A stretch of 64,000 nt of DNA from Vibrio coralliilyticus ATCC BAA-450. GTDB taxonomy: Bacteria; Pseudomonadota; Gammaproteobacteria; Enterobacterales; Vibrionaceae. This document shows positions 1 through 64,000 of this stretch, piece by piece. The stretch covers positions 434,001 through 498,000 of the forward strand of contig NZ_ACZN01000017.1 of the NCBI RefSeq assembly GCF_000176135.1. Direction: 5' to 3'. A program made the translations under genes and the position numbers. Under the pieces are notes generated by a model, which saw nothing but the letters and a program-made list of their open reading frames with translations, searched no databases and had not been told where the DNA came from. How positions within the stretch are numbered: position 1 is the stretch's first letter; every line of letters begins with the position of its first letter.

Positions 1-129
1 AATTGAATCCGCAGTTTGATAGCCATAGATGCTGGCATTAGTTAGCACCATGTCGGCGGAATCCGCTGCGTAAGTATTGGCTGTCATAGTGAGACTCGCG
101 AGTAGTGTCAGAGTGTAAGCGCGTTTCAT
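1..129 (-). CDS. Amidohydrolase-like secreted protein, N-terminal fragment (cut by window edge)
   Basis: Only the first 43 codons lie in the window; the gene runs off the left edge. It begins MKRAYTLTLLASLTM with a Sec signal peptide ending near TYAADSA. The following stretch, ADMVLTNASIYGY, resembles the first beta-strand of exported metal-dependent amidohydrolases of the YtcJ/AepA type (usually 'ADLVLxNGxIYT'). No catalytic residue is visible, so the family call rests on the N-terminal pattern alone. The ATG is the only start giving a clean signal peptide. Substrate unknown. Confidence 0.5.
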   Translation of the reverse strand, partial: MKRAYTLTLLASLTMTANTYAADSADMVLTNASIYGYQTADSI

Positions 130-253
130 TGGCTTGGTTTCCTTGTTATTCATCCCTAACGTTTCACAGTATAGGGGCTGTCTTAACGCACAGCCTAACA
201 AGTCCTTGGATTTAGTGAAAAATAGTCACTATCAGAGTTTTGGGATAGCATTG

Positions 254-440
254 ATTGCCCTGAACCAATCCATTCCGTTCGACACCGTTACTCTTTTAAA
301 ATAAGACGATTGCCATCACCTTAAGCCTCGGCGCAGTAACAAGAAGTCGTGAAGATGTGGAAACCTTTATCAACCGCGTTGATGAGCAAATTTATCGAAG
401 CAAAAGTGGTGGCCGAAATCAGTATTCATATACGGCTTAG
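254..440 (+). pseudogene. Decayed C-terminus of a GGDEF (diguanylate cyclase-type) gene
   Basis: From about 306 to the TAG at 438-440 the reading frame gives TIAITLSLGAVTRSREDVE, then FINRVDEQIYRSKSGGRNQ. This is the typical last third of a GGDEF domain (the 'ITISIGVA' strand, then 'ADxALYxAKxxGRN'). There is no start codon, and a stop at 297-299 closes the frame upstream. A second frame over 254-301 reads IALNQSIPFDTVTLLK, which fits the segment just before that strand, so a frameshift near 300 is likely. The catalytic GGDEF half is absent. I read this as a gene remnant; a sequencing error is less likely because so much of the gene is missing. Confidence 0.6.
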
Positions 441-478
441 TATGTAAAGATGCCCAGTGCGATATTCAAGGAGGAAAG

Positions 479-949
479 ATGTCAGACTACAGGGCAACTA
501 TTCGTTGGCAGCGAGCCGAGCACGAAAAATTTAGTGACAATCAATACAGCCGTGGGCACCAGTGGGAGTTCGATGGAGGTGTCAGTGTCCCCGCTTCAGC
601 ATCACCTCATGTGGTTCCATTGCCTTATTCGGTCGAAGAAAATGTCGATCCTGAAGAGGCATTTATTGCCGCTATTTCAAGCTGCCACATGCTGACTTTT
701 CTGGGCATCGCTGCTAAACGTCGTTACGTCATCGACTCTTATGTTGATGAAGCCATAGGCATTATGGAAGAAGATGACAAAGGTCGAACCTCGGTAACGA
801 AAGTAACCCTAAGACCTAACATCGTGTTTTCTGGTAGCAAGCAACCTGATTACGCCCAGTTAGAGAAGATGCATAACCTCGCTCATCAACACTGTTTCAT
901 CGCCAACTCTGTTAAAACCGAAATCGTGACAGAAATTCTTACTCCCTAA
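479..949 (+). CDS. OsmC/Ohr-family thiol peroxidase-like protein
   Basis: A 156-residue protein of the OsmC/Ohr superfamily, whose members reduce organic hydroperoxides in the cytoplasm with two redox cysteines. The two expected cysteines are present: Cys69 in the helix sequence AAISSCHML, and Cys139 in HQHCFIANS near the C-terminus. The upstream Glu of PEEAFIAA is also typical. The sequence is closer to the broad OsmC branch than to Ohr proper. The start is fixed by a strong Shine-Dalgarno (AAGGAGGAA, 469-477). It stands alone between a gene remnant and the helicase. The preferred peroxide cannot be read from the sequence. Confidence 0.85.
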   Translation: MSDYRATIRWQRAEHEKFSDNQYSRGHQWEFDGGVSVPASASPHVVPLPYSVEENVDPEEAFIAAISSCHMLTFLGIAAKRRYVIDSYVDEAIGIMEEDDKGRTSVTKVTLRPNIVFSGSKQPDYAQLEKMHNLAHQHCFIANSVKTEIVTEILTP

Positions 950-1070
950 ATCGCTGCTGATCCGACAAGAATTAAGGCGGGTAGAGATCCCGTGATGAGT
1001 GTATTCATGCTAAACTCTGCGCCAAACACAGGGTTTACCCCGCTTCACTATTCAGATTCAGAGTGTACAG

Positions 1071-2267
1071 ATGCCATTCTCTAAGCTCGGCTTAAGCCAA
1101 CCAATTACCGACGCCATTCAGCAACTGGGTTATGACAAACCCACAACAATTCAAACCAAAGCCATTCCCGTGGTTCTGCGTGGCGAAGATTTAATTGCAG
1201 CCGCACAAACAGGTACAGGTAAAACCGCCAGCTTTGTATTGCCAATGCTCGAAAAATTGAGTCAGGGCGAAACTCAGCGTAAGAAACGTATTCGTGGTTT
1301 GATTCTCACGCCAACACGTGAGCTGGCTGTACAGGTTGAAGAGAAGATTCGAGATTACGGCCAACACCTCGCTCTTACTTCACTTGCGATGTACGGTGGT
1401 GTGGATGAACAGGCACAGAAACAGGCCCTAATTGAAGGCGTTGATATTCTGGTCGCGACACCCGGTCGACTGATCGATATGTATGGCAAACGCGCCGTAC
1501 ATTTTGAGGAAGTAGAAATGTTGGTGCTGGATGAAGCCGACCGCATGCTCGATATGGGGTTTATTGACGACATCAACAAAATCCTTGACCGACTGCCAAC
1601 CGATATCCAGCACTTGCTGTTCTCCGCGACTCTGTCGAACAAAGTTCGTGATTTGGCGAAAACGGCAGTACACGACCCTTATGAGATTTCCATCGCGGCC
1701 AACCAAGCGTCGAAAAAGAACATCGAACAATGGCTAATTACGGTCGATAAAGACAAGAAGTCAGCGCTGTTAAGCCACTTGATCAAAGAAAATGACTGGG
1801 ATCAAGCGCTGATCTTCATCGAGACTAAACACGGTGCTGCGAAATTGGCTCAACAGTTGGAAAAGCGCGGTATTGAAGCAGAGGCGTTCCACAGCGGTCG
1901 TAGCCAAGCGGTACGTTCTAAATTACTCGAAGATTTCAAAGCTGGAAAAATCCAATACATGATCGCCACTGGAGTCGGCGCTCGTGGTATTGATATTGAA
2001 GGGCTAACTCGTGTGATTAACTATGACCTGCCTTTCCCTGCTGACGAATACGTGCACCGTATTGGTCGAACAGGTCGTGCGGACGCACAAGGCGAGGCCA
2101 TCTCCTTTGTCTCAAAAGATAACTTCAAGAATTTGTGCATGATCGAAAGCCGACTCGGCCATCTGATTGAACGTCGCGAAGTTGAAGGGTTTGAACCGCG
2201 TAAACCTGTGCCTATTTCCATTCTCAATTATGTGCCTAAGCACAAGCGTCAAAACAAGGATTCATGA
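1071..2267 (+). CDS. rhlE: DEAD-box ATP-dependent RNA helicase, RhlE-like
   Basis: A 398-residue SF2 helicase that unwinds or remodels RNA in the cytoplasm. All core motifs are visible in order: Q motif (FSKLGLSQPI...TTIQ), Walker A AAQTGTGKT (44-52), PTRELA (81-86), GG, TPGR, DEAD (154-157), SAT (185-187), then in domain 2 ARGIDIEGLTRVINYDLP and HRIGRTGR near residue 330. The C-terminal tail is short and only mildly basic, so it belongs with small RhlE-type enzymes rather than DeaD/CsdA. Its stop overlaps the next start (ATGA), so it is probably co-transcribed with yqfB and the acetyltransferase. Confidence 0.92.
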   Translation: MPFSKLGLSQPITDAIQQLGYDKPTTIQTKAIPVVLRGEDLIAAAQTGTGKTASFVLPMLEKLSQGETQRKKRIRGLILTPTRELAVQVEEKIRDYGQHLALTSLAMYGGVDEQAQKQALIEGVDILVATPGRLIDMYGKRAVHFEEVEMLVLDEADRMLDMGFIDDINKILDRLPTDIQHLLFSATLSNKVRDLAKTAVHDPYEISIAANQASKKNIEQWLITVDKDKKSALLSHLIKENDWDQALIFIETKHGAAKLAQQLEKRGIEAEAFHSGRSQAVRSKLLEDFKAGKIQYMIATGVGARGIDIEGLTRVINYDLPFPADEYVHRIGRTGRADAQGEAISFVSKDNFKNLCMIESRLGHLIERREVEGFEPRKPVPISILNYVPKHKRQNKDS

Positions 2268-2587
2268 TGAACGCACCTACCAAAATTCTCTTTTTTGAGT
2301 TTCTTACTCCACTGATCACTTCTGGTAAGAAAACCATTACCATTCGTGATGAGTCAGAATCTCATTACGTGCCGGGTACTCAGGTTGAAGTATTCACTTT
2401 GGAGAAAGACGAAAAAGTGTGTGAGGTGAAGATCCTAGCGGTAGAGCCCCTTCACTTTGAAGACATCAACGAGTTTCACGCTGAGCAAGAAGCGATTGAA
2501 CTGCCAAAGCTTAAGCAGCTGATTCGTGAAATCTACCCCAACACCGACGAGCTATTCCTGATTACTTATGAGCTGGTTGATGCATGA
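2264..2587 (+). CDS. yqfB: N4-acetylcytidine amidohydrolase (ASCH domain)
   Basis: A 107-residue single-domain ASCH protein aligning along its length with E. coli YqfB, the small amidohydrolase that removes the acetyl group from N4-acetylcytidine. The signature KKTITIRDESESH is nearly unchanged. By alignment the catalytic Lys, Thr and Glu correspond to Lys23, Thr26 and Glu76 (in HAEQE). The start codon overlaps the helicase stop and its own stop overlaps the next start, giving a tightly coupled three-gene unit. Linkage to an RNA helicase fits a nucleoside or RNA-modification salvage role, which is inference. Confidence 0.9.
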   Translation: MMNAPTKILFFEFLTPLITSGKKTITIRDESESHYVPGTQVEVFTLEKDEKVCEVKILAVEPLHFEDINEFHAEQEAIELPKLKQLIREIYPNTDELFLITYELVDA

Positions 2588-3027
2588 TCGACTTTGATTT
2601 TCGCCCGGCCACACCGGGCGATTTCGACTTCTTATTCTCTCTCAAAAAGAACGCAGAATACGAAGCGATAAAAGCCATATTTGGTTGGGATGAAGAAGTA
2701 CAGCAGCGTATTCATCATGAAGAATGGCAGGAAGACCAGCCTACCATCGTGACTGTTGGCGGCCAGCCCGCTGGTAGCTTTTTGCTGCAAGATAAAGGCG
2801 AGCATCTGTATTTTTGTCGTTTCTTCCTTCTGGCCCGATACCACGGTAAAGGGATGGGAAGCAAAATACTGCAATACTGTATTGAGCTAGCCGACGCCCA
2901 ACGTAAGCCGATCCAACTGTGTTATTTGCAAGGAAACCGTGTGGGCAGTCTTTATCAACGCTTCGGGTTCCAATTCACGTTCGAAGATAACGCTTTTGTC
3001 TACATGAAAAGAGAACCTCTCATTTAA
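2584..3027 (+). CDS. GNAT-family N-acetyltransferase
   Basis: A 147-residue protein with the GNAT fold. The acetyl-CoA-binding motif A is visible as ARYHGKGMGSKILQYC (Q/RxxGxG/A pattern), followed by the beta-5 strand IQLCYLQGN and the C-terminal segment YQRFGFQFTFED ending in VYMKRE. It overlaps the end of yqfB by ATGA and is the last gene of the helicase-yqfB unit. Its end overlaps by a few bases the convergent binding-protein gene. The acceptor substrate is unknown; nothing marks it as a ribosomal-protein or antibiotic acetyltransferase. Confidence 0.82.
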   Translation: MIDFDFRPATPGDFDFLFSLKKNAEYEAIKAIFGWDEEVQQRIHHEEWQEDQPTIVTVGGQPAGSFLLQDKGEHLYFCRFFLLARYHGKGMGSKILQYCIELADAQRKPIQLCYLQGNRVGSLYQRFGFQFTFEDNAFVYMKREPLI

Positions 3028-3784
3028 CTCTCATGTTCTCAAAATAATCATATATGAGTGCTTCGTAACGTCCATCTTGCTTCATATCGAATAATACTTG
3101 ATCAAAGCGCTGGAGCAATTCGGCATGGCTGCGGTCTTTGGAAAATGCAATGTAGCTGGGCGTTGCTTCAATAGGAGGCGATAAAATATCAATGTCGCTA
3201 TCTAGTCCTTCTCTGACCAAAATGCTTCGGGCACCAAATTCATTGTTTACCCAAATATCAGCGCGTTTTGTACGGACGAGATGAGCGCATTCGACAGTGC
3301 TGTTTCTCTGGAAAATAAGCCGAAAGCGACCCTCTTCTATCTTAGCATCCATTCGTTTTCCATAACTCACACCATTGACGACACACAAAGCGATTTTGGA
3401 TACATCACCCGCTAAAATTTCCTCAGGTTTGTAGTCACTACCTTTAAGCGCCATCAAACTAATATTTTGGACGAAGAGCACATTTTGACTAAAATCTGCA
3501 AATTTTTCTCGCTCAGGATTTTTAAAGGCGGTGAAAATGCCATCCGCACGACCACGCTTTACCAGTGTAAGGGCTCTGGCCCAAGGCAATACGGTGATGT
3601 TGACTGGTGTTTCCAACTGATGGAACACATACCTCACTAGCTCTACAGCAACCCCTGAAACCTGCTGTCCCTGCATTTCTATATAGGGCGGGTATTCAAG
3701 TGTGACCAAATCAACCGGCCTTGCAGCACAAGGTTTTAGTGCCACTAGAGCAAGAATGATTGTTCCTAAACGCAACCACTTCAT
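3020..3784 (-). CDS. Solitary periplasmic substrate-binding protein (family 3, PBPb)
   Basis: A 254-residue exported protein of the amino-acid type solute-binding family (SBP_bac_3). I chose the ATG at 3784, not an upstream in-frame one, because it has GAAGGAGAC before it and gives a clean signal peptide (MKWLRLGTIILALVAL...CAA). The mature start VTLEYPPYIEMQGQQVSGVAVELV and the segment 'LPWARALTLVKRGRADGIF' are diagnostic. No ABC permease or ATPase is nearby. The neighbour is a divergent membrane-bound GGDEF protein. A sensing or accessory role is possible; ligand unknown. Confidence 0.82.
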   Translation of the reverse strand: MKWLRLGTIILALVALKPCAARPVDLVTLEYPPYIEMQGQQVSGVAVELVRYVFHQLETPVNITVLPWARALTLVKRGRADGIFTAFKNPEREKFADFSQNVLFVQNISLMALKGSDYKPEEILAGDVSKIALCVVNGVSYGKRMDAKIEEGRFRLIFQRNSTVECAHLVRTKRADIWVNNEFGARSILVREGLDSDIDILSPPIEATPSYIAFSKDRSHAELLQRFDQVLFDMKQDGRYEALIYDYFENMRVK

Positions 3785-3970
3785 CCTGTCTCCTTCACAT
3801 AAGCCAATGATTAAATGAGAAAGTTCTATGCAACCATAGAGCAATAACGCAATTGCATAACACTTAAGACCTTCTACACTTACATATCGTTAATATTAAT
3901 ATCACTAGACAATATCGTTTGACTTTTTACGTAAATCATCAGTTTTTGTAGCAGTTAACACGAGGATTCT

Positions 3971-5689
3971 ATGGTTCGCTCTTCTTTAAGTCGTTTTCAA
4001 TATTTCCCAATTCTCGCCCTTGCTCTTTCTATGGTAGTCGGTGGTTACTATTACGACAAAACCCTAGACAATTGGGTAACTGATATCGTCAGTAACTACA
4101 TGTCTAATCTGCTTGACGACGTCTCGCATCAGATTCAAGAAAAAGAGCTCGACCTCTATGACATGAGCCAACCTGAAATAGACGACTTCCTCGATAACCT
4201 TTCGCAATCCAGCTTTGAACAAAGATTTACCATCATACACAGCTCGGGAGCCGTGCTGGGAGACTCACAACTTACCAATAGGGAGATTTCCCAGTTGGAA
4301 GATCACAGTAGCAGACCCGAGATAAGTGCTGCTCTTTCCGGTGAAACTGGTTTATCCAAACGATTTAGCCAGTCCTTAAACCAAGAGTTACTTTATGTCG
4401 CTAAGAAGCTCGAACTTCCTGAAGACGACCATGGCCACGACTCAACTTATGTTCTCAGACTCGCGATGCCAATGACTTCGCTTTATGCCATGTCCGCCGA
4501 CCTCAAATTAATTGAGCACGCGCTAATGGCATTTTCGCTGGCCATTTTGATTCTCTTAACCTGGTTGAGTAACCGAAAAATCTACAAGCTTGTTAAAGAA
4601 GAAAGAGATCAACAGGAGTACCGTATTCAAAAAAGTACTCAAGAGATTGAGCTACTCCACCAACTCGCAAATATGCTCGCCGCTTGTAACAGCGTCAAAG
4701 AGGCACAAGTTGTCGTCGCAGACATCATTCCAAGAGTGCTAGGCAAAGTGAACGGTTGTGTTTCCATCATGCGTGACTCACGCAATCAACTCGAAGTTAA
4801 ACTCGACTGGGGAGGAGAATGGCCCGCGAGTAAACTCTACGCCCCCAATGACTGCTGGGCATTACGCAAAGGTAAATACCACCTATCGAAAGAAAAACAC
4901 CATAACCTCTCTTGCACCCATATGAGTAGTTCTTCCATTGAAGGGCTCACGTTGTGCGTTCCGCTAACCGCTCATGGTAATACTGTCGGCATGTTCCATC
5001 TCTATTTTGATGAACAATCTGAAGAAATATCCGAAGACATCAAACAACTCGCCTTCACGATTGCTGAGCATCTCGGATTGGCATTAGCTAACTTGAGCCT
5101 TCAAGAGAAACTGCGCTCGCAGGCGATGCGCGATCCGTTAACGGGGCTCTTCAATCGCCGTTACTTTGAGGAGATATTCGAAAAAGAATGGGCGAAAGCC
5201 TCTCAAGATGATTGTCCGATGTCCTTGCTGATGTTGGATTTAGATCATTTCAAACGTTTTAATGATAACTTCGGCCATGACGCGGGAGATTATGTTCTCA
5301 AGGAAGTCGCAAACTTGCTGAAACGCGAAATTGGCGACGAACACGTTGCCTGTCGTCTTGGTGGTGAAGAACTGGCGGTGATAAGCCCTAATTGCTCCAT
5401 CAGCGAATCTATGGAGCTGGCGAACCAAATTGTCAATTCCGTCAGAGATTTGCATTTAGACATGAAGGGCTTATCTCTGGGTCAACTTGGTGTCTCAATT
5501 GGGGTAACGACCTTCCCAGATTTAAATACCTCTACCACCGAACTCATTAAAGCGGCCGATACTGCCCTTTATCAGGCCAAAGACAACGGGCGGAGCCAAG
5601 CGGTACATACTCAATCAAAAGAATATCTTAAACAGCTAGAGACTGGCGCTCACTCTGAAAGCAGAGACGTGCTACCACTGAAACTCTAG
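3971..5689 (+). CDS. Membrane-bound GAF-GGDEF diguanylate cyclase-like protein
   Basis: A 572-residue inner-membrane signalling protein predicted to make cyclic di-GMP. It has an N-terminal membrane helix (about 9-28), a periplasmic domain of about 150 residues, a second helix (about 184-203), a coiled linker, a GAF-like domain (about 230-375) and a C-terminal GGDEF domain beginning 'MRDPLTGLFNRRYFEE'. The signature is Gly464-Gly-Glu-Glu-Leu468, so the usual last Phe is Leu. The metal-binding 'LDLDHFKRFND' is intact, so activity is plausible. The canonical RxxD product-inhibition site before GGEEL is absent. It is divergent from a solitary periplasmic binding protein. Confidence 0.88.
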   Translation: MVRSSLSRFQYFPILALALSMVVGGYYYDKTLDNWVTDIVSNYMSNLLDDVSHQIQEKELDLYDMSQPEIDDFLDNLSQSSFEQRFTIIHSSGAVLGDSQLTNREISQLEDHSSRPEISAALSGETGLSKRFSQSLNQELLYVAKKLELPEDDHGHDSTYVLRLAMPMTSLYAMSADLKLIEHALMAFSLAILILLTWLSNRKIYKLVKEERDQQEYRIQKSTQEIELLHQLANMLAACNSVKEAQVVVADIIPRVLGKVNGCVSIMRDSRNQLEVKLDWGGEWPASKLYAPNDCWALRKGKYHLSKEKHHNLSCTHMSSSSIEGLTLCVPLTAHGNTVGMFHLYFDEQSEEISEDIKQLAFTIAEHLGLALANLSLQEKLRSQAMRDPLTGLFNRRYFEEIFEKEWAKASQDDCPMSLLMLDLDHFKRFNDNFGHDAGDYVLKEVANLLKREIGDEHVACRLGGEELAVISPNCSISESMELANQIVNSVRDLHLDMKGLSLGQLGVSIGVTTFPDLNTSTTELIKAADTALYQAKDNGRSQAVHTQSKEYLKQLETGAHSESRDVLPLKL

Positions 5690-5709
5690 GGCTTCATCTT
5701 ACTTACTCT

Positions 5710-5742
5710 GCTTGCTCCTATCACAGGAGCAAGCGCTATTTC
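5710..5742 (+). terminator. Intrinsic terminator after the GAF-GGDEF gene
   Basis: A perfect 10-bp stem (GCTTGCTCCT / AGGAGCAAGC) with a 5-nt loop starts 21 bases after the stop codon at 5689. The downstream tract GCTATTTCCC is only moderately T-rich, so termination may be partial. Confidence 0.6.
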
Positions 5743-5785
5743 CCACTCCATCGTTCGTTCATGTTTTATAAAGACCAACAACCAC

Positions 5786-5800
5786 TAGACGACTGGTCTA
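5786..5800. promoter_or_regulatory. NemR/AcuR-type operator before the TetR gene
   Basis: An inverted repeat TAGAC-N5-GTCTA (tagacgactggtcta) lies 22 bases before the regulator start. The same 15 bases, within a 19-base identical block, recur at 6462-6476 before curA. This is the expected form for an autoregulated TetR-type repressor, and resembles the TAGAC...GTCTA boxes of the NemR group. Confidence 0.75.
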
Positions 5801-5821
5801 ATTTAATCTATAGTCCGCTCC

Positions 5822-6406
5822 ATGAATGAAAAAACAAACGACACTCGCCAACATATTCTCAATGTGGGTTACGAATTAGTAGTGAACAAAGGTTTCACCG
5901 CCGTCGGTTTATCTGAATTGCTCAAAACTGCCGATGTGCCAAAAGGTTCCTTTTATCACTATTTCAAATCCAAAGAACAATTTGGTGAAGCACTTATTGA
6001 AGACTATTTCAGAAGCTACCTAGCTCGCATCAATGCGATTTTTAATGCTGATGAAGGTACTGGCAACCAACGTTTAATGGGGTACTTCTCACGCTGGTTA
6101 GATGTAGAAAATGGCGTCTGCAATGCCAACCGTTGCCTAGTGGTTAAGCTTAGTGCCGAGGTTTCTGACTTGTCTGAGCCGATGCGAATCACTCTTGCAA
6201 GCGGTGCGGGACAAGTCATTGATTCCATTGCTCAGTGCATAGAATCCGGTATCGAAGACGGTTCGATAAAGGTATTGGATGCGCAGCAAGTCGCGACCCA
6301 GCTATACCAACAATGGCTTGGCGCTAGCCTTCTAAACAAACTGGTTCAGGATCACTCACATCTTGAACGTAGCTTAGAGACCACTGAGTCTCTACTTAGC
6401 GCTTAA
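5822..6406 (+). CDS. nemR: TetR-family electrophile-sensing repressor, NemR/AcuR-like
   Basis: A 194-residue TetR/AcrR-type repressor. The helix-turn-helix is at about 10-55 (RQHILNVGYELVVNKGFTAVGLSELLK...VPKGSFYHYFKSKEQF). The ligand domain contains NRCLVVKLSAEVSDLSEPM, close to NemR/AcuR proteins. Cys100 and Cys105 are candidates for the reactive thiols that sense electrophiles in that family. The protein most likely binds the duplicated operator before itself and before curA, relieving repression when alkylated. The regulator-reductase-GST order supports this. The symbol is by similarity and context. Confidence 0.75.
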   Translation: MNEKTNDTRQHILNVGYELVVNKGFTAVGLSELLKTADVPKGSFYHYFKSKEQFGEALIEDYFRSYLARINAIFNADEGTGNQRLMGYFSRWLDVENGVCNANRCLVVKLSAEVSDLSEPMRITLASGAGQVIDSIAQCIESGIEDGSIKVLDAQQVATQLYQQWLGASLLNKLVQDHSHLERSLETTESLLSA

Positions 6407-6414
6407 GTTACACA

Positions 6415-6450
6415 TTCCCGTTTGGCTTATTAACCCAACGGGAATTTTTT
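6415..6450 (+). terminator. Intrinsic terminator between the TetR gene and curA
   Basis: Stem TTCCCGTT / AACGGGAA (6415-6422 and 6437-6444) followed directly by TTTTTT. It ends the regulator transcript just before the second operator and the curA promoter. Confidence 0.82.
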
Positions 6451-6461
6451 GAAATTATAAC

Positions 6462-6476
6462 TAGACGACTGGTCTA
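6462..6476. promoter_or_regulatory. NemR/AcuR-type operator before curA
   Basis: Identical to the 15-bp inverted repeat at 5786-5800. It lies 15 bases before the curA start and so overlaps the likely promoter or early transcript, which fits direct repression of curA and the downstream GST gene. Confidence 0.75.
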
Positions 6477-6491
6477 ATAATAGGAAACACA

Positions 6492-7523
6492 ATGACTAAC
6501 AACGTAAACCGACGCATTGTCCTTGCTTCACGCCCTGTAGGGGCTCCTGTTACCGAAAACTTCCGCTTAGAAGAAGCGGAGAAACCGACGCCTGCTCAAG
6601 GTGAATTGCTGCTACGAAGCGTCTATCTGTCGCTCGATCCATACATGCGTGGCCGCATGAACGATGCGAAATCCTATGCAGACCCTGTTGCTATCGACGA
6701 TGTAATGGTCGGCGGCACAGTGTGTCAGGTTGAAGTTTCGAATCATCCAGATTACCAAGTGGGCGAATGGGTATTGGCTTTCACTGGTTGGCAAGATTAT
6801 GGCATTTCAGATGGTGAAGGCTTGATTAAAATGGGCATGAACCCATTACACCCTTCCTATGCACTGGGTGTAATGGGTATGCCAGGCTTCACCGCTTACA
6901 TGGGCTTGCTGGATATCGGCCAACCTAAAGCTGGCGATACCTTGGTAGTTGCAGCCGCAACAGGCGCGGTAGGCTCGATGGTCGGACAGATCGGTAAACT
7001 CAAAGGTTGCCGTGTTATTGGTGTTGCCGGTGGTGAGGAAAAGTGTCGTTATGCTAAAGAACAGCTCGGCTTTGATGAATGTATCGATCACAAAGCAGAA
7101 GATTTTGCAGATCAGTTAGCCAAAGCGTGTGATAAAGGCATCGACGTCTACTTTGAAAATGTTGGCGGTAAAGTGTTTGACGCTGTGATGCCGCTTCTGA
7201 ACACAGGCGCTCGAATTCCACTGTGTGGCCTGATTTCTCAATACAATGCAACGTCTCTTCCTGAAGGCCCTGACAGAATGTCAATGCTGATGGCTCAACT
7301 GCTGATCAAACGAATCAAAATGCAGGGCTTTATCATCTTTGATGATTACGCTCACCGCTATGAAGAGTTTGCAACCGATATGAGCCAGTGGCTTGCGGAA
7401 GGCAAAATTCACTATCGCGAGCATTTGGTGGAAGGTTTTGACAAGGCACCAGAAGCATTTATCGGCCTTCTTGAAGGTAAGAACTTTGGCAAACTGGTTG
7501 TAAAAACCAACAATCCACTATAA
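6492..7523 (+). CDS. curA: NADPH-dependent alkenal/curcumin reductase, CurA-like (MDR family)
   Basis: A 343-residue zinc-free medium-chain reductase of the leukotriene B4 dehydrogenase/CurA branch, which saturates the C=C bond of reactive enones with NADPH. The match to E. coli CurA is close throughout: NRRIVLASRPVGAPVTENFR at the start, VYLSLDPYMRGRM, the nucleotide-binding turn AAATGAVGSMVGQIGKLKG, ENVGGKVFDAVMPLLN, and the end GLLEGKNFGKLVVK. It follows the NemR-like operator and is followed 12 bases later by a GST gene, so the two probably form one electrophile-inducible operon. Confidence 0.92.
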   Translation: MTNNVNRRIVLASRPVGAPVTENFRLEEAEKPTPAQGELLLRSVYLSLDPYMRGRMNDAKSYADPVAIDDVMVGGTVCQVEVSNHPDYQVGEWVLAFTGWQDYGISDGEGLIKMGMNPLHPSYALGVMGMPGFTAYMGLLDIGQPKAGDTLVVAAATGAVGSMVGQIGKLKGCRVIGVAGGEEKCRYAKEQLGFDECIDHKAEDFADQLAKACDKGIDVYFENVGGKVFDAVMPLLNTGARIPLCGLISQYNATSLPEGPDRMSMLMAQLLIKRIKMQGFIIFDDYAHRYEEFATDMSQWLAEGKIHYREHLVEGFDKAPEAFIGLLEGKNFGKLVVKTNNPL

Positions 7524-7535
7524 TCGGAGGTCAAC

Positions 7536-8153
7536 GTGATTAAACTGCATCACCTTAATCAATCTCGCTCCAAGCGTATTATCTGGCTGTTGGAAGAGCT
7601 GGGTATCGATTATGACATCGTACCTTATCACCGCGACAGCGTGACCTTTCTCGCACCACCAGAGCTTAAATCTATTCACCCTCTGGGCAAATCTCCGGTG
7701 ATTGAAGAAGACGGACGAGTCATTACGGAGTCTGGCGCAATCACTGAATATCTTATCGACAAGTATGCGTCAGAAAAGCTTGCGCCAGCCAAAGGCTCTG
7801 ATGACCACCTCGATTACCTACAATGGCTGCACTTTGCAGAAAGCTCTGCTGCCCTGCCGTTATTGCTAAAAATATTCGTGTCCAAAGATGGCGCTCAAAT
7901 GAACTTTCTTCCGGATTATGCCGAGGTAGAGCTGCATAAGGTCATGAGTTATGTCGACCATCGCTTGGAAGGTAAGCGTTACCTAGTCGCCGATAAACTC
8001 ACTGGTGCGGATATTATGATGTCATTTATTGTTGATATTCTGACTAACTTTGGCTTGCTTGAGCGCTACACCAATATTGCCCGGTATGCCTCACAACTTG
8101 CGAGCCACGACAGCTGGCAGACCGCCGAACAGCTTGAGAGCAAGTTCGGTTAA
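7536..8153 (+). CDS. Glutathione S-transferase family protein
   Basis: A 205-residue cytosolic GST. The N-terminal thioredoxin-like domain is recognisable (LHHLNQSRSKRIIWLLEELGIDYDIV, then the cis-Pro region HPLGKSPVIEEDGRVITESGAI), and residues 90-200 form the helical domain. It starts with GTG at 7536, supported by CGGAGG five bases upstream. It is co-directional with curA at 12-base spacing and so probably under the same NemR-like control, adding glutathione conjugation to enone reduction. Physiological substrate unknown. Confidence 0.88.
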   Translation: MIKLHHLNQSRSKRIIWLLEELGIDYDIVPYHRDSVTFLAPPELKSIHPLGKSPVIEEDGRVITESGAITEYLIDKYASEKLAPAKGSDDHLDYLQWLHFAESSAALPLLLKIFVSKDGAQMNFLPDYAEVELHKVMSYVDHRLEGKRYLVADKLTGADIMMSFIVDILTNFGLLERYTNIARYASQLASHDSWQTAEQLESKFG

Positions 8154-8165
8154 CCACTCCTGTAC

Positions 8166-8193
8166 AGGGTTACCATTCTGAGATGGTAGCCCT
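8166..8193 (+). terminator. Stem-loop after the GST gene
   Basis: An 11-bp stem (AGGGTTACCAT / ATGGTAGCCCT, one G-T pair) with a 6-nt loop lies 12 bases past the stop. The bases after it are not a T run, so it may stabilise the 3' end rather than terminate. In the rest of 8194-8476 the only item of note is a possible 41-codon ORF ending just before katG. Confidence 0.45.
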
Positions 8194-8455
8194 GCTTCCC
8201 CTTTAAAAATTCCCCTGTTATTTTTTCCTCTTACGCCATCAGTATCCATGAGATAGAAAACATCTATCAATAACATAGCCACAACCAGTTTTATAAAAAT
8301 CCACTCGCCATCTATTCTCAATGCTAGAAAGTCAGTCCAATGACGGACATTCAATTAGACGCTTTGCCAATGGAAGACGTCTTTGGCTTTAAGCAAATAA
8401 CGAATAATTCGATTGCCACCGACATAAGAAAAATCAAAGTGGCGACCGTGAATAA

Positions 8456-10654
<2,199 letters not shown>

Positions 10655-10666
10655 CTTGCACTGACG

Positions 10667-10693
10667 CCCCACGGCTTTTGTGAGTCCGTGGGG
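10667..10693 (+). terminator. Stem-loop after katG
   Basis: Perfect 8-bp GC-rich stem CCCCACGG / CCGTGGGG with an 11-nt loop, starting 12 bases after the katG stop. No T tract follows, so it is a candidate transcript end or RNA-stabilising structure rather than a classic terminator. Confidence 0.5.
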
Positions 10694-10855
10694 TAACAGG
10701 GAATCGATCTGGACAGATGTTTAACTCATCAACAATTTGGCAAAAAACTGTAGGTTGCACTAGTTTTAAGTATGTAACAGCAGTTAAGAAAAGAAGCGCA
10801 TATACGGCTTCACCAATCCATTAACCATAGATGTTACAAATGAGGAGAGTTGGCT

Positions 10856-10915
10856 ATGAAAGGATTCGAATTCTTTAAGTTATTTGACACCAAAGAGCTG
10901 TTCATCTTCTACTGA
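10856..10915 (+). CDS. Possible free-standing 19-residue small protein
   Basis: An ORF encoding MKGFEFFKLFDTKELFIFY begins 14 bases after the start of a good ribosome-binding site (GAGGAGAG). It is followed 35 bases after its stop by a strong terminator at 10951-10992. No same-strand gene follows, so it is not a leader peptide of a known operon. The peptide is very aromatic (seven Phe/Tyr of 19) and amphipathic rather than a clear membrane helix. I recognise no family. It could be a true small protein or the translated part of a small regulatory RNA. Confidence 0.5.
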   Translation: MKGFEFFKLFDTKELFIFY

Positions 10916-10950
10916 TACTGAGCAACCCGCTTGAGTCAGTACTGAAATCC

Positions 10951-10992
10951 ATACGCCGATCGCTAACCTGCACGCATCGGCGTATTGTTTTA
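10951..10992. terminator. Bidirectional terminator between the small ORF and the dehydrogenase
   Basis: A perfect 10-bp stem ATACGCCGAT / ATCGGCGTAT (10951-10960 and 10976-10985) followed by TGTTTTA on the plus strand. It can end the 19-codon transcript and, read the other way, the dehydrogenase transcript. Confidence 0.8.
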
Positions 10993-11000
10993 TTCAGCGC

Positions 11001-11879
11001 TTATTGTCTTTTCGCCACCGCTTTCATCAGAACAGAAGTATCCATACGTCCGTAGCCATCTTGTTGTAGCTCAGCGTATTGCTCATCGACCTTCTTAGTT
11101 AACGGTAAATCAAGTCCGACTCGTTCCGCTTCTTTTAGGCAGAACCCTAAGTCTTTACGCATCCAATCAATGGCAAAACCAAAATCAAACTTATCTTGTG
11201 ACATTGTCACGGCGCGATTTTCCATTTGCCATGAACCCGCTGCACCATGTTTGAGGGTTTCAACCACTTGTTCTACATCCAAACCAGATTTTTGAGCGAG
11301 TAGCAACGCTTCGCTAAGCCCTTGGAGAATACCGCCAATACAGATTTGGTTAACCATTTTACAGCGTTGACCCTGACCATTCTCTCCCAGCAACGTCATT
11401 TGTTTAGAGTACACATCCATCACTGGTGAGATTTCTTCGAACACCGCTTGGTCACCACCACACATAATGGTCAGCACGCCGTTTTCCGCACCCGCTTGAC
11501 CACCAGAAACTGGCGCATCAATAAACTGATTGCCGTTTTCTTTTGCTGCTGCCGCCAATTCAACTGCTAGCTCAGCGGACGTTGTCGTATGGTCTACCAG
11601 CACGGCTTCTGCCTTCAATCCAGCAAGAACGCCATCTTCACCGTAAATAACACTGCGTACGTCGTCGTCATTACCCACACAAACAAACACAACATCACAA
11701 TCCTGAGCCGCTTGTTTAGGCGTCTCACACGCAATACCTTGGTATTCCTCAGCCCATTTGTCTGCTTTGGTTTTAGTGCGGTTAAACACTTTGGTGGAAT
11801 ATCCGGCTTTACTTAAGTAACCCGCCATAGGGTAGCCCATCACACCAAGGCCAATAAACGCGACTTTCTGCTGACTCAT
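11001..11879 (-). CDS. Beta-hydroxyacid dehydrogenase (3-hydroxyisobutyrate dehydrogenase / GlxR family)
   Basis: A 292-residue NAD(P)-dependent oxidoreductase that oxidises short beta-hydroxyacids or reduces the matching semialdehydes. The N-terminal Rossmann motif is VAFIGLGVMGYPMAGYL. The substrate loop DAPVSGGQAGAENGVLTIMCGG and the catalytic Lys region GQGQRCKMVNQI are both present. C-terminal family features (GSWQMENRA, DLGFCLKEAERVGLDLPL) are complete. The start has AAGGGAAA upstream. It is isolated, so the exact substrate (hydroxyisobutyrate, tartronate semialdehyde or succinic semialdehyde) cannot be chosen. Confidence 0.88.
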   Translation of the reverse strand: MSQQKVAFIGLGVMGYPMAGYLSKAGYSTKVFNRTKTKADKWAEEYQGIACETPKQAAQDCDVVFVCVGNDDDVRSVIYGEDGVLAGLKAEAVLVDHTTTSAELAVELAAAAKENGNQFIDAPVSGGQAGAENGVLTIMCGGDQAVFEEISPVMDVYSKQMTLLGENGQGQRCKMVNQICIGGILQGLSEALLLAQKSGLDVEQVVETLKHGAAGSWQMENRAVTMSQDKFDFGFAIDWMRKDLGFCLKEAERVGLDLPLTKKVDEQYAELQQDGYGRMDTSVLMKAVAKRQ

Positions 11880-11963
11880 TCTGATTTCCCTTTATGATTT
11901 TGTAATTAGGGACACAGTCTACTAAACATTCTCTCTTTGGTTTACTACAAATACTCACTATCC

Positions 11964-11992
11964 AGTTAAACAAGAGCCCCATTAAGGGGCTC
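11964..11992 (-). terminator. Terminator of the first lipoprotein gene
   Basis: Stem GAGCCCC / GGGGCTC with a 5-nt loop. Read on the minus strand it lies about 19 bases after the lipoprotein stop and is followed by TTGTTTAA. Confidence 0.7.
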
Positions 11993-12010
11993 AATCTCTA
12001 AAGACAACAC

Positions 12011-13471
12011 TCATTTACACTTTGACCAAGTCTTACCTTTGTCCAAGGAACATTCCAACGAAGATGTACCATTGTGGTAATAAGTATTCTTCCACCAATC
12101 ACCAATAGCATTTCTTGAAATTGAGATACCGTCGAATTTGTAAGGTGTTACAGCCACTTGAGAAGACTTGGATCTCACCCATGTATGTGCCCCGTAATCT
12201 GAGTCGTCATTGAAATCTGAGGATATATAACTTAGTTGATCCAATGTACTACGGCTAAAACTATCGATCTTCTGTTCAATGTTTACCCATTCTGGATACT
12301 TAGGATCGGGATGATAGCTAAAAATATGCTGGGCACGTAACATACCATCACGATAATTATTAACGACTGACACTTCCAAAGATTGGGTGAAATTACTTCC
12401 CACATTATTGTTTTTGCAGCTATCCCAATCCAGTTCTTGCGTGCTTGAGCTGTTACTGACACGGTAAGTTTTCAGAGAGTTGGGTTGAACAAGCTGCTCA
12501 ATTGACTCCGTGATATAACAGCTGTAGCTGGCGTTATCTTCGTTGATCCATAATGAAGCATTCTTAGTGTAATCAAACCCTGCTTTCTTTTTCGTATTTC
12601 GCTCTGTATGGCGGGTTAATAGCACTTCGGTCTTTAAGTCTTCTAACACTTCATATTCTGTGTGTACCAGCTTAGTTTCAGTGAGGACCGTTTTGACCTT
12701 ATACCACTTATCGACTTTTTGCTTTGTATCTTCGTCCCAGTACTTCCAGTAGTAATCTATGTAGGCTTGATGAACCCCTGAGTTCTCCAGTTGAAGTGCT
12801 TTGGTATCACTGTACGACTGTCTAATCGCGGGCATCATCTTCTGAGCTAATTCGTACAGCTCTTTGTTATCATCCTTAATGAAATCGCCGTAAATTTTAT
12901 CTACTGCGATGTTGTAACGGGCCGCAATACGATGATCGTGCTCCTTCACATTTTGAATAACCTTTTCTTGGGTGTTAACAGCTGATCTCAACGCCGTACA
13001 ACTGGTGATACCGCTTTCATGCAGATCTTCCTGAATTTGATTCCACAATACCGTCGTTAGAGGAGTTGTGGATTTTATCTCATGCTCAGAACTCAGTGTC
13101 ATCGCTGGAGGAAAAACAAGCTGATACGGTTTACTGATAGGCGTATTAGGAGCATCTGCATCAATCGCACCGACAGGGACATTTACGACAATAGGCGCGT
13201 AATCAATACAATCAGAGTTGCTACCAGACAAGGATAAGCGATAGCTGCCCTCAGAATTAGTCACAGCACTCGGCTCGCCAGAGTCTAACTGACCGTTGTA
13301 GTTGATATCTAGGAACGCCGTCGCTCCAGAGATGTATCCATCAATAGCCACACCTTGAAGACTTCGTGTTTGTGATGAAGCGCTAGAGCTAGATGAGCCA
13401 CCGTCGCCGCCTCCCCCGCATGCGACTATGCCTATAGAGAAGGGGACAACAGCAAGAAGTTTAAGATTCAT
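12011..13471 (-). CDS. Unknown lipoprotein, copy 1 of a tandem paralogous pair
   Basis: A 486-residue predicted lipoprotein. I use the ATG at 13471, not a longer upstream start, because it yields a lipoprotein signal (MNLKLLAVVPFSIGIVAC) with Cys18 followed by a Gly/Ser-rich linker. The mature start contains VAIDGYISGATAFLDINYNG then QLDSGEP, a DxNxNGxxDxGE calcium-loop-like motif on a beta-rich fold. The rest alternates helical and polar segments with scattered cysteines (DCIDYAP, SYSCYIT, SLECSLDKG). The neighbouring 13668-15284 gene has the same architecture. I do not recognise a family; surface or periplasmic location is inferred. Confidence 0.8.
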   Translation of the reverse strand: MNLKLLAVVPFSIGIVACGGGGDGGSSSSSASSQTRSLQGVAIDGYISGATAFLDINYNGQLDSGEPSAVTNSEGSYRLSLSGSNSDCIDYAPIVVNVPVGAIDADAPNTPISKPYQLVFPPAMTLSSEHEIKSTTPLTTVLWNQIQEDLHESGITSCTALRSAVNTQEKVIQNVKEHDHRIAARYNIAVDKIYGDFIKDDNKELYELAQKMMPAIRQSYSDTKALQLENSGVHQAYIDYYWKYWDEDTKQKVDKWYKVKTVLTETKLVHTEYEVLEDLKTEVLLTRHTERNTKKKAGFDYTKNASLWINEDNASYSCYITESIEQLVQPNSLKTYRVSNSSSTQELDWDSCKNNNVGSNFTQSLEVSVVNNYRDGMLRAQHIFSYHPDPKYPEWVNIEQKIDSFSRSTLDQLSYISSDFNDDSDYGAHTWVRSKSSQVAVTPYKFDGISISRNAIGDWWKNTYYHNGTSSLECSLDKGKTWSKCK

Positions 13472-13585
13472 TGCAAAATTTCCGATGAAAAGTGAAAGGC
13501 AAAAACGCGCCACTAAGGATTTAATGGCGCGTAGCGTTATAGCAGTGGTTAACGCATTGAGAATACTAACGGCTATACACTTGGA

Positions 13586-13623
13586 AAAACATGTAAGAAA
13601 TGGAGGAAAATAGTGCATGTTTT
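13586..13623. promoter_or_regulatory. Inverted-repeat site before lipoprotein copy 1
   Basis: AAAACATG-N22-CATGTTTT, whose near edge lies 114 bases before the ATG of copy 1. The same arrangement with the same 22-base spacing is found 115 bases before copy 2 (15400-15437). Either a shared regulator site or a duplicated promoter element. Confidence 0.55.
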
Positions 13624-13667
13624 TTCATTCAAATGGCCTACTTTCTCACTAAGCCCACTATTCTTAA

Positions 13668-15284
13668 CTACTCATTGTTTTGTTGCAAAAGTGCAGCTGT
13701 AACCTTAAGTACTGTTAGTCTAGTATTGTTAAGAACCTTATCGTTATTGGTGAAAGGAGGCAGTGAACTTGAACATTGAGCCCACTCACCAAGTTGGCTT
13801 TCAGAACACTCATATACAGAGCGGCCATCATCGTAGTCAGTTTCCATATACCAATCTCCATTTGAGTCCTTTGTTGTAATCACTTGATACTGTAACGACT
13901 CATTTTGACCAAACACACTTTGCCCAAACTCAGCTTTCGATCTCACCCAACGTACTGAGTCGTGAGCCGAGTTTTCACTAAAATCGGTGCCTATATAGAA
14001 AAAACTTCCCAGCAAATTTCCATTAACATTATTCAAAGTAGGATCCACGTCTACCCATTTGGCATAGGGCGTATGTTGGTCATAAGTAAAACGATGCCCA
14101 GTAATAACTGTCCCTTGATCCTGACTATTATTAATCGCCATCACTTCTATGGTTTGCTCAAAATCAGCCCCACCAACATAATTACCAAAACAATCGTCCA
14201 TACTGGACTCTTTTTTAATACCAGATTGATTGGTTACTTCATAAATAGTCATTGAATTTGCATCGGTAACTCGAGATTCCTCAATAGTTTCTTTAATTGT
14301 GCAATTAAATGAACGACTCAAAATAGACTCTTGATTACCCTCAGCTTCTCTACGCAGGCTGTACTCTCTTGTATAGGACAAGTCACTATTCTCGGCTGTG
14401 TGTGTCACAATATGCTCAAGCAATTGAGGGTCAACAAGCTCGCTCGTTACTTCATATGCTCTTGTTTCTACCTTTGAATCACTCTTTGTCACTTGAACTT
14501 TGTACCATTGGTCGTTCAGCTCGCCATTGGTATCCTTTTTACTGCGCACAATGTAACTAACGTATGCTTCTTCGGCTGCTGGGTTTTCTTGTCTCAACAT
14601 TTTTGATTCACGATAAGACTCCTTGATTACTGGCATTAGTTTCTGTGTAAGCGCTTTTACTTCACTGTCATCCTCTTTTATGAAGTCACTATACAGTTGC
14701 TCTACACTAACGTTATTCCGGCTCGCCACACCGTTTTCTAATTCCTGAATGCTATTGTCTGTAATGCCTTGCAACTGAATCGCAAGTTTTAGGTCTGCAC
14801 AACTACTCATAGCATTATCTTCTAGGTCCAGTTTTAGCTTCATCTCGTTCCAAAGCATGGAAGTCAATGGGGTCGTTGACCTAATTTCAGAATCTGAAGT
14901 CGTCATCTTTACTGGAGGAAAGAACAGCTGATACGGCTCTTCAATTGGATTGTTTGGATCGTCAGCATCAATGGCACCAACAGGTACATCAACCACGATT
15001 GGCACGTAATCAACACAATCTGCATTATCTCCGGATAGAGAAAGCTCATATCGACCATTGGCATCGGTAATACTCTTTGGTTCACCGCTATCAAGCTCAC
15101 CGTTGTAGTTCAGATCAAGAAATGCAGTCGCACCTGAGATGTAGCCATCAATAGCGACACCTTGAATTGATTTAGATTGAAGAGAGGAGGGTGAAGTGGA
15201 TGACGAGGTTGCTCCTCCGTCACCACCTCCACAGGCTGTCAAAAGTGTAGAAACAGTCGCGATAGTTATAATTTTGGAAGTCAT
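13668..15284 (-). CDS. Unknown lipoprotein, copy 2 of a tandem paralogous pair
   Basis: A 538-residue predicted lipoprotein. The ATG at 15284 is chosen because it gives a compact lipoprotein signal (MTSKIITIATVSTLLTAC) with a Gly/Ser/Thr linker after the lipidated Cys. The next segment, GVAIDGYISGATAFLDLNYNG then ELDSGEP, matches copy 1 almost residue for residue, as do the 'CVDYVPIVVDVPVGAIDADDPN' region and 'STTPLTSMLWNEMK'. Similarity fades toward the C-terminus, and this copy carries about 30 extra terminal residues. The pair lies in tandem with a 196-base gap. Function unknown. Confidence 0.8.
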   Translation of the reverse strand: MTSKIITIATVSTLLTACGGGDGGATSSSTSPSSLQSKSIQGVAIDGYISGATAFLDLNYNGELDSGEPKSITDANGRYELSLSGDNADCVDYVPIVVDVPVGAIDADDPNNPIEEPYQLFFPPVKMTTSDSEIRSTTPLTSMLWNEMKLKLDLEDNAMSSCADLKLAIQLQGITDNSIQELENGVASRNNVSVEQLYSDFIKEDDSEVKALTQKLMPVIKESYRESKMLRQENPAAEEAYVSYIVRSKKDTNGELNDQWYKVQVTKSDSKVETRAYEVTSELVDPQLLEHIVTHTAENSDLSYTREYSLRREAEGNQESILSRSFNCTIKETIEESRVTDANSMTIYEVTNQSGIKKESSMDDCFGNYVGGADFEQTIEVMAINNSQDQGTVITGHRFTYDQHTPYAKWVDVDPTLNNVNGNLLGSFFYIGTDFSENSAHDSVRWVRSKAEFGQSVFGQNESLQYQVITTKDSNGDWYMETDYDDGRSVYECSESQLGEWAQCSSSLPPFTNNDKVLNNTRLTVLKVTAALLQQNNE

Positions 15285-15399
15285 GATAATAAGCCCTGAC
15301 ACATATTTCCTATGGGTAAAACTGCACCGCACAGAGCAAGTGCATCCTGATGTGTAATCATTGGTAACACGTGCCGATGGTATAGGCTTTGATAGGCAT

Positions 15400-15437
15400 A
15401 AAACATGAAAGGGTTTAACGAAAACCATGCATGTTTT
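15400..15437. promoter_or_regulatory. Inverted-repeat site before lipoprotein copy 2
   Basis: AAAACATG-N22-CATGTTTT; here the arms extend to ATAAAACATG / CATGTTTTAT (10 bp, 15398-15439). It matches the element at 13586-13623 in arm sequence, spacing and distance from the start codon. Confidence 0.6.
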
Positions 15438-15471
15438 ATTAACCATCCATTATCAACAAAATGGTATTAAA

Positions 15472-17130
15472 TTATTGTTTTTCCTTATCAATCCAAAGCT
15501 TGTAGAACTCGCTCAGTCCAGATTTATTCGTTTCAACGCCATGAACTTCAAGGCTACGTGAAATCTTTTCTTTGCCATGGAACAGAGGCAAAAGCAGGTT
15601 ATTGTCATACAAAGCCTGCTCAATTTTCCGCAATGAATAGACGTATAAAATATCGCTCATTGCGTGCTTCACTTGCTCATAATGAACATCCATTTCTGTT
15701 TGATCGTAAATGAATTTCAGGCCGGAGCTAGCAAGAAGCCAGTCATACAATCCAAACTCTTCAGGCTGCTCTATGACTTCTTCAATAAATAGAATATCGG
15801 CATGGCCGCTGACTGAACTTGGATTACTGATATCCTCTAACTCGAGAATTTCAAGGGTTAGTCCGGTTTCTAGAATTGTACTTTGTATCCACCCAGCGAT
15901 CTTTTGCAGACAAGGAATCGTCAGTCGAGGCATGGTCAGTACTAAGTGTCCACTTAAGCGTGGTGGCGCGTCATCAGAAACACTGTCAAAGCAAGGCGCA
16001 AAACCTACATCATTAACAACAGTTTCTGAGTCCAAATTAGCTCGGCAACGACGTAAGTACTCAACAAGTTCAAGGAGGTCGTTTCGGCTGATTCCTGCAT
16101 TAGGCCTTGTGTTGATGGCAAGGTAAGACAAAGCATTGATAGTACTCTCCTCACAATCTCCATCCTTATTGAAACTGATGCTGAAGTCACTCAGCTCTGA
16201 AGAAGAAGACAAGGTGATCTTATCTAGCAAGGCGGATTGCGCATAGTAATTACGATGTCGTTTTAACACCAAGCGCTCTCGATCCCAATCTTTCAGATAG
16301 AAAGGACCGCTTCCTATATACGTACTTAGGCCACTTGAGAAGTACGCTGATTTGAGGCGATAAATCGAAGCATGAACCAAACATAAAACATGCAAAAACA
16401 AAGCATTAGGTTGCTGGAGCTCAATCGTTACTTGCCCTGCATCGAGGATGCGTATTTCAACAACCTGCTCAAAGAGATACTTCACCGGTCCGTCGGTAGC
16501 TTTTAGCTTGTTAAGGCATTCAGCGACATCAGTAGCTTCTAAATTTTCCCCGTCATGGCAAACTATCCCCTGACGGAGCCACAAATGAATAAAACGCCCT
16601 TCTACCTTCCAACAATGCGCCAGTCCCGCTTGAATACGTCCTGATTCATCTTGCACTAATAGCGTACTGTAAATGCTACGGATTACCTGCATCTCAGCGA
16701 TGCGGTATGTCTTAGCTGGTTCTAGTGTATCTACCCATGGATATTCAGTGATTAGCAAGCTATCGCAACGCTCATTGGCACTCGCTCGCGTTGCTGTTGC
16801 TTCAGCCATAGCTTTTACAGCAAGGTGTCCATAAAGCTCCATCAAACGAGAAATACAAGAAAAGCGCCCTTGTTCTAGCTCTTTATAAAAGATTTGTTCT
16901 AGTGCTCCCTGCAGATTATGCAAGATCTTAAACTGACTGAGTTTTCCTCTTCCCTTAGAGGGAAGCCAACTGATCCAACCTATCTCAGACAAGCTTTTCA
17001 GAATATTAGAAGTGTTTCTTCTCGAAGTTGATAATGCTATCTCCAGTTCATCGATCGACAGATGATATGTTTTCCCCGCCTCATATTTTATAAGCAGTTG
17101 CTGGAGTCTGCGTAAGCTTACGTCGTTCAA
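15472..17130 (-). CDS. SgrR-family transcriptional regulator with a solute-binding domain
   Basis: A 552-residue regulator with an N-terminal SgrR-type winged helix (about 1-115: LRRLQQLLIKYEAGKTYHLSIDEL, then STSRRNTSNILKSL) fused to a peptide/oligosaccharide-type SBP_bac_5 domain (about 160 onward: 'RIAEMQVIRSIYSTLLVQDESGRIQAGLAHCW', 'LVLKRHRNYY'). E. coli SgrR uses this layout to sense sugar-phosphate stress. This protein is divergent from the secreted alpha-amylase gene, so control of amylase or malto-oligosaccharide use is a reasonable guess. No sgrS-like RNA was recognised nearby. Confidence 0.88.
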   Translation of the reverse strand: MNDVSLRRLQQLLIKYEAGKTYHLSIDELEIALSTSRRNTSNILKSLSEIGWISWLPSKGRGKLSQFKILHNLQGALEQIFYKELEQGRFSCISRLMELYGHLAVKAMAEATATRASANERCDSLLITEYPWVDTLEPAKTYRIAEMQVIRSIYSTLLVQDESGRIQAGLAHCWKVEGRFIHLWLRQGIVCHDGENLEATDVAECLNKLKATDGPVKYLFEQVVEIRILDAGQVTIELQQPNALFLHVLCLVHASIYRLKSAYFSSGLSTYIGSGPFYLKDWDRERLVLKRHRNYYAQSALLDKITLSSSSELSDFSISFNKDGDCEESTINALSYLAINTRPNAGISRNDLLELVEYLRRCRANLDSETVVNDVGFAPCFDSVSDDAPPRLSGHLVLTMPRLTIPCLQKIAGWIQSTILETGLTLEILELEDISNPSSVSGHADILFIEEVIEQPEEFGLYDWLLASSGLKFIYDQTEMDVHYEQVKHAMSDILYVYSLRKIEQALYDNNLLLPLFHGKEKISRSLEVHGVETNKSGLSEFYKLWIDKEKQ

Positions 17131-17388
17131 TGGCCACCTTAACTCAACAAATAATAAATGACGGTTTCGTCAACGTTATAAAAAAGTGCTCGAGCTGACA
17201 CTTTGTACAACTTTCAAACAGTTCGTTCAAAAAATAACCTCAATCCCTGCAAAGTTCTACTCTACTAGAAATTTTATAAATTGGACCCCTACAGAATGTG
17301 ACCGTAATTCAGTCTTCTATTTCGAGCACTACTAATAGCAAGCCATAAAAATATCATTAGCCTGAATATCAATAACGAGAAACACCCT

Positions 17389-18786
17389 ATGAAAAAAATA
17401 ACAACTTTACTCGCTGCCACCGCTGCTCTCAGCGTACCGCAAGTCACTTATGCCGATGCAATCCTGCATGCATTCAACTGGAAATATTCGGATGTAACGA
17501 ATAACGCCCAGCAAATCGCTGCGAACGGATTCAAAAAGGTTCTGATTTCACCCGCTATGAAATCTAGTGGCACCCAATGGTGGGCACGCTATCAGCCTCA
17601 GGATTTTCGTGTTATCGATTCTCCTCTGGGCAATAAGCAAGATTTAGAAGCGATGATTGCTGCACTTAAAGCGCAAGGTGTAGACGTTTATGCCGATGTC
17701 GTTCTGAATCATATGGCCAACGAAGCGTCAAAGCGTAGCGACCTGAATTACCCTGGTACTGAAGTGCTTAACGACTACTCTGCACGCTCAAGTTATTACG
17801 CCAACCAGACATTGTTTGGCGACTTGAGTCAGAACCTGTTCTCTGGCAATGACTTTCACGCTGCCGGTTGTATCACCAACTGGAACGACCCAGGTCACGT
17901 TCAGTACTGGAGACTTTGTGGTGATAATGGCGATACCGGATTACCAGATTTGGATCCAAACAATTGGGTGGTGTCACAGCAGAAGCAATACCTTCAGGCA
18001 CTTAAGTCGATGGGAATTAAAGGCTTCCGCATCGATGCTGTCAAACACATGAGTCAGTACCAGATCGACCAGATTTTCACATCAGACATTACGTCTGGAA
18101 TGCATGTATTTGGCGAAGTCATTACCAGTGGTGGTAAGGGCGATAGTGGCTATGAAGCCTTTTTGGCCCCTTACCTGAACAATACCAATCACGCTGCTTA
18201 CGATTTCCCTCTGTTCGCTTCTATTCGCGGCGCTTTCTCTTTCGGTGGCGGATTAAACCAACTTCATGATCCTCAAGCCTACGGTCAAGCGTTAGAAAAC
18301 TCACGCGCCATTACCTTCACCGTGACTCATGACATTCCAACCAATGATGGCTTCCGTTATCAAATCATGGATCCTAAGGATGAGCAGCTAGCTTACGCAT
18401 ACGTTTTGGGTAAAGACGGTGGTACGCCACTTGTCTATAGTGATGAGCTACCAGATAGCGAAGATAGAGATAATGGTCGCTGGGCTGACGTCTGGAAAGA
18501 CGCCACTATGATTAACATGCTCAAGTTCCACAACTCGATGCAGGGTAAATCAATGACCGTCTTACACAGTGACCAGTGCACGCTGGTCTTCAAACGTGGT
18601 AAGGAAGGCGTAGTCGGCATCAACAAGTGTGGCGATGCGAAATCCGTTACTGTGGATACGTACCAACACGAGTTCAATTGGAACGTTTCGTACAAAGATA
18701 CGCTAACGGGAGATACAACTGTCGTGAGTTCGCGTAACCATACGTTTAACATTCCGGCACGCACAGCTAGAATGTGGATGCTGTAG
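17389..18786 (+). CDS. Secreted alpha-amylase (glycoside hydrolase family 13)
   Basis: A 465-residue precursor with a Sec signal peptide (MKKITTLLAATAALSVPQVTYA). It hydrolyses alpha-1,4 bonds of starch-like glucans outside the cytoplasm. Family 13 residues are intact: nucleophile Asp216 in GFRIDAVKH, acid Glu243 in HVFGEVITS, and the stabilising Asp315 in VTHDIPTND. The motif DVVLNHMAN (region I) is also present. A C-terminal beta domain follows the barrel; no separate starch-binding module is seen. The gene is divergent from the SgrR-like regulator across a 258-base spacer and ends with a strong terminator. Confidence 0.95.
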   Translation: MKKITTLLAATAALSVPQVTYADAILHAFNWKYSDVTNNAQQIAANGFKKVLISPAMKSSGTQWWARYQPQDFRVIDSPLGNKQDLEAMIAALKAQGVDVYADVVLNHMANEASKRSDLNYPGTEVLNDYSARSSYYANQTLFGDLSQNLFSGNDFHAAGCITNWNDPGHVQYWRLCGDNGDTGLPDLDPNNWVVSQQKQYLQALKSMGIKGFRIDAVKHMSQYQIDQIFTSDITSGMHVFGEVITSGGKGDSGYEAFLAPYLNNTNHAAYDFPLFASIRGAFSFGGGLNQLHDPQAYGQALENSRAITFTVTHDIPTNDGFRYQIMDPKDEQLAYAYVLGKDGGTPLVYSDELPDSEDRDNGRWADVWKDATMINMLKFHNSMQGKSMTVLHSDQCTLVFKRGKEGVVGINKCGDAKSVTVDTYQHEFNWNVSYKDTLTGDTTVVSSRNHTFNIPARTARMWML

Positions 18787-18803
18787 TTTCCGCTGAAATA
18801 ACA

Positions 18804-18831
18804 AAGGTCTGGTAAATACCAGACCTTTTTT
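18804..18831. terminator. Terminator after the amylase
   Basis: A perfect 9-bp stem AAGGTCTGG / CCAGACCTT with a 6-nt loop followed by TTTTT. Convergent with the next gene, so it may serve both strands. Confidence 0.9.
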
Positions 18832-18849
18832 ATGTGTAAGCCTTTAATA

Positions 18850-19428
18850 TTACTTGGCTAATTCGTAGTTTTCCTGCATTTCCTGAGGAGCAATACCGTA
18901 TTCATAATCAGCAAGGTAACCGTCTTTGTAGACTTTCATTCCCTGCTCATCCCAGCTCACTTTGATAATGGCGGTTTTGCCATCTTCACTGCCGAGTAAT
19001 TTCAGCATCTCGTCATCAATCTTGATGGCTTTGATGGTTTTAATTCGCTTGAACGGCTTAAACTCTGTCGACGTTGGCAACTTTCCATAGGTTTTCTGCC
19101 AAGTTTCTTTTGGCACTAACCACTGATTATAGACTTCACCCACAATCGGCTCTGGCATACTGGCTATCACCACGCTGTCCGTCATCACGTTGCGCGTTTC
19201 AAGGCTATAACCGCCTTTACCATCTGAGACATAGGTAGGGAAATCGCTTCCCAGCTCTGATGCCTCAGGCAAACGGCCCAATGTCGCGGATTTTTTCACG
19301 TACAAATCCGCAGACTCAAATTTGTTCATGATTTCAGGGATGTTTTGAAATTCAACCGGTTTGGCAAATGCTGCAAAAGGAACGGACAATGCAGTGCTTA
19401 ACGCTGCTATAGTGAAAATGTTTTTCAT
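18850..19428 (-). CDS. Uncharacterised secreted protein
   Basis: A 192-residue protein of unknown function. The ATG at 19428 gives a standard Sec signal peptide (MKNIFTIAALSTALSVPFAAFA); the longer in-frame start adds an unlikely second hydrophobic stretch. The mature part is soluble, rich in Lys and Glu, with segments such as IVGEVYNQWLVPKETWQKTY and SWDEQGMKVYKDGYLADYEY. There are no cysteines in the mature part and no membrane helices. It is convergent with the amylase and shares its terminator region. I do not recognise a family; periplasmic location is inferred from the signal. Confidence 0.7.
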   Translation of the reverse strand: MKNIFTIAALSTALSVPFAAFAKPVEFQNIPEIMNKFESADLYVKKSATLGRLPEASELGSDFPTYVSDGKGGYSLETRNVMTDSVVIASMPEPIVGEVYNQWLVPKETWQKTYGKLPTSTEFKPFKRIKTIKAIKIDDEMLKLLGSEDGKTAIIKVSWDEQGMKVYKDGYLADYEYGIAPQEMQENYELAK

Positions 19429-19599
19429 GAGAGTACTTTGGTATAGAACAGTTGACGATAAAGTAAATAACAAAACAATAAATAGCAAACGATTCAATCA
19501 CTCCAAATATCGGATTGTGACCTTCTCCTAACCTCACCTTAACAATCGATAAATCCACGTCATATCAGCGCTTTTACTATAATTTAGAAGTGTGCAAGA

Positions 19600-20283
19600 A
19601 TGAGCGCCCGAACCGTTAAGGATTATGCTGTACCCATGAAAATTCAAGCCGCTATCTTTGATATGGATGGCCTACTGTTAGACACCGAGCGTGTATGCAT
19701 GCGAGTCTTTAAGCAAGCCTGTGTGAACGTCAACCTGCCTTTCTATGAAGACGTTTATCTCTCCATCATCGGGCGTAACGCCGCGGGCATAGAAAAGATC
19801 TTTCGAGCTGCCTATGGGGATGATCTCGACAAACTCCACAATGAGTGGCGCCGCAACTACGACGCTATTGTCAAACACCAACCAATCCCAGTAAAAGAAG
19901 GCGTCGTGGAACTGTTGGAATGGCTTAAAGAACAGCAAATTCCAACCGCAGTGGCAACCTCTACTCACCGTGACGTCGCAGAAATTAAACTGCGCCTTGC
20001 GGGTTTAGACAAGTACTTTGATAGCCTGACTTGCGGCTGTGAAGTGTCTGTCGGCAAGCCGGACCCAGAAATCTATCTATTGGCTGCTGACCGCCTCAAT
20101 GTTGAAGCTGAACACTGTATCGCGTTCGAAGACTCCAATAACGGGGTAAAAAGTGCAGTCGCCGCCAACATGACCACCTATCAAATCCCCGATTTGCTCG
20201 AACCCTGTGAAGAGGTGAAAGCATTGGGGCATAGCATTCAACCGTCACTACTTAACGTACTGGCAGAATTGAAAGCCCAATAA
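19600..20283 (+). CDS. HAD-superfamily phosphatase, beta-phosphoglucomutase-like
   Basis: A 227-residue HAD hydrolase of the sugar-phosphatase / beta-phosphoglucomutase-like subgroup. Motif I is FDMDGLLLDTE, with the nucleophile Asp and general acid Asp. Motif II is ATSTHR, motif III the Lys of VGKPDPEIY, and motif IV FEDSNNG. The alpha-helical cap (about 25-90) is typical of phosphatases acting on small sugar phosphates. Translation may instead begin at the in-frame ATG at 19636 (MKIQAAIFDMDG), which is the usual family N-terminus. Substrate unknown; the gene stands alone before a terminator. Confidence 0.88.
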   Translation: MSARTVKDYAVPMKIQAAIFDMDGLLLDTERVCMRVFKQACVNVNLPFYEDVYLSIIGRNAAGIEKIFRAAYGDDLDKLHNEWRRNYDAIVKHQPIPVKEGVVELLEWLKEQQIPTAVATSTHRDVAEIKLRLAGLDKYFDSLTCGCEVSVGKPDPEIYLLAADRLNVEAEHCIAFEDSNNGVKSAVAANMTTYQIPDLLEPCEEVKALGHSIQPSLLNVLAELKAQ

Positions 20284-20288
20284 AAAAA

Positions 20289-20318
20289 CAGCCCTGCATA
20301 TCACTTGCAGGGCTGCTT
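20289..20318 (+). terminator. Terminator after the HAD phosphatase
   Basis: A perfect 10-bp stem CAGCCCTGCA / TGCAGGGCTG with a 7-nt loop, followed by CTTTGT. It starts five bases after the stop codon. Confidence 0.78.
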
Positions 20319-20331
20319 TGTCTCATGAGTG

Positions 20332-20463
20332 TTATTTCTCAATCCGCATTACCGCTTCCAAATGCGCTCTCATTTCGGTTTCCGCAAGGTCACCACTCGC
20401 GTTATTAACTAAAACACCTGCTGGCACCCGCTCAAAATATTTTTGTAATACGGAAGTGGCTCT
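20332..20463 (-). pseudogene. Possible C-terminal remnant of an unidentified gene
   Basis: On the minus strand an open frame of 43 codons, with no start codon, ends at 20332-20334. It reads ATSVLQKYFERVPAGVLVNN, then ASGDLAETEMRAHLEAVMRI, then EK and a stop. The composition is protein-like (a helix rich in Ala, Glu and Arg), and an in-frame stop at 20464-20466 cuts it at its upstream end. It lies between a terminator and the yghU promoter. I cannot assign a family; it may be a relic of a deleted gene or chance. Confidence 0.3.
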
Positions 20464-20466
20464 CTA

Positions 20467-20512
20467 GGATATTCTTATATCCAGAAACAATTTTTCAGAA
20501 CCTTTGGTTCTA
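20467..20512. promoter_or_regulatory. Two small inverted repeats upstream of yghU
   Basis: GGATAT-TCTT-ATATCC (20467-20482) and AGAACC-TTT-GGTTCT (20498-20512) lie 88-133 bases before the yghU start. They could be operators or hairpins in a 5' leader. No regulator is recognised. Confidence 0.35.
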
Positions 20513-20599
20513 ATGAGAATACCCGTTGGGGCTTTTATCTTTTTGAATCTGTCCCAAGATAAGGAAGTGCCGGATATCAATTTTGGATAAGGAATAACA

Positions 20600-21457
20600 A
20601 TGACTAACCAATACGTACCACCAAAAGTTTGGAAGATGGAAGATGAAAATGGCGGCCAGTGGGCCAGCATTAACCGACCGGACTCAGGCGCCCGTCATGA
20701 GCAGGCGCTCCCTGTGGGCTCACACCCAATCCAGCTTCATTCAATGGGCACACCAAATGGCCAAAAAGTCACGATTATGCTTGAGGAACTTCTCGCGCTT
20801 GGTGTCAGTGAAGCTGAATATGATGCTTATTTGATAAAAATTGGCGACGGTGATCAGTTTGGTTCTGGCTTTGTCGAGGTGAACCCAAACTCCAAGATCC
20901 CAGCATTGGTTGACCGCTCAGGTGACACACCAATCAATGTATTCGAATCAGGTAATATTCTGCTTTACCTCGCCGAGAAATTCGGCCATTTCCTACCAAC
21001 AGATGTCGCGGCGAAAACAGAGGTCATGAACTGGCTGTTCTGGCTTCAGGGGTCTGCGCCGTACCTAGGCGGTGGTTTTGGTCATTTCTACGCCTACGCG
21101 CCAGAGAAGTTTGAATACCCAATCAATCGCTTCTCAATGGAGGCGAAGCGTCAACTGGACGTGTTAGACAAGCAGCTGGCAAACAATACCTTTATCGCGG
21201 GTGAAGAGTACAGTATTGCAGACATCGCTATCTGGCCTTGGTACGGAAACTTAGTGTTAGGAAATGCCTATGATGCAGGTGAGTTCTTAGATGTCGATAG
21301 TTATAAACACCTTAAGCGTTGGGCTGAAGCCATTGAAGCTCGCCAAGCAGTCCAGCGTGGTCGTATCGTCAACCGCGCATGGGGCGAAGAGTGGGAACAA
21401 GTACCAGAACGCCACAGCGCTGAAGATATCGATAAGGTACTTAAACTCAAACCTTAG
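20600..21457 (+). CDS. yghU: Glutathione-dependent disulfide-bond oxidoreductase, YghU type
   Basis: A 285-residue Nu-class glutathione transferase that matches E. coli YghU along its length. YghU binds two glutathione molecules, reduces disulfides and has organic hydroperoxide reductase activity in the cytoplasm. Recognisable blocks are the long N-terminal extension YVPPKVWKMEDENGG, the active-site turn LHSMGTPNGQKVTIMLEE, VNPNSKIPALVDRS, and the helical domain segment GGGFGHFYAYAPEK. The start has AAGGAATAAC upstream. It is a single gene closed by a strong terminator and adds to the thiol/peroxide-defence theme of the window. Confidence 0.93.
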   Translation: MTNQYVPPKVWKMEDENGGQWASINRPDSGARHEQALPVGSHPIQLHSMGTPNGQKVTIMLEELLALGVSEAEYDAYLIKIGDGDQFGSGFVEVNPNSKIPALVDRSGDTPINVFESGNILLYLAEKFGHFLPTDVAAKTEVMNWLFWLQGSAPYLGGGFGHFYAYAPEKFEYPINRFSMEAKRQLDVLDKQLANNTFIAGEEYSIADIAIWPWYGNLVLGNAYDAGEFLDVDSYKHLKRWAEAIEARQAVQRGRIVNRAWGEEWEQVPERHSAEDIDKVLKLKP

Positions 21458-21472
21458 GCCATAAAGCACAAC

Positions 21473-21509
21473 AATAAACCCTCTCATTCAAAATGAGAGG
21501 GTTTATTTT
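21473..21509. terminator. Terminator after yghU
   Basis: A perfect 16-bp stem (AATAAACCCTCTCATT and its complement, 21473-21488 / 21492-21507) with a minimal loop and T-rich flank. It is strong and symmetrical. The remaining 21510-21743 holds nothing else I can support except the next promoter. Confidence 0.92.
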
Positions 21510-21743
21510 ATTCCACCGCCCCTGCAAGGCACACTAATTAGGAAAACGCCGCCGGCAATCACATCCTCTTTTCTTGCACTACAACTCCACCAGAGTTAAG
21601 TGTCACGAATCCATAGCGATATCTGGTTTCTTCCCAACCAATGTCGCCAACAATGAAGAAAAAAAACTAAAGAAATCATCTCTTTTTTCCTTCCTCGCTC
21701 ACGATTAGCATTTCCAATCAAACACACCGACTGAGATGCGATT

Positions 21744-22133
21744 ATGAAAATTGAGCACGTTGCGCTCTGGACCAAACAGCTAGAGTTACTAAAAGATTTC
21801 TACATCAAGTATTTCAACGCGACGCCCAATCAAAAATACCATAACAGTGAAAAGAGCTTCTCTTCTTACTTCCTATCTTTTAGCAGTGGTTGCCGCCTAG
21901 AGCTAATGCAAATGGACAGCATTCCAGAGTCAAAAGATGACCTTTATGACCAGTTCACTGGTTTTATCCATATTGCCATTTCACTTGGCTCAGAACAGGC
22001 GGTAGATCAATTAACTCAACGCTTAGTTGAAGATGGCTACGAGATACTCAGCAGCCCAAGAACAACGGGGGACGGCTACTACGAAAGTTGCTTCTTTGAC
22101 CCGGACGGAAACCGAATTGAGCTAACGGTTTAG
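21744..22133 (+). CDS. VOC/glyoxalase-fold protein
   Basis: A 129-residue protein of the vicinal-oxygen-chelate superfamily (glyoxalase I, bleomycin-resistance, dioxygenase fold). It opens with IEHVALWTKQLELLKDFYIKYFNA and ends YESCFFDPDGNRIELTV, the two halves of the paired beta-alpha-beta-beta-beta motif. Candidate metal ligands are His5, Glu52 in CRLELMQM, His75 in FIHIAISL and the Glu of RIELTV, so a metal-dependent lyase is plausible. It is monocistronic. Specific substrate cannot be inferred. Confidence 0.82.
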   Translation: MKIEHVALWTKQLELLKDFYIKYFNATPNQKYHNSEKSFSSYFLSFSSGCRLELMQMDSIPESKDDLYDQFTGFIHIAISLGSEQAVDQLTQRLVEDGYEILSSPRTTGDGYYESCFFDPDGNRIELTV

Positions 22134-22285
22134 ACAAACCTTTTATCTTCAGAATATGACAAAACATACCTCGTCGATTAAACCCTAAAAACTGTCTGTA
22201 TTTGTCGCTAGTACTCTCCGCTATACTTCGCCCGATTTAACTCAAAGCTCTGGATTTACGCTCCAGTTCGCTAAAAGGAAAAAAC

Positions 22286-23266
22286 ATGACAGATTACGTA
22301 GTATGCGCACTTTACAAGTTTGTGCGTCTTGAAGATTATGTGGAACTTCGTGAGCCGCTAAAAGCGCTGATGGAACAACATGAAATCCGTGGCACGCTCT
22401 TGCTTGCTAACGAAGGCATCAACGGTACGGTCGCTTCTAGCCGTGAAGGTATCGACACTCTTCTCGCCTGGTTCAAGCAGGATTCTCGCCTTGCAGATAT
22501 CGTTTACAAAGAGTCATTCGACACAAACCAACCGTTTAATCGTACCAAGGTTAAGCTGAAAAAAGAGATTGTGACGCTCGGTGTAGAAGGCATCGACCCT
22601 CGTCATGTCGTCGGTACTTACGTTAAGCCAGACGAGTGGAATGAGCTGATCTCAGATCCAGAAGTTTTCGTCGTCGATACACGTAATGACTACGAAATCG
22701 AAATTGGTACGTTCAAAAATGCCGTTAACCCGAAAACAGACACTTTCCGCGATTTCCCTGAGTACGTGGCAGAAAACATGGATCCAGCAAAGCACAAGAA
22801 AGTCGCTATGTTCTGTACTGGTGGTATTCGTTGTGAAAAGTCTACGGCTTACATGAAGGAACAAGGCTTCGAAGAGGTATACCACCTGGAAGGCGGCATC
22901 CTGAAGTATCTTGAAGAAGTGCCTGAAGAAGAAAGCATGTGGGAAGGCGATTGCTACGTATTCGATGGCCGTGTCGCGGTAAACCACCAGCTAGAGAAAA
23001 GTGGCTACGAGATGTGTAATGCGTGTCGTTTGCCGATTACACAGGAAGACATGGAATCTGAAGCGTTTGAGAAAGGCGTTAGCTGCCCTAAATGTATCGA
23101 CAAGCATACAGATGAGCAAAAAGCACGCTTCCGTGAGCGTGAAAAGCAAGTTCAACTCGCTAACAAACGCGGCGAAACGCACGTTGGAGGCGAGGCCGAT
23201 CAGGTGATTGCTCAACGTCGAAAAGAAAAGATTGCACGTAAAGAACAGCAAAGAAAATCTAAGTAA
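22286..23266 (+). CDS. trhO: tRNA uridine-34 hydroxylase
   Basis: A 326-residue rhodanese-family protein (formerly YceA) that forms 5-hydroxyuridine at position 34 of tRNA in an oxygen-dependent reaction. The N-terminal domain ('[19 protein letters not shown]') precedes the rhodanese domain with Cys177 in the loop [11 protein letters not shown]. The C-terminal zinc-like pair CNACRLPIT and CPKC is present. Length and order match the family. RBS AAAAGGAA lies directly upstream. It is a single gene ending at a terminator. This is the oxygen-dependent route to the modification, the alternative to TrhP. Confidence 0.94.
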
Positions 23267-23287
23267 CGCCTACTCGTTCTGAATTCA

Positions 23288-23320
23288 ATCCCCTCTGTAT
23301 TTTTACGAGGGGATTTTTTT
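23288..23320 (+). terminator. Terminator after trhO
   Basis: A perfect 8-bp stem ATCCCCTC / GAGGGGAT with an 11-nt loop directly followed by a run of T residues. Confidence 0.9.
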
Positions 23321-23405
23321 GCACGCCTGAAAACGCTATCGCTCACTTGGAAACACTGCCGTTCACATCAATTCGATGGCTAGCTAACAATTAGTGTCGA
23401 ACACA

Positions 23406-24353
23406 TCACAGCACAAACCTAACTGTCACCGAGACAAACGCGTGATCACTCGCCTGCTTGTCCCGCTCAAAACTGGGATTTATCAGGTGATTGTCGAGCG
23501 TCGAATAGGACGTCACATCGGCCATTGAGTACTGCGAGTCGGGCTGAAACTCCTGCGAAAATAAGATGTAGTCGAGCACGTTACCTTTTGCGAAATGATA
23601 GTGTGTGGGCGGACGCTCTGCCCCAGGCTGCTTTATAACGAAAATGTCCCAACTGTCTCGCAGCATAAGGAAGGATTCGCCTTCGATAACTTTGGTCAGT
23701 AAGCCTGTGATGTCGCTGCTGATCGGCTGATTCATATCCCCCACCAGAACAGTCGGGATCGGATGCTTCGCGTATTGTTGTTCCATCGCTAATCTTAACA
23801 TCACCGCCTCCCATCCTCTTTGCTGGCTTGAAAGCCATTGGCCCACCAGCGGTTGTCCTTCACCTTCTTCTATTGCTTCGGTGGCTCTCTGAGATTTTAG
23901 GTGGCTAACATAAACAGCGACTTCACCGATATCTGGCACTTCTACCACAGCAAAAACGGGCTGACGGCTAAACTCCGGCTGCGGGATTGAATAGCCTGCT
24001 AGCGATGATGCCGGTAACGTGACCGCTTCAACATGCGAGATCGGGTATTTAGAAGCCAGAGCCACAACGGGGTGGGAGTAGATGTAATCACTTTCAATGT
24101 TTGGGCTATCAACACTAGCGAAATACGAGTACCCCAACTCTTCGAATAGCTGGCGGGCAGCATCGAGACTAAATACTTCCTGAACTCCAATAATGTCTGC
24201 ATTGAGGTTCAGAATGGCATTTTTTGTCCATTGGCATTTAGCTTCCCACGCGTCAGCGTCATAGATATTTTCAAAGTCATAGAACGCACCGGGGGGTTCG
24301 ATGAAATTGAACAAATTGGCAGTGGCAAATGTAAGTCTTTTGTCGGTAAGCAA
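23406..24353 (-). CDS. Endonuclease/exonuclease/phosphatase-fold protein
   Basis: A 315-residue EEP (DNase I-like) fold hydrolase. Catalytic elements in order: ATANLFNFIEP near the N-terminus, IIGVQEVFS (metal-binding Glu), VYVSHLKSQR, VLVGDMNQP (GDxN), NVLDYILFS and KQASDHAFVSV (catalytic SDH). There is no signal peptide, so it is probably cytoplasmic. It may act on nucleic acids or phosphoesters; the target is not evident. The start appears to be TTG at 24353, with AAGG seven bases upstream. A downstream start would trim the first strand, so the TTG is favoured. Confidence 0.82.
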   Translation of the reverse strand: MLTDKRLTFATANLFNFIEPPGAFYDFENIYDADAWEAKCQWTKNAILNLNADIIGVQEVFSLDAARQLFEELGYSYFASVDSPNIESDYIYSHPVVALASKYPISHVEAVTLPASSLAGYSIPQPEFSRQPVFAVVEVPDIGEVAVYVSHLKSQRATEAIEEGEGQPLVGQWLSSQQRGWEAVMLRLAMEQQYAKHPIPTVLVGDMNQPISSDITGLLTKVIEGESFLMLRDSWDIFVIKQPGAERPPTHYHFAKGNVLDYILFSQEFQPDSQYSMADVTSYSTLDNHLINPSFERDKQASDHAFVSVTVRFVL

Positions 24354-24652
24354 AGCGCGACCTTATTGGTTCTAATTAGTGTTTAGTGTAACCACATCTC
24401 TATCAATCTGCTGACTGATAAGCCTGTTAAGCAGTCCAAGTTGCTGTAATAGTCACGGTTGGAACCAAAGCGAGAACATTAAGTCTGTTCACCCACTCCG
24501 CCTATGGCGTCGGTTTATTCTTTTCAGCACTGCTCTTATCTTGAAGCACCTCATTAGTCGCCGCCATTATCAGAAGAAAACATCACCTGATTGTGCGCCA
24601 GCGCACTGTCTGACATCCATACATCAAACAGGGTTGATTCGATTATTGAAAA

Positions 24653-24668
24653 CGATAATAATTATCAT
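24653..24668. promoter_or_regulatory. Fur box before fagA
   Basis: GATAAT-A-ATTATC (24654-24666) is a perfect 6-1-6 inverted repeat matching the Fur consensus core, 23 bases before the fagA start. It should make fagA-fumC iron-repressed. The rest of 24354-24652 shows no gene; a short palindrome CGCCTATGGCG near 24501-24511 is too weak to call. Confidence 0.88.
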
Positions 24669-24689
24669 TACAAAAAGTTTGAGGTCAGT

Positions 24690-25070
24690 ATGGATAGCCA
24701 GAAACCGCTTTATAATGCTTTCTTTAAAGCACAAGACAGATTTGTTGAACGCTACACACCTTGTGGATTCGAGCCCGATATCATTCACGATTACATTCAC
24801 TGGGCGATGACCTTGTCTTCGTTCTATGAGCAAGGTACCGAGAATGAGAACCCACTGCTGTGTGAACTTTACCTACGTCAGGTGTATTTTCATTTGATTG
24901 AAGCCATTCAAGATCCGGTGAGAAGTCGCACGTTCCGACGGGTCTGCCTCGACGCTATTCATACTCCCCTACTATGCTTAAAGCGCTACTACTACCAGTG
25001 GGAAGATGGCGACATTAAGTTTTTAAACCTACAACAACAATTGCAGCGCATCCAGACGCCGCACGATTAA
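24690..25070 (+). CDS. fagA: FagA-like protein (Fur-associated gene upstream of fumC)
   Basis: A 126-residue protein. The ATG at 24690 is chosen because it is the first start after the Fur box and has TTGAGGTC upstream; a longer frame would run through the operator. The sequence is soluble and mostly helical with many aromatic residues (YNAFFKAQDRFVERY, LYLRQVYFHLIEAI, LKRYYYQWEDG). The order Fur box-small protein-fumC is that of the Pseudomonas fagA-fumC-orfX-sodA operon, where FagA is iron-repressed and of unknown function. Identity is by size, context and general sequence pattern; molecular role unknown. Confidence 0.72.
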   Translation: MDSQKPLYNAFFKAQDRFVERYTPCGFEPDIIHDYIHWAMTLSSFYEQGTENENPLLCELYLRQVYFHLIEAIQDPVRSRTFRRVCLDAIHTPLLCLKRYYYQWEDGDIKFLNLQQQLQRIQTPHD

Positions 25071-25087
25071 ATTCAAAAGGATCACCA

Positions 25088-26488
25088 ATGACTCAATCTT
25101 CTGCCCCACAGACATTCCGTGTTGAAAAAGACAGCATGGGAGAAGTGAAAGTACCCACGAACGCTCTGTATCAAGCGCAAACACAGCGCGCAGTGGACAA
25201 CTTTCATTTCAGCAAACATACGATGCCAACCGCGTTTATTCAGGCGCTGGCATACGTAAAGCAAACAGCCGCTTTAACGAATGCTCAACTGGGTCTGATG
25301 GAAGGTGATATTGCGAATGCGATAGCCGACGCAGCGCAAACCATTATTGATGGTCAGCACTTAGAACACTTCCCGATTGACGTTTTTCAAACTGGATCAG
25401 GCACCAGTTCGAACATGAATGCTAATGAAGTGATAGCTACGTTAGCCAGTGATATTCTGGGCGGTGACGTGAACCCTAACGACCATGTCAATATGGGTCA
25501 AAGCAGCAACGACGTTGTTCCAACAGCGATTCAGGTCAGCGCAGCACTAACAGTCGAAAAACAGCTTATCCCAGCGTTAAATCATTTCATTGAGACGCTA
25601 CAGAGTAAGCGTAATGAAATCGGCCATGTTGTGAAAACAGGCAGAACGCACCTAATGGACGCCATGCCAATCACATTTGATCAAGAGCTTGGCGGTTGGC
25701 AATTCCAGCTTGAACAAGCGAAGCAAGGAATTGAACAAAGCCTGATTGACGTTAAAGCTTTGGCCCAAGGTGGCACCGCTGTGGGAACAGGTATCAATGC
25801 TGATCCAAGATTTGCTAAAGCCTTTGCAGATAACCTCTCTCAGGCAACACGCCTACAGTTCACCTCTAGCGAAAACTTCTTCTATAACCTAAGCAGTCAG
25901 GATGCCTTGGTCGCACTTTCCGGTCAGCTCAAAACGGCTGCCGTTGCCATCATGAAAATTTCGAACGATCTACGCTGGATGAATTCGGGCCCACTTGCTG
26001 GCTTGGGTGAGATTGAACTTCAAGGCCTACAGCCAGGCTCTTCTATTATGCCGGGCAAAGTAAACCCAGTGATCCCAGAGGCCGCAGCCATGGCAGCCGC
26101 ACAAGTCATCGGCAACGACACCACCATCACCGTAGGCGGCCAATCTGGCAACTTCCAGCTTAACGTCATGCTGCCTGTGATCGCTCACAATGTACTGGAA
26201 AGCATCGAACTGTTAGCCAACAGCGCAATTGCTCTGGCAGACAAAGCGGTCGCGACCTTCAATGTCCGTGAAGACAACCTTCAAGTCGCATTAGCGAAAA
26301 ACCCAATACTGGTGACGGCGCTCAACCCTGTTATTGGCTATTTGAAAGCAGCTGAAGTGGCTAAGAAAGCATACAAACAAGGACGTGCCATTATTGACGT
26401 GGCAGAAGAAGAAACGGACCTTGATCGCGCTACGCTAGAGCGTTTGCTAGATCCGGCGAAGCTGACTCAAGGTGGTGTTGCAGAATAA
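25088..26488 (+). CDS. fumC: Fumarate hydratase class II (iron-independent)
   Basis: A 466-residue class II fumarase that interconverts fumarate and malate without an iron-sulfur cluster. Signatures present: FQTGSGTSSNMNANEV, HVNMGQSSND, TGRTHLMDAMPI and GSSIMPGKVNP (catalytic loop). It starts 17 bases after fagA with AAAGGATC upstream, so it is read from the Fur-controlled promoter. Under low iron this lets the cell replace the Fe-S fumarase, the established reason for Fur control of fumC. Unlike the Pseudomonas operon, no sodA follows; the next gene is on the opposite strand. Confidence 0.96.
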   Translation: MTQSSAPQTFRVEKDSMGEVKVPTNALYQAQTQRAVDNFHFSKHTMPTAFIQALAYVKQTAALTNAQLGLMEGDIANAIADAAQTIIDGQHLEHFPIDVFQTGSGTSSNMNANEVIATLASDILGGDVNPNDHVNMGQSSNDVVPTAIQVSAALTVEKQLIPALNHFIETLQSKRNEIGHVVKTGRTHLMDAMPITFDQELGGWQFQLEQAKQGIEQSLIDVKALAQGGTAVGTGINADPRFAKAFADNLSQATRLQFTSSENFFYNLSSQDALVALSGQLKTAAVAIMKISNDLRWMNSGPLAGLGEIELQGLQPGSSIMPGKVNPVIPEAAAMAAAQVIGNDTTITVGGQSGNFQLNVMLPVIAHNVLESIELLANSAIALADKAVATFNVREDNLQVALAKNPILVTALNPVIGYLKAAEVAKKAYKQGRAIIDVAEEETDLDRATLERLLDPAKLTQGGVAE

Positions 26489-26525
26489 ACCCGATAGCAC
26501 ACATCCTTGTGCTGTGTGCTCTGGT

Positions 26526-26675
26526 TTAGATCCAAGCCAGAGTAATAAGCAAAAATGGGACAGCAATCATTGATGCCATTTTTGCCAGTGACAACATCTC
26601 GCGAAGTACAATTTCACGCTTAGGTGATATCGTGTGCTTCGCTGGATGCGCCACTATCGCTTGGGCATTGTTCAT
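26526..26675 (-). CDS. Small membrane peptide, 49 residues
   Basis: A short ORF begins MNNAQAIVAHPAKHTISPKR, continues EIVLREMLSLAKMASMIAV, and ends PFLLITLAWI. The N-terminal half is basic and polar; the last 25 or so residues form one hydrophobic helix, so a single-pass membrane protein with its basic end in the cytoplasm is likely. The start has TTGAGGAACT just upstream. It is convergent with fumC and read away from the gene at 26765, perhaps as the second gene of that transcript (89-base gap). I recognise no family. Confidence 0.65.
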   Translation of the reverse strand: MNNAQAIVAHPAKHTISPKREIVLREMLSLAKMASMIAVPFLLITLAWI

Positions 26676-26764
26676 AGTTCCTCAAACATGCGCTTATGTT
26701 AGTGGAGGCGCGATTCTAAAGCCTAATCTGAGGGACCGCAATGCCTATAGCCGTCAGAGTTCGG

Positions 26765-27115
26765 TCAAAACACCATCACATGATCCACCATGACCTTACC
26801 TTCACGATAAACCAAGACCATTTCAGCGACGTAATCTCCTTCAACTCGACTGAAACCTTGCTTCCAGACAAAAGCTGCTGAATCAGGGCGCTTGAACAGT
26901 GCCACTGGTTCTCGACCAGTGAACACGCCCTTTTGTGACTGATACTGTTTCACGACACGCTTAAAATAATCGGGCTTTACGATATCGCGCAAGCGCGGGG
27001 TAAAATCCTGCACATGTTTCGCATGATTTATCTCCGTCGACGCCTGCATTAAATTATCCATTAGTGGATTGGCTAGGTCCCAAAGAGCTTGCTCACTCAT
27101 TTGCTCAAAGTCCAT
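26765..27115 (-). CDS. Conserved-looking protein of unknown function
   Basis: A 116-residue soluble protein without signal peptide or membrane segment. It begins MDFEQMSEQALWDLANPLMD, then has a basic middle (RDIVKPDYFKRVVKQYQSQKG) and a beta-rich C-terminal half (AAFVWKQGFSRVEGDYVAEMVLVYREGKVMVDHVMVF) reminiscent of small NTF2-like folds. The start is supported by AGAGG upstream. It is divergent from the HlyD/ABC exporter operon, with the TTAATC-N4-GATTAA operator between them, so the same repressor may govern both. No function can be assigned. Confidence 0.68.
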   Translation of the reverse strand: MDFEQMSEQALWDLANPLMDNLMQASTEINHAKHVQDFTPRLRDIVKPDYFKRVVKQYQSQKGVFTGREPVALFKRPDSAAFVWKQGFSRVEGDYVAEMVLVYREGKVMVDHVMVF

Positions 27116-27161
27116 TTCAACCTCTGTAGTAACTGTATGAAGAAAAAGAAGAAATCACGAC

Positions 27162-27183
27162 AAATTAATCACTAGATTAATTT
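27162..27183. promoter_or_regulatory. TetR-type operator between 26765 gene and the HlyD/ABC exporter
   Basis: A perfect inverted repeat AAATTAATC-ACTA-GATTAATTT (9-4-9). Its core TTAATC-N4-GATTAA is the same as that at 42626-42641 before the TetR gene of the RND operon, suggesting one repressor for both loci. Confidence 0.6.
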
Positions 27184-27300
27184 TGTATGAATTAAGTTTC
27201 TGTATCTATAGTTAATCGAGAATATATCCTATTTAGAAAATCAATGGTATCGCTTCGCTTAGCGACACCTTCACCTTAACTTGCTGATTTGGAGTACTTT

Positions 27301-28251
27301 ATGAAACGGTTCTTGATCGGTTCTGTTCTGATTTCGCTGTTAACGGCCTGTACACAAGATGACTCATCCCAAGCCCTTGGTACGTTGGAGAGAGACCGTG
27401 TCACCTTCACTGCAACAGCCAACGAAATCATCCGTGCGTTACCCGCGACAGAAGGCTCACAAGTACAGCAAGGCGAAGTGTTGGTTCAACTTGATACCAC
27501 CAGCCAAGAAGCGGTGCTCGCTCGTGCAGTTGCTGAGCAATCCAAAGCAGAAGCTTACCTACTCAAATTGACCAATGGTGAACGCCCAGAAGACATTGCC
27601 GCTTCCCAAGCTCGTGTTAAACGTGCTGAAGCCCAATTAACTGAAGCTCAGAAGAATTACACCCGAAAAGCGGAGCTGGTTGAAAAGCGGTTGATCAGTC
27701 AATCAGAACAAGACACTGCACTTGCCGCACGCGACTCCGCGAAAGCCGAACTGGACTCAGCCAAAGAAGAGTTTAGCAAGCTGACAGCTGGTTCACGCCT
27801 TGAAGATATCGAACAAGCGAAAGCCGAGCTCGCGGCTTCTGTTGCTGATGTGACTCTCCAGCAACAGAAGCTTAGCGAGCTCACCATTACCGCGACCCGT
27901 GATGGGGTACTGGACAACTTGCCTTACAATTTGGGCGAACGCGTTCCCGTCAATGGCGTGGTCGCCGTCATACAGGCTAGCCGTGTCCCATATGCGCGTG
28001 TTTACGTGCCTGCTAGCCATCGCGTTGAATTCGTTCCGGGTAAATCAGTTTCCGTTACTGTAGACGGCGTTGAAAATCCAATCTCTGGGACAGTTCGTTG
28101 GGTTGCTAGCGAGCCCTCATTTACGCCCTATTATGCGCTCACCGAAGACGAGCGTTCTCGCTTGATGTATCTGGCGGAAGTTGACCTTGAGTCCTCGGCA
28201 CAGCGACTACCTTCTGGCATCCCGGCACAAATCGACTTGTCTGGAGAGTAG
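27301..28251 (+). CDS. HlyD-family membrane-fusion lipoprotein of an ABC exporter
   Basis: A 316-residue periplasmic adaptor. The ATG at 27301 has TTGGAGT upstream and gives a lipoprotein signal (MKRFLIGSVLISLLTAC). Then come the biotinyl-lipoyl half-domain (ATANEIIRALPATEGSQVQQGEVLVQL), a long alpha-helical hairpin (about 70-175, with paired 'LTNGERPEDIAASQARVKRAEAQL' and 'LTAGSRLEDIEQAKAELAAS') and the second lipoyl half (ATRDGVLDNLPYNLGERVPV). The architecture is that of YbhG. It heads a three-gene operon with an ATPase and a permease, and should link the inner-membrane exporter to an outer-membrane channel such as TolC. Confidence 0.88.
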   Translation: MKRFLIGSVLISLLTACTQDDSSQALGTLERDRVTFTATANEIIRALPATEGSQVQQGEVLVQLDTTSQEAVLARAVAEQSKAEAYLLKLTNGERPEDIAASQARVKRAEAQLTEAQKNYTRKAELVEKRLISQSEQDTALAARDSAKAELDSAKEEFSKLTAGSRLEDIEQAKAELAASVADVTLQQQKLSELTITATRDGVLDNLPYNLGERVPVNGVVAVIQASRVPYARVYVPASHRVEFVPGKSVSVTVDGVENPISGTVRWVASEPSFTPYYALTEDERSRLMYLAEVDLESSAQRLPSGIPAQIDLSGE

Positions 28252-28256
28252 CGCCA

Positions 28257-29180
28257 ATGGAATATGCGATTAAAGCAGAGAATGTAGTAAAGAGGTTTGG
28301 CGATTTCACCTCCATCGACGACATCACGCTCAATGTACCCAAGGGCAGTATTTACGGCTTTCTTGGACCGAATGGCTGTGGGAAGTCCACCACCATCCGC
28401 GTGCTGACGGGTTTGCTAAGCCCAAGTGAAGGTGACGTCGATGTATTGGGGTTGGAAATACCACGCCAATCTGAACTGCTGCGCCTCAAAATTGGCTACA
28501 TGACGCAGAAGTTTTCTCTCTACGACGATTTAACCGTAGAGGAAAACTTAGAGTTTATCGGTCAAATATTTGGGATGGGGTCAAAGCACCTCACGCAACG
28601 TATCAATGAACAACTGAAAACCTACGGTTTGGACCAGCGACGAAAACAACGTGTCGGTGGAATGAGCGGTGGCCAGAAGCAGCGCCTTTCTCTCGCAGCC
28701 GCTACTATGCATCAACCTGAACTCTTGTTTCTTGATGAACCGACTTCTGCCGTTGATCCTGAAAACCGCCGCGAATTCTGGGAACAGCTTTTTGATCTGT
28801 CTGACCAAGGTACAACAATTCTGGTTACGACTCACTACATGGATGAAGCGGAACGTTGCCACAGACTGGCCATCATGGAGGCAGGAAGAATTCGTGCCGA
28901 TGGCGAGCCAGAACAGTTGATGGCCGATATGGGTGTCAATATTGTTGAGGTCAAAGCAGACAATTTGCGGACACTGAAGGAGTCCCTTCTTGCCAGAGAG
29001 GAAGTGCGCTCTGCCGCACAATTAGGCATTCGCCTGCGGGTTTTGATTCATCAACATATCCAAGATCCGATTGCATGGTTGCGCGAGCAGTTTCCTGAAC
29101 TCATCAAAGCGGAAATGAATCTAGCCAGACCGAGCCTAGAAGATGTGTTTGTCACCGTCACGGGAGAAGGAAGACAATGA
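28257..29180 (+). CDS. ABC exporter ATP-binding subunit (YbhF-like, single domain)
   Basis: A 307-residue ATPase that powers the exporter. Walker A is GPNGCGKST, the signature MSGGQKQRLSLAAATM, Walker B LLFLDEPTSAVDP, and the switch His is in VTTHYMDEAER. The C-terminal 80 residues are the extension common in drug/antibiotic-type ABC-2 exporters. E. coli YbhF has two such domains fused, whereas this one has a single domain. It begins five bases after the adaptor stop and overlaps the permease start by four bases, showing a tight operon. Confidence 0.93.
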   Translation: MEYAIKAENVVKRFGDFTSIDDITLNVPKGSIYGFLGPNGCGKSTTIRVLTGLLSPSEGDVDVLGLEIPRQSELLRLKIGYMTQKFSLYDDLTVEENLEFIGQIFGMGSKHLTQRINEQLKTYGLDQRRKQRVGGMSGGQKQRLSLAAATMHQPELLFLDEPTSAVDPENRREFWEQLFDLSDQGTTILVTTHYMDEAERCHRLAIMEAGRIRADGEPEQLMADMGVNIVEVKADNLRTLKESLLAREEVRSAAQLGIRLRVLIHQHIQDPIAWLREQFPELIKAEMNLARPSLEDVFVTVTGEGRQ

Positions 29181-30277
29181 TCCAGTCTATCGCTCGCATG
29201 AAGGCGATCATGTTTAAAGAAATCCGTCAGCTTTCCCGTGATCGCATCACCTTTGGCATGGTCGTGATGATTCCCCTGATTCAGCTGCTGCTATTTGGTT
29301 TTGCGATAAACACCGACGTACGCAATATTCCAATCGGTGTTGTAGACCAAAGTCAGAGCACCACCGGACGCGTCATAACAGAATCCATTAAGGTCACCCA
29401 GGTGGTTGACGTCAAAGCTACATACCCGACCGCGGACCAGGCAGAACAAGCGATTCAGAACGGTGAAATACGTGCTGCTCTAATCATTCCATCTGACCTG
29501 ACGCAACGAATGACCCAAGGTCGCGTGCTGGGGCAATGGGTGGTTGATGGTTCCGATACCATGATCAGTTCTGCGATTCTGGCACTGCAGAATATGCCAT
29601 TAACGGACTTTGATTTTGATATCCGCCCTGAACAACAAAAAACCTTTGAAGTTGCTTTATTCTACAACCCAAGTCGTCGCTCTGCGGTGAATATCGTACC
29701 GGGTCTACTTGGTGTCATTCTGACAATGACGATGATTCTATTTACCAGCGCAGCCATTGTAAGAGAAAGGGAACGTGGCAATCTGGAATTGTTAATCACT
29801 ACACCAATCCACTCTTTCGAATTGATGGTCGCTAAAATCGTCCCATATATTTTTGTCGGCCTGATTCAGGTGTTCATCATTCTGGGATTAGGCCACTTCA
29901 TCTTTGATGTCCCGATTAACGGAGCCATTAGCCAGATCCTTCTAGGAACGCTGTTGTTTATCTCCGCAAGCCTGACTCTTGGCTTGGTGATCTCGACCAT
30001 AGCGTCGACTCAGCTTCAGGCCATGCAGATGACCGTCTTTATCTTGCTGCCTTCGATACTATTGTCTGGCTTTATGTTCCCGTATGAAGCGATGCCTATT
30101 GCGGCTCAATGGATTTCTGAAGCTTTACCCGCCACACACTTTATGCGCTTAATTCGCGGTATTGTACTACGTGGCTCTGATCTAAGCGGTATGTGGCACG
30201 ACACATTATGGCTGGCCTGCTTTACTGTGATTGGTCTATTGATCGCCTCAACGAGGTTCAAGAAGTCGTTGGATTAA
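29177..30277 (+). CDS. ABC-2 type permease of the exporter
   Basis: A 366-residue inner-membrane permease of the ABC-2 type (YbhS/YhhJ-like). One N-terminal helix (ITFGMVVMIPLIQLLLFGFAI) is followed by a large periplasmic domain (about 45-170) and a C-terminal block of five helices with VRERERGNLELLITTPIHSFELMVAKI, the usual coupling segment. It overlaps the ATPase gene by ATGA and is the last gene before the terminator. Only one permease is present, so the transporter should be a homodimer. Substrates may be drugs or cationic compounds; not shown by sequence. Confidence 0.92.
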   Translation: MIQSIARMKAIMFKEIRQLSRDRITFGMVVMIPLIQLLLFGFAINTDVRNIPIGVVDQSQSTTGRVITESIKVTQVVDVKATYPTADQAEQAIQNGEIRAALIIPSDLTQRMTQGRVLGQWVVDGSDTMISSAILALQNMPLTDFDFDIRPEQQKTFEVALFYNPSRRSAVNIVPGLLGVILTMTMILFTSAAIVRERERGNLELLITTPIHSFELMVAKIVPYIFVGLIQVFIILGLGHFIFDVPINGAISQILLGTLLFISASLTLGLVISTIASTQLQAMQMTVFILLPSILLSGFMFPYEAMPIAAQWISEALPATHFMRLIRGIVLRGSDLSGMWHDTLWLACFTVIGLLIASTRFKKSLD

Positions 30278-30283
30278 AGGAAA

Positions 30284-30312
30284 GCGCCCCTCGATGATGA
30301 GGGGCGTTTTTA
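30284..30312. terminator. Terminator after the exporter operon
   Basis: A perfect 8-bp stem CGCCCCTC / GAGGGGCG with a 6-nt loop and a T tract on the plus strand. The next gene is convergent and ends only a few bases on. Confidence 0.88.
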
Positions 30313-30314
30313 CA

Positions 30315-30683
30315 TTAACGGATATTTTGCGCGATTCGCCATAGCACGCCAGAAGGATCGATCAGACAAAACTCCAACATACCCCACGGTTGTTCAATCA
30401 ACTCCGTCACTTTGCACTCAAAGTCCTTTTCGATACCGGACGCCTTAACATGCTCCAACCAACCCATCGCATCCTCTACAAGTAAATGCATCATCGCGTT
30501 TTCTGCATGTTCAACTTGATAGTAGTTCTGCAGCAGAAAAGCGGTGTTATCTTTTCGCATGTAAGCAACGTCACCAAAGACTGAAGCAACCTCAAATCCC
30601 AACGCCTGATAAAATCGTTGCGAAATTTCAAAGTCTTTGCTGGGAATAAAGGATTTAATTTCCGTAATCGCCAGATTTGCCAT
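30315..30683 (-). CDS. Glyoxalase/bleomycin-resistance-fold (VOC) protein
   Basis: A 122-residue VOC-fold protein beginning ANLAITEIKSFIPSKDFEIS. The recognisable pattern is 'FYQALGFEVASVFGDVAYMRKDNTAFLLQNYYQ', then GMLEFCLIDPSGVLWRIAQ. The ATG at 30683 is preferred over one three codons upstream because of its spacing from TTTGGATGG; either gives nearly the same protein. Few metal ligands are obvious, so it may bind rather than convert a ligand, as bleomycin-resistance relatives do. It is convergent with the exporter operon. Confidence 0.78.
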   Translation of the reverse strand: MANLAITEIKSFIPSKDFEISQRFYQALGFEVASVFGDVAYMRKDNTAFLLQNYYQVEHAENAMMHLLVEDAMGWLEHVKASGIEKDFECKVTELIEQPWGMLEFCLIDPSGVLWRIAQNIR

Positions 30684-30762
30684 AGTTACCATCCAAAGGC
30701 TGATTAAGTTATTTGGAGGGTAACCTAGCTAAAATCTTCACACAACAAGTTGAGAATAATAA

Positions 30763-31695
30763 TCAATAACCAATCTCAGTTTTGACTAGAAAATGGTCTG
30801 AACCAGCAGGATTAGGTGAACTTTGGCGCTGACAGATCTTTCTACCTGCATTCACAGATTGTAGCCACAAGTGGTCAATTGCGATCATGGAAACCGGCGG
30901 CGTATTGAACGCTTGAGACCAATTGGGCCAGCTTGCGACTGGGGCTTTCTGGAAAGTTGGAAACAGTTTGGCAAAACGTAAACTAGCGGAGGAGAGATTA
31001 AAGTCTCCCAATACCATAACTTCATCACTTGGATAGATTTCTATCAGCGACTCAATGGTCCTAATTAGTGCATTTCGCCTGTACCACAACTCTTTAGTCC
31101 TTGGTGAAGTTGGATGCGCCACAATGAGAGTCATAGCGCTTTGATTGTGGGGATACCAGGTCCCACGAATAATATTTTGTTCATCCGGCGTCATAAACAC
31201 CGACATATTTTTTAACGGAGAAACACTCAGAATCATCTGGCTTGAGGGATAACCCACACCTTTCTGGCCGCCATAGAAGTAGGGATAGATGTCACTGAGC
31301 ATCTTCAGCCTTTCACCAATTTCTGGCGCGACTTCTTGCATCACAACTAAGTCTGCAGGCTTGGTAAGCAAGTAATTGATGAACGCATTTACATCAGGGT
31401 TCTCATAGTAGAGGTTGAACTGCACTACTGAGACAGAATTCGCACAGCGAGACACCAAATTTTGATTGGACTTTGGAGCCATCAAGGTAAACGCACCTGC
31501 CAGAACAATACATATTGCACTTGGTGCCCATTTTAATCTTAAGGCAAAAATCAGTGCGAAAACGATGTAGACGATTAAAAACAGACTTGGGTAAGCAACG
31601 ATGTTTTCCACCCACCAAGTTGCTTCTTTTAAAGAGAGCCCTGCCCACAGCAATGCTGGGCTGTAAACGATCAACCAGATTTTCCAACGCCTCAC
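30763..31695 (-). CDS. Membrane-anchored endonuclease/exonuclease/phosphatase-fold protein
   Basis: A 310-residue protein with two or three N-terminal membrane helices (about residues 7-75: IWLIVYSPALLWAGL, LFLIVYIVFALIFALRL, AICIVLAGAFTLMA) followed by an EEP domain. Catalytic elements are VSVVQFNLYYENP, LVVMQEVAPE, VMVLGDFNLS (GDxN), IAIDHLWL and AGSDHFLVK (SDH). It starts with GTG at 31695, supported by AAAGGA. This layout is common in a conserved group of inner-membrane EEP proteins of unknown substrate; the catalytic part probably faces the periplasm. Confidence 0.83.
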   Translation of the reverse strand: MRRWKIWLIVYSPALLWAGLSLKEATWWVENIVAYPSLFLIVYIVFALIFALRLKWAPSAICIVLAGAFTLMAPKSNQNLVSRCANSVSVVQFNLYYENPDVNAFINYLLTKPADLVVMQEVAPEIGERLKMLSDIYPYFYGGQKGVGYPSSQMILSVSPLKNMSVFMTPDEQNIIRGTWYPHNQSAMTLIVAHPTSPRTKELWYRRNALIRTIESLIEIYPSDEVMVLGDFNLSSASLRFAKLFPTFQKAPVASWPNWSQAFNTPPVSMIAIDHLWLQSVNAGRKICQRQSSPNPAGSDHFLVKTEIGY

Positions 31696-31964
31696 TGTAA
31701 GTCCTTTTAAAGTGGAGCTTTATTTAAGTATGTACCATCTCTGGCTAAATATGGTTTTTTATTATTTCAATCAGTTTTCTAGACTGACGAAGTACTTTGA
31801 GACGAGTGTTAATGTATGCCTGAACTCACTCATCAATTTGACTGAAAAAACAAGATAAATGGAATAATCGTCAATGAGCTGACTGAATATCCGGATATCG
31901 ATTTTCCTAATGCCACAATTAATACTAGGCTATTAGTAAGCAATTACACACATAATAACTTGCT

Positions 31965-33905
31965 ATGAATAAACAACGTCAACTTGGCATCGACAAGCAA
32001 CTTGTCATTGTCACGCTCCTCGTGAGTCTCGTTCTCGCATTCGTTATGGCGGGAGTAAACTTCTACGTTGATTACCAAGTGGAGCAAAACAACTTAGATA
32101 AACAAATGCTTCAAATTGAAGACAGCTACGTCACAAGCCTGCAAAACAGCCTGTGGATTGAAGACCAAAAGCAACTCACGACTCAAGCCTCAAGCATCTT
32201 CCAGTTACCTGCAGTCGATCGATTAACCATCATCGACAGCAAAAGTACTCTTATAGAATTAGGTAACGAAATCACAGGTAAGAAGGTTACTAACGTCTGG
32301 GATTTAACTTACCAACTCGGCAACAAGAGCTTTACGCTCGGGCAATTAAGAATTGAAACCGATTTAGCTCCTGTCTATCACGCATTATGGCAAAAGTTCT
32401 TATTTCTGCTGGTGATGACCTTGATACAGACCTTACTCATTGTTTCCTGCTTATTATGGCTAACAATGAAACTGATCTTAAAACCCATTTCTCACCTTTC
32501 ATCTGCAATGGCTGATTTCCATACCAGCCCGACTCCCGACAAACTGGTGATGCCAAAACGATTGTTCCACGATGAGATCAGCCATCTGACAGACAAATAC
32601 AATCAATGTGCAGAGCAGCTACGAGTCAATTACCAGCAAATCATCGAGTCAAAAAAAAAGGCAGAAATCGCTAATGTTAAGAAAAGTGAATTCCTAGCCA
32701 ACATGAGCCACGAAATTCGCACCCCAATGAATGGGATCGTCGGCGTCGCTGAACTACTTAAAGAAACCAAGCCGAATGAAGTTCAGCGCAACTACGTCGA
32801 TATTTTGCTGACGTCGTCCCATACCTTGCTCGATATTATCAATGACATCCTCGATTTTTCGAAAATAGAAGCCGGCCACTTCGAATTGGATCCTACCAAG
32901 TTTGACCTCAAATCACTTATCCAACAGCAAGCCAACGAATATAGCATCCGCGCCAAGCAACAAGAGCTGTTCTTCGACTGCAATATAGACCCAGCTGTAC
33001 CTCAGGAAATAGAGGCTGATTCTGTCAGGCTGAAGCAGGTCATCAATAACTTGATCGGCAACGCCCTTAAGTTCACCCATCGTGGATATGTTGAGCTCAA
33101 CATCAAGCTGTTGGAAAACGAGACAGGCAACCAACTTCAGTTTGAAGTCAAAGATACAGGGATTGGTATCGCCAAAGACAAACTCGACTCAATCTTTGAC
33201 AAGTTTCAACAAGCCGATGGCAGCACAGCCCGACAATACGGAGGAACGGGGTTGGGGCTGGCGATAAGCCAAAAAATCGTTGAGTTGATGGGTGGTAAGC
33301 TCCAGGTGACCAGTGAAGTTGATCTTGGCAGCAGCTTTTATTTTTCTATCCCAATAGATACTCCATCAACGGCTATTGGGGGTATTGTTCAATCGTCACC
33401 AAATCTGGTTGAGTTTCCAGCTTCTTCTGGTACTCAGATGAAGAAGTTGTCTCCGAAATACAAAACTGGCCTCAAAGTGTTGGTTGTTGAAGATACTCGA
33501 GTAAACCAACAAGTGATTCAAGTAATGCTTAATTTGCTTGGTTTGGAGGTAGATATAGCGAATAACGGCGTCGAAGCTTTGGAATATTGTCAGCAGAATG
33601 AGGTGGACGCCATCTTGATGGACTGTCATATGCCTGTCATGGATGGTTACGAAGCAACACAGAAAATTCGTCAGCTCGAAGGTTGGGCGGCCTATGTACC
33701 TATCATTGCTGTCACAGCTAACGTGATCAAGGAGGATCGTGAGCGTTGTTTTGAAATCGGTATGAATGGTTTTCTCTCTAAACCGGTTAAGCCTAAAGAA
33801 ATAGAAGAAGCACTAATTGATTACGTCCCAGCTTATCAGAGTGCACAGAACAGAGCCAAAGTCGCCAATGGCAATAATTTGGACACACCAAGCTCGCGCT
33901 CTTAG
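31965..33905 (+). CDS. Hybrid sensor histidine kinase with receiver domain
   Basis: A 646-residue inner-membrane kinase: helix (about 12-35), periplasmic domain of about 110 residues, helix (about 142-168), HAMP-like linker, HisKA with FLANMSHEIRTPMNGIVG (phosphorylated His), HATPase with the N box (VINNLIGNALKFTH) and G boxes (DTGIGIAKDKL, GGTGLGLAISQ), and a C-terminal receiver with the acceptor Asp in ILMDCHMPVMDGYEAT. There is no Hpt domain, so a separate phosphotransfer protein is needed. A solitary binding-protein gene follows 147 bases later on the same strand, a possible sensory partner. Confidence 0.92.
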   Translation: MNKQRQLGIDKQLVIVTLLVSLVLAFVMAGVNFYVDYQVEQNNLDKQMLQIEDSYVTSLQNSLWIEDQKQLTTQASSIFQLPAVDRLTIIDSKSTLIELGNEITGKKVTNVWDLTYQLGNKSFTLGQLRIETDLAPVYHALWQKFLFLLVMTLIQTLLIVSCLLWLTMKLILKPISHLSSAMADFHTSPTPDKLVMPKRLFHDEISHLTDKYNQCAEQLRVNYQQIIESKKKAEIANVKKSEFLANMSHEIRTPMNGIVGVAELLKETKPNEVQRNYVDILLTSSHTLLDIINDILDFSKIEAGHFELDPTKFDLKSLIQQQANEYSIRAKQQELFFDCNIDPAVPQEIEADSVRLKQVINNLIGNALKFTHRGYVELNIKLLENETGNQLQFEVKDTGIGIAKDKLDSIFDKFQQADGSTARQYGGTGLGLAISQKIVELMGGKLQVTSEVDLGSSFYFSIPIDTPSTAIGGIVQSSPNLVEFPASSGTQMKKLSPKYKTGLKVLVVEDTRVNQQVIQVMLNLLGLEVDIANNGVEALEYCQQNEVDAILMDCHMPVMDGYEATQKIRQLEGWAAYVPIIAVTANVIKEDRERCFEIGMNGFLSKPVKPKEIEEALIDYVPAYQSAQNRAKVANGNNLDTPSSRS

Positions 33906-34052
33906 TATGAGAGTTAAAACCATTAGGCACCTGAGGGCCAAACGAAAGGATGAGATAGAAGCATTCACAAATAGTTAATCTTCATGAGTCAGACTACTTA
34001 TTGATCAAATTATCATCTAAATTTGAAGGTAGATGTGATAAAGGGAAGAGCT

Positions 34053-34826
34053 ATGAGTAGGATTTTTGCGATAATTTTGTTGTTCGTGTGCTCACCCTTA
34101 TCTGTCGCCCAAAATAGTGACAAAGTCGTAAAATTGGTTGTCGGTGATTGGGAACCGTATACCAGCAGCCTGAATAACCCAAATTATAAAATTGCCGAAG
34201 ACCTGGTCATCGCTGCTTACCAAACGCAAGGCTATAGTGTCACTATCGACTATCATCCTTGGAGCAGAGCTTATCGTTACGTTGAGTCAGGCAAATATGA
34301 CGGAACATTCCCTTGGTTTAAGAACGATGAACGACAATCCCTTTTCATCTTCTCAGAATCCCTGTTCACACAAAAAATTGTCTTTTTCTACCATGTCGAC
34401 AGCAACTTTGATTGGCAAAAATCATTGGATTTAAACAACTACCATATTGGTGCGACACAAGCCTATGAAGTGACCCGCTTGCTCCAGTCGCAGGGCGTAA
34501 AAGTCGAGGTTGCCAATGAGGACCAAAGTAATTTTATTAAACTAGGGAAACAACGCATAGACGCTTACCCAGCGGCGGTTGAACGTGGTTACTACATGAT
34601 GGGCACGATACTTTCTGCCATACAGATAAATAAGATCCGGATTCACCCTAAGCCAATTATGGAAAAAGACATGTACACTATGTTCTCTAAGCATGATCAT
34701 GAGCGTAGTGCACGCCTTAGTGAAGCACTCAGTTTAGGCATCCAACAATTGATTCAATCGGGTGAATACCAAAAGATCATCAGTGTAGAAAATCAAATTT
34801 CTGTCTCTCACCCGTCCGACTTATAA
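34053..34826 (+). CDS. Solitary periplasmic substrate-binding protein (family 3)
   Basis: A 257-residue exported protein of the SBP_bac_3 fold. The ATG at 34053 is preferred, with AAGGGAAGAG just upstream and a normal signal peptide (MSRIFAIILLFVCSPLSVAQ); the longer frame adds ten unlikely residues. Typical segments are VGDWEPYTSS, DYHPWSRAYRYVESGKYDGTFPWF, LNNYHIGATQAYEVTRLLQSQGV and the end GIQQLIQSGEYQKI. No ABC transporter genes lie nearby. Its position after a hybrid histidine kinase suggests a sensory rather than uptake role; ligand unknown. Confidence 0.82.
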   Translation: MSRIFAIILLFVCSPLSVAQNSDKVVKLVVGDWEPYTSSLNNPNYKIAEDLVIAAYQTQGYSVTIDYHPWSRAYRYVESGKYDGTFPWFKNDERQSLFIFSESLFTQKIVFFYHVDSNFDWQKSLDLNNYHIGATQAYEVTRLLQSQGVKVEVANEDQSNFIKLGKQRIDAYPAAVERGYYMMGTILSAIQINKIRIHPKPIMEKDMYTMFSKHDHERSARLSEALSLGIQQLIQSGEYQKIISVENQISVSHPSDL

Positions 34827-34910
34827 AAAGAGCTCTGAGTGAAAATAAACTGTCATAATTACTAGTTACCCTGCCTTGCGAAAACAACCTACATCACTGA
34901 GAGACGCTCC

Positions 34911-35570
34911 ATGACCAAACCTTTGTACGTATTCGATCTAGATGAAACATTAATCAAAGCAGACAGTGCGATGATTTGGAATGAGTTTTTAGTCGAGAAA
35001 GGTATTGTCGATGATGCAAGTTTCCTCACAGAAGATCAGCGACTGATGGCATTGTATTCTCAGGGAAAGCTAGACATGGATGACTACCTCAAGTTCGCCA
35101 TGGCCCCTATTGCCCACCTCTCTTTAGGAGAAGTTGAGAAGCTGGTCAACGAATGCGTTGATAAAGGGATTGCCCCAAAGCAATTTCAACAATCTATCCC
35201 GCTGTTAGAACAGCTCAATAAGCAAGGCGTCGACACATTAATTATCTCCGCAACCGTGAGCTTTATTGTCGAAGCCGTGGCACGGCATCTAGGCGTTGAG
35301 CAATCCATGGGGATCGAATTGGTCACCGAGGACGATCGTTACACGGCAAAAGTGTCCGGTGTTCCAAGCTATCGAGAGGGTAAGGTAACTAGACTAGAAC
35401 AGTGGCTCAGTGCCAGAGACGAAACCTATTCAGAGATCCACTTTTACACTGATTCAATCAATGACCTGCCCTTATGTGAGCGCGCTGACTACGCTTACTT
35501 AGTCAACCCTTGTCCTCGATTAAAAGCCATCGCAGATCGTCCAAACTGGACCATTCTACACTGGGACTGA
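34911..35570 (+). CDS. HAD-IB family phosphatase
   Basis: A 219-residue HAD hydrolase of subfamily IB (phosphoserine-phosphatase-like). Motif I is YVFDLDETLIKADS, motif II IISATVS, and motif III/IV Lys of REGKVTR with YTDSINDLPLCERADYAYLVNPCPRL, the characteristic C-terminal block of this subfamily. The helical cap is at about 20-90. It lies between the binding-protein gene and the convergent elaA. Substrate unknown; serine phosphate is possible but the match is to the broader group rather than SerB. Confidence 0.86.
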   Translation: MTKPLYVFDLDETLIKADSAMIWNEFLVEKGIVDDASFLTEDQRLMALYSQGKLDMDDYLKFAMAPIAHLSLGEVEKLVNECVDKGIAPKQFQQSIPLLEQLNKQGVDTLIISATVSFIVEAVARHLGVEQSMGIELVTEDDRYTAKVSGVPSYREGKVTRLEQWLSARDETYSEIHFYTDSINDLPLCERADYAYLVNPCPRLKAIADRPNWTILHWD

Positions 35571-35582
35571 TAATGTCAATTT

Positions 35583-35599
35583 AGGCGGTTGCACCGCCT
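35583..35599. terminator. Small hairpin between convergent genes
   Basis: AGGCGGT-TGC-ACCGCCT, a perfect 7-bp stem with a 3-nt loop, 12 bases past the HAD stop and just beyond the elaA stop. The flanks are only modestly T-rich, so termination strength is uncertain. Confidence 0.55.
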
Positions 35600-35604
35600 T
35601 CAAT

Positions 35605-36093
35605 TCAGGGTGTATACCTCAGCCCAAGCATGGTGCACCCGTCTTCGTAGTAACGACCCGTGATCACTTCAAACCCATAAGCACCGTAATAGTCTTTCAA
35701 ATGTTCCTGCGATGAAATGAAAATAGAGCTGCTAGTATGTATCTCTCTCAGCGTATCAAAGCTCAATTTCATCAGTTCATGACCAATCTGACGGCCACGA
35801 TGACTTATCGCAACGATCACTCGCCCGATGCATACATCATTGGCGCTGGTATCAATCAGTTCTAACACTTCTTCCGGGTAACCTAGGCCCTGCGGCATCA
35901 ATCGGCTATACGCAACCAGCTTTCCGTCTTCATAGCCCATCACATGTCGCGTTTCAGGGTGAGTATCTTTCCCATCTAAGTCACTGTAAGGCGATTGTTG
36001 CTCAACAATAAAGATATCAACTCGTAGACGCAGAAAGTCATACAGTTCATTCACAGATAATTCGGCAAACCTCTTTACTCGCCACTCTAACAT
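35605..36093 (-). CDS. elaA: GNAT acetyltransferase, ElaA family
   Basis: A 162-residue GNAT protein closely patterned on E. coli ElaA: start LEWRVKRFAELSVNELYDFL, then LRVDIFIVEQQSPYSDLDGKD, RHVMGYEDGKLVAYSRLMP, the acetyl-CoA loop IGRVIVAISHRGRQIGHELM, and FISSQEHLKDYYGAYGFEV near the end. The ATG at 36093 has GGAGAAATGC upstream and matches the ElaA N-terminus; a longer frame adds 19 residues with no support. Substrate of ElaA proteins is not established. Confidence 0.88.
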   Translation of the reverse strand: MLEWRVKRFAELSVNELYDFLRLRVDIFIVEQQSPYSDLDGKDTHPETRHVMGYEDGKLVAYSRLMPQGLGYPEEVLELIDTSANDVCIGRVIVAISHRGRQIGHELMKLSFDTLREIHTSSSIFISSQEHLKDYYGAYGFEVITGRYYEDGCTMLGLRYTP

Positions 36094-36257
36094 TGCATTT
36101 CTCCTTACATTGGTGGGAGCCAAATTAATATTCACCTCATCAATAATCATTAACCTTTGTTAAGCTAGGCGACAAAACTTCTCAACTGACTAATGTTGAC
36201 ATACAGGTTACAAAGCAAGCCCAAAAGCCGCTAAAATCACAGTGAACCCTATATTTA

Positions 36258-37658
36258 ATGAGTAAATTGATGCCTTTAGGTAAGTTGGCTGCGTGCTTTT
36301 TGTTTCTGTTTCCTCTAGTCGCACAAGCGCAGAGTCTCCAAGAAAATTGGCAATCGCTTTATCAGCAAAATTGGCAGGCTACCGAACTCAAAGTCACACA
36401 GCAGCAGCTCAGCCAGTACCCTGCTGAATTACTCACACAGCAGGCTCGCTACCCAGATTTCAAACAATACAACTGGCAAGAGATCGAGCAGGTTTATCGA
36501 GTGTCTCAAACCTGTCAGAAAAATGAGCAGCACAACGCTAACCTTAATGACGCCATCGAGTTTGAACTGGCAATGTGCAATGATCAGTTGCTCACCGATG
36601 ATTGGTTTCAAGCGCACACGCTGTTGCACCCAGCTGGCGGGAGCTTTGCAGACCGCTATCTGGATCGTCAACCTAACTACCAACCTAGCCATACGATACG
36701 TCGCTACTTAACCATCGACAATCCGCAGCACCCTTTGCATGCGGCACTATCCACTCTGTCCAATGAAGGACGTGAAGCCCTACTGAACGGATACCGTGCA
36801 TGGATGGAAAAAGACACCTTGTGGCTAAGTGGAGAACAAGGTTGGAAAGCCGTGACAGCTGAAACGTGGCAACCTGTTGCAAAGCGACTGGAGATCACGC
36901 TATCAGGCCCAAATTGCACCTTCCGCTACAGCAACCTTTGCATCAGTGATGTTGCCGAGAACGTGCTCGCATTACGTTTATTTGTCGCAGGTTTGTCGAT
37001 TTTGATTCTCTTTATAACGGTCAAAACCCTTTACACGAGACGCCAGCAAAGCCGTGAGAAACGCTTCATATTGCAGTTGTTGACCCATGAACTGCGCACA
37101 CCGATCACCAGCCTAGGCCTAACCGTGGAAATGTTCCGCAGTCAGTTTGATCGCTTACCAAACGACACTCAAGATGCCGTCTGGCGATTAATGTCTGATC
37201 ACCAACGGCTTTCTCAACTGACTGAAAACAGTAAGATCTACCTCAGCACACAGCGTTCTCAACAATTGCTCAAACAAACGGCTTCTCTGGATGATTGGCT
37301 AGAACATACCTGTGAGAAGCACGCCCTTAGCTACCAGCTCAGTCAAGATAGAGAACTCACTTTACCCTTTTACTGGTTGTCGATTTGTTTAGACAATTTG
37401 ATTAAAAATGCCAAACAGCACGGGCATGGCAAGATTGAAATTCGTGCCACTCTCACCCATAAGCTCGTCATTGAAGTGACCGATCAAGGCTACTTTCCTT
37501 CCGCCATGGCTCAATTTTTCACTAAGTTCCAAGGGAAAACAAACCATGAAAACATGGGAATAGGCTTGAGCATTGTCGAGCATTTAATGAAACTCATGGG
37601 AGGTAAGTTGATTGTACGACGCCGCCCAACTCGCTGTATTTTGGAGCTACCGCTATGA
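36258..37658 (+). CDS. vxrA: Envelope-stress sensor histidine kinase VxrA (VbrK/WigK)
   Basis: A 466-residue kinase with signal sequence (LAACFLFLFPLVAQAQS), a periplasmic sensor domain of the DUF3404 type (about 25-235, with cysteine pairs QTCQKN/ELAMCND and GPNCTFRYSNLCISD), one membrane helix (about 238-258), HisKA with LLTHELRTPITSLGL, and a HATPase with DNLIKNAKQHGHG and MGIGLSIVEHL. In vibrios this system senses cell-wall damage or beta-lactams and controls wall synthesis, beta-lactam tolerance and type VI secretion. It overlaps vxrB by four bases. Confidence 0.9.
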   Translation: MSKLMPLGKLAACFLFLFPLVAQAQSLQENWQSLYQQNWQATELKVTQQQLSQYPAELLTQQARYPDFKQYNWQEIEQVYRVSQTCQKNEQHNANLNDAIEFELAMCNDQLLTDDWFQAHTLLHPAGGSFADRYLDRQPNYQPSHTIRRYLTIDNPQHPLHAALSTLSNEGREALLNGYRAWMEKDTLWLSGEQGWKAVTAETWQPVAKRLEITLSGPNCTFRYSNLCISDVAENVLALRLFVAGLSILILFITVKTLYTRRQQSREKRFILQLLTHELRTPITSLGLTVEMFRSQFDRLPNDTQDAVWRLMSDHQRLSQLTENSKIYLSTQRSQQLLKQTASLDDWLEHTCEKHALSYQLSQDRELTLPFYWLSICLDNLIKNAKQHGHGKIEIRATLTHKLVIEVTDQGYFPSAMAQFFTKFQGKTNHENMGIGLSIVEHLMKLMGGKLIVRRRPTRCILELPL

Positions 37659-38305
37659 AGAGCTTATTGCTGATCGAAGATGACAAACTACTTGGACAGG
37701 GATTAGTTTCTCTATTTGAATCCAATGGCTACCATTGCGTCTGGGTACAAGAAACCAGAAAAGTAGAACAACTCTGGTTTAAAGCGGATTTGGTTATCCT
37801 TGATCGACAACTGAGCGATGGAGACAGCCTAAAACATTTACCACACTGGCTGCTTCTCAAGGCCGTACCTGTCATTATCCTGACCGCCAAAATCGACACC
37901 GAGCAAAAAGTGGAAGGCCTGATGGCTGGTGCCAAAGATTACGTTACTAAGCCATTTTCCCATGATGAATTGCTTGCCAGAGTAGTTAGTCAGCTGAGGC
38001 CCTTAGGCGCGAGCTATCTCTGTTATGGCGGAATTGAACTCCATCTAGCGAAACGTGAAGCCATGTTCAACGATCAACTTGTAACGTTAAAACCTAAGGA
38101 GTTTCAGTTACTGGTGCTCTTGATTCAGAATCAGGGAAGAGTATTCCACCGTGATGAGTTGCTCAACAAAGTATGGGGCTATCAAGCCTTCCCGAGTACG
38201 AGAACGATAGACAACCATATTTTGCGACTGAGGCAAAAGCTTCCAGTCCTTAACATCGAAACACATCGAGGGGTCGGCTATCGTCTCAATGAGGAGGCGC
38301 TATGA
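37655..38305 (+). CDS. vxrB: OmpR-family response regulator VxrB (VbrR/WigR)
   Basis: A 216-residue response regulator. The receiver has the acidic pair in LLIEDDKLLG, acceptor Asp in LVILDRQLSDGD, Thr in IILTAKID and Lys in DYVTKPFS. The C-terminal winged helix is OmpR-type (LVTLKPKEFQLLVLLIQNQG, then VWGYQAFPSTRTIDNHILRLRQKL and THRGVGYRL). It overlaps vxrA (ATGA) and vxrC (ATGA), so the three are one transcript. It should be phosphorylated by VxrA and regulate cell-envelope genes, perhaps including the downstream hydrolase. Confidence 0.92.
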   Translation: MKSLLLIEDDKLLGQGLVSLFESNGYHCVWVQETRKVEQLWFKADLVILDRQLSDGDSLKHLPHWLLLKAVPVIILTAKIDTEQKVEGLMAGAKDYVTKPFSHDELLARVVSQLRPLGASYLCYGGIELHLAKREAMFNDQLVTLKPKEFQLLVLLIQNQGRVFHRDELLNKVWGYQAFPSTRTIDNHILRLRQKLPVLNIETHRGVGYRLNEEAL

Positions 38306-39111
38306 AACGTCGGCTCTTGAGTACACTTGCTTGCCTCATCTTTCCACTCTCCACCCAGGCAACTTGGTTTGAGGACACGCCACTTGCGCGCACTTATCAA
38401 GCGCTGCTTAACAATCAGCCTCAATTGGCCTGGCAGGAATTGCATCTGGCCCTTAACCAGCAAGATATCGATCGTCAATATTGGTTACCTGTCAAACAAG
38501 AGATTTTGAACCAGTCTCAGTGTGGTCAGCAACTGATGGCTAACTCTTCATCGCTACCCGCGGCTCTAAGCGTCAGCTTTGTACGCCGTTCAGGCCTGTC
38601 TTCACAAGGTTTCCAAATAAAAATTTCGGCTGAAAACACTCAGAATGACTTAACGATTGAGCTTATTGATCCGTCAGTCAAGCAGCTATTAAACGGAGAG
38701 CTGTCTCAACAAAGTGACTATCAGGAAATTGAAACCGACGAGTTGCTGATCGAGCCCTTATCTGGCCTATATAAACTCAAGTTGGGAAATACTGTTTACC
38801 CTTTGCTGGTGGCCATGCCAGAGAATCAAAACTGGACACGTCTAGACAATTCGATGCAACGAATACATTTAACCCTTCCAGTAACCGAAAGCAGCTGCGC
38901 CAAGCCCACTGCTACGTGGCAATGGTTTGACAGCCAATATTTGATGCTGGGAATGAGAAAACCGATTTCGTCACTTGTTGCTCCTGTTCCTCGCTCAACG
39001 CAGATCCCTGACGGCGCCAAACACCTGAGTGCCACCGTGTCTGTGTTTGAATACCAACAAGGCTTAAAGATTGAGTACATTCAACGTATAGCCATTCCTT
39101 TTGCTCCCTAA
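38302..39111 (+). CDS. vxrC: VxrC-like periplasmic protein (DUF2861)
   Basis: A 269-residue exported protein with signal peptide MKRRLLSTLACLIFPLSTQA. The mature protein opens TWFEDTPLARTYQALLNNQP and is mostly beta-rich after residue 90 (SFVRRSGLSSQGFQIKISAE, QEIETDELLIEPLSGLYKLKLG), as in DUF2861 proteins encoded with VxrAB. The start overlaps the vxrB stop. In V. cholerae the third gene of this operon encodes such a protein, and its exact role is unclear. A modulator of VxrA signalling in the periplasm is plausible but unproven. Confidence 0.82.
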   Translation: MKRRLLSTLACLIFPLSTQATWFEDTPLARTYQALLNNQPQLAWQELHLALNQQDIDRQYWLPVKQEILNQSQCGQQLMANSSSLPAALSVSFVRRSGLSSQGFQIKISAENTQNDLTIELIDPSVKQLLNGELSQQSDYQEIETDELLIEPLSGLYKLKLGNTVYPLLVAMPENQNWTRLDNSMQRIHLTLPVTESSCAKPTATWQWFDSQYLMLGMRKPISSLVAPVPRSTQIPDGAKHLSATVSVFEYQQGLKIEYIQRIAIPFAP

Positions 39112-39175
39112 ATCCACGAATGGCTACGAATAGAGACAATTGGGTGACAATCATTTAAGCCGCCTCAGCTGTAAT

Positions 39176-39201
39176 GGGTTCCTTAGTTTTTCAAGGAATC
39201 C
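39176..39201 (+). promoter_or_regulatory. Hairpin covering the ribosome-binding site of the glycoside hydrolase
   Basis: GGGTTCCTT (39176-39184) pairs with AAGGAATCC (39193-39201), nine pairs with one G-T, loop AGTTTTTC. The 3' arm contains the Shine-Dalgarno AAGGAA (39193-39198), six bases before the ATG at 39205, so folding would block translation. Confidence 0.5.
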
Positions 39202-39204
39202 ATC

Positions 39205-41478
39205 ATGCTTTTTCAAGCCCGTTCTTTAACGCAATATGCTGCATTGCCTTTGTTGGTATTAGCAACCAGTGTTCAAGCTCAGTCCATCGCTCTTAGTGAC
39301 AAAAACAATCAGATTTCTATTTCACCGCAAGATTTAGAAATTAGCTGGAATGATCTCATTGTTAACAGCCAAGCGATGAAAGTGAATCAACATACTCAGG
39401 TGGCTTCTGATTTGGTGTCAGTTTCAAAAACAGAAGCCCGTTGGACGCTTCAGCCAAGTGGTATTCGTGTATCGACTAAACTGGTTAAGGAGGCGTTAAA
39501 AATAAGCTTCGCTGCTCCGAGTAAGCCAGCCATTAAACGTAACCAGCCCCTCACGTTAAGCTGGTTTGATTTGCCTCAGGAGCGAACCAAAACACTCTTT
39601 CTTCCTTTCAGTGAAGGCATGCGCATCCCGACAGACAATCAAGTATGGGCAGATTATCTGGCCGAAGAGCACTCTGGTTCTAATACTACCCAAGGCCTCA
39701 AGATGCCCTTCTGGACAGCACAACAAGACAATCGTTACATCAGCTATCAATTACTGAATGCCACAAACAACACGCTAAATTTCTCGAATGCTCACCCCAA
39801 AATTGACATGTTGGCGGAGCATCAATTCACTCCTCTCAATCAACACCAAGATTTTACTGTTCAGATCAAGCTTGGTAATGATTGGATGGATGGAGCCAAA
39901 GCGTACAGGCAATGGCGCATTGATCATAATCAGTCGACGACACTCGCGGAAAGAATGAAGAACACCTCTCAGATCAAGCAACTGATTGGGGCAAGCCAAG
40001 TGTATCTGTTTGGTAAGGATTTGCTGAGCACCGATGATGTCACCAACTGGTGGGGACTCAAGCAGTGGTATTTTGAGCAGGCAGAGCTGACCATTCCTCC
40101 ACAAGCACTCAAAGAGATTCAACCACTGAAAAAAGGTAAGGACTGGCTAAGTCGCTATCACAAGCAGTTGTTGATTGATTCGCTTAATGATTCGCTACAC
40201 CAAAAATTTCCTTCACCGGCACCGACACTCAGCAACAATGCGATTGCAGCTCAATACCACGCTGCCCAGCAGCAAAAGCAGTGGCTGAAAGAAAATGCGG
40301 CGTCTTATCTGCTCAAACCTGAGCGCTGGGGGCAAGCATTATCAACAGATATGTTGACCAACTTAAAACAAGCTGGGCTCACCAAACTCTGGCTGGGTTT
40401 TGATAACTGGATGCCGGCGTTTTATCAACCAAACGTCGTGGACGACGCTAAGCAAGCGGGCTATCTGGTCGCCACTTACGACTCTTACAACACTGCCATT
40501 CCTCTAGGGCTTAATGACGGATGGCTGACGGCTCAGTTACCCGAACTAATGAGACAACATTGCTCAATAGAGCTTGCTAATGGAGAAAAGAAAAAAGGCT
40601 TCCGAGGCAACGGTTACTACCTTAACCCAAACTGCGAACTGGATTACGTAAAACAGCGAGTACTGGATGTCGTCAAATATGGTCGCTTCAACAGCCTATT
40701 TCTCGACGTCGATGCCACCGCGATGGCAAGAGAAGATTACAGCGATGGCAGTAGCGAGAAAGATATGCTTGAAGCTTTTAACCAACGCATGAACTGGATA
40801 ACGAAACAAGACGGCCTCGTACTGGGGTCAGAAGATGGCAACAGCCTGACAACCCGAGGCATCGCGTTTGCTCATGGTCTTGAAACCGTCGGCTTTGGCT
40901 GGACAGACAACGAAATGAAAAACGATGCTCGTTCACCGTATTTTCTGGGCCGCTGGTATCCAGACCACAAACCTGACTTCTTCTTTAAACAGGCAAAAGT
41001 AAAAGAACCCTATAAAACCCTGCTTTTTGCTCCACAATATCGAGTACCTTTGTACCAGATTGTTTTCCACGACGAAGTGGTCAACAGTCATCACTGGCAC
41101 AGTGACAGCCTCAAATTTAGTAATGTGCAGGCGGAGCGCGATTTGATCTCTATGCTCTACAACACGCCTCCAATGGTACACCTGACACGAGATGAAGCGA
41201 ATTCTCCTGATAGCCCAAGACTCAAAGCACTGGCTCATTATCAGCAAGGTTATACCCCCATGCATGAACAGCTTTGGGATAAACAGCTTACCGAGTTCAA
41301 ATGGCTCGGCAAGTCTGGGTTGGTGCAGCAAACGACGTTCAGCGATGGAAGTACGATCACCGCCAATTTCAGCTCGAAACCGATCACCTACGCTAGCATT
41401 ACGCTCCCGGCTCAGTCTGTACTGGCACAACTCAGTACTGGTCGAAACATCAAGTGGCAGGCCAATCCAAATCAATGA
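39205..41478 (+). CDS. Secreted glycoside hydrolase-like protein (TIM-barrel, GH101/DUF5696-like outline)
   Basis: A 757-residue precursor with a signal peptide (to about VQAQS). An N-terminal beta-sandwich (about 25-230) precedes a probable TIM barrel (about 300-650). Typical carbohydrate-active signatures are LWLGFDNWMPAFYQPN, GYLVATYDSYNT, FNSLFLDVDATAMAREDY (candidate nucleophile Asp), GLVLGSEDGNSLTTRG (candidate acid) and RVPLYQIVFHDEVVNSHHW, all reminiscent of GH101/GH129-like barrels. It follows vxrC by 93 bases on the same strand. Function in wall or glycan processing is inferred from the VxrAB linkage; I cannot name the family with certainty. Confidence 0.7.
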   Translation: MLFQARSLTQYAALPLLVLATSVQAQSIALSDKNNQISISPQDLEISWNDLIVNSQAMKVNQHTQVASDLVSVSKTEARWTLQPSGIRVSTKLVKEALKISFAAPSKPAIKRNQPLTLSWFDLPQERTKTLFLPFSEGMRIPTDNQVWADYLAEEHSGSNTTQGLKMPFWTAQQDNRYISYQLLNATNNTLNFSNAHPKIDMLAEHQFTPLNQHQDFTVQIKLGNDWMDGAKAYRQWRIDHNQSTTLAERMKNTSQIKQLIGASQVYLFGKDLLSTDDVTNWWGLKQWYFEQAELTIPPQALKEIQPLKKGKDWLSRYHKQLLIDSLNDSLHQKFPSPAPTLSNNAIAAQYHAAQQQKQWLKENAASYLLKPERWGQALSTDMLTNLKQAGLTKLWLGFDNWMPAFYQPNVVDDAKQAGYLVATYDSYNTAIPLGLNDGWLTAQLPELMRQHCSIELANGEKKKGFRGNGYYLNPNCELDYVKQRVLDVVKYGRFNSLFLDVDATAMAREDYSDGSSEKDMLEAFNQRMNWITKQDGLVLGSEDGNSLTTRGIAFAHGLETVGFGWTDNEMKNDARSPYFLGRWYPDHKPDFFFKQAKVKEPYKTLLFAPQYRVPLYQIVFHDEVVNSHHWHSDSLKFSNVQAERDLISMLYNTPPMVHLTRDEANSPDSPRLKALAHYQQGYTPMHEQLWDKQLTEFKWLGKSGLVQQTTFSDGSTITANFSSKPITYASITLPAQSVLAQLSTGRNIKWQANPNQ

Positions 41479-41505
41479 CAACAGAGCGGCGAATATCGCT
41501 TTTGT

Positions 41506-42234
41506 CTAGTGGAGAAAATGCCCGGTTTGAAGGTAGCTGATCGTTTGTTTCGCGACTTCGGCATCATAGCGCATCGCAGTGTGACTCACGTCTAAGGTGA
41601 TAAAATCTGCCATATTGCTGACTTTCGCTGACTCAACAGACACCAGCCCATCGTTGAGAGAATGGAAAAGTTCGGCTGTTCCCGATGATTCTGAAGTACC
41701 AGCAATCACCCCGACTGGATAATAAGGAGGTGGCAATCTCTGCCCAAGGGATTGCTCTCCCGTTGTCAGCGACTGGCTGACTTCTCCCGCAATCGACATC
41801 AGAAAATGCCCTTTCATGCTGTCAGCCACTTCGCTACCTTTGTTCGGTGTGCCAAGCAGCACAACTTTACCGAGTCGCTTATCTTGCGCCAGCTGTTCAT
41901 CGTTTGCTAGATATGAGCGAATCGCCAAGCCGCCAAGTGAATGACCGACAAAGTGAACGGTGGAGTAACCTGATACACATTGATCAATCTGGGAGGTGGT
42001 TTCTTCTTTCCACTTCTGTAGAGACTGACCAATGGAAGAATAATTGAGACGACACACCGCATAACCTGCGTCAGTAAGACTGTTTTTCAGGCCTCGCATC
42101 GCGAAGTCACTGCGGCCTAAACCATGAGCGACAACAACAAGTGGCGTATCAGGCGAATACATTGTTGTGGAAGTACAGCCCAACAATAGGCTGGTTAGTA
42201 TGAATAGCGTCATCAGTTTAGGTTTGATATTCAT
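41506..42234 (-). CDS. Lipase-like alpha/beta-hydrolase lipoprotein
   Basis: A 242-residue alpha/beta hydrolase with a lipoprotein signal (MNIKPKLMTLFILTSLLLGC). The oxyanion region is VVVAHGLGRSDFAMRGL, the nucleophile elbow FVGHSLGGLAIRSYL carries the catalytic Ser, and Asp in SLNDGLVSVESA and His in LDVSHTAMRYD complete the triad. This resembles small periplasmic PGAP1/lipase-like esterases tethered to a membrane. It is convergent with the glycoside hydrolase. Natural substrate unknown; an outer-membrane lipid or ester is possible. Confidence 0.86.
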   Translation of the reverse strand: MNIKPKLMTLFILTSLLLGCTSTTMYSPDTPLVVVAHGLGRSDFAMRGLKNSLTDAGYAVCRLNYSSIGQSLQKWKEETTSQIDQCVSGYSTVHFVGHSLGGLAIRSYLANDEQLAQDKRLGKVVLLGTPNKGSEVADSMKGHFLMSIAGEVSQSLTTGEQSLGQRLPPPYYPVGVIAGTSESSGTAELFHSLNDGLVSVESAKVSNMADFITLDVSHTAMRYDAEVAKQTISYLQTGHFLH

Positions 42235-42543
42235 AAGAAATCTCTGATTCAGGGCAGCCTGTGAATTATATTTCCCCTTACTCGCATCCGAGATTCATTT
42301 AACGCCATTGTGCATTCACATCACGCCATTCTAGCTGCAATCTGTCGCACGAATTTTTCATAAATGAAATTTATAATTTCATATTTATCATTTAAATTAA
42401 ATTTACATTAATGTTACTTTAAACGGCGTTGGTTACACTGATACAAAGTCATTCTAAAGACCACGAATACTTTATAACAGTTTGGATACGGAAATTAGAC
42501 CAACAATCTCCAAACTAAAAAATTTAAATTGTTGCCCTTGTTT

Positions 42544-42580
42544 GCCCGTACAGTCTGCCCACTGTGCGGGTATTTTCTTT
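42544..42580 (+). terminator. Orphan terminator in a 488-base gene-free stretch (possible small-RNA end)
   Basis: Stem CCCGTACAGT / ACTGTGCGGG (one G-T pair) with loop CTGCCC, followed by TATTTTCTTT. No plus-strand gene lies upstream: the nearest upstream gene starts at 42234 and is read the other way. An independent short transcript ending here is therefore suspected. The rest of 42235-42722 is AT-rich and includes two TetR-type operator motifs near its right end. Confidence 0.6.
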
Positions 42581-42625
42581 CAACCCCACTCTACAAACTC
42601 TACTCTGTTCACAATATTGCTTTAA

Positions 42626-42641
42626 TTAATCATTTGATTAA
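42626..42641. promoter_or_regulatory. TetR-type operator, distal site before the TetR/RND operon
   Basis: TTAATC-ATTT-GATTAA, a 16-bp inverted repeat (7-2-7 as TTAATCA-TT-TGATTAA). The half-sites equal those at 27162-27183; a near copy follows at 42690-42705. Likely autoregulatory sites of the adjacent TetR protein. Confidence 0.65.
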
Positions 42642-42689
42642 ATAGTGTTGAATTTTTCACATATCGGATACAAATACACCAATCTATAA

Positions 42690-42705
42690 TTAATCAAACG
42701 TTTAA
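42690..42705. promoter_or_regulatory. TetR-type operator, proximal site before the TetR/RND operon
   Basis: TTAATC-AAAC-GTTTAA, matching the distal site with one mismatch in the right half-site. It ends 17 bases before the GTG start and so overlaps the leader or promoter of the operon. Confidence 0.55.
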
Positions 42706-42722
42706 TATTAGAGGCAGTATTC

Positions 42723-43373
42723 GTGGCTGATTCTCCCCGTAAAGCAGGCAGGCCGAGCAAAGATATCGATGCTCGAACTCAACTCATTGAACACGCCAGA
42801 GATCTCTTCACCGTAATGGCTTATGACAAAGTGTCGACCCGGTTAGTTGCTAAACGTGCGGGCGTGAATGTCGCTATGATTCGGTACTACTTCGGTAGCA
42901 AAGAAGGGCTGTTTGAAACCATGCTTCGAGAAACGCTCGAACCAATGAAGCAACAGCTCAAAACACTGGCTGCGGATAGCAATCAGAAGAACTTCCTCGA
43001 CCTAATGCGCACCTATTATCGTGAAATGGTCAAAATACCCCAGTTTCCTCGGCTTGTCGCGCAAGTCATGAACATGCCACCGTCTGAAACACAACGAAAG
43101 CTATTGGAGAAAGTCTTTGACGACATTGGGAAACCGATGCAGCACGTCATCTTCGATCAACTGGCTGATAGTGGTGTACTACGTAAAGACGTTGACCCGA
43201 CCTTATGCCGCGTTTCCTACGTTAGCTTAATGGTTTTTCCCTTTATTGCTCCGCAAGCCCTACTCAATATCCACGGCATTGAACTCAATGAAGAGTTCTT
43301 GAACCGCTTGTTCGAGCACAATATCAAACTTATGACGCAAGGTTTTCTGCAACCTTCACACACAACGGAATGA
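42723..43373 (+). CDS. TetR-family repressor of the adjacent RND efflux operon
   Basis: A 216-residue TetR/AcrR regulator. The DNA-binding domain (about 14-65) has LIEHARDLFTVMAYDKVSTR, then AGVNVAMIRYYFGSKEGLFE. The N-terminus carries a basic arm (SPRKAGRPSK). The start is GTG at 42723 with AGAGGCAG upstream; no better ATG exists. The gene is followed four bases later by the membrane-fusion gene, so it leads the operon it probably represses. Two operator motifs lie just upstream and a third before the distant HlyD/ABC exporter. Ligand unknown. Confidence 0.86.
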   Translation: MADSPRKAGRPSKDIDARTQLIEHARDLFTVMAYDKVSTRLVAKRAGVNVAMIRYYFGSKEGLFETMLRETLEPMKQQLKTLAADSNQKNFLDLMRTYYREMVKIPQFPRLVAQVMNMPPSETQRKLLEKVFDDIGKPMQHVIFDQLADSGVLRKDVDPTLCRVSYVSLMVFPFIAPQALLNIHGIELNEEFLNRLFEHNIKLMTQGFLQPSHTTE

Positions 43374-43377
43374 CGTT

Positions 43378-44694
43378 ATGAAACTCAATCGAAAACTACT
43401 CTTTTTCCCGGCACTTGCTGTCGGAATACTCATCTTAGTTCTCGCGGTTAAAATGAAGCCTGAGTTACCCGTCAAACCTGCTGGTGACCGAGCCCGACTG
43501 GTTGAAACTATGTCGCTCGAACTAAAATCGGTCGCCCCCATCGCCATCGGATTTGGCAAAGTGGCACCGAAGCTAGAATGGAAGGCAATTGCGGAAGTGA
43601 CAGGCAAAGTGGTTTATCGCCACCCCCAACTCAACAAAGGGCAAGTGTTAAGAGCGGGAACGGAAATTCTCAGAATTGACCCACTCGATTATGAACTCAA
43701 ACTTGTGCAGGCTCAGGCTGACCTTAAATCTTCTCAAACCTCTTTAGCCAAACTGACACTCGAAGAAGAAAATCTTAAACAGACGTTAAAGATTGAAACC
43801 AATCGTCTGAACATTGCTAACAAAGAGCTGGAACGCAAACAGAACCTGAGAAAGAAAGGGCTAACTTCTCAATCCGATGTCGACCAGCAAGAGCAGAGTG
43901 CACTGTCACAACGCAAATTAGTCCTCGATATCGACAATCAGATCGGTCTGATGCCTGATGAAAAACGAGTCGCGGAAGCACTGGTTAAAGTCAATGCCTC
44001 TAAAGTTGAAGAAGCACAGCGAGCGCTGGAAAAAACCATCATTACGCTTCCTTACGATCTCAGAATTGCTGATATAGAAATCGAGCAGAATCAGGTCGTG
44101 AACCTTCAACAAACCATGGTTACAGCACACGGCATTGAAGTAATGGAAGTGGAAGCACAACTCTCGATCCACGATATGCACACCTTGGCGTCGAGCCTTG
44201 GTGAGTTCGGTCGTGATTCGGATGGGATTCCACAGCCTGACACCATTTTCATTGGTGCAACCATTGAACTGAACAGCGGTAATCTTAATGCAAGCTGGCC
44301 CGCGCGAGTGGCACGTATCAGCGAAACCGTTGACCCAAATCAGGCCACCGTCGGCGTCATCCTCGAAGTGCAGCAGGATTACCGTAACCTTAACCCAACG
44401 TCTGTCCCACCTTTAGTTAACGGTATGTTTGTCAGAGCTAAAATTGAAGGCCAGGAAAACCCAAGCTGGGTCATACCAGAACGCGCACTGCATGGCGACC
44501 GAATTTACGTCAAAGGTCAAGACAACAAGCTGCAGATACGCACAGTGAAAGTGCTTTATCGCCGCGACAATAACGTCATTATCGACGGCAATCTGGAGCA
44601 AGGCGAAAAACTGATCATTAACGATCTGCTGCCCGCGATTGAAGGTATGCTGCTTAAGGAAGAGAACCGTGACGCAGAGGGGTCTGAATCATGA
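43378..44694 (+). CDS. RND efflux periplasmic adaptor (membrane-fusion protein)
   Basis: A 438-residue adaptor with an N-terminal membrane anchor (LLFFPALAVGILILVLAV). Domain order is lipoyl half (AEVTGKVVYRHPQLNKGQVLRAGTEILRIDP), long helical hairpin (about 115-215), second lipoyl half (ALEKTIITLPYDLRIADIEI), then beta-barrel and membrane-proximal domains. The hairpin is longer than in AcrA. The stop overlaps the transporter start (ATGA). It should join the inner-membrane pump to a TolC-like channel; no outer-membrane factor is encoded here. Confidence 0.9.
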   Translation: MKLNRKLLFFPALAVGILILVLAVKMKPELPVKPAGDRARLVETMSLELKSVAPIAIGFGKVAPKLEWKAIAEVTGKVVYRHPQLNKGQVLRAGTEILRIDPLDYELKLVQAQADLKSSQTSLAKLTLEEENLKQTLKIETNRLNIANKELERKQNLRKKGLTSQSDVDQQEQSALSQRKLVLDIDNQIGLMPDEKRVAEALVKVNASKVEEAQRALEKTIITLPYDLRIADIEIEQNQVVNLQQTMVTAHGIEVMEVEAQLSIHDMHTLASSLGEFGRDSDGIPQPDTIFIGATIELNSGNLNASWPARVARISETVDPNQATVGVILEVQQDYRNLNPTSVPPLVNGMFVRAKIEGQENPSWVIPERALHGDRIYVKGQDNKLQIRTVKVLYRRDNNVIIDGNLEQGEKLIINDLLPAIEGMLLKEENRDAEGSES

Positions 44695-47600
44695 TTCGAT
44701 TCTTTGCTAAACACCCGACAGCCGCCAATCTGTTAATGCTGACGTTGCTGATTTTGGGTATCACTTCACTGCCTAATATTAAACGCGAAACCTTCCCCGA
44801 GTTTGATCCGCCTTACATTATGGCTGGGGTTACCTATCCAGGCGCTTCACCACAAGAAGTTGAGGAAAGCATCTGTGTACGATTAGAAGATGCCGTTGAC
44901 GGCTTGGCCAACATTGAAGAAACCCAATGTGAAGCCATCGAAGGCTCTGCTCGTCTGATCTTAAAGCTGAACGAAAAAGCAGACATCGGCCGTATGCTAG
45001 TCGATGTTCAGACTCAAATTAACGCCATTAACGACTTTCCTCAGGAGATTGAATCTCCCGTGGTTCAGGAACTGGACTGGAATGAGCCTGTTGTTGATGT
45101 TGCGATTACCGCGAATACCACTTGGCCAGAACTGAAAGCCTATGCAGAGCAGCTTAAAAGAACGTTAAAGCTAGATTATGACGTCTCTCTAGTAGAAGTA
45201 GCGGGCTTCTCTGATCATCAATTTCGCGTGGAGCTGGATAGTCAGGCTATGCGACAGCTTGGTTTGAGTGTCGGCGACATTGCCGAACAGATTGGTCGCC
45301 AGAACGTCAAGCTTCCGAGTGGTAATGTCGAAACACCAGATAAGAACTTTCTGATCCGTTTTGACGAAAGAAGAGTCACCCCACAAGAACTCGAATCCAT
45401 TGTTGTAGGTTCCGGCCCGAATGGCTCGCTCATTCGTCTACGCGATATTGCAACCATTACCGATCGCTTTGAATTGGACGAACAAAAGGTGTTATTTGAC
45501 GGTCACCCTTCCGCGTTGCTTAAAGTGAGCAAAAACAAAGAAGATGACGCACTGAGGATCAAAGAGCGTGTCGCCCAGTTTGTTGAAGACCAACAAGCAA
45601 TAGCACCAGACGGCGTTAAGCTTGAGCTGACCAATGATTTGTCCTCGGTACTTTGGGATCGCCTAACCATGATGGTCAAAAATGGTTGGCAAGGGATCAT
45701 CTTGGTGTTTGCAACCATGTGGCTGTTCTTTAGCCTACGCTATTCATTCTGGGTCGCAGCAGGGTTACCTGTTGCATTTCTCGGCGGTTTGTTTCTCATG
45801 GCTCAACTGGGCCTATCCATCAATATCATGTCACTTGTCGGTCTGCTCATGGCCATCGGCATTATGATGGACGATGCGATTGTGATTGCAGAATCTATCG
45901 CCGCGCATCTGGATAGAGGAGAAAAGGTCGATGATGCAGTGACCAATGGCGTTAAGAAAGTTCTACCGGGTGTTATTTCTTCTTTCCTTACCACTGTGTG
46001 TATTTTTGGTAGCCTGCTGTTCTTGCAAGGTGAGATGGGTGCTGTACTTAAGGCCGTTCCGCAGGTATTGATTCTGGTACTGACACTCAGTCTTGTCGAA
46101 GCATTTCTGATCTTACCCAACCACCTTTCGCACTCATTACACAAAGAGAAAAAGGAAAAGCCACCAGCAAAGTTCAAACAAAAGCTGCTCGATGGATTTG
46201 AAAACTTCCGTAATACCAAATTGGTCAGTGCGGTTGAGAAAGTCGTAGAATACCGTTACGCCTTTATTGGTGGTGTCTTTGCGTTACTTCTGATTTCTGC
46301 AGCGACGTTAGCGGGCGGGTTACTCAAATTTCAGCCTTTTCCTGAGCTTGATGGGGATATTGCTGAAGCACGAATCATTCTTCCTCCCGGCTCTTCCCTT
46401 TCTCAGACTGAAGCGGTGGTCGATAAGATCGTCACCTCAGCCCGAAAGCTGGACAAAGAATGGAGTGAGAAAGTCGAAAATGGCACACCATTGGTTCAAC
46501 ACATCACTAGCCAGTTCAACGCCAATGCGGACGCCAATGAGTCTGGGCCTCACATCGCCACTGTGCGTTTGGATTTACTCGGTGCTGAAAGCCGAAACAC
46601 ATTGATTGAGGAATTCATTGCAGCTTGGCGTGAAGACGTCGGTGAGCTCGCTGATCCAATATCTTTGGTCTACAAACAACCAACAATGGGACCGGGCGGG
46701 CGTGCCATTGAGATCCGTGCTAAGCATGATGATCTCGACGCACTAAAAGCCGCTTCTATCGAAATTCAGCAATATCTCAATGAGTTTGATGGCGTACACG
46801 GCGTGTTGGATGACATGCGAATGGGCAAAGAGGAAGTGCTAGTCAAACTTCGCCCCGGTGCCGAAACCTATGGCGTTAACGGCCAACTCATCGCCAATCA
46901 GTTACGCGCTGCCTTTTTCGGCCAAACGGCAGACGAAATTCAAGTAGGTGTGGAGAACATTTCGATCGAAGTGCGTTTGGACAAAGTCCAAGCTGGGGAT
47001 CTGCAACAATTGGCCAACTTCCCCATCATTTTATCTGATGGCAGCCAGATCCCGCTGGCCACTATCGCTACTCTGGATTTCCAACGTAACTATGTGCGAA
47101 TCCAACGCATTGATGGGCTGCGTACCATCAGCGTATTCGGCGATATTGATAACACCAAAGCCAATTCCACAGCCATCATCGCCCAGTTCCAAAAAGACGA
47201 AGCGCCTAAGTTGATGCAGAAATATCCGGGACTACGCTTCGATTTTGAAGGCGAAGCAAAAGACACCGCGGAAACGGGAGCTTCAATGGGTAAAGGCTTC
47301 TTACTTGGGCTATTTGGGGTGTTCGCCATCCTTAGTTACCAGTTCCGTAGCTACCTCGAACCATTCGTGGTGATGTTAGCCATTCCATTGGCATTTGTTG
47401 GTGTCGTCTGGGGGCACATCCTGCTCGGTCACTCACTCAGCATGCCTAGTTTAATGGGCTTTGTTTCCCTTGCAGGGATTGTCGTCAATGATTCCATTCT
47501 ACTGGTTCAGTACATCCGACATCATGTGGACGAGGGCGACAATGTTCATGACTCCGTTGTCAAAGCAAGCCGGGAACGTTTCAGAGCTGTATTCCTCACT

Positions 47601-47792
47601 TCTATGACCACAGCAGCCGGTTTGTTACCTCTGTTAACTGAAACCAGCTTGCAAGCGCAAGTTATCCAACCACTAGTGATTTCAATTGTGTTTGGTATCT
47701 TCGCTTCAACTCTACTGGTGCTGTTTATGATCCCTGCCGCGTACGCCATCCTCGCCGATTTCGGCGTAGTGCGTAAGCATGAGGAGATTTAA
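44691..47792 (+). CDS. RND-family efflux pump inner-membrane transporter
   Basis: A 1033-residue proton-driven resistance-nodulation-division transporter. The N-terminal helix FAKHPTAANLLMLTLLILGITSLPNI is followed by a large periplasmic porter domain, six helices, a second periplasmic domain and six more helices. TM4 contains the paired proton-relay Asp residues (LMAIGIMMDDAIVIAESIAAHL). Further typical sequences are YPGASPQEVEESICVRLEDA and, near the C-terminus, MGFVSLAGIVVNDSILLVQYIRHH. It belongs to the shorter HME/HAE-like branch rather than AcrB. Substrates are unknown. Confidence 0.95.
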   Translation: MIRFFAKHPTAANLLMLTLLILGITSLPNIKRETFPEFDPPYIMAGVTYPGASPQEVEESICVRLEDAVDGLANIEETQCEAIEGSARLILKLNEKADIGRMLVDVQTQINAINDFPQEIESPVVQELDWNEPVVDVAITANTTWPELKAYAEQLKRTLKLDYDVSLVEVAGFSDHQFRVELDSQAMRQLGLSVGDIAEQIGRQNVKLPSGNVETPDKNFLIRFDERRVTPQELESIVVGSGPNGSLIRLRDIATITDRFELDEQKVLFDGHPSALLKVSKNKEDDALRIKERVAQFVEDQQAIAPDGVKLELTNDLSSVLWDRLTMMVKNGWQGIILVFATMWLFFSLRYSFWVAAGLPVAFLGGLFLMAQLGLSINIMSLVGLLMAIGIMMDDAIVIAESIAAHLDRGEKVDDAVTNGVKKVLPGVISSFLTTVCIFGSLLFLQGEMGAVLKAVPQVLILVLTLSLVEAFLILPNHLSHSLHKEKKEKPPAKFKQKLLDGFENFRNTKLVSAVEKVVEYRYAFIGGVFALLLISAATLAGGLLKFQPFPELDGDIAEARIILPPGSSLSQTEAVVDKIVTSARKLDKEWSEKVENGTPLVQHITSQFNANADANESGPHIATVRLDLLGAESRNTLIEEFIAAWREDVGELADPISLVYKQPTMGPGGRAIEIRAKHDDLDALKAASIEIQQYLNEFDGVHGVLDDMRMGKEEVLVKLRPGAETYGVNGQLIANQLRAAFFGQTADEIQVGVENISIEVRLDKVQAGDLQQLANFPIILSDGSQIPLATIATLDFQRNYVRIQRIDGLRTISVFGDIDNTKANSTAIIAQFQKDEAPKLMQKYPGLRFDFEGEAKDTAETGASMGKGFLLGLFGVFAILSYQFRSYLEPFVVMLAIPLAFVGVVWGHILLGHSLSMPSLMGFVSLAGIVVNDSILLVQYIRHHVDEGDNVHDSVVKASRERFRAVFLTSMTTAAGLLPLLTETSLQAQVIQPLVISIVFGIFASTLLVLFMIPAAYAILADFGVVRKHEEI

Positions 47793-47810
47793 CAACCTCT
47801 ATTAACAAGC

Positions 47811-47838
47811 AAGGGCTGTGAAGTTCACAGCCCTTTTC
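47811..47838. terminator. Terminator between the RND operon and the MerR-methyltransferase gene
   Basis: Stem AAGGGCTGTG / CACAGCCCTT with a short loop and TT after it on the plus strand. The gene at 47841 is convergent, so the hairpin may serve both. Confidence 0.82.
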
Positions 47839-47840
47839 AC

Positions 47841-49001
47841 TTACACTTTTCTTAGAACAAACATTTGGTAGCCGTATTGATGTAAGTAGTTCTGGTGCAT
47901 ATGTAATTCTGACTTCATATCGATTAGTGCCTGAGAAGCTTGTAGAGAGCTCCCCAGTTCACCAACTCTAGACACGAGAGGATCGACAAAGTTATTCCAT
48001 GACTGTTGGCTTAGAGTAAACGTCTCTACTACTTCATAGCCTGCCTGACGCATTTGCGCGATGCGCTTATCTACGGTCACCATATCCGGATACTCTTTTT
48101 GATAGAAATTCGAGACATCGGAGTCAGGATTATCTGTTAACCACACAAGATCGCTCACGACAAGGTAACCGCTTGGTTTTAGGTGGGCTTTCCAGCTTTT
48201 GAGCGCATTCTCTACTCCCATAATGTAAGCACTGCCCTCAGACCAAATCACATCAAACTGAGCGGCTTCAAATGGCATGTCCGTCATGCTGGCACAAATC
48301 GCATTCACTTGTTTTTCAACGGGTATTCCTTCTTGTAAGCTTCTGAGACTTGCTTCGTCGTTATCCAACGCGGTAATACGGAATTCCGAATGAGACGCTA
48401 AGACCCCGGTGGCGATGCCTTTACCGCAGCCGACTTCCAGTAAAGCCCCTTTATTCTGGGATAATGCACTCAATGCACGCAATGTATCCTGCTCAGAGCC
48501 GGGGCCAAGTCTCTTCAATCCCGTAAAAATCTGCTCGAAATCTGCCATATATTGTTCGTGTTCATTCATATCTTTTGATAACCATTTCAATCTCAATGCC
48601 TGCTTTTCGCTGAAGCCCTGTTTTATCAACCACTCCATGTGAGCCGAAGGGGCGTGCTCCTCCATCTCCTGGTGCCAATCGCGCATTGAATTCATCCCCA
48701 ACATGGCTGACAGCAGTTCCTTGGCTTTCTTCTTGCGTTGGATCTCCTCATCCAGCGCGTTCAGTCTTTGCAGTAACTTGTTTCTGTCGATTTTCGACTC
48801 CAGACATTCAAGACACTCTTCCAATGTCAAGCCACCTGCCTGTAGCTGCTGCAACAGACGCACCCTTTGCACATCTTTGTCTGTGTACATCCGGTATCCA
48901 TTGGCTTGTCTGGTCCCTTGAATCAAACCCAGTTTTTCGTAATACAAAAGAGTGGAACGACTTAAGCCGATTTGTTCTGCGAGTTGAGAAATTCGATACA
49001 T
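47841..49001 (-). CDS. MerR regulator fused to a SAM-dependent methyltransferase
   Basis: A 386-residue two-domain protein. Residues 1-70 are a MerR winged helix (MYRISQLAEQIGLSRSTLLY, then YEKLGLIQGTRQANGYRMYT). A long helix typical of MerR dimers follows (about 75-130), then a middle region (MEWLIKQGFSEKQALRLKWL) and a class I methyltransferase domain (about 185-300) with motif I LLEVGCGKGIATGVL, acidic motif II ITALDNDEAS, and FDVIWSEGSAYIMG. The cysteines are few and not arranged as in metal sensors. Whether the methyltransferase acts on a small molecule or merely binds SAM as effector is unknown. It lies between two RND operons. Confidence 0.88.
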   Translation of the reverse strand: MYRISQLAEQIGLSRSTLLYYEKLGLIQGTRQANGYRMYTDKDVQRVRLLQQLQAGGLTLEECLECLESKIDRNKLLQRLNALDEEIQRKKKAKELLSAMLGMNSMRDWHQEMEEHAPSAHMEWLIKQGFSEKQALRLKWLSKDMNEHEQYMADFEQIFTGLKRLGPGSEQDTLRALSALSQNKGALLEVGCGKGIATGVLASHSEFRITALDNDEASLRSLQEGIPVEKQVNAICASMTDMPFEAAQFDVIWSEGSAYIMGVENALKSWKAHLKPSGYLVVSDLVWLTDNPDSDVSNFYQKEYPDMVTVDKRIAQMRQAGYEVVETFTLSQQSWNNFVDPLVSRVGELGSSLQASQALIDMKSELHMHQNYLHQYGYQMFVLRKV

Positions 49002-49014
49002 GCTTCGTCCTCAT

Positions 49015-49026
49015 GTTGATATCAAC
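49015..49026. promoter_or_regulatory. Palindrome before the MerR-methyltransferase gene
   Basis: GTTGATATCAAC is a perfect 12-bp palindrome, 14 bases before the MerR-fusion start. MerR proteins bind dyads inside their promoters, so this is a natural autoregulatory candidate, though short. Confidence 0.45.
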
Positions 49027-49082
49027 ACTATAAACTATGAAGCTTTAGACAGGTCAATAGAGAAAACTGACTTTAGGTGGAT

Positions 49083-49111
49083 TAAAGAAAAGGGGGCCTA
49101 GTTGCCCCCTT
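49083..49111 (-). terminator. Terminator of the second RND operon
   Basis: Read on the minus strand: AAGGGGGC-AACTAG-GCCCCCTT followed by TTCTTTAA, a short distance after the transporter stop. Confidence 0.88.
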
Positions 49112-49120
49112 GTATCCGAA

Positions 49121-52100
49121 TTACTGTTCAACAACCTCCGACGTCGAGCGACGGGTCAGTTTCTGTTTTATCCAGCGGAAGATACCCTTAATGTCATCCA
49201 ACATCAGGTACAAGCAAGGAACGAGCACTAAAGTTAACAAGGTTGCAAATAGCACAGCGAAACCTAAAGCAACCGCCATTGGAATCACGAATCTTGCCTG
49301 CAAACTCGTTTCGAACATAATCGGCAAGACCCCAACGAACGTAGTGATTGAAGTCAGTGTAATTGCACGGAACCTTGCACAACCTGCTTCAATCACAGCC
49401 TCCTTAATTGCCACCCCACGAGCACGCACATGATTGACGTAATCGGTCATGACCAAGGAGTCATTCACCACTACCCCAGCGGCGGCTATCAAACCAAAGG
49501 TCGACATCATGCTGAGATCTAAACCAAACCAGTAGTGTCCCCAGATTGCGCCAGTGAGACTAAACGGGATGACTGACATGATGATCAACGGCTGAGTGTA
49601 ACTCTTTAACGGCACGGCTAATAAGATGTAGACGATGATCATCCCTGCGACAAAGAAGATTTTTTGCTCATCTTGCTGAGCTTGCTGTTCTTCAATGGTT
49701 CCGCCTAACTGGCTTTTCACGCCAGGATAACCAGATAGAATATCCGGTATGATTTGCTCATGGACCCGCTCTACAATTTCACTTGGCTCCACCAGCTCTT
49801 CATCAATCGAGCCGTAGACATACACACTGCGGAAGCCACCTTCTCGGCGAATACTGCTCACACCCGGTTTCTGGTTGATTTCTACTACATCTCCCAGCAT
49901 TACCTTTTTGCCTTCGGGTGTAGTGATCACCGCATAGCGTAGAGAGGCGAAGGCTTCTCGCGTCAATTTAGGGTAACGAACCATGACTTTGATCTCTTCG
50001 CCATCCCTAAGCACGCGTTGTGCTTCACCACCGTAAAAACTACCGCCGACTTGCACGGCAATATCAGACAAATTAAGCCCGAGGTCGTAAGCGACAGGTG
50101 CCAGAGACAGTAAAACTTCCTGACTACCCGCATCAATAGAAGACGAAATATCAAATAAGCCTTCTTCTTGCTTCAGTTTCACAATCAGCGCACGTCCCGC
50201 TTCATTCAAAGTGTCAATGTCTGAGCCGTAAAGAAGGAAACCAAACTCGTCCCCTTTCTCATCGTCATTGACGTTGTCAGAGACATTGAGCATCTTCAGC
50301 CCCGGTATATTCGGCATCTCTTCACGCCAACGACGCGCCAACTCAAAGGTATTGAAAGGACGCAGTTCTTCGTCAACTAACGGGATCACCAATCGACCTT
50401 CTTTGCGGCCCTGGCTGAAAGTCAAAATATCCCGGATCATCTTCTGGCCGGTTTGCTGCTCCGTTTCCCTATCGATACGTAACACAGTACTTTCGATCTG
50501 TTTGAGCGCTTCAATGGTCTGTTCACTCGACACATTGTCGTTCATCACCAGCTTAATACTTGGGAAGTCATGCGGCACTTTCGGCGATGGTATGATTCTC
50601 ACATAGTTCGCCATAACCAGAGCAATACTGATCACAAGCAACGCCGCGAATCCAGCAAATACACTCCAGCGCCAGTAAGTACAAGCGGTAACAAAGCGCT
50701 TGTAGGGGCCATGAACAAAACTAAAGAAACGCTGGTTGAATCTATCTCGCCAGCTTCCCTTTTTAATCGGCTTAAAGTTCGAATGTGCCAAATGTGACGG
50801 TAAGATCAGCTTGGACTCAATCAAGCTGAAGATGAGACACAGAATCACTATCGCTGCGATACCAAAGAAAAAGGCACGCTCAATTCCCTTCGACATTAAA
50901 AACGGCGCAAATACAGCAATTGTGGTCAGGACACCAAAGGTTGCAGGAGTTGCCACGCGCTTAACGCCGCGTACCACGTTATCAACCCCACCGCCGCTTT
51001 TCTCTATCTCAGAATAAGCACTCTCACCAATGACAATGGCATCATCGACGACTATCCCTAACACCATAATGAAAGCGAACAGTGAGACAATATTGATGCT
51101 GACGCCAATCGCAGGCATTAACATCACAGCCCCAAGGAAGCAGACAGGTAAGCCTATCATTACCCACATCGCAAGTTTGACACGCAAGAAAAGGCTGAGC
51201 ATCAATGCAACCAGAACAGCACCTTGCAGCAGGTTTTTAAGCATCATATCGAGGCGTGCGTTGAGGTAATAGGTCATGTCGACCAGCGTTTTGATCTTCA
51301 GGTCTGCGGGTAAGCTTGTGTTCTTTTGCTCTATATAAGCCTTTACTGACTCCGCTACCGTGACCATATTTTGGTCTTTGGTCGCTTTTACAGACAGGTA
51401 AATAGCATTCTCGCCAGAATACTTAAAGTAGCGATCATCTTCGGTAAAACCATCTTTGATGGTCGCAATATCTTGCAGCAAGACCCGACCGCCATTAGCA
51501 CCGATCTTGACCGGAATATCACGAAACTCTTCACCGCTGTAATACTGATTCTCAATGCGAACCGAAATCATCCCAGCGTTGGTTCTGACCTCGCCCGCCG
51601 AGTAGTTAGCGGAGTAGCGTTGAATCGCCTGACTCACATCATTGAGAGTGAGACTATATTTGCGTAGCACCTGTGGCTCTACTTCAATCGCAATTTCATA
51701 CTCTGGCGCACTCAGCTCTACCAGAGCAACATTTTGCAACTGCAGCAGCTCATCTTCGATCTGCTTAGCTATCGGTTTGAGTTCCAGTAGCGAACGGTTA
51801 CCGACCAGCGCCATTTCAATCACATCCTGCCTAAACTCAAACTGGTAAACCTGAATCGGCTCCATTCCCGCTGGGAAGTTAGATACAGAATCGACCTTTT
51901 GTTTGACTTTATCCAGCACGTCTTCGACGTCTTGATCGACATCGACTTCAATCTCAATAGCGCCACTACCACGAGAAGCTGTGGTGACCGCCTTTTTTAT
52001 CCCCGTTACATCTTTTAGAGATTCTTCCAACTTAATGAGAATACTCTCTTCGATTTCTTGAGGCGAAGCGCCCGGATACTGCGCACTAACATTGATGTAG

Positions 52101-52246
52101 TTAACCTCAATATTGGGGAACATTTGTCTCTGAATGAAGAAGAAACTCACCGTACCAACAATCAGGACAAACACCATCAACAGGTTAGCGGCGACTGGAT
52201 TGTGAGCAAAGTAGGCAATCAAGCCCTTTTGTTTAGAATCGTCCAT
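49121..52246 (-). CDS. RND-family efflux pump inner-membrane transporter (second system)
   Basis: A transporter of 1041 residues when started at the ATG at 52246. That start (MDDSKQKGLIAYFAHNPVAA) is chosen over one 12 codons upstream because it has AGGGG at good spacing and starts 10 bases after the adaptor stop. The topology is the full RND duplication. Helix 4 carries VLGIVVDDAIVIGESAYSEI with the conserved Asp pair. Also typical are YPGASPQEIEESILIKLEES and the C-terminal GLIAAAGVVVNDSLVMTDYV. It differs clearly from the pump at 44691. Substrate unknown. Confidence 0.95.
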   Translation of the reverse strand: MDDSKQKGLIAYFAHNPVAANLLMVFVLIVGTVSFFFIQRQMFPNIEVNYINVSAQYPGASPQEIEESILIKLEESLKDVTGIKKAVTTASRGSGAIEIEVDVDQDVEDVLDKVKQKVDSVSNFPAGMEPIQVYQFEFRQDVIEMALVGNRSLLELKPIAKQIEDELLQLQNVALVELSAPEYEIAIEVEPQVLRKYSLTLNDVSQAIQRYSANYSAGEVRTNAGMISVRIENQYYSGEEFRDIPVKIGANGGRVLLQDIATIKDGFTEDDRYFKYSGENAIYLSVKATKDQNMVTVAESVKAYIEQKNTSLPADLKIKTLVDMTYYLNARLDMMLKNLLQGAVLVALMLSLFLRVKLAMWVMIGLPVCFLGAVMLMPAIGVSINIVSLFAFIMVLGIVVDDAIVIGESAYSEIEKSGGGVDNVVRGVKRVATPATFGVLTTIAVFAPFLMSKGIERAFFFGIAAIVILCLIFSLIESKLILPSHLAHSNFKPIKKGSWRDRFNQRFFSFVHGPYKRFVTACTYWRWSVFAGFAALLVISIALVMANYVRIIPSPKVPHDFPSIKLVMNDNVSSEQTIEALKQIESTVLRIDRETEQQTGQKMIRDILTFSQGRKEGRLVIPLVDEELRPFNTFELARRWREEMPNIPGLKMLNVSDNVNDDEKGDEFGFLLYGSDIDTLNEAGRALIVKLKQEEGLFDISSSIDAGSQEVLLSLAPVAYDLGLNLSDIAVQVGGSFYGGEAQRVLRDGEEIKVMVRYPKLTREAFASLRYAVITTPEGKKVMLGDVVEINQKPGVSSIRREGGFRSVYVYGSIDEELVEPSEIVERVHEQIIPDILSGYPGVKSQLGGTIEEQQAQQDEQKIFFVAGMIIVYILLAVPLKSYTQPLIIMSVIPFSLTGAIWGHYWFGLDLSMMSTFGLIAAAGVVVNDSLVMTDYVNHVRARGVAIKEAVIEAGCARFRAITLTSITTFVGVLPIMFETSLQARFVIPMAVALGFAVLFATLLTLVLVPCLYLMLDDIKGIFRWIKQKLTRRSTSEVVEQ

Positions 52247-52256
52247 GCTATAACCC

Positions 52257-53396
52257 CTACTGTTCACTTTCAGTGACGGCAACTTCTACCCGCATACCTT
52301 TTTGCGGATATTCAGGTACCGTCAGAACAATCTGGTCTTCGTCAGATAAACCTTCGCTGATCAGCATAAACTCTTGCTCGGCGCGTAACACGTTGACGAT
52401 ACGAGGTTCCAATTCGTTATCTTCGTTGACAACCCAAACCTGTCGGTTGTTGACCAACTCCTGAGGTAAACGGTAAATGTGTTTGAGTTCTTTACCGATA
52501 AACTGCACTTCCACATAAGAGCCAAACTTGAGCGGTGAAGCGTCGGATTCAATGGCGTACGGGTCATCAACACGGACCACCATATTGATCATTCGAGTAG
52601 CACTATCAACCACGCCAAGATCACGCTCGATTACTCCCTCTCGCTTCGCATCAATAATACCTCGTTGCACCACTGTGGCTGAGACTCCGGCGTAGTTTTC
52701 CGGCAAGAAAGCGCTGTCAAAGCCAGCAATCGGAATATGAACCTCACCTGCTTCAATATTGTTAAGCGTCGCGACATGTGCGCCAGCTGAAATATATTGC
52801 CCGACACCAATATCGCGTGATACCACCAGCGCATCATAGGGTGCAACGATTTTGCAGTTTTCAAGATCGCGCTTTGCCCGCTTAAGACCAGCCTGCGCTG
52901 ATTTAACCTGTGCCATGGCACTCAGCACCTGGGGCTTGCGTAAATAAAGATCTGTTACCTGCTTAGCTGGCAGGTTTTTCGCCTGGCGCTTCGCCACCTC
53001 TGCTTTTGCTTTTTCTTCAATTAAAGACGCCTGAGCGCTGGCCAAATTCGCTTCTGCCTGTAATACCGCGGCCTGATAGTTGTCGCTCTCGATTGAAAAC
53101 AGCGTCTCTCCACGTTTAACGACCCCACCTGCAACAAAATTGGGGTGCCAGCTCGTTACCTCACCAGATACCTGAGCAGAAACTTGCGTCACCTCTACGG
53201 GCAACAGTTCACCGTGACTGGTGATCAGTACTTTATGATCGCTTGATTTCACTGACGCTACAGTCACAGTTAACGGCTTTTTCTCTGGTTTAGTTTCTGT
53301 GCTTTCTGCTGCGCTTGAGGCAATTGCAGCATAGCCACCGTAGGCTCCTCCGAGGATGACAACGGGAAGCAACCAACGTAACGGCTTAGTTTTCAT
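52257..53396 (-). CDS. RND efflux periplasmic adaptor (second system)
   Basis: A 379-residue membrane-fusion protein. It starts MKTKPLRWLLPVVILGGAYG with an uncleaved anchor-like helix; there is no lipobox. Lipoyl halves are at ISAQVSGEVTSWHPNFVAGG-VVKRGETL and LENCKIVAPYDALVVSRDIGVGQYISA, separated by a helical hairpin (about 95-175). The C-terminal beta barrel and membrane-proximal domains follow. The start has AAGGAC upstream. It heads a two-gene operon with the transporter at 49121; the outer-membrane channel must be encoded elsewhere. The 53397-53745 spacer holds only promoter-like AT-rich DNA and one 16-codon ORF I do not support. Confidence 0.92.
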   Translation of the reverse strand: MKTKPLRWLLPVVILGGAYGGYAAIASSAAESTETKPEKKPLTVTVASVKSSDHKVLITSHGELLPVEVTQVSAQVSGEVTSWHPNFVAGGVVKRGETLFSIESDNYQAAVLQAEANLASAQASLIEEKAKAEVAKRQAKNLPAKQVTDLYLRKPQVLSAMAQVKSAQAGLKRAKRDLENCKIVAPYDALVVSRDIGVGQYISAGAHVATLNNIEAGEVHIPIAGFDSAFLPENYAGVSATVVQRGIIDAKREGVIERDLGVVDSATRMINMVVRVDDPYAIESDASPLKFGSYVEVQFIGKELKHIYRLPQELVNNRQVWVVNEDNELEPRIVNVLRAEQEFMLISEGLSDEDQIVLTVPEYPQKGMRVEVAVTESEQ

Positions 53397-53745
53397 AAAA
53401 AGTCCTTATTAGAATGACAGCCTATTATTTTTCTGCTCTTACGAGGCAGGCTTTGTTTTATACGAGTAAGCTATAGCTTCGACATCATAAAGATATGAAA
53501 TATCCATAAAATTAATGCTTTTAATTGGTAATCCATTTCACCGATGACGAATTGCTTGCACTAAAGGCGTGAGCAAAGAGAGTGCCAACAACAAAGTTCA
53601 TAAAATACAAACAGTTAAATAAAACAAGCCAAACGCCGAAATAAATTAATTAGGTGAATATGTTTATATGTTGGCGAAATTTACCTCTGGATTTATGGCA
53701 GCCGATTTAAAATAATGAAATCAACCATGTTAAACGGAGAGAGTA

Positions 53746-54219
53746 ATGAATAAGGTTTATCTTTTTGATTGGGGAAACACGCTCATGGTCGACTTCCCAG
53801 ATCAGCAGGGGAAAATGTATCTATGGCCGAACGTAGAGGCCGTAGATAAAGCGGAACAGACACTTAAGTCGCTCAGCCGCCATTTCCCAGTCTACGTAGC
53901 AACCAGCGCTCAAGACTCAACCGAACGTGAAATCCAACAAGCCTTTCAAAGGGTCGGATTAGATCCCTATATTAACGGCTATTTCTGCAAGGCTAACTTA
54001 GGCCTAGAGAAGAATAGTGCTGAGTTTTATCTCGAAATTGCCAAATCACTTTGCCATCACCCCTCTGAACTGGTGATGGTCGGCGACATTCTTGAGAAAG
54101 ATATCTACCCCGCAGAGAAAGCAGGATTACAGACCATTTGGTACAACCCAACAAATCTTCCTGTTCCAAAAGGCGTTCGCAGTATTCAAAGTCTAGAAGC
54201 GCTACTCGAAGACAGATAA
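53746..54219 (+). CDS. HAD-superfamily hydrolase, small type
   Basis: A 157-residue HAD protein. Motif I is VYLFDWGNTLMVD, the DWGNT variant that lacks the second aspartate of DxD; some HAD members with this change are slow phosphatases or non-catalytic. Motif II is VATSAQDS, and the C-terminal motif is VMVGDILEKDIYPAEKAGLQTIWYN. The start is well placed after CGGAGAGAG. It is monocistronic and convergent with the YitT gene. Substrate unknown; reduced or altered chemistry is possible. Confidence 0.82.
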   Translation: MNKVYLFDWGNTLMVDFPDQQGKMYLWPNVEAVDKAEQTLKSLSRHFPVYVATSAQDSTEREIQQAFQRVGLDPYINGYFCKANLGLEKNSAEFYLEIAKSLCHHPSELVMVGDILEKDIYPAEKAGLQTIWYNPTNLPVPKGVRSIQSLEALLEDR

Positions 54220-54259
54220 AAACGGCTTAATATAGCATTAAACCGTTTGACTGCTTTAT

Positions 54260-54871
54260 CTAAGATGCTGAGGATTGCTGGGGTTGATAACGACCCGGTT
54301 TATGATTCATTGCCAAGATTAGGTTTGTGGCAATGGCGCCAACTACTGAAAGCAGAATAAGAGAAAGATCGACAATAAACAGAGATAAAACAACGATTGT
54401 GCAATCCAGCACCATCTGAACTTTACCTGCTCGAATGCCAAAGCGCTCCTGAAGGAATAACGCCAGAATGTTAAACCCTCCTAGGCTCATTTTGTGGCGA
54501 AAGATAACTAGCATCCCCATGCCTATTAAGCCTCCACCCAGCAGAGCAGCGTATAAAGGTTCAATGCGAGCTATCTCAATGACATGATGCAGATGATCAA
54601 CAGCAAGGGAAACAATACTGACAGCGACAAATGTATTGACGGTAAATCGCCAACCCATGCGAGCGATAGACAGAGCATAGAACGGCAGGTTAAGCATAAA
54701 AAATACCTGACCGAAGCTAAAGTCGCTGACTTTCGTCAGGAATATCGCCAAGCCAGCAGTCCCACCAGTCAGTAACCCAACTTTATTGAAGAAAATAACT
54801 CCGAGAGAGACCAAAGCGCTCCCTAAGATAAGTGCGAGCAAATTCTCACGTAAACTGTGTTCTTTATCCAT
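54260..54871 (-). CDS. YitT-family membrane protein
   Basis: A 203-residue integral membrane protein of the YitT/DUF161 family. Hydrophobic segments are LLALILGSALVSLGVIFFN, AGLAIFLTKVSDFSFGQVFFMLNLPFYAL, FVAVSIVSLAVDHL, LGGGLIGMGMLVIF and CTIVVLSLFIVDLSLILLSVVGAI, with the family motif GLLTGGTAGLA near the first loop. It lacks the DUF2179 C-terminal domain found in longer members. The start has AGGAAG upstream. Function of the family is not established; a transport or lipid-related role has been proposed but not shown. Confidence 0.82.
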   Translation of the reverse strand: MDKEHSLRENLLALILGSALVSLGVIFFNKVGLLTGGTAGLAIFLTKVSDFSFGQVFFMLNLPFYALSIARMGWRFTVNTFVAVSIVSLAVDHLHHVIEIARIEPLYAALLGGGLIGMGMLVIFRHKMSLGGFNILALFLQERFGIRAGKVQMVLDCTIVVLSLFIVDLSLILLSVVGAIATNLILAMNHKPGRYQPQQSSAS

Positions 54872-55059
54872 GTTGGCTTCCTATCCAAATACGATTCACA
54901 AAACCATGCGTGAACCAAACGCGGATAAGATGTCGATAATTGACAATAATGTCGAGATAATGCGTTAAATCTATCAATAAACGGGTGTTTAAAGAAATGT
55001 ACAACCTCTTAGAAAGGCCAGTGAATTTAAAGGCGATTTGAATCTATTCTGCCCTAATT

Positions 55060-56421
55060 TCAATCATTGATTGAAGTTAACCGAACAGACTTAGAACCTT
55101 TTTTGCAGACTGTAGTTTTCCCATCAAAACACGCGGATCCCGCCATCTGTTTCGCTCTGTACATCGCCTCGTCGGCAATACTTAATAAGACTTCTTTGTT
55201 CTTAGTCTGATCAGGGAAATAACTGACGCCAATACTAGCTCCTACTTTGAGGGTTCGGCCGTTGAACTCAATCGGTGCGTTAATCGCATCCAGCAGTTGC
55301 TCAGCCTTTTTTGCAACAATATCAAAGTCATGCAAAAGATCGAGGCAGATAACGAACTCATCCCCCCCAAAACGGCCAACAAAATCAGATTCACGGATTG
55401 CCGCTGTGATACGACTTGCCACCTCAACAAGAATGGCGTCTCCCGCTTCATGGCCAAATGTGTCATTGACGGACTTAAAGTCATCCAAATCAATGAAGAA
55501 AATAGCCAGTTTACACTGAGTACGGTTCGCTTTAACGATCGCATTCTCTAATGCTTTATCAAATGCTCTGCGGTTGACGAGATTCGTCAGAGGGTCGTGC
55601 TCTGATAAAAATATCAGCTGCTCCTGCTTATGTTTGAGCTGCTGAGTCTGGCGCATCACCTCTTCTTCCAGTTCTTGCTTAGTTACTGTTGTTTCACACA
55701 ATGACATTGTCATCTGATTAAAAAATTGCGCCATGATTCGAAACTCAGTATCCATTTTCACTGCTTCGACTTTTGAGTCTAATTTCCCTTCAGCCAAGTC
55801 GATAATCGCATTCTTCATTGCTTCGGCACCGGATTTAAAGCGGAACGAAATCAACCAAGCCGTCGCACTGACCAAGACTGAACAGATGATCAACCATGCT
55901 GCCGCATAAAGCATAACTTGATGCAGGCTGTTTGCATTACGGTTAAGTACAGACTGATGAACATAAGCCAGCTCTTCTGTCATGTTCTGAACAATCATGT
56001 TGTAACGAGAGTGGAGTAAGCCTCGCGCATTGATGTTTGCGGACCCCTGCTCGTCGAGGCCATTGATGGATAAAAAGTACACTTGTTTTTCTTTATTCAG
56101 CAGCGCATTTAAGCTGTGATTCATACGCTGGATATTTCCTAGCTGACTGTTGTTCTGCTTATAAGCTGTCAATTTGGTCGCTAACTCCGCCTGAGCCAAT
56201 TCCACTTGATTGAGGCTGGATTCATCACCAAACTGAAGGAAGACCCACAACTGGCTTCTGAGTAAATCAACGCACAATTGTAAATCAATGATCTGATCCA
56301 ATTCGGCTTTTGTTTCACGTTGTTCTCCCGCCACTTTCGCAAAAGAAATGATGATGAATAACGTCAGCATCAAGGTTGTCGTTGATAGTACAAACAGCTT
56401 TTTAAACAGTGAATCCAACAT
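55060..56421 (-). CDS. Membrane diguanylate cyclase with periplasmic sensor
   Basis: A 453-residue cyclase. N-terminal helix (about 7-28), periplasmic helical domain (about 30-170, KAELDQIIDLQLCVDLLRSQ, then LWVFLQFGDESSLNQVELAQ), second helix (about 172-192), HAMP-like segment (LAEGKLDSKVEAVKMDTEFRIM), coiled coil, and a GGDEF domain from about 275. The active-site motif is GRFGGDEFVICLD, preceded by RESDF, so the RxxD inhibitory site is present. The start lies three bases after the stop of the NMT1-type binding-protein gene, so the two are almost certainly co-translated. Confidence 0.92.
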   Translation of the reverse strand: MLDSLFKKLFVLSTTTLMLTLFIIISFAKVAGEQRETKAELDQIIDLQLCVDLLRSQLWVFLQFGDESSLNQVELAQAELATKLTAYKQNNSQLGNIQRMNHSLNALLNKEKQVYFLSINGLDEQGSANINARGLLHSRYNMIVQNMTEELAYVHQSVLNRNANSLHQVMLYAAAWLIICSVLVSATAWLISFRFKSGAEAMKNAIIDLAEGKLDSKVEAVKMDTEFRIMAQFFNQMTMSLCETTVTKQELEEEVMRQTQQLKHKQEQLIFLSEHDPLTNLVNRRAFDKALENAIVKANRTQCKLAIFFIDLDDFKSVNDTFGHEAGDAILVEVASRITAAIRESDFVGRFGGDEFVICLDLLHDFDIVAKKAEQLLDAINAPIEFNGRTLKVGASIGVSYFPDQTKNKEVLLSIADEAMYRAKQMAGSACFDGKTTVCKKGSKSVRLTSIND

Positions 56422-56424
56422 AGC

Positions 56425-57429
56425 TTACTCTCGCAAAGCAATGATTTGTTGATAGGGTTGAGTAAAGAACAAGTCTCTGAAGTCGGGTTGTTCGCTCCCG
56501 ACCAGTCCGCTTTCTACTGCCCATCTCGCTTGTAATTGCAGATTAGAAAGCAACGAATTGCCCAGCGATAAACGGAAAACATAGTCTTCCCATGACCACT
56601 TAACTTGATTGGCAGGAATATTGAGGCGTTTAGTAATGATGCCCAAAGCCTTGTCCGGATTTGCATTGATCCATTCCACAGCTTCATCAAGAGCGCCCAA
56701 TAATTGCGTGGGCTCATTACCGGCAAACTCAAGATAAGGAGTGGTCGACAGTAAATTGAAGGACTGTTGATAAATCCCCGGAGTACCCAGATTACTCACT
56801 TCGGCAGCAGATAAGATGTCGGCTTTGTAACCCATTGGCTCCCAAGCTGAAATCGCTTCCACACGATAGGACAGTAACGCTGGAACCAACTCATGAGGCT
56901 GGAGATAGACTTTTTCTACATTGAGGGTTTTGAGATTGTTGGCAATCAGCACAGAATCAAAATAAAACTCGCTGGCACTGCCTTTTACTACACCTACTTT
57001 CTTACCTTGTAGCGCTCCCACGTCTCCGACTTCAGAGGGGTTTAGCGTAAGCAGCTTAAGGTCATTATCTGACTCAACAAAGCTCACCAGCAATGCCAAA
57101 TCTTTACGCTCAAAACTCTGAAACATCACTACCGATTCGGAGGCGGTCGCGTACTCGACATCTCGATTTAGCATCAATTGGGTACAGGCTATTCCACTAG
57201 CACAAGGGTACAAAGTGACATCAAGATCATAGTCATCGAAAAGGCCAAGGTGTTCAGCAATCAAAAAGGGAGAAGCCAGCGGAGTCAAAGAGACACCGAC
57301 TCTTATTTTGGTATCATTGGTCTTGTTTCGCGATTCATACTGACTGGCAAACAAAGCTGCTACTCCAATGAGTAAGGAGCCAAGACCTAAAGCCATTAAA
57401 TTCCGTTTAACAAGTGGCATAACATACAC
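56425..57429 (-). CDS. Solitary NMT1/TauA-type periplasmic binding protein
   Basis: A 334-residue substrate-binding protein of the nitrate/sulfonate/thiamine-precursor type (NMT1/TauA fold). An uncleaved anchor is likely (LMALGLGSLLIGVAALFAS). The signature VGVSLTPLASPFLIAEHLGL, then FDDYDLDVTLYPCASG is clear. Later segments are LQGKKVGVVKGSASEFYFDS, ISAWEPMGYKADIL and ANQVKWSWEDYVFRLSL. The ATG at 57420 (MPLVKRNLM) is also possible. No permease or ATPase is near; the only partner is the cyclase three bases downstream, so it may load a ligand signal onto that cyclase. Confidence 0.87.
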   Translation of the reverse strand: MYVMPLVKRNLMALGLGSLLIGVAALFASQYESRNKTNDTKIRVGVSLTPLASPFLIAEHLGLFDDYDLDVTLYPCASGIACTQLMLNRDVEYATASESVVMFQSFERKDLALLVSFVESDNDLKLLTLNPSEVGDVGALQGKKVGVVKGSASEFYFDSVLIANNLKTLNVEKVYLQPHELVPALLSYRVEAISAWEPMGYKADILSAAEVSNLGTPGIYQQSFNLLSTTPYLEFAGNEPTQLLGALDEAVEWINANPDKALGIITKRLNIPANQVKWSWEDYVFRLSLGNSLLSNLQLQARWAVESGLVGSEQPDFRDLFFTQPYQQIIALRE

Positions 57430-57706
57430 ACTCTAAAATAAGAAACCTAGCACATATAAAGTTAGCTTATAGAATTGTGACTTTGGAAGGGAACACGACT
57501 TTTTATAGAAATCTGTGTAACTCTTTATCATTTGCGTGAAATTAATCACATAAATCAGCGACTAAAGCATCACGTTTCTCAAAAAGCGGCGCTCAATAAA
57601 AAGTATTCGAACAGTAATCTCTCTCAACCTCTAGGTCGTAAAACAAACTATAAGTCATAGTTATACATTTAAATATCTCTCAAACAGCTTAACTCTAGGG
57701 TATCTA

Positions 57707-58414
57707 ATGAAAGTACTTATTTTTGGTGGAAACGGCGGTATTGGACACGCAATTTGCCGGAATTTAGCCCAACATAGTCCTGATATTGAAGTACACGCTA
57801 CTTATAGAAATCAGCAACCAACCCATTCTCATGAAACAATCATTTGGCACAAACTAGATGTGACAGATGAGGCGCAACTGCAATTGCTAGCGAATGAGAT
57901 AGAGCAACTAGATTGGATTATTAACGCGGTTGGATTGTTACATGATGAACACCATGGGCCCGAAAAGAACCTCAAATCATTTGATCCCGATTTTTACCTA
58001 AAAAACATCATGAATAATGCGATGCCGACGATGCTGATCGCCAAACACTTTCAAAGCGCCTTGAAGCATAGTAGCCAGCCAAAGCTCGCAACTATCTCAG
58101 CCAAAGTCGGCAGCATTAAAGATAATCAATTGGGAGGCTGGTATAGCTATCGCTCATCTAAAGCGGCACTCAATATGCTACTCAAAACCCTCAGTATTGA
58201 ATGGGGAAGAACTATGCCCAAAGCATGCGTTCTTTCACTGCATCCAGGGACAACGGACACCGAATTATCAAAACCTTTTCAAGCCAATGTACCAGAGGGA
58301 AAACTGTTTGAACCTGATAGAGTGGCCGCAGATCTCGTCAACATCATTTCCGAAGCAACTTCGGATATCAGCGGCAGCTTTCTTGCTTATAACGGTGAAG
58401 AACTGCCTTGGTGA
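57707..58414 (+). CDS. Short-chain dehydrogenase/reductase (C-factor-like)
   Basis: A 235-residue SDR. The dinucleotide motif is [18 protein letters not shown], the NAG-like turn IINAVGLLH, the catalytic triad residues Ser in TISAKVGS and Tyr/Lys in [14 protein letters not shown], and the post-catalytic segment [16 protein letters not shown]. The C-factor/CsgA branch is suggested by this last segment and the overall length. It is isolated between the binding-protein operon and nqrB. Substrate unknown. Confidence 0.9.
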
Positions 58415-58464
58415 TTACGACTTCTTCTACATCGCTCCGAACAATACTTAACCTCCTCCCAACA

Positions 58465-58519
58465 ATGGCGCCACTTATGGCGCCATGTAAATGGTCTACT
58501 GCAGACCACACACATTTTT
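58465..58519. terminator. Stem-loops between the SDR gene and nqrB
   Basis: Two perfect hairpins: ATGGCGCC / GGCGCCAT (58465-58486) and TGGTCT / AGACCA (58492-58508). The second is followed on the plus strand by CACACA and then a T run. Together they separate convergent transcripts. Confidence 0.6.
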
Positions 58520-58546
58520 TTCGGTAAATGCTGTTTCTTCATGCAG

Positions 58547-59788
58547 TTAGCGCTCACAACGCTTAAGTCTTCTTTTTATATTGCCTTCTTTGACCATGAA
58601 ATCGAATAACGGCGCAAATAAATTAGCAAACAGAATAGCCAGCATTATCCCCTCGGGGTATGCAGGGTTAAGCGCTCTAATGCCTATTGTCATAACACCA
58701 ATGAGGATGCCATATGCCCATTTACCTTTGTTAGTAAACGCAGCCGAGACAGGGTCCGTGGCCATGAAGAAAGTGCCAAATGCCACACCACCCAATACGA
58801 AGTGCCAGTAGAAAGGCATCGAGAACATGGGGTTAGTTTGAGAACCAATCACGTTAAGCAGTGTTGAAGTAACAGCTAAACCCATGATAACGCCCGCGAC
58901 AATCCGCCACGATGCGATTCTCATCGCTATGAGAAGCAAGCCAGCGAGCATGATCAGCAACGTAGAAACTTCTCCCATCGAACCGGGAAGATTACCCAAG
59001 AACGCGTCGCTCCAACGCAACACTTCACCAGTCATATTGTTTATCAGAGCACCTTGACCACCTTCATACCATTGACTCAGCGGTGTCGCTCCAGAATAAC
59101 CATCAGCGGCAACCCATACCGCGCCTCCTGACATGTTGGCAGGATAGGCAAAGTAGAGAAACGCTCTCCCAGCCAGAGCAGGATTCAAAAAATTTCGACC
59201 TGTGCCACCAAATATCTCTTTTGCCACGACAATACCAAAGGTGATACCGAGTGCAGCTTGCCAAAGAGGGATGGTAGGAGGAAGAATGAGAGAGAAGAGT
59301 ACAGAGCTCACGAAGAAACCTTCGTTTACTTCATGTTTCCTCACAACTGCAAACAATACTTCCCAAAAGCCTCCGACAACAAAAACGGTGGCGTAAACTG
59401 GTAGAAAGTAACTTGCCCCAAGCAGCATTTTGCTCATCCAGCCGGCATCGGCGACCCCCTGAGCGGAGCCGAATGCCAACATTAGTCTCCAACTATCAGC
59501 AACAACGGTCTCCAATTCTGCCACAGAGTATACGCTTAACAGAGCCATGGAGGACTGGTTACCAACATTGTACATCCCCCAAAACATGGCAGGGAAAGTC
59601 GCCAGCCACACCATTATCATAATGCGTTTCAAATCAATGCTGTCACGCACATGTGTCACACCTCTATTCACTAAACCTGGGGTATAAAATATGGTCGCAG
59701 CGGCCTCGAACACGGGATAAAACTTCTCATACTTACCGCCCGGTTCGAAATCGGGGGCTATGGCATCCAGTCTACTTTTCAAGCTCAT
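58547..59788 (-). CDS. nqrB: Solitary NqrB-like subunit of Na+-translocating NADH:quinone reductase
   Basis: A 413-residue inner-membrane protein that is unmistakably Nqr[21 protein letters not shown] near the start, [20 protein letters not shown] in the middle, [11 protein letters not shown] (the conserved Thr that carries covalent FMN in Vibrio NqrB), [20 protein letters not shown], and [21 protein letters not shown]. In the normal operon it is followed by nqrC-F and preceded by nqrA. Here it stands alone, divergent from a bd-type oxidase. All obvious residues are intact, so it is probably an extra copy rather than a pseudogene; Vibrio species usually carry a full nqr operon elsewhere, which I cannot see here. 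Confidence 0.93.
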
Positions 59789-59926
59789 ATCTTTACTTCC
59801 GAATTAAGTTTTCAATCTTATCTACGAGCATTTTTGTCGTTTGGCGCACTACTAATTTTCTTAGGTTGTGAACAATCAACTGCCAGACATCGTACATAAC
59901 AGCATATTCGTCGCGAGGAGCATGTT

Positions 59927-61315
59927 ATGGAAACGCTGGCAGTGGACTTAGCAAGATTTCAGTTCGCGTTCACAGTATCTTTTCACATCATTTTTCCAGC
60001 CTTTACCATTGGATTAGCGAGCTATTTAGCCGTGTTAGAGGGTTTGTGGCTTAAAACAAACAACGAAAAGTACTTACAGCTGTACAAGTATTGGCTGAAA
60101 ATCTTCGCCATCAGTTTCGGTATGGGGGTAGTCAGCGGCATCGTGCTTAGCTATCAATTCGGCACGAACTGGAGTGTCTTCGCAGACAAGACGGGGCCAA
60201 TACTCGGACCTTTAATGGGCTATGAGGTTTTCACCGCTTTCTTCCTCGAAGCAGGCTTTCTCGGCGTGATGCTATTCGGAATGGACAGGGTCGGTAAAAA
60301 GCTGCACTTTGCTTCAACTTGTGTTGTCGCTTTCGGCACATTTCTTTCTGCATTTTGGATACTTTCCGTCAACAGCTGGATGCAAACACCCGCAGGTTAT
60401 TCAATCAATGAAGTGGGTCAATTCATCCCAGAAAGTTGGTTTGAAATCGTGTTCAACCCTTCTTTTCCATATCGATTAGTTCACATGCTACTCGCTGCCT
60501 ACCTAACCACAGCCTTTGTCGTTGCTGCTGTAGGTGCCTACCACTTGCTATCTGCTCCCCACAACCCTCTGGCTAGGACAATGTTCTCAATGGCTATGTG
60601 GATGGCGGCCATTGTCACGCCAATACAGATTGTTGCCGGTGACATGCATGGTTTGAATACCTTGGAGCATCAACCAGCTAAAGTCGCGGCTATGGAAGGT
60701 CATTACCAATCACACAAAGGTGCGCCGCTAATCTTGTTTGGTATCCCCAATGATGAAACTCAGGAAGTGGAATATAAGGTCGAAATCCCCAAACTTGGCA
60801 GCCTGATTCTGACACATGACTGGGATGGTGAAGTAAAAGGCTTAGATGCATTTCCAGCCGACGAACACCCTCCTGTTGCTATCGTATTCTGGAGTTTCAG
60901 GGTTATGGTCGGCATTGGCTTTGGCATGCTATTCATAGGTCTTTGTAGTTTATGGCTAAGAAAGAGAAAAACTCTGTTTAAAACGCCTTGGTTCCACAAA
61001 CTGTGCGTACTCTTTGGCCCGGCAGGTTTTATTGCTGTACTAGCTGGCTGGATAACCACTGAAGTGGGTCGCCAACCATACACCGTATATGGACTACTCA
61101 CTACCGCCGATTCTGCGTCGCCTATTGACGCCGCAGCGATAAGCGTTTCCTTAACCGCGTTTATCGTTGTGTATTTTGTTGTCTTCGGAGCTGGATTCTT
61201 TTATCTGTTGCGCTTGATGCGTAAATCACCAACAAAATATGAAGAGTCGTTGGACAGTCGTCTCCCTGATGGCACAGATTCTCCACCTGCTTCTCATTCC
61301 AACCATCTAACGTGA
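59927..61315 (+). CDS. cioA: Cytochrome bd-type (cyanide-insensitive) ubiquinol oxidase subunit I
   Basis: A 462-residue CydA/CioA subunit with nine hydrophobic segments. It oxidises quinol and reduces oxygen to water without proton pumping. The first helix (ARFQFAFTVSFHIIFPAFTIGLA) holds the conserved His haem ligand. GYEVFTAFFLEAGFLGVMLFG and the late GRQPYTVYGLLTTADSASP motif are typical of the short Q-loop, CioA-type group; E. coli CydA is longer at 522 residues. The gene leads a unit with cydB and a small subunit. A weak FNR-like sequence (TTGTGAACAATCAA, 59866-59879) lies upstream. Confidence 0.93.
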   Translation: METLAVDLARFQFAFTVSFHIIFPAFTIGLASYLAVLEGLWLKTNNEKYLQLYKYWLKIFAISFGMGVVSGIVLSYQFGTNWSVFADKTGPILGPLMGYEVFTAFFLEAGFLGVMLFGMDRVGKKLHFASTCVVAFGTFLSAFWILSVNSWMQTPAGYSINEVGQFIPESWFEIVFNPSFPYRLVHMLLAAYLTTAFVVAAVGAYHLLSAPHNPLARTMFSMAMWMAAIVTPIQIVAGDMHGLNTLEHQPAKVAAMEGHYQSHKGAPLILFGIPNDETQEVEYKVEIPKLGSLILTHDWDGEVKGLDAFPADEHPPVAIVFWSFRVMVGIGFGMLFIGLCSLWLRKRKTLFKTPWFHKLCVLFGPAGFIAVLAGWITTEVGRQPYTVYGLLTTADSASPIDAAAISVSLTAFIVVYFVVFGAGFFYLLRLMRKSPTKYEESLDSRLPDGTDSPPASHSNHLT

Positions 61316-61325
61316 GGAAGGCGAT

Positions 61326-62324
61326 ATGGATTACGCACTAATATGGTACGGATTAATCGGTTTAGCTGTCCTCATCTATGTAATTTTGGATGGGTTTGAT
61401 CTGGGAATTGGTATTCTCTACCCCAGCGCTCACAGTGAAAACGAACGCGATCTCATGATGAACAGTATCGCTCCTGTGTGGGATGGTAACGAAACTTGGC
61501 TGGTGTTAGGTGGTGGCGGCTTGTTCGCGGTATTCCCGCTGGCTTATGCCGTCGTCATGCCAGCACTCTATGCCCCGCTGATCCTTATGCTTTTAGGGCT
61601 CATACTACGAGGGGTTTCGTTTGAATACCGCTTTCGAACCAAACGAGGCAAATTCCTGTGGGACGGAGCCTTCTTTTTGGGTTCATTACTAGCAACAGCG
61701 ATGCAAGGCATTATGCTCGGTGCCCTTCTTCAAGGTATCAAAGTGGATGGACGTTCGTATGCTGGCGGCTGGTTTGACTGGTTAAGCCCCTTCAGCGTGT
61801 TCTGTGCTGTGGCCTTAGTTTGCGCTTACGTATTGTTAGGTGCTTGCTGGTTAATCATGAAATTGCCCGATGATCTGATCAACCGTTACTATACGGTCGC
61901 AAAACGTTGGGGGTTGGCACTCGTTACCTGTATCGCAATCGCTAGCTTATGGTTACCACTCAGTAATGGTTTGGTATTCGAACGTTGGTTCAGTTTCCCT
62001 AACGCGCTGCTCTTCCTTTTCATTCCAATTGCTGCAGCATTGTGTATCTGGACACTATTTTCCGCTTTGTTGGAACACAAGGCACTCAAGGCGTACCTGT
62101 GCGGCATAGGACTGTTTGTTATCTCTGCGCTTGGTTTTGGCGTAAGCACTTTCCCCTACCTAGTTCCATTTGCACTGACATACCAAGAGGTCGCAGGCCC
62201 AGATTCAAGCCTTGCTTTCTTGTTGGTCGGAGCGGCTATTTTGCTACCCATGATCATCGCCTACAGCGCTTATTCATACTGGGTATTCAGAGGAAAGCTA
62301 AAACACGGTGAGGGGTACCACTGA
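61326..62324 (+). CDS. cioB: Cytochrome bd-type ubiquinol oxidase subunit II
   Basis: A 332-residue membrane subunit. Typical CydB/CioB sequences are LAVLIYVILDGFDLGIGILY (conserved near the N-terminus), SIAPVWDGNETWLVLGGGGLFAVFPLAY and FEYRFRTKRGKFLWD. It begins 10 bases after subunit I with GAGGAAGG upstream, and its stop overlaps the start of a 30-codon subunit gene (TGATG). It completes the alternative oxidase, which can support respiration under cyanide, sulfide or low oxygen. Confidence 0.94.
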   Translation: MDYALIWYGLIGLAVLIYVILDGFDLGIGILYPSAHSENERDLMMNSIAPVWDGNETWLVLGGGGLFAVFPLAYAVVMPALYAPLILMLLGLILRGVSFEYRFRTKRGKFLWDGAFFLGSLLATAMQGIMLGALLQGIKVDGRSYAGGWFDWLSPFSVFCAVALVCAYVLLGACWLIMKLPDDLINRYYTVAKRWGLALVTCIAIASLWLPLSNGLVFERWFSFPNALLFLFIPIAAALCIWTLFSALLEHKALKAYLCGIGLFVISALGFGVSTFPYLVPFALTYQEVAGPDSSLAFLLVGAAILLPMIIAYSAYSYWVFRGKLKHGEGYH

Positions 62325-62416
62325 TGAAACAATTTGGATGGTTTTTCTTGATATGGTTGGCGAGTGTTTTTTCACTCGCCGTTATTTCGATGTCAATTCG
62401 TTGGATACTTTTTTAG
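62324..62416 (+). CDS. Small oxidase subunit, DUF2474/CydX-like
   Basis: A 30-residue single-helix membrane peptide beginning MKQFGWFFLIWLASVFSLAV. The pattern K-x-x-G-W-F-x-x-x-W-x-A-S and one membrane span match the DUF2474 proteins that accompany CioAB oxidases, the analogues of CydX. Its ATG overlaps the cioB stop, so translation is coupled. The codons also form a perfect 8-bp hairpin (GGCGAGTG / CACTCGCC, 62359-62380). Confidence 0.82.
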   Translation: MKQFGWFFLIWLASVFSLAVISMSIRWILF

Positions 62417-62426
62417 AGGAGTAGGT

Positions 62427-63080
62427 TTAACCAATCACAACCAAACCAAACTTCGACAGTAGCTGCTCTTGCTGCCAATCACAGATCTTCACACCGTTGA
62501 GTGAGACCCTACGCATGTCTAAACCTTCCAGGTCAACATGAGTTAAGTCTGCGCTTTCCAAGTTGAATGTGCCCCACTGTTCTTTGCTGAATTCACCACG
62601 TGACAAATCCGCGCCCAACATACTGGCTCCGAACAGGTTGGCACCACTCCAACGATTTTCAAACAGCTCGCACTTTTCTAGCAATGCACGTTCAAAGTTG
62701 GCGTAACTCAGGTTACACCCAGTTATGTATGCAGAACAAAAGTAAGCTGAATGGCTAATACGATTAACAAAATTTGCTCGCTGAAAGTTCGCACCTTTTA
62801 AATCGCACTTTCTAAATTCGATACCAAAACAATCAGCACCAACAAACTGACTCATGGCTAACATACAGTTTTCAAAACTGGCATCCTTGAGGTTGGCATA
62901 TTGGAAGCTGCACCCTTCCAGCGCTTGCGCTTCAATGAATTTGCAGTTGATGAACTTTGCATCACGTAAATCCGCTCGGTCAAAGCTGCATTTAATGAAC
63001 TGACAACCCTCATACACCTGCTGCTGTAAGTCCTGATGAGAGAAGTCTTGCTGATGATACGTCTGATCTTTTATAGACAT
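62427..63080 (-). CDS. qnr: Pentapeptide-repeat protein, Qnr-like
   Basis: A 217-residue right-handed beta-helix protein, the exact size of Qnr proteins, which protect DNA gyrase and topoisomerase IV from quinolones. Repeats of A(D/N)LxX run throughout (FDRADLRDAKFINCKFIEAQ, GCSFQYANLKDASFENCML, YANFERALLEKCELFENRWS, FGASMLGADLSRGEFSKEQW), with the single-Gly break between two helical segments typical of Qnr at about residues 54-58. Chromosomal Qnr homologues are common in vibrios and aquatic bacteria. The start has AAGGAGAACAC upstream. It is convergent with the oxidase unit; resistance in this strain is not shown. Confidence 0.85.
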   Translation of the reverse strand: MSIKDQTYHQQDFSHQDLQQQVYEGCQFIKCSFDRADLRDAKFINCKFIEAQALEGCSFQYANLKDASFENCMLAMSQFVGADCFGIEFRKCDLKGANFQRANFVNRISHSAYFCSAYITGCNLSYANFERALLEKCELFENRWSGANLFGASMLGADLSRGEFSKEQWGTFNLESADLTHVDLEGLDMRRVSLNGVKICDWQQEQLLSKFGLVVIG

Positions 63081-63363
63081 GTGTTCTCCTTAGTTGGCGC
63101 AAGACTAGCACTCTAAGCCTTTGTTTTTCCACAAAAATAAAACCTTAAACATCAAGAACTTAAAACACCCCAAAATCGCCAATTTAAGGCATCAAAATGG
63201 CGGTTTAAGGGTGTGCTACTTTGAAATTTGAAGGCGCGTATCAAGAAAAAAGTTTCAACCTTTAAATTACTGTTCAGATGACCGTTTTAAAAAGTAAAAA
63301 GGCGTAGAGCAATTGGAGCAGTTTTGCTCTAATACATGGCAGTTAATCTTAAGAGATCATGTA

Positions 63364-63840
63364 ATGGAAGAAATCTATTTTGCCGGAGGCTGCTTGTGGG
63401 GTGTACAGGAGTTTATGAAACATCTGCCCGGAGTAATCGTAACTGAAGCCGGGAGAGCCAATGGCACTAATCAGGATACCAAAGGGGAATATGATGGCTA
63501 TGCGGAATGCGTCCGCACTCAGTTTGACCCTGAAAAAGTATCAGTTCTGGAATTGATGGATTTCTTCTTTGAAATTATCGATCCTTACAGCCTCAACAAG
63601 CAAGGCGAAGATATCGGTAAAAAATACCGCACTGGTGTATATAGCATAAACCATAAGCATTTGACTCAGGCTCAGGACTTTATTGAGTCTCGTTCAGATC
63701 GCGAACGTATTGTGGTAGAGATACTTCCGCTGACCAACTATGTTAAAAGCGATGATGAACATCAGGATCGCCTAACCCTCCACCCAGACGATTATTGCCA
63801 CATTCCGATAGATTTACTGCACAAATACAAAAACCAATAA
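63364..63840 (+). CDS. msrA: Peptide-methionine (S)-S-oxide reductase, MsrA type
   Basis: A 158-residue MsrA that repairs oxidised methionine. The ATG at 63364 (MEEIYFAGGCLWGVQEFMKH) is chosen because MsrA proteins begin within a few residues of the active site; the longer frame adds 17 residues unlike the family. The catalytic Cys is in GGCLWG, where Leu replaces the usual Phe of GCFWG. The typical GYTGG...HAE region is replaced by EAGRANGTNQDTKGEYDGYA, so this is a divergent branch. The middle YRTGVYSINHKHLTQA is well conserved. Confidence 0.85.
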   Translation: MEEIYFAGGCLWGVQEFMKHLPGVIVTEAGRANGTNQDTKGEYDGYAECVRTQFDPEKVSVLELMDFFFEIIDPYSLNKQGEDIGKKYRTGVYSINHKHLTQAQDFIESRSDRERIVVEILPLTNYVKSDDEHQDRLTLHPDDYCHIPIDLLHKYKNQ

Positions 63841-63846
63841 ATAAAA

Positions 63847-63869
63847 AGGCCAGAGCAATGCTCTGGCCT
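63847..63869. terminator. Terminator between msrA and the chemoreceptor gene
   Basis: AGGCCAGAGC-AAT-GCTCTGGCCT, a perfect 10-bp stem between two converging genes, with an A-rich flank on the left (T-rich when read on the minus strand). Confidence 0.85.
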
Positions 63870-63893
63870 CTCGTTAGCAAGTTCAAACAGCTC

Positions 63894-64000
63894 TTACACT
63901 TGGAACTTGTTAAGGTTTTTGTGTAAATCAATCACATTCATCGCGATGGTTTCACTTGCAGCCGCTGTATTCTTTGTTTCTTCCGCGGTCTCTTCTGCTA
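63894..64000 (-). CDS. Methyl-accepting chemotaxis protein, C-terminal fragment (cut by window edge)
   Basis: The last 34 codons of a minus-strand gene that continues past the right edge. They read AEETAEETKNTAAASETIAM and end in LHKNLNKFQV, the typical last helix and terminal motif of vibrio chemoreceptors, with an alternating hydrophobic/charged coiled-coil pattern. Nothing of the ligand domain is visible. Confidence 0.75.
   Translation of the reverse strand, partial: AEETAEETKNTAAASETIAMNVIDLHKNLNKFQV

Follow-up and report, generated by a model that had tools for sequence, protein, structure and literature searches.

The genes of a solute-binding protein (SBP) of the NMT1/SsuA fold and of a membrane diguanylate cyclase were found together nearly always, and the two proteins therefore probably constitute a two-part external sensor. 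The pair lies in the window, i.e. the whole 64,000-nucleotide stretch of Vibrio coralliilyticus ATCC BAA-450 DNA that was analysed. We consider it likely that the SBP and the cyclase act as one external receptor through which a ligand gates the synthesis of cyclic di-GMP (c-di-GMP), as described below. The SBP would be exported, with its N-terminal hydrophobic segment perhaps keeping it at the inner membrane, and would close on a small external molecule or change its occupancy. We infer that its docking site is the helical periplasmic domain of a dimeric cyclase and that the movement would pass via the second transmembrane helix (TM2) and a HAMP-like linker to alter the pairing of the two GGDEF domains. 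The c-di-GMP output would follow the ligand, with the loaded SBP either activating or inhibiting the cyclase, and the SBP would feed no transporter.

The gene pair and its products

Both genes are on the minus strand, where reading frames at the coordinates given in the earlier note encode the 334-aa SBP (57429-56425) and then the 453-aa cyclase (56421-55060). The SBP gene starts with GTG, and an alternative in-frame ATG is located at 57420. The earlier note had described the two genes as co-translated, with three bases between the SBP stop and the cyclase start and with no transporter genes. The 3-nt gap before the cyclase ATG (56422..56424, minus strand) was confirmed, as was the adjacency. 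Co-translation itself is graded only as likely because of this gap and because -4 nt was the commonest gap among relatives (66 of 175 partner-bearing loci, with 0-10 nt in another 65). Pfam assignment of the nine genes around the pair, which include those for an RND efflux pump and its adaptor, MerR/methyltransferase, HAD, YitT, SDR, NQR2/RnfD-like and cytochrome bd proteins, gave no ABC permease or ATPase, in agreement with the note. The NQR2/RnfD-family gene (58547-59788, minus strand) had no other nqr or rnf genes among the neighbours scanned. A promoter and terminator scan gave no excess over shuffled sequences (5 versus 5.0 and 0 versus 2.4, respectively). A defence system was also considered as the identity of the pair and was rejected, as PADLOC gave no match.

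The SBP matched Pfam NMT1 (E 8e-13), and at E ≤ 0.1 only NMT1 and NMT1_2 matched; its score against the NCBIfam SsuA_fam model (70.2 bits) was well below the cut-off (163.5). The best structural match of its AlphaFold2 model (pLDDT 91) was Escherichia coli SsuA 2x26 (Z 31.4, 2.5 Å over 284 residues), and TauA 6ssy gave Z 27.0. Two motifs stood out in alignment A1, whose 46 rows comprise the window SBP and those from 45 of 58 loci (L009-L066), near-copies and broken or cut genes having been left out. The hinge-region motif SFVESDNDLK (residues 116-125; 57055..57084, minus strand) was invariant except at position 124 and falls in the model on strands 111-120 and 124-129; E119 and D121 were variable in the wider SBP set. 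The motif W-E-P (residues 196-198; 56836..56844, minus strand) was invariant, and its Trp corresponds in alignment to the TauA pocket Trp. In some relatives (L029, L065, L193 in G767 and L196 in G801) the SBP gene was split in two, and the cyclase gene nevertheless adjoined it.

Hydropathy indicated an N-terminal hydrophobic segment in the SBP (residues 11-29; 57343..57399, minus strand), which would be a signal peptide or an uncleaved anchor; no lipobox was seen in it. A rough motif scan of the N-termini of 135 distinct SBPs found a lipobox in 20, many of them from Shewanella, an AxA-like site in 50 and neither in 65. Since 65 had no cleavage motif and 20 had a lipobox in this rough scan, membrane tethering is plausible in many members of the family.

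The cyclase has the layout TM–periplasmic helices–TM–HAMP–GGDEF, and the following coordinates are all on the minus strand. TM1 (residues 9-27; 56341..56397) and TM2 (residues 173-191; 55849..55905) were located by hydropathy. The sensor domain between them (residues 28-172, about 145 residues; 55906..56340) is covered by no Pfam family above cut-off and is almost wholly helical in the AlphaFold2 model (pLDDT 83). The periplasmic helical domain that the earlier note proposed as a receiver of the loaded SBP is real, and it co-occurred and co-diverged with the SBP as set out in the next section. The HAMP-like linker (residues 201-241; 55699..55821) was a sub-threshold Pfam match, and the GGDEF domain (residues 274-425; 55147..55602) matched with E 5e-46; no EAL domain was found by Pfam. 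When the cyclase model was searched against the PDB, the 50 matches listed included GGDEF-bearing entries. The active-site motif GGDEF (residues 352-356; 55354..55368) was invariant in alignment A2 (42 rows: 41 relatives and the window cyclase), in which the RxxD motif (residues 343-346; 55384..55395) was also located. Among 135 distinct GGDEF-type partners, 133 had GGDEF or GGEEF, and RxxD was present in 126 of 133. The window protein should make c-di-GMP, and RxxD, the product-inhibition site, suggests that its activity would be subject to product inhibition.

YfiR acts on YfiN as a periplasmic regulator, and the SBP might likewise be a ligand-independent regulator that holds the cyclase off in the manner of YfiR–YfiN or HmsC–HmsD and lets it go in response to cues from redox state, stress or the envelope. 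The best NCBIfam match of the cyclase, DgcN/YfiN, is in line with this even at a score below cut-off (188.5 versus 325 bits), and HmsC-HmsD is called a protein-based redox switch in the available text of a review (PMC8846402). We nevertheless think such a role unlikely, for a number of the best-conserved SBP residues lie, as placed by secondary structure and profile alignment, at the hinge and the ligand cleft, which would be expected if the SBP still binds a ligand.

Conservation and co-divergence of the pair

Named genomes were scanned with peptide patterns from the query, which gave 58 loci with an SBP relative from Vibrio, Shewanella, Salinivibrio, Motilimonas and Oceanospirillaceae. The next gene encoded a GGDEF protein at 51 of these loci and a GGDEF-EAL protein at five; of the two partnerless loci, L058 is at a contig end and L062, from a metagenome-assembled genome, is a real absence. 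Small proteins that look like CheY-type receivers follow the module at two Neptuniibacter loci (L059, 7302-7727; L062, 5055-5483), and at L062 the SBP and the receiver-like protein are kept with no cyclase gene between them.

Because the first scan used peptide patterns from the query, a profile scan was repeated over evenly drawn genomes, in which at most 11 first-look SBP candidates per genome were scored for the genus sample and at most five for the other samples. SBP matches were obtained in 41 of 394 genomes of the order, 15 of 369 of the class and 71 of 196 of the genus. At the resulting 125 loci, which overlap with the 58 named loci as some genomes are in both sets, the next gene downstream encoded a GGDEF protein in 105 cases (one of them GGDEF-HD, L090), a GGDEF-EAL protein in six and a histidine kinase in eight, i.e. 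a signalling partner at 119 loci. Two of the rest were contig ends and four had other genes (L078-L080 and L087); at L087, the sensor and the GGDEF-EAL protein are in separate frames, the sensor frame coming first. Since adjacency was conserved over the 125 loci, chance is excluded as the source of the pairing.

The reverse search used a 26-row profile (A3) of the N-terminal region of the cyclase, containing the TMs and the periplasmic part without GGDEF. At most 17 first-look candidates per genome were scored in the 196 Vibrio genomes, so that a stray sensor may be missed. Among the scored candidates, the SBP was found in 71 genomes, the sensor in 70, both in 70 and the sensor alone in none. 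In the sole genome with only the SBP (G830), this SBP is a distant one and the next gene encodes a GGDEF-EAL protein (L084). The sensor lay directly 3' of the SBP match on the same strand at 72 of 74 places, with 15-46 nt from match to match; the exceptions were G924, in which sensor and SBP are on different contigs with the SBP at a contig end, and a second gene piece in G879. Three genomes (G788, G800 and G189) had two SBPs and two sensors, the second copies being again SBP–cyclase pairs. These counts bear out the conservation of the two-gene unit, which the earlier note had named as a check, and gain or loss of the patchy pair (71 of 196 Vibrio genomes) seems to involve both genes at once. 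A conjugative plasmid of Vibrio nigripulchritudo also carries an SBP–cyclase pair, surrounded by further GGDEF genes (L261, NZ_AP027047.1, 56801-65634).

The distances among 66 of the 67 cyclase-linked representatives were then compared. SBP distances correlated with those of the sensor (r 0.88) and of the GGDEF domain (r 0.80). The partial correlation between SBP and sensor given GGDEF was 0.65, with 0 of 500 permutations as high, and those between SBP and GGDEF given the sensor and between sensor and GGDEF given the SBP were 0.35 and 0.34. The divergence of the sensor is, therefore, tied more closely to that of the SBP, the product of another gene, than to that of the GGDEF domain in its own chain. 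Co-divergence of this kind would fit physical contact, not prove it; co-transfer and a shared rate can also produce it.

Short gaps between genes favour co-inheritance, and the pair could be an old operon kept by synteny with no physical coupling of its products. This explanation is hardly credible when set against the flanks: a partner was present at 32 of the 33 named non-Vibrio loci, and at none of these 32, only loci already having a partner being counted, were YitT, SDR, HAD or RND adaptor genes of the window flanks found. The joint presence and absence of SBP and sensor across the Vibrio genomes and a co-divergence that goes beyond the attached GGDEF domain likewise speak against it.

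The ligand pocket and relatives with other outputs

The ligand was approached through the contacts of TauA, which in the available text of PMC6906117 are the sulfonate-binding Gln30, Gly61, Gly79 and Thr132, the hinge Glu106 and the pocket Trp176; those of Xanthomonas citri SsuA are of the same kind in the text available of PMC3839906. In a profile alignment, Gly61 was kept as G79 of the SBP, and Gln30, Gly79 and Thr132 were altered to T49, A94 and A152, so that three of the four sulfonate-coordinating positions differ by alignment, not by structure. The hinge Glu106 aligned with N122/D123 and Trp176 with W196. T49, D123, K125, E154 and W196-E197-P198 were conserved at 97-100% in the 67 cyclase-linked SBPs; eight kinase-linked SBPs had His at 154 in 75% and Pro at 100 in all. 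The altered residues together with this conservation argue against a sulfonate ligand, and sulfonate was lowered as a candidate, most of the SsuA/TauA contacts being missing from the aligned pocket. The pattern hints that the cyclase-linked lineage has a ligand specificity of its own, and an amine-bearing or cationic ligand, suggested by the conserved acidic pocket residues, is a guess worth testing. This reading of the pocket is only a lead because the underlying sequence alignment is at about 14-20% identity.

The five GGDEF-EAL partners at the named loci, from Neptuniibacter, Pontibacterium and another Oceanospirillaceae genome, matched in their periplasmic parts a sensor profile built from cyclases only (40-45 bits, E 7e-11 to 1e-12) and carry a clearly different output on a homologous sensor. 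This periplasm-only profile matched 147 of 156 GGDEF partners, five of 11 GGDEF-EAL partners and none of eight kinase partners; in two partners (L083 and L090) the sensor is instead of dCache type. The partner of more distant SBP relatives is a histidine kinase; it contains HisKA, together with HATPase in the complete proteins, usually HAMP, and often PAS, receiver or Hpt domains. A sample across the phylum gave SBP matches in 41 of 398 genomes and 34 new loci, with a histidine kinase directly downstream at 22 and directly upstream at two. Two others (L229 and L230) are operons with a permease and an ATPase, identified by Pfam in L229 and by gene size and TMs in L230, and the remaining eight, including the orphan SBP of L227, are orphan, unresolved or beside unrelated genes.

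The SBP relative of L229 (3915-6753; 195 bits) belongs to a 6.7 Mb genome of the same phylum, and the ligand of this possible transporter relative could hint at the signal. At L078-L080, where the SBP matches are weak (72-79 bits), the next gene encodes about 265 aa with several TMs and is transporter-like by size and TMs. These three were the only loci among the 125 with a transporter-like gene next, so that the position mainly in ABC operons that the earlier note had named as contrary evidence does not describe the close family. Because the ABC-linked relatives exist (L229, L230 and L078-L080), the SBP may still have a dual role in reception and transport.

That the main role of the SBP is to supply an ABC importer encoded elsewhere, with the cyclase a transcriptional passenger or an incidental user of the SBP, would suit its SsuA/TauA fold, the ABC-linked relative at L229 and the four other NMT1 matches elsewhere in the genome. 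We regard it as very improbable in view of a pair with no ABC genes adjoining it, a sensor never found without the SBP among the scored candidates of 196 Vibrio genomes, the closer tracking of the SBP than of its own GGDEF domain by the sensor, and the histidine kinases that occupy the same gene position in relatives.

The relation between the two kinds of sensor was examined at the level of profiles. In the kinase-type group, the periplasmic parts of 36 partners belong to a single family (at least 15 bits in 32 of 36, self left out), and four of the six GGDEF-EAL members of this group are within those 32. Homology of the kinase-partner sensors claimed from a HAMP-containing profile was dropped because the match vanished with the periplasm-only profile. 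When cyclase-type and kinase-type sensors were compared profile to profile, the probability was 49% (E 1.7e-4), and it was 26% (E 7e-4) when the kinase set was enlarged. Against the kinase-type profile, the highest-scoring cyclase-type sensor reached 22 bits, and 15 bits with the larger set, versus at most 3.4 and 4.9 bits for 13 control loops, which were taken from two-TM HAMP proteins of 30 loci among the 64 matches listed. A relationship between the two sensor types is, on these scores, no more than suggestive.

A tree was built from 91 of 150 distinct SBPs, retained after clustering at 75% and length filters. The output label changed 10 times on it versus a shuffled mean of 23.3, a count that is approximate because 32 of the 88 inner branches have weak support and some of the long branches join one another. 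It is conceivable, and we advance it tentatively, that the SBP lineage is a portable co-receptor over much of Pseudomonadota for one conserved class of non-sulfonate cue, rewired to histidine kinases, to GGDEF-EAL proteins and, in Vibrio, Shewanella and their kin, to a dedicated diguanylate cyclase, with the SBP membrane-tethered and transport lost. The SBP relatives with different outputs offer a natural series for examining how one input drives different outputs.

Comparison with known systems

As in SBP-gated receptors, the window pair links a dedicated SBP to a receptor whose sensor is extracytoplasmic. The principle is not new because SBP-driven c-di-GMP receptors are already known. The nearest tested analogue is NspS–MbaA of Vibrio cholerae and Sinorhizobium meliloti, in which, according to excerpts of PMC9993111, the SBP gene lies directly upstream and overlaps, polyamine sensing alters c-di-GMP signalling, and norspermidine-loaded NspS promotes the cyclase activity of MbaA. 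As far as those excerpts go, the two systems share an SBP gene directly 5' of the c-di-GMP gene and a membrane partner whose periplasmic domain lies between two TMs. They differ in that NspS belongs to the PotD-type polyamine SBPs and its partner MbaA combines GGDEF with EAL, whereas the window SBP is of NMT1/SsuA type and its partner has GGDEF without EAL. The window SBP shares its fold and pocket Trp with the SsuA/TauA/NMT1 importer proteins; unlike those of SsuABC and TauABC, it has no adjoining permease or ATPase, and in the alignment most sulfonate-coordinating residues are changed.

TorT-TorS is an example of an SBP beside a sensor histidine kinase. Such gene neighbours are common according to the available text of PMC11113362, and as described there they resemble the window pair in that the SBP adjoins a two-TM receptor; relatives of the window SBP themselves precede HAMP-HisKA-HATPase kinases, whereas the window output is a diguanylate cyclase. 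Binding-protein folds are also linked to c-di-GMP control in GGDEF proteins to which an SBP_bac_3 domain is fused, RmcA among them, and in STM1987 with ArtI, as excerpts of PMC8846402 describe them. The window pair makes the same kind of link, unlike them with an SBP of another Pfam family encoded by a separate gene and with a plain helical sensor that has no fused SBP or dCache domain.

Many SBP families contact receptors (PMC9602780, in excerpt), and SBP_bac_3 was the only one of 27 PBP-clan families studied in c-di-GMP networks as of 2022 according to the available text of a review (PMC8846402). An NMT1-type SBP with a GGDEF partner was not found in titles and abstract starts of the open-access literature, which does not prove its absence from print. 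Within that open-access scope, no description of this NMT1/SsuA-type SBP family, its partner sensor or the differences in output was found. With a conserved pair of this type in Vibrio and Shewanella, a second kind of SBP would join c-di-GMP networks. The genome of the window has 62 GGDEF-domain matches, and to our knowledge the signals for most diguanylate cyclases are unknown. A dedicated SBP offers a direct route to the signal of a cyclase, as the purified protein can be screened for ligands.

The earlier note had counted three binding-protein/signalling pairs in the window. Two other candidate pairs do exist; they differ in kind, and both have SBP_bac_3 proteins. An SBP_bac_3 gene (3020-3844, minus strand) is divergent to a GGDEF protein gene (3971-5689, plus strand) 126 nt away and is presumably part of one of the three pairs. 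A CHASE5 hybrid histidine kinase gene (31965-33905, plus strand) followed by an SBP_bac_3 gene (34023-34826, plus strand) is presumably the third.
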